From the IMG/VR virus record IMGVR_UViG_3300027851_001169, positions 1 to 23,134 of that record: DNA of 23,134 nucleotides; one strand, 5' to 3'. A program made the position numbers and the translations under genes. This DNA comes from a virus. This document shows positions 1 to 23,134 of this stretch, one piece after another. Every line of letters begins with the position of its first letter. The first letter of the stretch is position 1. The notes beneath the pieces are model-generated. The model was given only the letters and a program-made list of their open reading frames with translations. It did no database searches and was not told the DNA's origin.

Positions 1-402
1 TTCGGCCACTGCGTTGGTCAGGAAGCTGGCATCGATGCCATCAGGGCCAGCGGGTGCGCGCACTTCAAACGTGTGGGGTTCGCGGCGCGGGTTGGCCTGC
101 CACCATTCCACGATGGTCAGCAGCGGGTGGAACCGGGCCAGCACTTCCTCCACCGCCGCGCGGGTGCCCTTGCGTTGGTGAAACGGAATGGCATCGGCCA
201 CGGCGGCGCGCTTTTCCGCCTCGGTCCATTCCGCATCCCACTGGCTGATCGCCAATCCCCAGGCAAGGAACGGCAGCACATCGGCGGGGCACGTGGCCGG
301 GTTCCACAAATCGCCCACGGCAGACAGATCGATGCCGCTGCGCATCGCCAATTCCAGCGCGCGTTCGCCGCTGGTGGCATTGGGGGGCAGGAGTGACGTC
401 AC
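1..402 (-). CDS. I: Phage tail protein I (P2 gpI-like), 3' end outside window
   Basis: This is a baseplate-periphery protein of contractile phage tails; in P2, gpI works with gpJ at the baseplate edge where fibres attach. The reading frame starts at a GTG (402-400) overlapping the gpJ stop as GTGA and stays open to base 1, so 134 codons are visible and the C-terminus is missing. The N-terminus SLLPPNATSGERAL, followed by a segment containing VGDLWNPATCPADVLPFLAW and later FHQRKGTRAAVEEVL, is the typical pattern of the tail protein I family. The overlap implies translational coupling to gpJ. Tail fibre genes would be expected further left. Identification is by recognised motifs and by position after gpJ. 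Confidence 0.9.
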   Translation of the reverse strand, partial: MTSLLPPNATSGERALELAMRSGIDLSAVGDLWNPATCPADVLPFLAWGLAISQWDAEWTEAEKRAAVADAIPFHQRKGTRAAVEEVLARFHPLLTIVEWWQANPRREPHTFEVRAPAGPDGIDASFLTNAVAE

Positions 403-1259
403 AGGACCGTGCCCGCCACGGTGACGTCAATTTCAGTGACGGACGCGATCTGGGCCGCGCTGATGGCGATATCGGTGGCGGGCGCGTCCAGTTCCACCCG
501 CTGCACATTGCCCACGTGCAGCGCGGCGATGATTGAAGACCGGGTGACGTCACGGCCAAGTTTACGCGAAGCGGCGATGTGCGCGTTCAGGCTGTCCAGC
601 GCGGTTTGCAGGATCAGGCCCTGATCCGGCCCGGCAAAGACCCAAAGCCGCGCGGTAATGCCAAAGGGCACTAGCGTGGCGGCCTGAACGATCACTTCAT
701 CGGTCAACGGACGCACCGGCCCCGCCACCACAGCGCGCACCGCATCCAGCACGGCACTGGCAGGCACGCCGTTCCCGCTGGCCGAAAGCACCGTCACCAC
801 CACTTGCCCCGGCGTGGGGCTGATGGCGGTGGCATCGGCCACATCGGGATGGGCAGATCGGGCGTGAAAGACATAGGCCAGTTCCGGCCCGGCGACCGAG
901 AACGAATGCGGCGCGAGTTGCAAGCGCTGGCGCAGGGCGGTGTCGGTTTCTTCAGTGAGACGTTCCACCCCGAACATCGCGGCCAGATGATCGAGGCGTG
1001 GCCCGGTGGCAAAGGCGATCAGCATTCCACGCGCGGCATCGGAAAAGGCCTGCGCCAGCACGGTTTCATCGTAACTGTCAGCTTCCAGCAGCTTCATCGC
1101 CGGATCGGATTCCAGCAGCGCGGTATATTCCGGCGCAGCAGCAATCAGGCTGGCCAGCTTTCCGGCAAGCCGCGTTTCAAACGTGGGCTGCGCGATCACC
1201 TCCGGCGCGGGCAGGCCGGAAAGATCGATGGCGGGGCTGGTGGCAATGGAACTGACCAT
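399..1259 (-). CDS. J: Baseplate assembly protein J (P2 gpJ-like)
   Basis: gpJ is a baseplate wedge component, the counterpart of T4 gp6 and Mu gp47. The product is 286 residues if it starts at the ATG at 1259 (MVSSIATSPAIDLSGLPAPEV). P2 gpJ also begins just before an IDLSALPAPDV segment, which is why I prefer this start to the upstream ATG at 1295. The segments LLEADSYDETV, GVERL and TPGQVVVTVLS...GVPASAVLDAV are typical of the family. There is no convincing Shine-Dalgarno at either start. The gene is transcribed leftward, away from gpV; in P2 the V, W, J and I genes are co-oriented, so this arrangement is rearranged. Confidence 0.92.
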   Translation of the reverse strand: MVSSIATSPAIDLSGLPAPEVIAQPTFETRLAGKLASLIAAAPEYTALLESDPAMKLLEADSYDETVLAQAFSDAARGMLIAFATGPRLDHLAAMFGVERLTEETDTALRQRLQLAPHSFSVAGPELAYVFHARSAHPDVADATAISPTPGQVVVTVLSASGNGVPASAVLDAVRAVVAGPVRPLTDEVIVQAATLVPFGITARLWVFAGPDQGLILQTALDSLNAHIAASRKLGRDVTRSSIIAALHVGNVQRVELDAPATDIAISAAQIASVTEIDVTVAGTVL

Positions 1260-1304
1260 GCCGGTTTGTTTGCCGGTCCCCACCCATCCTGACACCCCGC
1301 GCGC

Positions 1305-1327
1305 GTTGTGCAGGCAGCGCTTACAAC
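1305..1327. promoter_or_regulatory. Candidate Ogr-type activator site in the divergent J/V gap
   Basis: A perfect 5-bp dyad, GTTGT (1305-1309) and ACAAC (1323-1327), is separated by 13 bases. P2 and P4 late promoters carry a TGT-N12-ACA site about 55 bp upstream of the start of transcription, recognised by Ogr or Delta. Here the spacer is 13, not 12, so the match is not exact. The centre (1316) lies about 57 bp from both the gpJ ATG at 1259 and the gpV ATG at 1373, so one site could serve both directions. An Ogr/Delta homologue is encoded at 12281-12637. Function is inferred. Confidence 0.4.
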
Positions 1328-1372
1328 GCAGCGGGGATGGCAGCGCGCCAACCGCTCGGCATGGTCGCCCTC

Positions 1373-1948
1373 ATGCCAAGAACGCCAGAAGATACCCCCA
1401 CCGATGCCGATGCCCTGATCCGGGTGGTCGTGGTTGCGTCTGTCGATCTGGCAGCGGGCACTTGCACCGTCACGCTGGATGATGCGGCAGATGGTGGTGA
1501 TGATGCGGAAAGCCCGCCCATCCGCTGGCTGCACCCCCGCATGGGAGAAACCCGCTTCTGGTCCCCGCCCAGCGTTGGCGAACAAGGCCTGTTGCTTTGC
1601 CCCGGTGGAGAACTGGGCGCAGCGGTTTTCGTCGGCGGGCTGCACTGCACCGCCTTCCCCCCGCCAATCGATGAACCCGTTGCGCTGCTAAGGTTCAAGG
1701 ACGGCGCCAGCCTCTCCTACGATCCCGACGCGCACGAACTGCTGCTGCAATTGCCATCCGGCGCCACCACCGTGCTGGTCAGCGATGGCGGGATCGATTT
1801 GCAGGGTGACGTCAAAGTCACTGGGGCGCTTGACGTCAGCGAGACGATCACCGCCAGTGAAGATGTGATCGGCGGCGGCAAGAGCCTGAAAGATCACCGC
1901 CACACTGGCGTTGCAGCAGGCAGCGCACAAAGCGGGCCACCGGCATGA
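1373..1948 (+). CDS. V: Baseplate assembly protein V, tail spike (P2 gpV-like)
   Basis: gpV forms the trimeric membrane-piercing needle at the tip of the contractile tail. From the ATG at 1373 the product has 191 residues. The N-terminal OB-fold region (IRVVVVASVDLAAGTCTV, then IRWLHPRMGE and PPSVGEQGLLLCPGGEL) matches the phage baseplate V family. A beta-rich spike stem follows, then a conserved tip KDHRHTGV with an HxH motif of the kind that binds metal. ATGs at 1337 and 1361 are in frame; I chose 1373 because P2 gpV has a similar distance from its start to the IRxGIIV segment. The gene overlaps gpW and runs opposite to gpJ. Confidence 0.9.
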   Translation: MPRTPEDTPTDADALIRVVVVASVDLAAGTCTVTLDDAADGGDDAESPPIRWLHPRMGETRFWSPPSVGEQGLLLCPGGELGAAVFVGGLHCTAFPPPIDEPVALLRFKDGASLSYDPDAHELLLQLPSGATTVLVSDGGIDLQGDVKVTGALDVSETITASEDVIGGGKSLKDHRHTGVAAGSAQSGPPA

Positions 1949-2307
1949 CAGGATTAACCGGCATGTCCCGCACCACGGGCACGGCGCTTTCGGGCGATGA
2001 TCACCTTGCCCAGTCCATCTCCGATATCATCACCACGCCGCTGGGCAGCCGGGTGATGCGCCGTGATTATGGGTGCCTGCTGTTCGATCTGATCGACCGT
2101 CCGCTTGGCCCGGCCACCGCCCTGCTGTGTTCAATGGCCATCGCCATTGCGCTGGCCCGGTGGGAACCGCGCATCGAACTGAACGCGGTGCGGATCGAGG
2201 GTGAATTCGCCGCCGGGCAAGCTGTGGTGACCATCGAAGGCACCCGCACCGATTCCACCGCCAACGCCCTCACCCGCTTGTCGATTCCGATTTCCAGAAG
2301 GAGCTAA
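1945..2307 (+). CDS. W: Baseplate wedge protein W (P2 gpW / T4 gp25-like)
   Basis: This is a small baseplate wedge protein, related to T4 gp25, that helps start sheath assembly. It has 120 residues and contains GMSRTTG, HLAQSISDIITTPLGSR and VMRRDYG, all hallmark segments of the family, followed by WEPRIEL. The start overlaps the gpV stop as ATGA. The first ATG is preferred because P2 gpW has a similar short stretch before its GMNRSTG motif; an in-frame ATG at 1963 is the alternative. It is part of the rightward V-W-FI-FII operon. Confidence 0.93.
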   Translation: MTGLTGMSRTTGTALSGDDHLAQSISDIITTPLGSRVMRRDYGCLLFDLIDRPLGPATALLCSMAIAIALARWEPRIELNAVRIEGEFAAGQAVVTIEGTRTDSTANALTRLSIPISRRS

Positions 2308-2310
2308 TTC

Positions 2311-3459
2311 ATGCACGGTATCAAAACCAATGTGCTGACCACCGGCACGCGCAACATCACCGCGCTGGCCAGTGCCGTAATCGGCTTGGTCTGCACCGCC
2401 ACCGCTGCCGCTGGCGCGCCCGCCGATGCGCTCAACCTCGCCTTCCCGCTCAATACCCCGGTGCTGGTCACCGATGTGCGCGCCGCCATTGCCATTGCCG
2501 GAACCGGCGGCACGCTGAAGCCGTCGCTCGAAGCGATCTACGATCAGTCCAGCCCCATCGCGATCGTGGTGCGCGTGGCCGTGGATGCGGAAGATCAGGA
2601 CGCCGCCGTGATCGGCAGCGCCGGGGATTACACCGGCGTCTATGCCCTGCTGGCGGCGGAAAGCGCCACGGGATACCGCCCCCGCGTGATCGGCGCGCCG
2701 GGGCTGGATACCGAAGACGTAACAGTGGCGCTGGTCACCGTGGCGGAAAAGCTGCGCGCGATGGTCTATGCCGCTGCCGTGGGCGATACCGTGGCCGAAG
2801 CGGTCACCTATCGCGCAACGTTTAGCGCGCGCGAACTGATGCTGCTCTGGCCCAACTGGTCCGGGGATTTCGCAGGCGATGCCGTGGCGCGCGCGCTGGG
2901 GCTGCGTGCGCAGATCGATGAACAGCAGGGCTGGCACAAGACGCTGTCAAACGTGGCCGTGGGCGGCGTGACCGGCGTTTCGCAAAGCCTGTTCTTCGAT
3001 ATTCAGGATGAAAGCACCGATGTTTCGGCCCTGAACGATGCCCAAATCACCGCGCTGGTCCGCAGCCCGGCGGGCGGGTTCATCTACTGGGGCAACCGCA
3101 CCACCAGCAGCGAACCGCTCTTCGCGTTCGAAGCCGCCACCCGCACTTCGCAGATCCTGCAGGACGAAATTGCCGCAGGCCTGATGTGGGCCGCTGACAA
3201 GCCGCTGACCGCTTATCTGGTGAAAGACGTGATCGAAACCGTGAACGCCCGCATCCGCGCGCTGGTGGTACAGCAGCGCCTGATCGGTGGCCGCGCCTGG
3301 TTCGATCCCGCGCTGAACGATCAGGCAGACCTCGCCGCAGGCAAACTGGTGATCGATTACGAATTCACCCCCGCGGCTCCGCTCGAAGGCCTCGAGTTGA
3401 ACCAGCGGATTACCGACAAGTATTACGCGGATCTCTCCGCGCAGCTTGCCGCTGCTTAA
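2311..3459 (+). CDS. FI: Contractile tail sheath protein (P2 gpFI-like)
   Basis: This is the main structural protein of the outer tail sheath, which contracts to drive the tube into the host. It has 382 residues, close to P2 FI (about 396). Typical segments are LNTPVLVTDVRAAI near residue 50, LRAMVYAAAV, LMLLWPNWSG, GVSQSLFFD, GGFIYWGNRTTSSEPLFAFE, and the C-terminal IDYEFTPAAPLEGLELNQRI. It has a strong Shine-Dalgarno (AGAAGGAG, about 8 bp before the ATG) and follows gpW by three bases. The strong ribosome site fits a product needed in many copies. Confidence 0.96.
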   Translation: MHGIKTNVLTTGTRNITALASAVIGLVCTATAAAGAPADALNLAFPLNTPVLVTDVRAAIAIAGTGGTLKPSLEAIYDQSSPIAIVVRVAVDAEDQDAAVIGSAGDYTGVYALLAAESATGYRPRVIGAPGLDTEDVTVALVTVAEKLRAMVYAAAVGDTVAEAVTYRATFSARELMLLWPNWSGDFAGDAVARALGLRAQIDEQQGWHKTLSNVAVGGVTGVSQSLFFDIQDESTDVSALNDAQITALVRSPAGGFIYWGNRTTSSEPLFAFEAATRTSQILQDEIAAGLMWAADKPLTAYLVKDVIETVNARIRALVVQQRLIGGRAWFDPALNDQADLAAGKLVIDYEFTPAAPLEGLELNQRITDKYYADLSAQLAAA

Positions 3460-3484
3460 CCCGCACTTCTGAAGGAGACACGCG

Positions 3485-3994
3485 ATGGGGTTCCCCTCCA
3501 AGCTCAAGGACATGAACTTTTTCGAAGACGGCACCAGCTTCAAAGGCCTGATCACCGAGGCGACCCTGCCCAAGCTTACGTTGAAGCTGGAAGACTATCG
3601 CGCCGGTGGCATGGCCGGGCCGGTGCCCGTGGATTTCGGCCTCGAAAAGATCGAGCTGGAATTCAAGGCCGGTGGCTTAGTGCGCGAACTGTTCCGCCAG
3701 TTCGGCGCGATCAGCCTGGACAACACGCTTAACCGTTTTGCCGGTGCCTATCAGGATGATTCCAGCGGCGCTGTCGTTTCGTGCGAAATCGTCACGCGCG
3801 GTCGCACCAGCGAAATCGACATGGGCACCGCCAAAGTGGGTGACGATACCGAACAAACCTTCAAGACGATGTGCAGCTACTACAAGCTCACTGTCGATGG
3901 CGAAGACTGGATCGAGATCGACATGATCGGCGGCACCTTCGTCGTCTTCGGCATCGATCGCCGCGCAGAAATCCGCGCCGCCATCGGAGCCTGA
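3485..3994 (+). CDS. FII: Major tail tube protein (P2 gpFII-like)
   Basis: This protein polymerises into the inner tail tube inside the sheath. It has 169 residues, very near the P2 FII length (172). Recognisable segments include KLKDMNFFEDGTSF, TEATLPKLTLKLEDYRAGGM, PVPVDFGLEKIELEF and EIDMGTAKVGDDTEQTF, then YYKLTVDG and WIEIDMIG near the C-terminus. A strong GAAGGAG ribosome site lies 8 bp ahead of the ATG. It follows the sheath gene by 25 bases, the usual P2 order. Confidence 0.96.
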   Translation: MGFPSKLKDMNFFEDGTSFKGLITEATLPKLTLKLEDYRAGGMAGPVPVDFGLEKIELEFKAGGLVRELFRQFGAISLDNTLNRFAGAYQDDSSGAVVSCEIVTRGRTSEIDMGTAKVGDDTEQTFKTMCSYYKLTVDGEDWIEIDMIGGTFVVFGIDRRAEIRAAIGA

Positions 3995-4077
3995 CCAGCT
4001 TCCGGCCGGTGGTTCAGCGGGGGCCACCGGTCGGAGGACCAAACCCCGCGATCCTGAAACCACAAAGGCCCCCGCAC

Positions 4078-4494
4078 ATGTCCGATACCAACCCCGGCGC
4101 ATCGCCATTGCCGCCCACCAATCCCGCTCAGCCTGAGCCTGTCGAAGGCCCCGCCATCAACCCCCAGACCATCAAGGTTCGCCTCGCCCACCCGATCAAG
4201 CGCAAGGGCGGTGACGTCACCGAACTCACCCTGCGCAAACCAAAGGCTGGCGCACTGCGCGGCCTGAAGATTGAGGACTTGTACCAGACCGATGTGAACG
4301 CGCTGCTCGTCCTGCTGCCCCGCATCACCGAACCCACGCTGATCGCGGCAGAGATCGAGGACATGGAGAGCGAAGACCTGATCGAGCTGGCCGGAGCCGT
4401 GAAAGGTTTTTTTATGAGCGCCGAGATGAAAGCGGCAATCGACAAGCACTTTGGCCGGGAACCGACTGGCCAAGCACAGACTGGGGCGAACTAG
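4078..4494 (+). CDS. E: Tail assembly chaperone gpE (frame-0 product)
   Basis: gpE is the short form of the tail assembly chaperone made between the tube and tape-measure genes of P2-like phages. The frame-0 product is 138 residues: a proline-rich N-terminus, IKVRLAHPIKRKGGDVTELTLRKPKAGALRG, then a C-terminal helical part. The start has an AAAGG ribosome site 9 bases upstream. A T7 run at 4407-4413 near the 3' end allows a -1 slip into E'. The N-terminus carries an in-frame copy of the sphingomonad CCTGAGCCTGTCGAAGG repeat, read as PEPVEG. Confidence 0.9.
   Translation: MSDTNPGASPLPPTNPAQPEPVEGPAINPQTIKVRLAHPIKRKGGDVTELTLRKPKAGALRGLKIEDLYQTDVNALLVLLPRITEPTLIAAEIEDMESEDLIELAGAVKGFFMSAEMKAAIDKHFGREPTGQAQTGAN
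4127..4150 (+). repeat. Sphingomonad-type dispersed repeat translated inside gpE
   Basis: The core CCTGAGCCTGTCGAAGG is a sequence I recognise as a very abundant dispersed repeat of Sphingomonadales genomes (reverse complement CCTTCGACAGGCTCAGG). Here it is in frame and read as PEPVEG, at about residues 19-24 of gpE. I saw no second copy in this window. It both points to the host group and suggests insertion of a small repeat into a coding sequence at a tolerant, disordered N-terminus. Copy number in the host cannot be judged from here. Confidence 0.7.
4407..4413 (+). other. -1 programmed ribosomal frameshift site (T7) in gpE
   Basis: Seven T residues occupy 4407-4413, read in frame 0 as the last base of GGT followed by TTT TTT. 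A -1 slip re-pairs both tRNAs perfectly. The -1 frame then stays open to 4640 and encodes a typical E' sequence. P2 makes gpE+E' by the same mechanism at a T6G run in the same gene. I did not identify a clear stimulatory structure downstream. Confidence 0.88.
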
Positions 4495-4640
4495 GCGAAG
4501 TCATCGCGGATATCGCCGCCGTGTTCCACTGGCCGCTGGCTGATCTGGCAGCAATGGACGTGCAGGAACTCATCTACTGGCAAGCCCGCGCCATCGCCCG
4601 AATCCAGCGCCCGCACTGCGCCTTCCTAAAGCCCGCCTGA
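4413..4640 (+). CDS. E': gpE' extension, translated only by -1 frameshift from gpE
   Basis: This is the C-terminal extension of the long chaperone form gpE+E', reached from gpE by a -1 slip at the T7 run. The frame has no credible start of its own and runs 75 codons from 4413 before TGA at 4638-4640. It contains WGELGEVIADIAAVFHWP followed by LADLAAMDVQELIYWQARA, matching the P2 E' type pattern (xxDIAxxFHWPxxELxxMxxxELxxW). The fused protein is expected to bind the tape measure while the E part recruits tube subunits. It stops 19 bases before gene T. Confidence 0.9.
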   Translation, partial: YERRDESGNRQALWPGTDWPSTDWGELGEVIADIAAVFHWPLADLAAMDVQELIYWQARAIARIQRPHCAFLKPA

Positions 4641-4659
4641 ATCAAGAGGGAACCCAACG

Positions 4660-6423
4660 ATGTCCAGCAACAAGCTCAACCTGCTGGTGCAATTCACCGG
4701 GATCGACAAGCTTTCGGGCGGGCTGAAGAACATCGTCGGCGCCAGCAAGGCCAGCACCCAGTCCCTGCGCACAATGCGGGCAGAAGTGAAGGAAAACCAG
4801 AAAGAGCTGAAGCGCGTGCAGGATCTGCTCAAAGGCGGATCGACCAACTCTGGCCTTGTACTTGCGGAACAGGCTTTGGGTCGCGCAATTGCGGACACAA
4901 ACGGGAAAATCGACGCACAGAAGCGCAAGCTGGAAAACGTGGCGAACATCCAGAAGCGATTTTCAGGCATAGCGGCGACTGCAGGAAAGGTTGGAACCGT
5001 CGCAACCGCAACTGTCACGGCCCCCCTCGTCGCATTTGGCGTTGCTGCAGTGAAAGCTGCATCGGATGCCGAAGAACTGAAAAGCGCGTTCTACGTCACG
5101 TTCGGCGACAAGGGCGCGGAGATGGAGACTTGGGCCAACAGCACGGGCAAGCATCTCCAGCGATCTGGCCGGGCACTGATGGCAGGCGCGAACAGCTTCG
5201 GCACCTTTTTCAATCTGGCCGATCCTAAAAAAGCGGCGGGAATGAGCAAGCAATTCGCTGTCCTAGCCCAAGACCTTTCCAGCTTTTACAATGTTGATCC
5301 GGGGGATGCGTTGCAAAGCCTGATGTCAGGACTTTCGGGCGAGAGTGAACCTCTACGCAAATTCGGCGTTTTCATGACCGATGCAGCTGTGAAAGCGCAG
5401 GCAATGAAGATGGGGCTTAGCCCTATCAACGGGGAACTGACCGAACAGCAAAAGATCATGGCTCGCGCTGGATTGATCATGGCGAACACGAGCAAGGCCC
5501 AAGGCGATCTGGTGAGAACTGGCGGGGGCTTTGCGAACAAGGCGCGGGCAACAAGCGATGCCTGGGGCGACCTTATGGTCGTTGTTGGGCGTGACTTGAT
5601 TCCGGCAATCTTGCCCGCGCTGGAAACCTTCACCTCGCTGATCCAGTCGTTTTCCAGCCTTGGGCCTGAAACGCGAAAGTGGATCATCTTGATCGCGGCG
5701 GGCGCTGCCGCCTTTGGCCCAATAATCGCTGCTGTCGCAGGGGTGGCTACAGCCATCGGAACACTTGCGCCTCTTCTGGCAGGTTCCGGCGCGGCAGTAG
5801 CTATGTTCGCAGGCGTGTGGCTGCCGTTGATCGCCATCGTCGCCTATGCCGCTTATCAGATTTACACCCACTGGGATGAAATCGTGGCATTCGTGTCGTC
5901 GGGCTGGGATACGATCAAGGGATGGTTCAATTCTGGCGTTGCCGCGGTCAAGACCGCACTGGGCGGCCTGCCGGGATGGCTGACCGGGATTGGCAAGGCG
6001 ATGATGGATGGCCTGCTGCTGGCGATCAACCCGCTGGCGCTGGCAAACAAGCTGCTCATGGTGGCAAAGACCGGCATCGCCGCCTTCAAGAACTATCTGG
6101 GCATCAAAAGCCCGTCGCGCCTGATGATGCAGATGGGCGATCACATGAATGCTGGCCTGCGCCTCGGCCTCGATCAGGGGCGCGGGCAACCGGTGCGGGC
6201 AATGGGCCGCATGGCAGGCGCGGTGGCGGGCGCAGGCGCAATGGCGCTGTCTCCAGCGGCTGCGCGTCCGGCGGCGGCGGCAACCCAGCAGGCGGTCTCG
6301 AAAGTGGAGATCCACGTCCACCAGCAACCGGGTGAAGACGCCAACGCTCTGGCAGAGCGCGTGGCGCGTCTGGTCGAGCAGGCCCAGCGCGGCAAAGCCC
6401 TGCGCAGCTTTGGAGACGACTGA
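4660..6423 (+). CDS. T: Tail tape measure protein (P2 gpT-like)
   Basis: This protein sets tail length and is ejected with the DNA. It has 587 residues, short for the family (P2 gpT is about 815), so a shorter tail is expected. Residues about 35-105 are charged and coiled-coil-like. Residues about 110-140 and 341-400 are strongly hydrophobic or glycine/alanine-rich (WIILIAAGAAAFGP onward). The middle, with FGDKGAEMETWA and QSLMSGLSGESEPLRKFGVF, is a standard tape-measure segment. The C-terminal region has GIKSPSRLMMQMGDHMNAGL. A GAGGGA ribosome site precedes the ATG. The segment around 4850-5600 looks less GC-rich than its flanks, which hints at an exchanged block. Confidence 0.93.
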   Translation: MSSNKLNLLVQFTGIDKLSGGLKNIVGASKASTQSLRTMRAEVKENQKELKRVQDLLKGGSTNSGLVLAEQALGRAIADTNGKIDAQKRKLENVANIQKRFSGIAATAGKVGTVATATVTAPLVAFGVAAVKAASDAEELKSAFYVTFGDKGAEMETWANSTGKHLQRSGRALMAGANSFGTFFNLADPKKAAGMSKQFAVLAQDLSSFYNVDPGDALQSLMSGLSGESEPLRKFGVFMTDAAVKAQAMKMGLSPINGELTEQQKIMARAGLIMANTSKAQGDLVRTGGGFANKARATSDAWGDLMVVVGRDLIPAILPALETFTSLIQSFSSLGPETRKWIILIAAGAAAFGPIIAAVAGVATAIGTLAPLLAGSGAAVAMFAGVWLPLIAIVAYAAYQIYTHWDEIVAFVSSGWDTIKGWFNSGVAAVKTALGGLPGWLTGIGKAMMDGLLLAINPLALANKLLMVAKTGIAAFKNYLGIKSPSRLMMQMGDHMNAGLRLGLDQGRGQPVRAMGRMAGAVAGAGAMALSPAAARPAAAATQQAVSKVEIHVHQQPGEDANALAERVARLVEQAQRGKALRSFGDD

Positions 6424-6863
6424 TGCAACAACAACTCGCCGCCATCGGCATGTTCGCCTTCACCACCGATTCCGCGCTGTTCGATGCTCTCGACCGGTCG
6501 CGCGAATGGCGGCATGAACGCACCGAACGCTTTGGCGCGATTGCCGCCAGCCAGTTCACCGGGCCGGGCGCGGATCGCATCACCATCAACGGCCGGTTGG
6601 TGCCCGAAGTGCTGGGCCGGTTCAGCGCGATGGAAACGCTGGCCGATATGGCCGAAACCGGCGATGCCTATCCGTTCATGGATGGCCGCGGGCAAGTGCT
6701 GGGGCACTTCACGATTGACCGGATCGATGAACGTAAAGGCAATCTGGTGGAAGATGGCCGCGCCCGCGTGAACGAATTCACCATCGAACTGACACGCGTG
6801 GCCGGTGCCGGTGGCAGCGAGGCCAACCGCGTGACCGATGTAATCGGCAGCAGACCCGCATAA
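6423..6863 (+). CDS. U: Phage tail protein U (P2 gpU-like)
   Basis: gpU is a tail completion or tail-end protein of P2-like phages. It has 146 residues and contains FTTDSALFDALDRSREWRHE, ITINGRLVPEVLG, PFMDGRGQVLGHFTIDRIDE and the C-terminal FTIELTRV, all consistent with the family. The ATG overlaps the tape-measure stop by one base (TGATG), so translation is likely coupled. Gene D follows directly. Many related phages place a LysM-like gene X between U and D; there is none here. Confidence 0.92.
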   Translation: MQQQLAAIGMFAFTTDSALFDALDRSREWRHERTERFGAIAASQFTGPGADRITINGRLVPEVLGRFSAMETLADMAETGDAYPFMDGRGQVLGHFTIDRIDERKGNLVEDGRARVNEFTIELTRVAGAGGSEANRVTDVIGSRPA

Positions 6864-7889
6864 GTGGCCAGCATTCCATCTTCCTCGGCTTACGTGCAGC
6901 CCAAGGCCGCGTGGCGATTGACGCTGGATGGGCGCGATCTGACCGCGAGGCTTTCGCCCATGCTCGTTTCGGTGCGCCTTTCGGAACAGGATGGCGAAGA
7001 GGCCGATCAGCTGGAGATCGTGCTGGAAGATTCACGAGGCGCCATTGCCATCCCTCCCGAAGGCGCAGTCCTGCACCTGTGGCTGGGGTGGGAGCGCGGC
7101 AGCGATGTGGCCACGGGGCTAGTATTCAAAGGCACATACAAAGTGGACGAAGCAGGCTGGAGCGGCCCGCCCGATCGCATTACCCTCACCGCCCGGTCTG
7201 CCGATCTGGCCGAAGATTTCAGGAAGCGCCGCAACCGTGTGTGGAAAGATACCACCATCGGCGATATCGTCGGCACCATCGCAGGCGAACACGCCCTGCA
7301 GCCGCGCTGCCACCCCGATCTGGGGGCAAAGGCGGTGCCGGTGGCAGAACAGGGCAACAAGAGCGACATGCAGTTCCTGCGCGATCTTGCCCGCCGCCAC
7401 GATGCCAGCGCCACCACCAAGGCCGGCTGCCTGATCTTCGCGCCCAAAGGAGCCACCACCACCCCCACCGGCGCGCAAATCCCCACCCTGCTCCTCACCC
7501 GCCAGCGCTGCAGCAACGCCGATTGGCGGCGCGCCGCGCGGGAAAAGGCGCAGGACGGGGCCGAAGCACAATGGCATGACAAGGCCGACGGCAAGCGCAA
7601 GACGCACTCGACCGGCGGCAGCAACCCCAAACGGCTGAAGAAAGCCTACGGCACCGAAGCCGACGCGAAAGCCGCCGCCGATGCCGAAGCCCAACGCCTG
7701 AAACGCGCCGCCGCCACCCTTTCAGCCAGCCTGTCCTATGGCGACCCGCGCCTGTCCCCCGGCGTGAAAGTGACCGCCCTGGGCTTCAAGGCAGAGATCG
7801 ACGGAACGGCATGGCTGATCGCCAGCGCCGAACACACGATGGACGCGGGCGGCCTGAAAACGCGGATCGAGATGGAAGTGGCGGTTTGA
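6864..7889 (+). CDS. D: Late control protein D, baseplate hub (P2 gpD-like)
   Basis: gpD is the baseplate hub protein, related in fold to T4 gp27 and VgrG, that holds the gpV spike. It has 341 residues from a GTG start directly after the gpU stop. Diagnostic parts are LTARLSPMLVSVRLSEQDGEEADQLEIVLED at the N-terminus, LHLWLGWERG, the central TIGDIVGTIAGEH, and QFLRDLARRHDA. The C-terminal third is alanine/lysine-rich, with AKAAADAEAQRLKRAAATLS and LSPGVKVTALGF. It is the last tail gene before the cargo cassette; in P2 the next gene would be ogr, which here lies in the early region instead. Confidence 0.94.
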   Translation: MASIPSSSAYVQPKAAWRLTLDGRDLTARLSPMLVSVRLSEQDGEEADQLEIVLEDSRGAIAIPPEGAVLHLWLGWERGSDVATGLVFKGTYKVDEAGWSGPPDRITLTARSADLAEDFRKRRNRVWKDTTIGDIVGTIAGEHALQPRCHPDLGAKAVPVAEQGNKSDMQFLRDLARRHDASATTKAGCLIFAPKGATTTPTGAQIPTLLLTRQRCSNADWRRAAREKAQDGAEAQWHDKADGKRKTHSTGGSNPKRLKKAYGTEADAKAAADAEAQRLKRAAATLSASLSYGDPRLSPGVKVTALGFKAEIDGTAWLIASAEHTMDAGGLKTRIEMEVAV

Positions 7890-7901
7890 GGAAAAGCGAA
7901 A

Positions 7902-7931
7902 TAGTCCGAGAAATTGGATTCTCAGTTATAC
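7902..7931 (+). promoter_or_regulatory. Weak candidate promoter for the DUF5131-TcmP pair
   Basis: In the A/T-richer gap after gene D, TAGTCC (7902-7907) and TTATAC (7926-7931) are 18 bases apart and could act as -35 and -10 elements. The match is modest, chiefly in the -10. A start of transcription near 7938 would put the 7946-7963 inverted repeat in the 5' leader of the mRNA. The pair needs its own promoter if it is expressed in the lysogen while the late genes are silent. Confidence 0.3.
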
Positions 7932-7945
7932 GTCGCGCGTGTAGT

Positions 7946-7963
7946 GTTAGCAAAAGCGCTAAC
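7946..7963. repeat. Inverted repeat GTTAGC-N6-GCTAAC at left edge of cargo cassette
   Basis: The sequence GTTAGCAAAAGCGCTAAC has perfect 6-bp arms and ends 14 bases before the DUF5131 start codon. It could be an operator or an mRNA hairpin close to the ribosome site. It is nearly the same as the element at 9899-9914 on the other side of the two-gene cassette: both begin GTTAGC, then one base, AAAGC, and end TAAC. Confidence 0.6.
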
Positions 7964-7977
7964 GACGAGAGAGCCTC

Positions 7978-8736
7978 ATGGCCGAAAATTCCCCGATCGA
8001 ATGGACTGATGCGACGTGGAACCCAGTTGCAGGTTGTTCCATCGCCTCATCTGGTTGCACGAACTGTTATGCCATGCGCATGGCGGCCCGGCTCGACGCT
8101 ATGGGCGTGGAGAAATACAAAGGGCTGACCCGCAAATCGGGCGGCCGCGCAAAATGGACTGGTAAGGTTCGCTGCGACGAAAAAGCACTGTCGGTACCTC
8201 TACGTTGGCGAAAGCCACGAAAGGTCTTCGTGAACTCGATGTCCGACCTCTTTCACGTCGATGTTCCGGTCGATTTCGTTCGGAAAGTATGGAGCGTGAT
8301 GCGCGATACGCCGCAGCACGATTACCAATTGCTTACCAAGCGCCCCGATCGGATGAAGGTTATGCTTTCGGGTTCGGACTTCCCTGTTCTCCCGAACGTG
8401 TGGCTTGGCACCAGTGTGGAAGGCCCGGAGGTTCTCGACCGAATTTCCCATCTCCGGGACACACCGGCGGCAATTCGCTTCATCTCGTTCGAACCATTGA
8501 TTGGCCCGATCATCGAAGCCGATCTTCGCGGCATTGCCTGGGCAATTGTGGGCGGAGAGTCTGGCCCTGCCGCACGCGAAATGAAGGAAGAGTGGGTATG
8601 GGCTATAGAGCGGCTCTGCCGACGAGACGATGCCGCATTCTTCTTCAAGCAGTGGGGCGGAGTGAACAAGAAACAAACAGGTAGAAAACTCGGTGGAAGA
8701 ACCTATGACGAGATGCCTTCCTGTGTCACATTATAG
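7978..8736 (+). CDS. Three-Cys-motif protein, DUF5131 (phage Gp37/Gp68 family)
   Basis: This is a protein of unknown function found in phages and mobile elements, usually beside TcmP. It has 252 residues. The N-terminal IEWTDATWNPVAGC is followed by GCTNCYA, giving C20-X6-C27-X2-C30. This recalls a radical-SAM iron-sulphur site but lacks the canonical CX3CX2C spacing. Later family motifs are KVFVNSMSDLFH, YQLLTKRP, WLGTSVE, RFISFEPLIGP, WAIVGGESG and FFFKQWGG. The GAGAGA ribosome site is 5 bases ahead of the ATG. Codon use is less GC-rich than in the tail genes, suggesting acquired cargo. It lies 3 bases upstream of tcmP, so the two are an operon. The reaction is not known to me. Confidence 0.9.
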   Translation: MAENSPIEWTDATWNPVAGCSIASSGCTNCYAMRMAARLDAMGVEKYKGLTRKSGGRAKWTGKVRCDEKALSVPLRWRKPRKVFVNSMSDLFHVDVPVDFVRKVWSVMRDTPQHDYQLLTKRPDRMKVMLSGSDFPVLPNVWLGTSVEGPEVLDRISHLRDTPAAIRFISFEPLIGPIIEADLRGIAWAIVGGESGPAAREMKEEWVWAIERLCRRDDAAFFFKQWGGVNKKQTGRKLGGRTYDEMPSCVTL

Positions 8737-8739
8737 TGC

Positions 8740-9903
8740 ATGGCACTAGACCCAGCACTTTACGTTGGCCGTGAACAAGCCTTCGTCAAACATCTCTTCC
8801 TTCAAGACTACCTCGGGGCATTGCTTCACAAGATCGCAAGCGCATATGACCAAATCGCCTATGTCGATGGCTTTTCTGGCCCTTGGAAGAGCGGCGACGA
8901 GAAGTACACAGATACGTCCTTTGGAATCGCGCTACGGCTTTTGACCGAAGCCAAGAGTTTCTGGGCATCAAAGGGTCGCAAGGTTGGTGTCGAGGCGCAT
9001 CTTGTAGAAAAGCTGCCGGCTTCCTTTGCCGAACTTTCAGGGATCGGCTCCCTGTTCCCGGGTGCTGATATTCACCCTTACAACAATAATTTTATGGAGG
9101 TTGCACAGAACATCAGCAGTAGGATTTCTGCCGGCGCATTTACATTCAATTTGGTCGATCCAAAAGGGTTCTTCGATCTTGTCCGTCTCTCGCCGCTCTT
9201 GAGTAAGCCGCGGAACGAGGTCGTTTTCAACTTCATGTTCGACTTTGCAAATCGCTTTCGAAGTCATGAGCATGTCGAGCCGAAACTCGATCGCATGTTC
9301 CACGGAGTGGATTGGAGAGGCCGGATAAATCTAGACGATCCCTCTTCCACACCAGCTAGCAGAAAGGCTGCATTCCTGGAATGTTTCAAAGATGCAGTCC
9401 GCGGGATAGGCGGCTACAATTACATTGCAGACGTTGATGTGCAGTACCCCGGCAAGGACCGGACCTTTTATTTCTTAGTCTACGCTACGCATAGCTCTGC
9501 CGGGATCGAGGTTTTTAGAAACTCTCAGATGAAGGCATTATCCGCGCAATCTGATATTCAAGGCCGCATGCGAATAGCAAATGAGGAGGCAAAGGGGCAA
9601 CTCGGTCTCTTTCAATCCCAGAATGAAATGGCTGAGGCGTCTCATCTAAAGTTTGTAAAGCAGGAGAAATCCAGAGCATCGGAAATGCTTTTGCATCTTG
9701 TTCAACAGTCAAACGGTCAGCGATGGAAGGATCTGTGGCCAAGAGTCCTTGCGGACTGTGCAGTCAAAAGGTCAGATCTCAACCTTGCTGCGAAGGAGCT
9801 TAAGGACCGAGGCCATCTAACCTTCCCGCAATGGGAAAAATCGAAAAGGGTCCCCGACGACAGCTATCGTGTGTTTATGGGCAACGTGGATGGTGTGCGT
9901 TAG
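8740..9903 (+). CDS. tcmP: Three-Cys-motif partner protein TcmP
   Basis: This is the partner of the DUF5131 protein; the two families occur together, hence the name. It has 387 residues. YVDGFSGPW (41-49), an acidic HLVEK strand end (87-91, E90) and NLVDPKGFF (137-145, D140-P141) are arranged like motifs I, II and IV of a Rossmann-fold SAM-dependent methyltransferase, so I infer a methyltransferase-like fold; activity is not shown. The C-terminal part (from about 290) looks like a helical/winged extension (RWKDLWPRVLADCAVKRSDL, LAAKELKDRGHL). There is no Shine-Dalgarno, so translation is probably coupled to DUF5131. It is A/T-richer than the phage backbone and convergent with the lysogeny operon; its stop lies within an inverted repeat. 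Confidence 0.87.
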   Translation: MALDPALYVGREQAFVKHLFLQDYLGALLHKIASAYDQIAYVDGFSGPWKSGDEKYTDTSFGIALRLLTEAKSFWASKGRKVGVEAHLVEKLPASFAELSGIGSLFPGADIHPYNNNFMEVAQNISSRISAGAFTFNLVDPKGFFDLVRLSPLLSKPRNEVVFNFMFDFANRFRSHEHVEPKLDRMFHGVDWRGRINLDDPSSTPASRKAAFLECFKDAVRGIGGYNYIADVDVQYPGKDRTFYFLVYATHSSAGIEVFRNSQMKALSAQSDIQGRMRIANEEAKGQLGLFQSQNEMAEASHLKFVKQEKSRASEMLLHLVQQSNGQRWKDLWPRVLADCAVKRSDLNLAAKELKDRGHLTFPQWEKSKRVPDDSYRVFMGNVDGVR

Positions 9904-9914
9904 CTAAAGCTAAC
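9899..9914. repeat. Perfect 16-bp inverted repeat GTTAGCT-AA-AGCTAAC at right edge of cargo cassette
   Basis: Seven-base perfect arms with a two-base centre cover both the TcmP stop (9901-9903) and the stop of the opposing lipoprotein gene (9910-9912). It could be a compact bidirectional transcription barrier, although no T-run follows, or a boundary mark of the inserted cassette. It shares GTTAGC-N-AAAGC...TAAC with the element at 7946-7963. Confidence 0.65.
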
Positions 9915-10341
9915 CAGCCTCCACCGCAAAATCCCGGTCATTTGCTACCCGACGTGTCTCGATCTCAGGAGCCCCGCCCTCTTCGGTCACCGTCACGATT
10001 CGCTCGCCAATTTGCCCGCCGGCTGTGATGCAGCCCGCTACATCGAAGACTTCGCTTTTTTCCGCGTCCGCCAGCGCATCCCACGCCGCACGCGCGACAC
10101 CAGGTTTTGCGCCCCCGTGCTTCCAGACGCCCAACTGCTCGTAGTGCTCCAAACGCTTCATGCAGGCCTGAAAGCGAGCACCTTGTCGATCCATGCCCAA
10201 CTCGCCCTGAAGCTTAGGCGCAGTCGCGTTGGTCGCATTCGGATCAGAAGTGCCGCCACCGCATGAAGCCAAGGCCAAACTGGCACAGCAGGCTTTCAGG
10301 AAAGAACGCAGTCCCAAACGAAACTGAAGACGTCGCATCAT
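9910..10341 (-). CDS. Small lipoprotein of the lysogeny operon
   Basis: This is a predicted exported lipoprotein of unknown function. From the ATG at 10341, which overlaps the HIRAN stop as ATGA, it has 143 residues. A basic N-terminus (MMRRLQFRLGLRS) leads into a hydrophobic stretch and a lipobox LASC, with the lipidated Cys followed by GGGTSD. Gly at +2 does not suggest inner-membrane retention, so outer-membrane location is likely. Two more Cys occur in the mature part (QACMKR, AGCITAGG). It is the last gene of the CI-HIRAN-lipoprotein leftward operon, so it should be made in the lysogen. Superinfection exclusion or another surface change is a reasonable guess by analogy with other prophage lipoproteins. 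Confidence 0.75.
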   Translation of the reverse strand: MMRRLQFRLGLRSFLKACCASLALASCGGGTSDPNATNATAPKLQGELGMDRQGARFQACMKRLEHYEQLGVWKHGGAKPGVARAAWDALADAEKSEVFDVAGCITAGGQIGERIVTVTEEGGAPEIETRRVANDRDFAVEAG

Positions 10342-10766
10342 TCCTCCCATTCCGGATCCGGATAAAAATCGTTGTCTGGGTCCACACCCTCACCCGCTGG
10401 CACATGTGGCTTCATCGCCTTCGCGTTGAGGTCTACCACAGGTTCGGTCCCATCGAAGGTTGCGCGGATCCAGCACCCCCACGGCGTCTGCACCTGAAAC
10501 ACAGTGCGAATATCCACGCCATCGCGCAGCAGGCCACCAATGCGGCCGCATCGTTCAGCGGTCAGATATCCCAACTGCCCGCCATCGCGTGCAAAAACAG
10601 CAATTGCGCTCGGGTCTTTCTTGTTCGTCGGTTCGGGTACTAGGTCTACTGGTTCACCAGGTGCGAGCAGCTCAATCTCGAACCGGCGATTGCTGCCATC
10701 GGCGTTGGGGTATGCAATGCCGACCACAGCCAGCGACATCGCAGGAAGCGACGCCGGCGCAATCAC
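10338..10766 (-). CDS. HIRAN-domain protein
   Basis: This small protein consists mostly of a HIRAN domain, a fold that binds DNA ends in helicase-like proteins and also occurs alone in bacteria and phages. It has 142 residues. Diagnostic features are AVVGIAYPNADGSNRRFEIELL, GEPVDLVPEPTNKKDPSAIAVF and GGQLGYLTAE (about residues 13-73). An acidic tail ends in DPEWEE. It overlaps CI upstream and the lipoprotein downstream, both by four bases, so the three are one translationally coupled unit under the repressor promoter. Its role in a lysogen is unknown; sensing of foreign or damaged DNA ends is speculation. Confidence 0.85.
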   Translation of the reverse strand: MIAPASLPAMSLAVVGIAYPNADGSNRRFEIELLAPGEPVDLVPEPTNKKDPSAIAVFARDGGQLGYLTAERCGRIGGLLRDGVDIRTVFQVQTPWGCWIRATFDGTEPVVDLNAKAMKPHVPAGEGVDPDNDFYPDPEWEE

Positions 10767-11425
10767 ATCCGCCGCCCGATCCAGACAACCCGCCCAACGA
10801 CATGCAATTCATCCTCCACGGCCTCGATCGGCGAGACGTTCGGATTGTCGCTCATTAACAGGAACAGGCCATTGGCCATCCGGCGCACCCGCTTGACCGT
10901 GGCAAGTTGGCCATAGCCGAGCGCCCAGATGCGGTCTTGCTTGGTGATCACGTTGTCAGCGCGATTCACGATCACATCGTCTTCGTCGAGGATCGTCGGC
11001 ATCATCGAATCGCCATCGCCACGCGTCAGAAAAAGGTCGGACGGGCCATAGCGAACGATGCGGTCGAGCCAGTCACTCCGGAACGGCACAAGGTTGGTTT
11101 CCACCGCCCCGTCGATGAAAGTTCCGCCACCCAGCGCGAAGTCGAGACTGATCTCGGGAATAAGGCGCATGCCGAGCTGCTCGGCGATAAGCTCTGGCGT
11201 GGGGATTGGGAGCGCGCCTGCAGTAGGATCGTCCGTTTCACCGCTAAGAAACGCTGCGGTGGTTTGCAGCGCATAGGCGATTCTATGGAGGTGCTTGGTC
11301 CCCACTTTGTTGCGATTGATCAGATTGTTGATGGTGGGCTGGGCAAGCTCAACCTTCCGAGCGAGCTCGGATTGCGACATTCCTAGCTCAGCCAGGCGCG
11401 CGGCAATGCGATCTCCGACAGCCAT
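10763..11425 (-). CDS. cI: CI-like repressor: XRE helix-turn-helix plus S24 (LexA-type) domain
   Basis: This is the likely lysogeny repressor, with 220 residues from the ATG at 11425 (AGGAG just upstream). The N-terminal HTH is MSQSELARKVELAQPTINNLI (residues 16-36). The C-terminal S24 domain has the catalytic Ser in RGDGDSMMPT (Ser140) and Lys in ATVKRVRR (Lys178). The linker where LexA-type proteins cut at Ala-Gly reads ISLDFALGGGTF, without a plain Ala-Gly pair, so self-cleavage is uncertain. It is divergent from the Cro-like gene at 11509, with a perfect 18-bp dyad only 10 bp upstream of its start, which suggests autoregulation. It heads the operon with HIRAN and lipoprotein genes. Confidence 0.92.
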   Translation of the reverse strand: MAVGDRIAARLAELGMSQSELARKVELAQPTINNLINRNKVGTKHLHRIAYALQTTAAFLSGETDDPTAGALPIPTPELIAEQLGMRLIPEISLDFALGGGTFIDGAVETNLVPFRSDWLDRIVRYGPSDLFLTRGDGDSMMPTILDEDDVIVNRADNVITKQDRIWALGYGQLATVKRVRRMANGLFLLMSDNPNVSPIEAVEDELHVVGRVVWIGRRM

Positions 11426-11434
11426 CACTCCTAC

Positions 11435-11452
11435 CTATAGCCATAGCTATAG
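11435..11452. promoter_or_regulatory. Perfect 18-bp operator CTATAGC-CATA-GCTATAG (O1)
   Basis: This is a perfect dyad with 7-bp arms and a 4-bp centre, in the CI/Cro intergenic region next to the cI start. Size and symmetry fit a dimeric HTH repressor site. It sits where the cI promoter or leader would be, so binding would most directly affect cI itself. A second, imperfect element of equal length lies at 11483-11500. Confidence 0.75.
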
Positions 11453-11473
11453 CGCGCCATATTTGTTTTGGGA

Positions 11474-11501
11474 TTGACTGCCCTATAGTTTTTGGAATAG
11501 T
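11474..11501 (+). promoter_or_regulatory. Candidate early rightward promoter (cro side)
   Basis: TTGACT (11474-11479) is a near-consensus -35. With a 16-base spacer, AATAGT (11496-11501) is a 4-of-6 match to -10. Predicted transcription would begin around 11508, at or beside the ATG at 11509, so the first message could be leaderless or nearly so. The imperfect operator at 11483-11500 lies across the spacer and -10, as expected for repression by CI. Confidence 0.6.
11483..11500. promoter_or_regulatory. Second, imperfect 18-bp operator over the early promoter (O2)
   Basis: CTATAGT (11483-11489) and GGAATAG (11494-11500) span 18 bp like O1 but pair perfectly only at CTAT/ATAG. The left arm shares CTATAG with O1. 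The centres of the two elements are 48 bp apart. A weaker second site over the rightward promoter is a common switch design; binding is inferred. Confidence 0.5.
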
Positions 11502-11508
11502 TAGGGAT

Positions 11509-11832
11509 ATGGACTCGATCCCCACCCCTTTCGAAGCCCTTGAAAAGGCCCTCCAGATTGCAGGCTCGCAAAGTGAACTTGCGCGTATTTGTGGCGTTCA
11601 ACAGCCGACCGTCTGGAAATGGCTCCAGAGTTCCAAGCGGATACCTGCCGAGCATGTCCTCCGCGTCGAAGCTGCGACCCGTGTTCCCCGTCATCATCTG
11701 CGCCCCGATATCTACCCGGCCGACCTTGGCCCTTCCCCTCGTTGGCACGGGGTAGATCGTGGCGAAGGCCGCGTCTCTTTCCAAACCACCAGCATTTCGC
11801 AACGTAGCCAAGACCTTGGTGCCGCAGCATGA
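11509..11832 (+). CDS. Cro/YdaS-like HTH regulator
   Basis: This is a small DNA-binding protein placed as the Cro counterpart of the switch, 107 residues long. The HTH is at residues about 19-57: GSQSELARICGVQQPTVWKWL, then RIPAEHVLRVEAAT. This pattern matches YdaS/Cro-type regulators, in which the recognition helix follows GVQQPTVWKW. The C-terminal 40 residues look disordered. There is hardly any leader before the ATG, and AGGG lies only two bases upstream. It overlaps the next gene as ATGA and begins the long rightward operon. Some YdaS relatives act as antitoxins; the position here favours a Cro role. Confidence 0.85.
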   Translation: MDSIPTPFEALEKALQIAGSQSELARICGVQQPTVWKWLQSSKRIPAEHVLRVEAATRVPRHHLRPDIYPADLGPSPRWHGVDRGEGRVSFQTTSISQRSQDLGAAA

Positions 11833-12275
11833 CCAAGCGCCGCGAACCCCTCACCTTTCACCGCGCGCTGACCGTGGTTGCTGCCCAGATCGGGTGGGAT
11901 CGCTGCGCGATGATCACCGGGCGCAGCGAACGGCAGGTGCGCAACTGGTCCGATCCCGATGCCGATAGCGAAATCTCGATCCTCGATGCCAACCGGCTCG
12001 ACAAGGCCTTCATCGCATCGGGCGGCGATCACGCCCCGTTCGGACAGGTCTACAACACCCTGCTCGAAATCGCGGCGGCAGAAACTGATTCCTGCCTTGT
12101 CAATGCTGCGGCCAACGCGGCCAAGGAAGGCGGAGAGGCGGTTTCGGCCATGCTCGATGCCGCCACGTCGCGCGATCCGGCAAAGCGCCGCCGCGCCCGC
12201 AAGGAAGGCGAAGAAGCCATCGCCGCGCTGACCCGTGGCCTTGCCGCGCTCGATGCGCAGGAAAAGGGAGCCTGA
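11829..12275 (+). CDS. Probable CII-like helix-turn-helix regulatory protein
   Basis: The product has 148 residues. The N-terminal half (LTFHRALTVVAAQIGWDRCA, then MITGRSERQVRNWSDPDADSE) looks like an HTH whose recognition helix is followed by a DPD turn, as in phage CII-type regulators, where LNP-like turns follow the HTH. The C-terminal half is alanine-rich and helical, with AAANAAKEGGEAVSAMLDA and RRRARKEGEEAIAAL, a possible coiled coil. It overlaps the Cro-like gene by four bases and precedes the Ogr-like gene by 5 bases. I cannot place it in a named family with certainty; regulator is the safest reading. Confidence 0.6.
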   Translation: MTKRREPLTFHRALTVVAAQIGWDRCAMITGRSERQVRNWSDPDADSEISILDANRLDKAFIASGGDHAPFGQVYNTLLEIAAAETDSCLVNAAANAAKEGGEAVSAMLDAATSRDPAKRRRARKEGEEAIAALTRGLAALDAQEKGA

Positions 12276-12280
12276 CCGCG

Positions 12281-12637
12281 ATGGGAGGGGAAAACATCAC
12301 CACCACCGAAACGGCGCTCCCCGCCGATATCGGCACCCGGCCCGAACGCACCGGCGATGTGCTCTGCCCGCACTGCGATTGCGTCGGCAACAAGCGCACA
12401 TCGCGCGCGATCACAAAACAGCACCGCCAGATCTACTATCAGTGCAGCAACGTGGCCTGCAGCCACACTTGGCTGGCCACCCTGTCCTATGAATACGGCA
12501 TCGTCCCCAGCGGCATGCCCAATCCCCGCGTCAAACTGCCGCTGCGCCCCATGCCGCGCCAGCAGGTGATGGAACTTCTGCGCGAAAGCGATCCTGCCCA
12601 GCCCGACATGTTCGCGTCTCCTCCAGACACCGGCTGA
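12281..12637 (+). CDS. ogr: Ogr/Delta-like zinc-finger activator of late genes
   Basis: This is a homologue of P2 Ogr and P4 Delta, which activate late promoters by contacting RNA polymerase alpha. It has 118 residues. Cysteines C29-X2-C32-X22-C55-X4-C60 have the same spacing as Ogr, and the segment CPHCDCVGNKRTSRAI followed by YYQCSNVACSHTW is clearly Ogr-type. An extra N-terminal 28 residues precede the finger; a GTG at codon 27 is an alternative start. GGGAG lies 10 bases upstream of the ATG. In P2 ogr sits beside D; here it is in the early region behind the switch. A candidate target dyad lies at 1305-1327. Confidence 0.88.
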   Translation: MGGENITTTETALPADIGTRPERTGDVLCPHCDCVGNKRTSRAITKQHRQIYYQCSNVACSHTWLATLSYEYGIVPSGMPNPRVKLPLRPMPRQQVMELLRESDPAQPDMFASPPDTG

Positions 12638-12709
12638 CCCGGTCCCTTCGGGTCGCACCGCAAAATCACCATCCCCCGCCGCGCTTCTGCCGGACGATTC
12701 CGGAAGCGC
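12636..12709. other. Two hairpins in the 100-bp gap after ogr
   Basis: The first hairpin is GACCCG (12636-12641) with CGGGTC (12649-12654), overlapping the ogr stop. The second has GCGCTT (12681-12686) with AAGCGC (12704-12709) and an inner CCGG/CCGG pair (12690-12693 and 12700-12703), with a small bulge. Neither is followed by a T-run, so they are not clear intrinsic terminators. They may weaken read-through or affect mRNA processing between the regulatory genes and the replication genes. There is no recognisable promoter in the rest of the gap. Confidence 0.4.
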
Positions 12710-12737
12710 TCTCGCCTTGCCTGAAAGGATTGAGACA

Positions 12738-13046
12738 ATGCCCCGCCCCACCCCCAAAGGTACCGTCATTCGCAATGTCGAGGAACGCGCAGAGCGCCTC
12801 GCCTATGCCCGCGATTGGCACCTGCGCATGAAGCCGCACTTCGATGCGCTTTACGGCCCGCGCAACCTGCCACGGCCCCGCCTGCTCTGCTGCACGCGGA
12901 GAACCGGCATGAAGCGCAATTGCGAAAGCCGGGAAAACGAACTGGCCGAAGCCGCCGGAACTTTCGGCATCATCGCCGCCATTATCGGGCTGGTCTGGAT
13001 GCTCGGCAAATGCGGCCCCACCCTGTTCCCGGCGCTGTTTTTGTGA
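12738..13046 (+). CDS. Small protein with one C-terminal membrane segment
   Basis: The product is unknown, 102 residues long. The soluble N-terminal part contains VIRNVEERAERLAYARDWHL and a basic RPRLLCCTRRTG region. A hydrophobic helix, GTFGIIAAIIGLVWMLG, at about residues 74-90 is followed by a short hydrophobic tail. The start at 12738 has GAAAGG 13 bases upstream. An internal ATG at 12909, preceded by GGAG, could also give a 45-residue membrane peptide (MKRNCESRENELAEAAG onward). It overlaps the next gene as GTGA. I do not recognise a family. Confidence 0.6.
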   Translation: MPRPTPKGTVIRNVEERAERLAYARDWHLRMKPHFDALYGPRNLPRPRLLCCTRRTGMKRNCESRENELAEAAGTFGIIAAIIGLVWMLGKCGPTLFPALFL

Positions 13047-13771
13047 GCCGCGGGGGACCAAACTTTCGCGAAGATGGCAGCCCGCGGCGCAATACGCTGC
13101 TCGACGTGCTGCGCCATATCGCTGGCTATGCCCGCGCCCATGCCGGGCAAACGCCCGATGTGGCCACGATCGCTGCCGACCTTGGTTTGGCAAAAGCCAC
13201 CATCAATCGCGCGCTGAACGTTCTGGAGAAATCCGGCGGGATCGCGCGCGCTTTGCCTTGGCCGGGAGTGCCGAAGATCATCGTTCTTCTGCAGGAGCCG
13301 CGCTTCGCACCAGTGCCCCACGCGCCCTGGTTCGATGTGGACCAAGCCGCGAAAGATGATTGGGGCGGCGCATTGCCTCATCGCAATCCGGCAAAGCCGG
13401 AAGCAATCCCTCACCCGGCACAAGATGAAGCTCCACGCCGCGATCCTGCCACCGGCATGTTACGGGTGCCGGGATACTTCGAACGCGGCCCCGATCCCGA
13501 TCTGGGCACCACCACCCCGCGCTGCTTTGACCGGCCCGATGGCAAGCATTTCTGCATGGCCCATTCCACGCTGGTGGGCAGCAAGGGCGGGCTGATCATC
13601 GTTTCGATGGAGGCGGGAAAAGGCGGTCTGTTCCTCGAACTCTCGCCCGAAGGCGTCCGCCGCCTCTGCACCGATCTGCTGACCGTGGCTGACAAGATCG
13701 AGACCCAGCACGCCGCCACCAGCAACGCCCTGCTGGCGCAAACCCTTGCCCGCAAGGGAGGCACGGCATGA
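13043..13771 (+). CDS. Winged-helix DNA-binding protein
   Basis: The product has 242 residues from a GTG overlapping the previous stop. Residues about 15-70 form a winged HTH (RRNTLLDVLRHIAGYARAH, VATIAADLGLAKATINRALN, then VLEKSGGIARAL), resembling MarR/GntR-type heads and phage replication-associated HTH proteins. The middle is a charged linker rich in Pro and Asp. The C-terminus has GGLIIVSMEAGKGGLFLEL followed by a helical tail. Its place directly before the primase-helicase suggests a role in replication start or early control, but this is inference from position. It overlaps the next small gene as ATGA. Confidence 0.7.
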   Translation: MSRGGPNFREDGSPRRNTLLDVLRHIAGYARAHAGQTPDVATIAADLGLAKATINRALNVLEKSGGIARALPWPGVPKIIVLLQEPRFAPVPHAPWFDVDQAAKDDWGGALPHRNPAKPEAIPHPAQDEAPRRDPATGMLRVPGYFERGPDPDLGTTTPRCFDRPDGKHFCMAHSTLVGSKGGLIIVSMEAGKGGLFLELSPEGVRRLCTDLLTVADKIETQHAATSNALLAQTLARKGGTA

Positions 13772-13902
13772 CCTCGAAAGACCGCACCTCCGCTGTCCTC
13801 GCGGCAGCCTGTCTGTTCTGCGCGGTCATCCTCTCCGCAATCATCATCGCCGCGCTGTGGCGATGGCTGCACCGATCCCCAAGCGCTGTTCCCGTTCCCT
13901 GA
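13768..13902 (+). CDS. 44-residue single-pass membrane protein
   Basis: This is a very small open frame starting at an ATGA overlap with the winged-helix gene. It encodes a charged start (MTSKDRTS), a hydrophobic helix of about 20 residues (AACLFCAVILSAIIIAALW) and a basic then proline-rich tail. The coupling overlap and the clean transmembrane design support a real gene. The function is unknown; small early phage membrane peptides may inhibit host processes or modify the membrane, but nothing here shows that. Confidence 0.5.
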   Translation: MTSKDRTSAVLAAACLFCAVILSAIIIAALWRWLHRSPSAVPVP

Positions 13903-13936
13903 ACGCCCCCGATTTCCCTGAAAGCTTCAAATCAAG

Positions 13937-16666
13937 ATGCGTGATGACATCCGAACAGAGGTGCTGGCCAATATCACCCGCGATTACCGGTTTGCAGAAC
14001 CGCGCGGGGAATGGCTGCAAAAGGGCAAGTGCCCCCAATGCAGCAAGAAGGAGCTGTTCACTTCGTTCAAGAAGCCGTGGGTGCTGCGCTGCAGCCGCGC
14101 CAACCGGTGCGGATGGGAAGGTGAGGTAAAAGACCTCTACCCCGAAATCTTCGACAGCTGGTCAAACCGCCACGAAGCGACCGAGCAGAACCCCAACGCC
14201 GCTGCCGATGCCTATCTCTCCCACGCCCGCGGGCTTGATCTGCGCCTGCTGCGCGGATCCTACAGCCAAGAATCCTATTTCGACCGGGGCAAAAACATCA
14301 ACAGCGCCACCGTGCGCTTCGATCTGCCCGGTGGCAGCTGGTGGGAACGCCTGATCGATCAGCCCGGCCGGTTTGACCGCAAAGCCCGCTTCGCTCCGGG
14401 CAAGAGTTATTCCGGGCAGGTGTGGATCCCGCGCGATGTGAGCGTGGAGCAGCTCGCCACCGCAAAAGAGATCTGGGTTGCAGAAGGCATCTTTGATTCC
14501 AGCGCGCTGTGGCAGGCCTTCACCGGGGCCGAGCTGGACGAAAAGGGCCTGTTCGCCGTCTCGGCCATGTCCTGCAACAACTGGCCGGAAAAGTTCCTCG
14601 ACGCCCTGCGCAAGGCCATCGCCAATGGCCCCACCCCCACGGACCAGCCCAAGCTGATCTTCGCTTTCGATGTGGGCAAGGCTGGCACCGATTACACCCG
14701 CAAATTCGTGAAGCGCGCGCGCGATGAAGGCTGGGAAGCCAGTGCCGCCCAGCCCCGGCCCGAGGGTGAGGACGACAAGCTCGACTGGAACAACCTGCTG
14801 GTCCGCGAACGGCTGACCGAAAAGCACCTGGCCGAATATCGCGCAAATGGCGAAGTGCTGGTTGCCGCCGATGCCTTCGAAAAGGCTTTCAAGCTGTGGC
14901 AGCAAAAGGGCGGCAACCAAAGCCAGTTCCCCTTCATCTTCAATTCCGAAACCTACTGGGCAGAATTCAGCCCGCGCAAGATCGACGAACACGTCAAGGA
15001 ACTTCAGGGCAACCCGGCCTACGAGGGCAAAGACCCCAAAGAGGTTCGGCAGGAAGCCGCTGAACAGGCGGGCGTGATCAAGCGGATCTGCAGCGCCAGT
15101 TTCCGAACCCTCTATTTTCAGCGCAACCCAGCAACAGAGGAAAGCCACTACTACATCCGCGTCGATTTCCCGACAGATCGAGGCGCGGTGAAGGCCCCGT
15201 TCTCCGGCGGCGCACTTTCGGCCTCGGCCGAATTCAAGAAGCGCATGATCTCGGTCGCGCCCGGTGCGTTGTGGCTAGGCAGTGGAGAACAGCTCGACCG
15301 GATCGTGGGCACCCAAACCCGCAAGATCAAGACGGTCGAGACGCTGGAATTCACCGGCTACGATCGCAAGCGCGAGGTTTACGTGCTGGGCGATTTCGCC
15401 GTGCGACGGGGCCGCGTCTTCCGCCTGAACGATGAAGACTTCTTCGATTTCGGCGATTGCGCGCTGAAGCTGGCCACCACCGAACGCCTGCTCGAAATCG
15501 AATATGATGCGGAAAAAGCACCGGTGAGCTGGTTCCCGGTGCTGATCGATGCCTTCGGCATGAACGGCCTGATCACTACCGCCTACTGGATCATGTCGCT
15601 GTTTGCCGAACAGATCCGGCACCGCACCAAAAGCCTCGCCTTCCTTGAAATGTCGGGCCTGCCCGGCACCGGCAAATCCACCGTGCTGGAATTCCTCTGG
15701 AAAACGGCAGGCCGCGAAAATTACGAAGGCTTCGATCCCACCAAGGGCACCACCGCCGCGATCGCGCGCAACTTGGGCAAGGTTTCAAACCTGCCGGTGG
15801 TGCTGATCGAGGGGGACCGCAACGAAGCCGCCCACCATTCCAAGAAGTTCGAATGGGAGGAGCTGAAGAGCCTCTACAACGGCCGCGCCACGCGCAGCCG
15901 AGGCGTGAAGAACGGCGGCATGGAAACCTTCGAACCGCTGTTCCGCGGATCGATCATCATCGCCCAGAATGATGCCGTCGCCGCCTCGCCGGCGGTGCTC
16001 GAACGCATCATGTCGTTGCACTTCGATAAATCGGCCTTTTCGGATTCCACCCGCGCCGCCGCTGAAAAGCTGGAGCGATGGCCGGTCGAGGAGCTTTCCG
16101 GCTTCATCCTCCACGCGCTGCGCCATGAAGAGCAGTTCATGAAGGTGTGGGCCGATGCCTATGCCCGGTACCAGACAGAGCTGCAGACCGCATCGGGCGT
16201 GAACAACATCCGCCTGCTGCGCAACCACGCCCAGCTTGCCGCCGCCCTCACCGCCATGCGCGGGCTGCTGCCGATCAGCGATGGCCTGCACAGCGCTGGG
16301 CTGAAGTTCGTGGCCGATATGACCGCCGCCCGCCAGCGCGTGGTTTCTAGCGAACACCCGGTGGTCGAAAAGTTCTGGCAGATCTTCGATTACCTCGTCG
16401 AGATCGAGACCGACAGCCAGCGCGAAGAACGCCCGCTCAACAACCACCGCAAAGCGGACGAATTCATCGCGGTCAGCCTCCCCCAGTTCTTCGAACGCTG
16501 CCGCGCGCACGGCCAGATCCCGCCGACAGAGGACGATCTGCGCCGCCAGCTCAAAACGTCAAAAGGCCGCAAATTCGTGGCCTGCAAGCCGGTCAACGCG
16601 CCGGGTGGAAAGCATTTCTACTGCTGGGTCTTCACCCGCCCCCTCTCCGAATCCTCGATCATCTGA
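13937..16666 (+). CDS. Bifunctional DNA primase-helicase
   Basis: This is the main replication protein, with 909 residues. An N-terminal zinc finger (C32-X2-C35-X16-C52-X5-C58) is followed by a TOPRIM-like primase core, with WVAEG around 180-184 and LIFAFD at 240-245. The C-terminal half is an ATPase with Walker A GLPGTGKST (574-582) and Walker B-like VVLIEGD (621-627), then GSIIIAQNDAVAASPAVLERIM. The domain order fits phage primase-helicases such as T7 gp4 and P4 alpha in general plan. It replaces the rolling-circle gpA expected of P2, so replication is probably theta-type. TCAAG gives only a weak ribosome site. Confidence 0.88.
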   Translation: MRDDIRTEVLANITRDYRFAEPRGEWLQKGKCPQCSKKELFTSFKKPWVLRCSRANRCGWEGEVKDLYPEIFDSWSNRHEATEQNPNAAADAYLSHARGLDLRLLRGSYSQESYFDRGKNINSATVRFDLPGGSWWERLIDQPGRFDRKARFAPGKSYSGQVWIPRDVSVEQLATAKEIWVAEGIFDSSALWQAFTGAELDEKGLFAVSAMSCNNWPEKFLDALRKAIANGPTPTDQPKLIFAFDVGKAGTDYTRKFVKRARDEGWEASAAQPRPEGEDDKLDWNNLLVRERLTEKHLAEYRANGEVLVAADAFEKAFKLWQQKGGNQSQFPFIFNSETYWAEFSPRKIDEHVKELQGNPAYEGKDPKEVRQEAAEQAGVIKRICSASFRTLYFQRNPATEESHYYIRVDFPTDRGAVKAPFSGGALSASAEFKKRMISVAPGALWLGSGEQLDRIVGTQTRKIKTVETLEFTGYDRKREVYVLGDFAVRRGRVFRLNDEDFFDFGDCALKLATTERLLEIEYDAEKAPVSWFPVLIDAFGMNGLITTAYWIMSLFAEQIRHRTKSLAFLEMSGLPGTGKSTVLEFLWKTAGRENYEGFDPTKGTTAAIARNLGKVSNLPVVLIEGDRNEAAHHSKKFEWEELKSLYNGRATRSRGVKNGGMETFEPLFRGSIIIAQNDAVAASPAVLERIMSLHFDKSAFSDSTRAAAEKLERWPVEELSGFILHALRHEEQFMKVWADAYARYQTELQTASGVNNIRLLRNHAQLAAALTAMRGLLPISDGLHSAGLKFVADMTAARQRVVSSEHPVVEKFWQIFDYLVEIETDSQREERPLNNHRKADEFIAVSLPQFFERCRAHGQIPPTEDDLRRQLKTSKGRKFVACKPVNAPGGKHFYCWVFTRPLSESSII

Positions 16667-16677
16667 AAGGCACCGCA

Positions 16678-17001
16678 ATGAAGCACAAACCTGCCTCTCT
16701 CCCAACCGTCGCCAGCTTCGAATGCTCTTGCGGCACCATCCACAACAGCCGCGATGGCAACATCCCGGTGGGCTGGTCGCAGCGCGCCGGATCGGTGTTC
16801 TGCGCCGATTGCACCCGCACCGGCATTGCATCCCGCCAGATCGCCACCCGCCCCATCCATGCCGACAAGCTGCGCCTGCGCGGCGAGGTTGAGGAACTGC
16901 TGCGCCAGGGCGTGGCCCTGATGCCCCCCGGATCAATCAAGCGCGTGCAGTGGACCGATAAGGTCAACGCCCTGCTCGCCCAGCAGCAAAGGGCCGCGTG
17001 A
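16678..17001 (+). CDS. Small zinc-ribbon-like protein of unknown function
   Basis: The product has 107 residues. Two cysteine pairs, FECSCGT (residues about 15-20) and FCADCTR (about 42-47), could hold one zinc. A helical region follows with ADKLRLRGEVEELLRQGVAL and ends in QQQRAA. The TGAAAGG ribosome site is 7 bases ahead of the ATG and is very like that at 17867. It lies just after the primase-helicase and overlaps the next gene by one base. I do not recognise a named family. Confidence 0.65.
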   Translation: MKHKPASLPTVASFECSCGTIHNSRDGNIPVGWSQRAGSVFCADCTRTGIASRQIATRPIHADKLRLRGEVEELLRQGVALMPPGSIKRVQWTDKVNALLAQQQRAA

Positions 17002-17507
17002 TGCTCCTGCCCAACGGAGACATCCTGATCGCAGGCGATCCCGCCGCGCTGGAGACATGGCCAGACTGGCCGCTCTATGCGTGGGATTACGATGCATTCC
17101 TCGATCAGGCGAAAACCGCCCTGCAGCGCCGCCGCGATGGCTACCCGAAGCTGATCGAAAAAGGCGCGATGAACGCAGACGACGCTGCCGAGGATATCGC
17201 CGCGTGGGAACTGATCGCCGCCGAATGGCAATGGGTGGTTGATGGCACCGGCCAGCTACCCCCGCCCGCCTCGCTCGATCAGCGCCTTGCCGCCATAGAT
17301 CTGGCGCTGGAGCGCGTCGGCACCGAACTGCGCCGGGGCAACCGCCCGCATGACGTGTTCCGGCAGGCCCACCTTCTGCAGGCCATGCGCTGGCAGATGG
17401 AGCGCGTGCATGAAGGTGCCCCCGCCGTCCACCACTACGCCCGCCTGAACCGCGATATCCGCGCCCACATGGCTGCAGAAGCGGCTGCGCGACGGGAGGC
17501 CGCTTGA
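17001..17507 (+). CDS. Conserved-looking phage protein of unknown function
   Basis: The product has 168 residues from the ATG at 17001; a GTG immediately before is the alternative and would give a GTGA overlap. It begins LLPNGDILIAGDPAALETWP and continues with acidic/aromatic helices (WPLYAWDYDAFLDQAKTAL, AAEDIAAWELIAAEWQWV). The C-terminal half is helical and basic (LERVGTELRRGNRPHDVF, then HMAAEAAARREAA). There is no catalytic motif I can name. It is joined to its neighbours by stop-start overlaps, so it belongs to the early operon. Confidence 0.6.
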   Translation: MLLPNGDILIAGDPAALETWPDWPLYAWDYDAFLDQAKTALQRRRDGYPKLIEKGAMNADDAAEDIAAWELIAAEWQWVVDGTGQLPPPASLDQRLAAIDLALERVGTELRRGNRPHDVFRQAHLLQAMRWQMERVHEGAPAVHHYARLNRDIRAHMAAEAAARREAA

Positions 17508-17593
17508 TGCCCGCGCCCCTCACCCTCGCCCTTCGCCTCACCGCCGCCGCCCTTCTCGGCTGCCTTCTGGGATGGATCAGCAATGCTTCATGA
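17507..17593 (+). CDS. Tiny 28-residue hydrophobic peptide
   Basis: The reading frame starts at a TGATG overlap with the preceding stop and encodes MPAPLTLALRLTAAALLGCL followed by LGWISNAS. It reads as one short membrane helix or a signal-like sequence. LLGC could pass for a lipobox, but too little follows to make a mature protein. The downstream gene begins inside it in another frame. It may be a real peptide or merely a coupling frame, so confidence is low. Confidence 0.35.
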   Translation: MPAPLTLALRLTAAALLGCLLGWISNAS

Positions 17594-17840
17594 TCGTCGC
17601 CAAGATCGGCGCCAAGATCGTCGAACGCGCAGCGAACGCCTGCGCACCCACCGCCGCGAAATGGAAGTGGCCCATGCCCAAGGCTGCACCCTGCTCGAAG
17701 CGCGCCAGCGCATCGCCCAGGCCGAAGCCGACCGCCGCTGGCAATCCACCGAAGCCCGCCTCGCTGCCCGCCAACGCGCCCGCGCAATGGCCCGCGATCC
17801 CGAACCCACCGAGCCGCCCCGATGGATGCTCGCCGACTGA
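17583..17840 (+). CDS. Small basic helical protein
   Basis: The product has 85 residues and is highly charged: MLHDRRQDRRQDRRTRSERL, then THRREMEVAHAQGCTLLEA and RQRIAQAEADRRWQ, ending PPRWMLAD. An Arg-rich N-terminus with a DRRQ repeat leads into a predicted helix, suggesting nucleic-acid contact. Codon use (GAA, GCC, CGC) supports this frame over the alternative frame at 17572. It overlaps the tiny peptide gene by 11 bases out of frame. The family is unknown. Confidence 0.6.
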   Translation: MLHDRRQDRRQDRRTRSERLRTHRREMEVAHAQGCTLLEARQRIAQAEADRRWQSTEARLAARQRARAMARDPEPTEPPRWMLAD

Positions 17841-17866
17841 ACCCCACCGTCCGAAAGGCCCCGCAA

Positions 17867-18133
17867 ATGCCTCCCAAAGTTCCAGAATCGTTGATCGGCC
17901 CTGCCCTCGCAACGGCCCCAAAGAAGCTGCGTGATCGCGCCCCCGGCAAAGCCAAGCGCTTCCGCGCGCTGGCCGTCCGCTACGCCATCCTCGCCGATTA
18001 TGTGCTGGGCGAAAAGGTCGAAGCCATCGCCCACGCCCACGGCGTCACCGGACGTATGGTCAATTACTACGCCGCCGCCGAAGGCCTCCAACGCGCCCAA
18101 GGCCGCCCCCGCCAGTCGGGAGCCGTGGCATGA
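17867..18133 (+). CDS. Small helix-turn-helix protein
   Basis: The product has 88 residues. The start at 17867 is chosen for its AAAGG site 8 bases upstream; an in-frame ATG at 17822 would overlap the previous gene. The central part, FRALAVRYAILADYVLGEKV then EAIAHAHGVTGRMVNYYAAAEGL, is a plain HTH of the kind seen in transposase heads and phage regulators. The tail is basic (RAQGRPRQ). It overlaps the next gene as ATGA. The role is probably regulatory, but the target is unknown. Confidence 0.65.
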   Translation: MPPKVPESLIGPALATAPKKLRDRAPGKAKRFRALAVRYAILADYVLGEKVEAIAHAHGVTGRMVNYYAAAEGLQRAQGRPRQSGAVA

Positions 18134-18684
18134 GCAAGGTTTTCATCACGACCTATGAGGTAATCGGCGCACACGAAATCGCAGATGCGCACTACTCCAC
18201 CATCGATGCCATCCGCAAAACACACTGGCGGTTCGTCGAAGAGGTTGGCGGAACTGGATACCAGCCTGGGCGCGGCCAAGGCGTTATAGGTGTGTTGTTC
18301 GATCAGCTACCCGCTGGATGGCGGCAGATCGGTTCCGACAAAAGCAAGGTCAAGGCGGTGCCGCACAAGGGCAGCAAGGCAGGCCGTACCCTTTCTGAAA
18401 TGATGCAGGCGCTGCCCCTGCCGCCATCGCCAGAATCCCTCGCGGCCAGCTATGGATACAACCCGAGCGAATTCCCGATTGAGGGCACGTCGATCTATTT
18501 CGCTACTGCGCTGCGTCTGACTTTCCCCACCAAACGCACATTCCTTCGCATCCCGCGCACCGCCTCTGACGGCTTCGAACCCAATGAGGCCCACCTGCGC
18601 GCTCTGCCCGAGAACGAGTTCATGGCCGCAATAGAGGCCCACAACGCCGAGGCCAAGCGCCAGCGCGAAGGCGGTGCCGCATGA
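18130..18684 (+). CDS. Phage protein of unknown function
   Basis: The product has 184 residues and I do not recognise it. It opens with SKVFITTYEVIGAHEIADAH and has an aromatic/glycine stretch (VEEVGGTGYQPGRGQGVIGV). Later come AASYGYNPSEFPIEGTSIYF and a charged C-terminal helix (NEFMAAIEAHNAEAKRQREG). There is no signal, membrane segment or known catalytic motif. Codon use is slightly less uniform than in its neighbours. It is coupled by four-base overlaps on both sides. Confidence 0.6.
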   Translation: MSKVFITTYEVIGAHEIADAHYSTIDAIRKTHWRFVEEVGGTGYQPGRGQGVIGVLFDQLPAGWRQIGSDKSKVKAVPHKGSKAGRTLSEMMQALPLPPSPESLAASYGYNPSEFPIEGTSIYFATALRLTFPTKRTFLRIPRTASDGFEPNEAHLRALPENEFMAAIEAHNAEAKRQREGGAA

Positions 18685-18932
18685 CCGCGAAACGCATGAC
18701 CGCACTGGAAAAGATCAAGCTTCAGGAAAGCCAGATCACCCACCTGACCAACCGGTGCGAAAAACTCTCGGATAAGGCCAAACGGCAGGAAAAGGACATC
18801 GCCACGCTGAACCAGCGGTGCGACGTGGCCGAACGCCAAGCCCGATCTCTCACAATCGAACTGAAAGCCGCGCGCCGCAAGATCGCCGAGCTGCAGTCGC
18901 TTGCACCTCAACCCAAGGGAGCCACAGCATGA
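18681..18932 (+). CDS. Small coiled-coil protein
   Basis: The product has 83 residues and is almost wholly a predicted coiled coil: KIKLQESQITHLTNRCEKLS, then KAKRQEKDIATLNQRCDVAE and RQARSLTIELKAARRKIAEL. Hydrophobic residues recur at heptad spacing, and two Cys sit in equivalent places (NRC and QRC) about 24 residues apart, hinting at an internal duplication. The start overlaps the preceding stop; a second ATG at 18693 is also possible. It may be a dimerising accessory protein of unknown role. Confidence 0.6.
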   Translation: MTAKRMTALEKIKLQESQITHLTNRCEKLSDKAKRQEKDIATLNQRCDVAERQARSLTIELKAARRKIAELQSLAPQPKGATA

Positions 18933-19591
18933 CCACCAAAGGCATCATCTTTTCCGCCCCAATGGTCCGCGCGCTCTACGAAGGCCGCAAGACCAAAACC
19001 CGCCGCCTGATCAATCCGCAACCGCAACTGTTCGAAACAGACGAAGGACTATGCGATGTGGGCCTGTTCCTTGATGGGGAGGGTCGCAATCGCATCACAA
19101 CGGGCCGCGTGATCACCACGCAATCTGTGCCCTACTGTCCCGGTGATCGCCTGTACGTCCGCGAAAGCGCCGCCATCGCCAGCAACTTCACCGATGTTTT
19201 CGAAGTCCGCTATGCAGCGCATGAACGCGCCAGCCACACCGAATTTGTCGAACATATCCCGGTGGCAAAAATCGGCACGCCCCCGGCGAAATGGGCCAAA
19301 GCCACGTGGCCCAAATATCGCCCCTCCATCCACATGCCGCGCGCATGGTCCCGCCTCTGGCTCGATCTCACCGAAGTCCGCATCGAACGCCTGCAGGATA
19401 TCAGCGAAGCCGATGCCGAAGCTGAAGGATACCCCGGCAAGACTGGGTGCGAACTGTGCCCCAGCGAATGGTATGCAGGCCTGTGGAACACGCTCCACAC
19501 CGATGAAGGCACGCGCTGGGGCGACAACCCTTGGGTGATCGCGCTGACTGCCGCTGTCCATCACGGCAACGTGGATGGAGAGCAGGCATGA
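18929..19591 (+). CDS. ASCH-domain-like phage protein
   Basis: The product has 220 residues. The pattern IIFSAPMVRALYEGRKTKTRR at the start, PYCPGDRLYVRES near residue 70, MPRAWSRLWLDLTEVRIERL then QDISEADAEAEG, and a closing DNPWVIALT is the standard layout of phage ASCH-type proteins. ASCH domains are PUA-like folds thought to bind RNA; what this phage branch does is not established. An inserted Cys pair (CELC) lies about 50 residues from the end. The ATGA overlap with the coiled-coil gene fixes the start. Confidence 0.8.
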   Translation: MTTKGIIFSAPMVRALYEGRKTKTRRLINPQPQLFETDEGLCDVGLFLDGEGRNRITTGRVITTQSVPYCPGDRLYVRESAAIASNFTDVFEVRYAAHERASHTEFVEHIPVAKIGTPPAKWAKATWPKYRPSIHMPRAWSRLWLDLTEVRIERLQDISEADAEAEGYPGKTGCELCPSEWYAGLWNTLHTDEGTRWGDNPWVIALTAAVHHGNVDGEQA

Positions 19592-19809
19592 CCCAGCCCA
19601 TCTGCCAATCCTGCGGCAAATCTTTCCCAATTCACTTGCTCGACGGAAAGCCGGAGCGCCTGCGCCACGGCCACCAATTCGACCAGCTCGCCGAGCTTTC
19701 CAAGGCAGGCGACACAGGAGAGCAGTTCGAATGGCTTGAAGGGCCGTGCTGTTACGGTCCCGGATACAATGCTGAAAGCACCCTCTTCGAAAGAGGAGCG
19801 CAGGCATGA
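19588..19809 (+). CDS. Small cysteine-containing protein, possible zinc ribbon
   Basis: The product has 73 residues. It begins MTQPICQSCGKSFPIHLLDG, with a CX2C knuckle at residues 6-9, and has a CC pair later (EGPCCYGPGYN). Together these could bind zinc, though the second pair is unusual. It overlaps genes on both sides as ATGA. The function is unknown; it is one of several early small proteins in the operon. Confidence 0.55.
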   Translation: MTQPICQSCGKSFPIHLLDGKPERLRHGHQFDQLAELSKAGDTGEQFEWLEGPCCYGPGYNAESTLFERGAQA

Positions 19810-19967
19810 CGCACCTCATCCCCCACTTCGAATTCGGCCACCTCTTCGGCTCTCCGATGGTCGGCGAAGGCGAATGTCGCGGCATCTCGCTCTCGATCCA
19901 ATGGCTCGGCCTGATCGTCGACATGAACCTCGGCCGCGTGGCCAAGCGGAAAGGCGGTGCGAAATGA
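19806..19967 (+). CDS. 53-residue small protein
   Basis: This short frame is bounded by ATGA overlaps on both sides. The product reads MTHLIPHFEFGHLFGSPMVG, then EGECRGISLSIQWLGLIVDM and a basic end (RVAKRKGGAK). A modest hydrophobic centre (ISLSIQWLGLIV) is too weak to call a membrane helix with confidence. I know no family. The clean overlaps and preserved operon spacing support coding. Confidence 0.5.
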   Translation: MTHLIPHFEFGHLFGSPMVGEGECRGISLSIQWLGLIVDMNLGRVAKRKGGAK

Positions 19968-20263
19968 TCGTTATCCGCGTCGAACTCTGGTCCGCCGTAA
20001 ACGGCCAGAAAACCGAACTCGCCCGCATGGTGATCGACAACATCGGCGGCACCGACCAGCTCGGTGACTATCGCTGCCGCACGTTGCGAGGCCGCTCCAG
20101 AGAGCAGCTCGACCGCGCCCTGATCAGCGCCTGCACCATTGACACCGGCACCACCCGCGTGGGCCGCGTCACCGCCCACCCCCGCCTGCGCGAACACGTC
20201 TGGAACCTCGTAGCCAAGGCCCTCACCAGCATGGGCTACGGCCTGCCGAAGGGAGGTCAGTGA
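19964..20263 (+). CDS. Phage protein of unknown function
   Basis: The product has 99 residues. It opens with a beta-like run, MIVIRVELWSAVNGQKTELA then RMVIDNIGGTDQLGDYRCRT, and has a helical, basic second half ending VAKALTSMGYGLPKGGQ. Alternating hydrophobic residues suggest a small alpha/beta domain. It is joined to its neighbours by overlaps at 19964 (ATGA) and 20263 (TGATG). There is no function I can name. Confidence 0.6.
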   Translation: MIVIRVELWSAVNGQKTELARMVIDNIGGTDQLGDYRCRTLRGRSREQLDRALISACTIDTGTTRVGRVTAHPRLREHVWNLVAKALTSMGYGLPKGGQ

Positions 20264-20778
20264 TGGGCGCGCCAAAACCCTGCCTCGGCTACCCAAGCCG
20301 CACCGCAGCCATCCGAGCGCTTCAGGCTAAAGGGCTCGACAACGGCACCATCGCCAACCGTATCGGCATCACGTCGAGCTTGGTGACTGCCTTGGCAGGC
20401 AAACCTCAAAAGCCATATCGCAAGCTGACTGATGATCAGATCGCGGATTTGATCGAGCGGCGAGAACGCGGATGGAGTTACAAACGCCTGGCACAGCGCT
20501 GTGGCGTCTCACCGGGCGCGATCCACTATCAATGCCTTAAGCATGGCGCTGTTTCACCCAACCAGCGCCAGCGGCCTGTGCCGACCGAGGCTGGTCAACG
20601 GCAGTTGCGCAACGGGCGCGTGCAGAGACTGTTCACCGTCGACGATGATCGCCAACTGCTCGATCTCGAACGAAGCGGCATGACCTACAAAGCGATCTCT
20701 CGGGAGATAGGCCGCGCTTACACATCGGTGCGCATCCGCTTGATGACCTTGGCCCTGCGCGAGGACATTCCAGCATGA
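20263..20778 (+). CDS. Triple helix-turn-helix DNA-binding protein
   Basis: The product has 171 residues and appears to carry three HTH units in a row. Unit 1 is AAIRALQAKGLDNGTIANRI plus GITSSLVTAL (about 14-43). Unit 2 is LTDDQIADLIERRERGWSYK plus RLAQRCGVSPGAIHYQ (about 53-88). Unit 3 is FTVDDDRQLLDLERSGMTYK plus AISREIGRAYTSVRIRL (about 123-159), which resembles a SANT/Myb or GcrA-type head. Such proteins are likely sequence-specific DNA binders. The start is at ATG 20263, with a GTG directly before as the alternative. It lies just upstream of the methyltransferase block. Confidence 0.7.
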   Translation: MGAPKPCLGYPSRTAAIRALQAKGLDNGTIANRIGITSSLVTALAGKPQKPYRKLTDDQIADLIERRERGWSYKRLAQRCGVSPGAIHYQCLKHGAVSPNQRQRPVPTEAGQRQLRNGRVQRLFTVDDDRQLLDLERSGMTYKAISREIGRAYTSVRIRLMTLALREDIPA

Positions 20779-21071
20779 GGCCATTCCCCCGCCACGATCA
20801 CCCGCTGATCATCCGCCACAATCAGCGCTTTTGCCGTATCGAAAAATCGCGGCCCGGCCACAAGAAGCGCACCGCCCGGTTCCGGCCCCGCATGCGCGAT
20901 CTTGATTTCTGGCTCGCACTTGGCGGCACGGCCCGCTTTCTGGGCCGCTTCTATGCTCGATCAGGCCCCGGCCCAATCGAGCCGCTCAAGCACGCCGTGC
21001 CCTTCCACATGTTTCCCCTATCAGACCGCATCGAGGCGACCCGCCGCCGCGCAAAGGGAGAAATCCTTTGA
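20775..21071 (+). CDS. Small basic phage protein of unknown function
   Basis: The product has 98 residues and is rich in Arg and His: HDHPLIIRHNQRFCRIEKSR, then PGHKKRTARFRPRMRDLDFW, and TRRRAKGEIL at the end. There is an aromatic central part (FWLALGGTARFLGRFYARSG). The composition suggests nucleic-acid binding, but there is no family match I can name. It overlaps the HTH gene (ATGA) and the methyltransferase (TTGA), so all three are coupled. Confidence 0.55.
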   Translation: MRPFPRHDHPLIIRHNQRFCRIEKSRPGHKKRTARFRPRMRDLDFWLALGGTARFLGRFYARSGPGPIEPLKHAVPFHMFPLSDRIEATRRRAKGEIL

Positions 21072-21817
21072 CCGCCCCCGTTTCCATCGGCCCACACCGC
21101 CTCTACCTCGGCGATGCCTACACCATCCGGCCCACCTTGGGCTGGATGGACGCCGACATCATGGACCCGCCATACGCCTTCAACAATTCCGGCGGCGGTG
21201 CGTTCCGCAAATCGCGCGAAGGGGCCACCCGCATTGTCGAGGAACGCCTTGATCGTGGCTTCGACCGATCAATCATCGATGCCGCGCGCAGCGGTGCGGT
21301 GGTGGTCTTCTGCCACAACGATCAGCTGGAAGACCTGATCACCGAACTGGCCGAGGATGATCGCGAGCAGGACGCCCTGCTGGTGGCAGACATGTTCGCT
21401 CATATGCGCAAGCGGTTCCACCGCGTGGTGGTGTGCGTCTGGATCAAGCCCAACCCGTCACCAATGGCCAACAAGCACTATCTGGCCGACATGGAACCCT
21501 ACATCCATGCATGGAACAAGGGCTACGAACCCCAGGGCGAACACCACGACAAGCACCGCTGGATCCAGTGCGGCACAATCCGCACCAGCGCCTTCGATCA
21601 CCCCACTGTGAAGCCAACACCATTGATGGACAAAATCCTGCGCAACGTCGCGGGCACCACCGTCTGCGATTCCTTCATGGGCACCGGCAGCACCGGCGTG
21701 GCCGCAATCAAGGCAGGCAAGATCTTCACCGGCATCGAACACAACCCCACCCACTTCGCCACCGCCGTCAGCCGCCTTACCGAAGCATGGGAAATCAGCC
21801 AGTGGGAAGCCGCGTGA
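21068..21817 (+). CDS. Orphan DNA methyltransferase (beta-class, N4-C or N6-A)
   Basis: This is a SAM-dependent DNA amino-methyltransferase, 249 residues from a TTG start that overlaps the previous stop (AGGGAG lies about 7 bases upstream). The catalytic motif IV DPPY (33-36) comes first, and the SAM-binding motif FMGTGSTG (203-210) comes near the end. This is the beta-class order, with the target recognition part between them. HPTVKPTPLMDKIL before motif I is typical. No restriction endonuclease is nearby, so it probably protects phage DNA or alters regulation rather than forming a restriction pair. The target sequence cannot be read from here. Confidence 0.88.
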   Translation: MTAPVSIGPHRLYLGDAYTIRPTLGWMDADIMDPPYAFNNSGGGAFRKSREGATRIVEERLDRGFDRSIIDAARSGAVVVFCHNDQLEDLITELAEDDREQDALLVADMFAHMRKRFHRVVVCVWIKPNPSPMANKHYLADMEPYIHAWNKGYEPQGEHHDKHRWIQCGTIRTSAFDHPTVKPTPLMDKILRNVAGTTVCDSFMGTGSTGVAAIKAGKIFTGIEHNPTHFATAVSRLTEAWEISQWEAA

Positions 21818-22029
21818 CGGCAAAGGCTCGCATTCTTCAGCAGGATGTTACCCGCGCGGTCAAAGGCATGATCAATGCCGGGGTGCAGATCGGTGGCATC
21901 CGCATCGCGCCCGATGGCGAGATAGTGGTATTCTCCTCCACCAGGGCCGAATCGCCTTTGCTATCGCCCTCAACCAACCCGCTCGACGAAGTGCTCCTGA
22001 ATGCCCCGCAAGGAAAAGCTGCCCGCTAA
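21814..22029 (+). CDS. Small conserved protein upstream of integrase
   Basis: The product has 71 residues from a GTG overlapping the methyltransferase stop (GTGA). The beginning, TAKARILQQDVTRAVKGMIN then AGVQIGGIRIAPDGEIVVFS, is a pattern I recall from small proteins placed directly before integrases in alphaproteobacterial prophages. It has a helix followed by a beta hairpin. The last 29 bases overlap the integrase in another frame. An excisionase-like or integration helper role is possible from position alone. Confidence 0.65.
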   Translation: MTAKARILQQDVTRAVKGMINAGVQIGGIRIAPDGEIVVFSSTRAESPLLSPSTNPLDEVLLNAPQGKAAR

Positions 22030-23134
22030 CGTCTCCGGTTTCCTCGATCGCCACGGCAAGCGGCGATACCGTTGGCGCAAGGGTGGCAGGCAGCGCTATT
22101 TCGTCGCACATCCCAACTCGCCAGAGGGGCAGGACGAGTTGCAGGCCTTCTTGGCCGACACGCCCTCGCCAACCATCGCGCAGGCCGTGCACGGCACCGT
22201 GGCATGGGCCTCTGCCCGCTACTTCGCATCGGCCACCTTCCGCGGCGCGAAGAGCGCGCAGACAGAACGCACCGCCCGCCTGATCCTCGACAAATTCGTG
22301 GCCGAATATGGCAAGTTCAAAATAATCGACTGGCGCTTCGATCACATCGAGGCAGTGCTCATGAAGGCGGCAGAAAAGCGCCCGAACGAAAAGGGCCGCA
22401 TGATCGGCGGACCCAGCGCCGCCAACAATCTCCGGCGAGAACTGAAGACGTTCTTCGACTATGCGATCAAGCTGCTGCGGATAGAGCGCACCAACCCGGT
22501 CGATCAGGCCGCGCAGATCGCCGTGCCCCGCCGCGGCTTCCACACCTGGACAGAGCACGAGATCGAACAGTTCCGCGCCTATTGGAGCCTCGGCAAAAAG
22601 GCGCGGCTGGCGTTCGAGATATTTCTATGGACGGCCCAGCGGCGCGGCGATGCCTCGAAGTTCGGCCGTAAGCACCTGGTTAATGGCGGGATCGAGGTCA
22701 CGCCCGAAAAGACCAGCAATTCATCCGGCGTCACTATCTGGCTGCCCGCCGCGCCCCAGCTGCTCGAAGCGATCGCAGCCATGCCCGTTACCGGCACCGA
22801 AACCTACCTGATCACCGATCACGGCAAACCCTTCACCGCAGCCGGCCTTGGCAACAAGATGCGCGATTGGTGCAACGAAGCCGGCCTTCCCCACTGCAGC
22901 GCCCACGGCCTACGCAAAGCCGCCACCCGCCGCTCCGCCGAATCGGGCGCCACAAATCAGGAATTAAAAGCAATGGGCGGTTGGACAACCGACCGCCAAG
23001 TCGCCGTCTACACCGAAAACGCCAACCGCCAGACCCTCGCCGAAAACGCGATGAACCCCGTCATCCAACTGGATTTGGCTAACCGCAAATCCCGAGACTT
23101 GGCTAACCCACCAAAAAAGTCCGGGAACACCTAG
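22001..23134 (+). CDS. int: Tyrosine-type phage integrase
   Basis: This is a site-specific recombinase for prophage integration and excision, with 377 residues. The N-terminal arm-type region (FLDRHGKRRYRWRKGGRQRY) and core-binding domain are followed by the catalytic domain. It has Arg214 in TAQRRGD, His302-x-x-Arg305 in HGLRK, Trp328 in GGWTT (the position taken by His or Trp in this family) and nucleophile Tyr337 in VAVYT. All expected catalytic elements are visible, so it should be active. The window ends at its TAG; attP is presumably just beyond. The last codons contain a repeated TTGGCTAACC. Confidence 0.94.
   Translation: MPRKEKLPANVSGFLDRHGKRRYRWRKGGRQRYFVAHPNSPEGQDELQAFLADTPSPTIAQAVHGTVAWASARYFASATFRGAKSAQTERTARLILDKFVAEYGKFKIIDWRFDHIEAVLMKAAEKRPNEKGRMIGGPSAANNLRRELKTFFDYAIKLLRIERTNPVDQAAQIAVPRRGFHTWTEHEIEQFRAYWSLGKKARLAFEIFLWTAQRRGDASKFGRKHLVNGGIEVTPEKTSNSSGVTIWLPAAPQLLEAIAAMPVTGTETYLITDHGKPFTAAGLGNKMRDWCNEAGLPHCSAHGLRKAATRRSAESGATNQELKAMGGWTTDRQVAVYTENANRQTLAENAMNPVIQLDLANRKSRDLANPPKKSGNT
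23075..23108 (+). repeat. Direct repeat TTGGCTAACC x2 at the 3' end of int
   Basis: TTGGCTAACC occurs at 23075-23084 and again at 23099-23108, a 24-base period, encoding DLAN twice. The codons TTG and GCT are not the usual choices in this GC-rich operon, which prefers CTG and GCC, so the DNA itself may be constrained. Arm-type integrase sites or part of attP are candidate roles; neither is shown. Confidence 0.45.

Follow-up and report, generated by a model that had tools for sequence, protein, structure and literature searches.

The stretch of DNA analysed here, referred to as the window, covers positions 1-23,134 (23,134 nt) of the virus record IMGVR_UViG_3300027851_001169. A scan of ten of its proteins identified tail genes on the left, among them tail-sheath, tape-measure and baseplate genes, and a DNA primase and an integrase gene on the right; the lysogeny switch sits between the two groups. 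Judged by this gene content (tail-sheath, tape-measure and baseplate genes together with an integrase and a lysogeny switch), the window is a temperate, contractile-tailed phage. Since relatives of two genes carried behind the repressor, encoding a lipoprotein and a HIRAN protein, both occur in Sphingomonadales genomes, with a relative of the lipoprotein in a Novosphingobium genome, the host is likely a sphingomonad.

The genes at the lysogeny switch are listed in Table 1. The original prediction had placed a HIRAN gene and a lipoprotein gene behind CI, with overlaps of four bases each, and both overlaps were confirmed on the minus strand: 10763-10766 between the CI stop and the HIRAN start, and 10338-10341 between the HIRAN stop and the lipoprotein start. 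The lipoprotein could alternatively start at ATG 10350, with a 13-base overlap, or at ATG 10338, with a 1-base overlap and a better spacing from GGAGG. The 4-base CI-HIRAN overlap is also present in the related loci L002, L055 and L056; in L003, CI and the lipoprotein gene overlap by 4 bases, and the lipoprotein gene of L142/L004 begins 15 bases past CI. Amino-acid changes are far fewer than silent changes in all three genes when they are compared with relatives: pN was 0.056 and pS 0.62 for CI against L002, 0.081 and 0.74 for HIRAN against L002 (silent sites near saturation), and 0.302 and 0.66 for the lipoprotein against L003 (0.144 and 0.64 for the core alone). Given this gene order, the overlaps and the conservation, CI, HIRAN and lipoprotein should be expressed from one lysogenic transcript. 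A terminator between the HIRAN and lipoprotein genes was considered and rejected: the one weak match, at 10326-10309, lies inside the lipoprotein gene, and the total, two found against 1.6 expected, is at chance level.

Table 1. Features in and around the CI operon, in positions of the window
Feature	Position	Strand	Description
DUF5131 and TcmP genes	7978-9903	+	DUF5131 3 bases ahead of the three-Cys-motif partner TcmP; convergent with the lipoprotein gene
Lipoprotein	9910-10341	-	143 aa
Lipobox LASC	10261-10272	-	L24-A25-S26-C27; predicted lipidated Cys27, Gly28 at +2
HIRAN protein	10338-10766	-	142 aa, GTG start
Acidic-aromatic C-terminal tail of HIRAN	10341-10373	-	residues 132-142; from conservation and motif counts
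CI-type repressor	10763-11428 or 10763-11425	-	N-terminal Cro/CI helix-turn-helix, C-terminal S24 domain
Putative divergent promoter/operator region	11429-11508	.	between CI and the Cro-like gene; repeated CTATAG-type elements
Cro-like regulator, YdaS family	11509-11832	+	Pfam YdaS_toxin 9.8e-20; PHROG transcriptional repressor 9.1e-21; divergent from CI
Phage regulator-like protein, possibly CII-like	11829-12275	+	phrog_38866 2.7e-22; weak CII-like matches

The likely start of CI is ATG 11425, as the equivalent codon starts the CI of the close relative L002. The protein matches Peptidase_S24 (1.5e-16) and HTH_26 (2e-7) in Pfam and a transcriptional repressor family in PHROGs (5.5e-41). Ser141 and Lys179 are invariant in the 11-row alignment A5, and the protein combines, as an S24 repressor should, a helix-turn-helix with an S24 domain carrying the Ser-Lys dyad. 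The canonical self-cleavage site of S24 phage repressors is Ala-Gly or Cys-Gly. In alignment A5 the CI family keeps the dyad and shows neither Ala-Gly nor Cys-Gly in the stretch where a cleavage site would be expected, which reads FALGGG in the window and AYGMG in several relatives; judging from these residues, prophage induction may proceed by a route other than ordinary RecA-stimulated self-cleavage of CI. The region between CI and the divergent Cro-like gene contains short direct and inverted repeats; its single match to a sigma-70-like promoter, on the plus strand at 11474-11501, is at chance level (mean of 0.8 in shuffles). The possibly CII-like protein served as an anchor for finding related phages and gave seven related loci in viral contigs.

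The DUF5131-TcmP pair beside the operon looks like an acquired candidate defence pair. DUF5131 matches the PADLOC candidates PDC-M41B/M30B, TcmP matches PDC-M30A and TIGR04474 (103 bits), and the G+C content of the two genes (0.56 and 0.50, respectively) is lower than that of the other window genes measured. We set the pair aside as a part of the exclusion device proposed for this operon, since TcmP was found in none of five related phage records, possibly fragmentary ones, and the strand of both genes is opposite to that of the operon.

The lipoprotein and the HIRAN protein

A lipobox motif marks the signal peptides of bacterial lipoproteins, and under the Lol rule of E. coli a Gly at +2 is compatible with outer-membrane sorting. 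The LASC lipobox named in the original prediction is there and is preceded by a hydrophobic run, as in a lipoprotein signal peptide; Cys27 and Gly28 are invariant in all six family members, and two further cysteines (C60 and C104) are conserved. Because of the lipobox and the Gly at +2, the protein is most likely anchored in the outer membrane and faces the periplasm. It has a conserved C-terminal domain, predicted to be compact, and its AF2 model is confident over about residues 42-135. The family could not be assigned: searches of Pfam, PHROGs and PADLOC gave no match at E <= 1, NCBIfam gave a single sub-threshold match (E 0.083), a PDB sequence search gave a best E of 0.15, and Foldseek against the PDB gave nothing at E <= 0.001. 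The best VIA match, PaaI (Z 4.4, rmsd 2.9, 78 aligned), was background and was rejected as the fold.

The domain assignment of the HIRAN protein proved correct: it scores 40.1 bits against a curated cut-off of 24.7 for Pfam HIRAN (PF08797), matches phrog_27141 over residues 10-139 (3.4e-35), and its AF2 model (mean pLDDT 84.2) has the fold of the HIRAN domain of human HLTF (Foldseek 6.2e-6; VIA Z 11.2, rmsd 3.5, 100 aligned). An uncharacterised Lactobacillus protein was matched with VIA Z 13.3, rmsd 2.8 and 98 aligned. The C-terminal region of HamB, from the Hachiman defence system, has a similar fold (VIA Z 7.0, rmsd 2.8, 78 aligned; a Z below 8 may reflect merely a common arrangement), but it is a piece of a large helicase and was absent from the HIRAN sequence matches. 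The only hydrophobic stretch of the HIRAN protein, residues 1-19, is at the 1.6 threshold of the hydropathy heuristic, is partly a strand in the model and is unflagged in the HIRAN protein of L002; the protein is predicted to be a soluble barrel, not a transmembrane chain.

In HLTF, Y72 and Y93 are described as bordering a cavity and stacking on the bound dinucleotide (PMC4666394). In the NNPYD stretch of HLTF, the Tyr that we took as Y93 aligns with K50 of the HIRAN protein, and of 80 phage relatives 66 have His, Ala or Lys at the equivalent position. Y72 aligns with F29, a correspondence inferred by ungapped extension only, and the residue is Phe in 71 of the 80. Residues N48, D51, G66, Y67, Q91 and R101 are identical in all 80 relatives. 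The protein thus shares with HLTF the fold and the aligned Asn and Asp, kept in 80/80, but differs in that both stacking residues of HLTF are Tyr (here Phe and a mostly non-aromatic residue), in lacking the helicase attached in HLTF, and in having an extra C-terminal tail. The original prediction held that the domain binds DNA ends. With the HLTF fold, DNA binding, including that of ends, is plausible, but since Y93 is not kept, the binding geometry may differ or end binding may have been lost.

The tail completes a layout of barrel, variable linker and conserved acidic-aromatic C-terminus. Over 25 aligned rows the mean majority-residue frequency was 0.58 in the tail and 0.30 in the linker, and a typical phage tail reads DFYPDEEWPDD. 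Of the 80 phage relatives, 75 carry an F.PD-type motif within their final 22 residues and 70 fit a stricter tail pattern; among 2,107 control ORFs from these loci, some of which are probably not genes, 13 have the F.PD-type motif. None of seven HIRAN relatives from an Alphaproteobacteria sample has the tail in its last 20 residues. SSB has an acidic tip, and the HIRAN tail may, as an idea, be likened to it.

Genes behind CI in related loci

Among the best 80 of 129 phage-contig relatives of HIRAN, 77 have a same-strand CI-family repressor upstream (one of the 77 CI matches scores a mere 47.7 bits), and the other three contigs, which extend less than 1,200 bases upstream of HIRAN, are too short for a call. 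The gap between CI and HIRAN in the linked loci was at most 60 bases in 45, 60-1,500 bases in 28 and 2,066 bases in one; three large negative gaps result from ORF starts that are too long. When the loci were clustered by HIRAN identity, linkage to CI was found in 72/75 clusters at 95%, 68/71 at 90% and 35/37 at 70%. This recurrence of HIRAN behind a repressor in dozens of related phages, read from gene order, is the surprise of the analysis.

The picture is more varied in cellular genomes and plasmids. HIRAN matches at E <= 0.001 were found in 32 of 396 sampled Sphingomonadales genomes. At the 25 strongest sites HIRAN lies behind a same-strand CI in eight cases and has no same-strand CI upstream, in the stretch fetched, in 17; at one site CI is on the other strand. 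Relatives at E <= 1e-10 were present in 7 of 385 genomes of the Alphaproteobacteria sample, and in the 3-kb surroundings of these seven, a CI-family match was seen once on the opposite strand and once, weakly at 21 bits, upstream on the same strand. The family is also carried by 15 plasmid records. In a tree of 25 HIRAN sequences the CI-linked copies clustered, with 3 changes of state against 8.0 in shuffles, but did not form one group; a supported clade of four CI-linked HIRANs takes in the window copy. Alignment A4 leaves out L060, L079, L080 and L081 of the 27 fetched HIRAN genome regions. As separate observations, a HIRAN match lies in the unannotated human-gut phage record H1, which is outside all counts; a relative on the Sphingobium plasmid pTK4 (L085, 2057-4411) is downstream of two SOS response-associated peptidase genes; and the plasmid copies L086 and L089 are near HU and MucR genes, two other plasmid copies being in different settings.

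Viewed from the repressor, the association is looser. Among the 80 related viral CI loci examined, the best of at least 498 CI relatives, 25 have HIRAN, as do 19 of 66 clusters; this share is biased by the CI profile A5, which includes five further HIRAN-linked rows in addition to the window and L002. The remaining 55 loci, a few of which end shortly after CI, have no HIRAN in the chain. The sets of 80 HIRAN and 80 CI viral loci share contigs. A quickly built CI tree with 74 rows, which omits L002 and representatives with less than 400 bases past CI, shows 7 changes in the presence of HIRAN against 20.6 in shuffles, and at least four gains or losses are forced by supported branches. Because about a third of the related CI loci carry HIRAN and its presence changes repeatedly on the CI tree, we regard it, on these sequence comparisons, as an accessory gene, co-inherited with the repressor over some distance yet dispensable.

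The genes that follow CI were surveyed in 38 loci, the window included, 35 of which have a co-directional gene after CI. By an untrained heuristic of hydropathy and lipobox, the first such gene was flagged as exported or membrane-bound in 19 of 35 loci (17 after two false flags, the window's own HIRAN and L068, were dropped; Fisher P = 5e-6 for 17/35), compared with 26 of 203 control ORFs from the same loci picked by length and codon-position G+C; some flagged downstream ORFs look antisense to tail genes. Lipobox proteins accounted for 7/35 first genes and 1/203 controls. Other cargo in CI operons includes WYL-TerB, secreted SNase-like, NA37, RelA/SpoT-domain and Excalibur-domain proteins. In L055 (2758-4808, minus strand) CI and HIRAN are followed by NA37 nucleoid-associated and RelA/SpoT-domain proteins, which look like defence cargo. 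WYL-TerB recurs in the slot of HIRAN in L003 (5333-6073) and L120 (2723-3442), by Pfam, and in L068 and L143, by reading. Small exported SNase-like proteins lie behind CI in L014 (whose Pfam SNase match, E 0.0012, narrowly misses the cut-off) and, by reading, in L135 and L266; a periplasmic nuclease made in lysogens would offer a direct means of destroying incoming DNA. In L277 the gene that overlaps CI by 4 bases encodes a lipoprotein of a different family, and the next protein is, by reading, TcmP-like, so that CI operons may also harbour such a partner.

The lipoprotein of the window has a narrower distribution. It was found behind CI in three phages (the window, L003 and L004), with distant relatives L017-L019 in three genomes, that of L019 sitting amid seemingly chromosomal genes as read from its neighbours, and further weak genome matches in G223 (3.8e-9) and G167 (2.1e-6). 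The phage and plasmid records searched gave no match. One candidate for a distant member behind CI, L308, has no GVWKHGGA core and was discounted. HIRAN was not found in the L003 and L004 stretches or in the Novosphingobium genome with the counterpart of L004.

Two separate cargoes or one machine

Of the original prediction, the lysogeny operon itself, with one exported and one intracellular cargo protein, is supported. The reading we prefer is that the CI operon is a lysogenic-conversion slot with two separate cargoes, an anti-phage envelope lipoprotein and a cytoplasmic HIRAN protein that binds DNA ends or ssDNA, and we give it an even chance of being right. While its organisation is seen directly in the window and its relatives, we infer the functions of both the lipoprotein and the HIRAN protein. 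As the gene anatomy strongly suggests, the CI promoter would drive a coupled CI-HIRAN-lipoprotein transcript, so that the cargo would be made while the prophage is silent and would confer two separate benefits rather than form one machine. The lipoprotein, one of many interchangeable neighbours, would most likely block adsorption or DNA entry of competing phages. The HIRAN barrel would hold DNA, with a flexible linker and with the acidic-aromatic tail binding a partner or covering the groove, and the protein would target the DNA of superinfecting phages or DNA ends laid bare at damaged forks in the lysogen, or would contribute to prophage stability. Given its plasmid copies and the 17 genome sites without a same-strand CI, HIRAN need not have a role confined to phage exclusion.

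A more specific proposal makes the HIRAN protein a DNA sensor of the lysogeny operon, in which the barrel and an SSB-tip-like acidic-aromatic peptide, co-translationally coupled to the repressor, detect DNA ends or ssDNA. We consider this rather unlikely. If it were true, the sensor would detect linear phage DNA or broken chromosomes, whereupon the intruder would be shut down or the phage's own induction adjusted, and prophage immunity would have a form distinct from repressor binding and surface exclusion.

The main rival holds that HIRAN is a factor of the prophage switch or its stability, one that responds to ssDNA or DNA ends in the lysogen and either adjusts CI-dependent induction or shields the prophage when damage occurs. 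Its position behind CI in nearly all phage-contig loci, often with overlapping start and stop, and the supported CI-linked clade around the window copy argue for such a role, as does the pneumococcal lysogeny-module gene szaL, which is described as changing induction (PMC12637031). However, CI can do without HIRAN: 55 of 80 CI loci show none in the chain, and the CI tree has several changes in its presence. We regard this account as possible but doubtful. It is quite unlikely that the cargo serves the host outside phage defence, the lipoprotein altering the envelope and HIRAN aiding DNA repair or the upkeep of plasmids and prophages: the plasmid HIRAN copies, one beside the SOS response-associated peptidase genes, two beside HU and MucR genes and two in other settings, and the seemingly chromosomal surroundings of L019 would suit such a service, but related CI operons hold the defence-like cargo of L055, L003, L120 and L014.

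Weakest is the joint surface-plus-cytoplasm exclusion device of the original prediction, to which the adjacent, overlapping genes, the exported or membrane genes in 6/9 HIRAN operons of the first survey and, of any family and before or after HIRAN, in 47/80 viral HIRAN loci (in 21 of the 28 with genes between CI and HIRAN such a gene lies there, and in 28/77 it is next past HIRAN), and the description of pneumococcal ThaL as a transmembrane HIRAN protein (PMC12637031) lend some colour, but which is very unlikely given the independent assortment of the two cargo genes: in L003 and L004 the lipoprotein follows CI with no HIRAN found, its family appears in none of the 80 viral HIRAN loci in the stretch examined, and exported or membrane cargo is about as common in CI operons without HIRAN (19/26).

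Comparison with known systems

The bacterial and phage HIRAN literature, in the papers covered, gives the function as unknown or as a possible sensor of phage DNA, in varied settings. HIRAN domains have been proposed to sense the DNA ends of invading phages in kinase systems (PMC8262856). HipN and HipL are like the window protein in being or containing a bacterial HIRAN domain proposed to recognise phage DNA ends, but are members of kinase toxin-antitoxin sets (PMC8262856); no HipA-like kinase, adjacent or fused, was found among the eight scanned proteins of the window region. Genes for HIRAN and HipA are reported beside dinuclease genes (PMC11706625), a Stenotrophomonas phage is listed with a HIRAN protein in its replication module (PMC6469090), and another HIRAN gene pair is noted (PMC9503650). 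Among the papers listed by whole-word searches of open-licence PMC, none presents a general CI-HIRAN linkage or the tail in its title or abstract opening. The occurrence of the family behind CI in dozens of distinct phages, together with the conserved end peptide, gives HIRAN a defined place, an expected time of expression and a handle for a partner search, and makes a role in lysogeny or superinfection directly testable. New lysogenic-conversion and anti-phage genes of sphingomonads may also be sought profitably in the variable slot behind CI.

The closest precedents are Ltp and pneumococcal ThaL. ThaL, from the C1 lysogeny module of pneumococcal prophages, is described as a HIRAN protein that spans the membrane (PMC12637031). 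It resembles the window protein, by description, as a HIRAN protein within the lysogeny module of a C1-regulated prophage, and differs in being transmembrane, whereas here a soluble barrel with a tail is predicted and exported proteins are encoded by separate genes. Ltp of the Streptococcus thermophilus phage TP-J34 and its relatives is a lysogeny-module lipoprotein that stops DNA injection and is expressed in the prophage state (PMC3952083). The lipoprotein gene of the window has the same kind of placement, behind CI on the same strand and overlapping HIRAN by 4 bases. Ltp differs in its Gram-positive host and in that its injection block has been shown, whereas the window lipoprotein belongs to no recognised family and is likened to it by description; by analogy, Ltp may serve as the functional model for the window lipoprotein.
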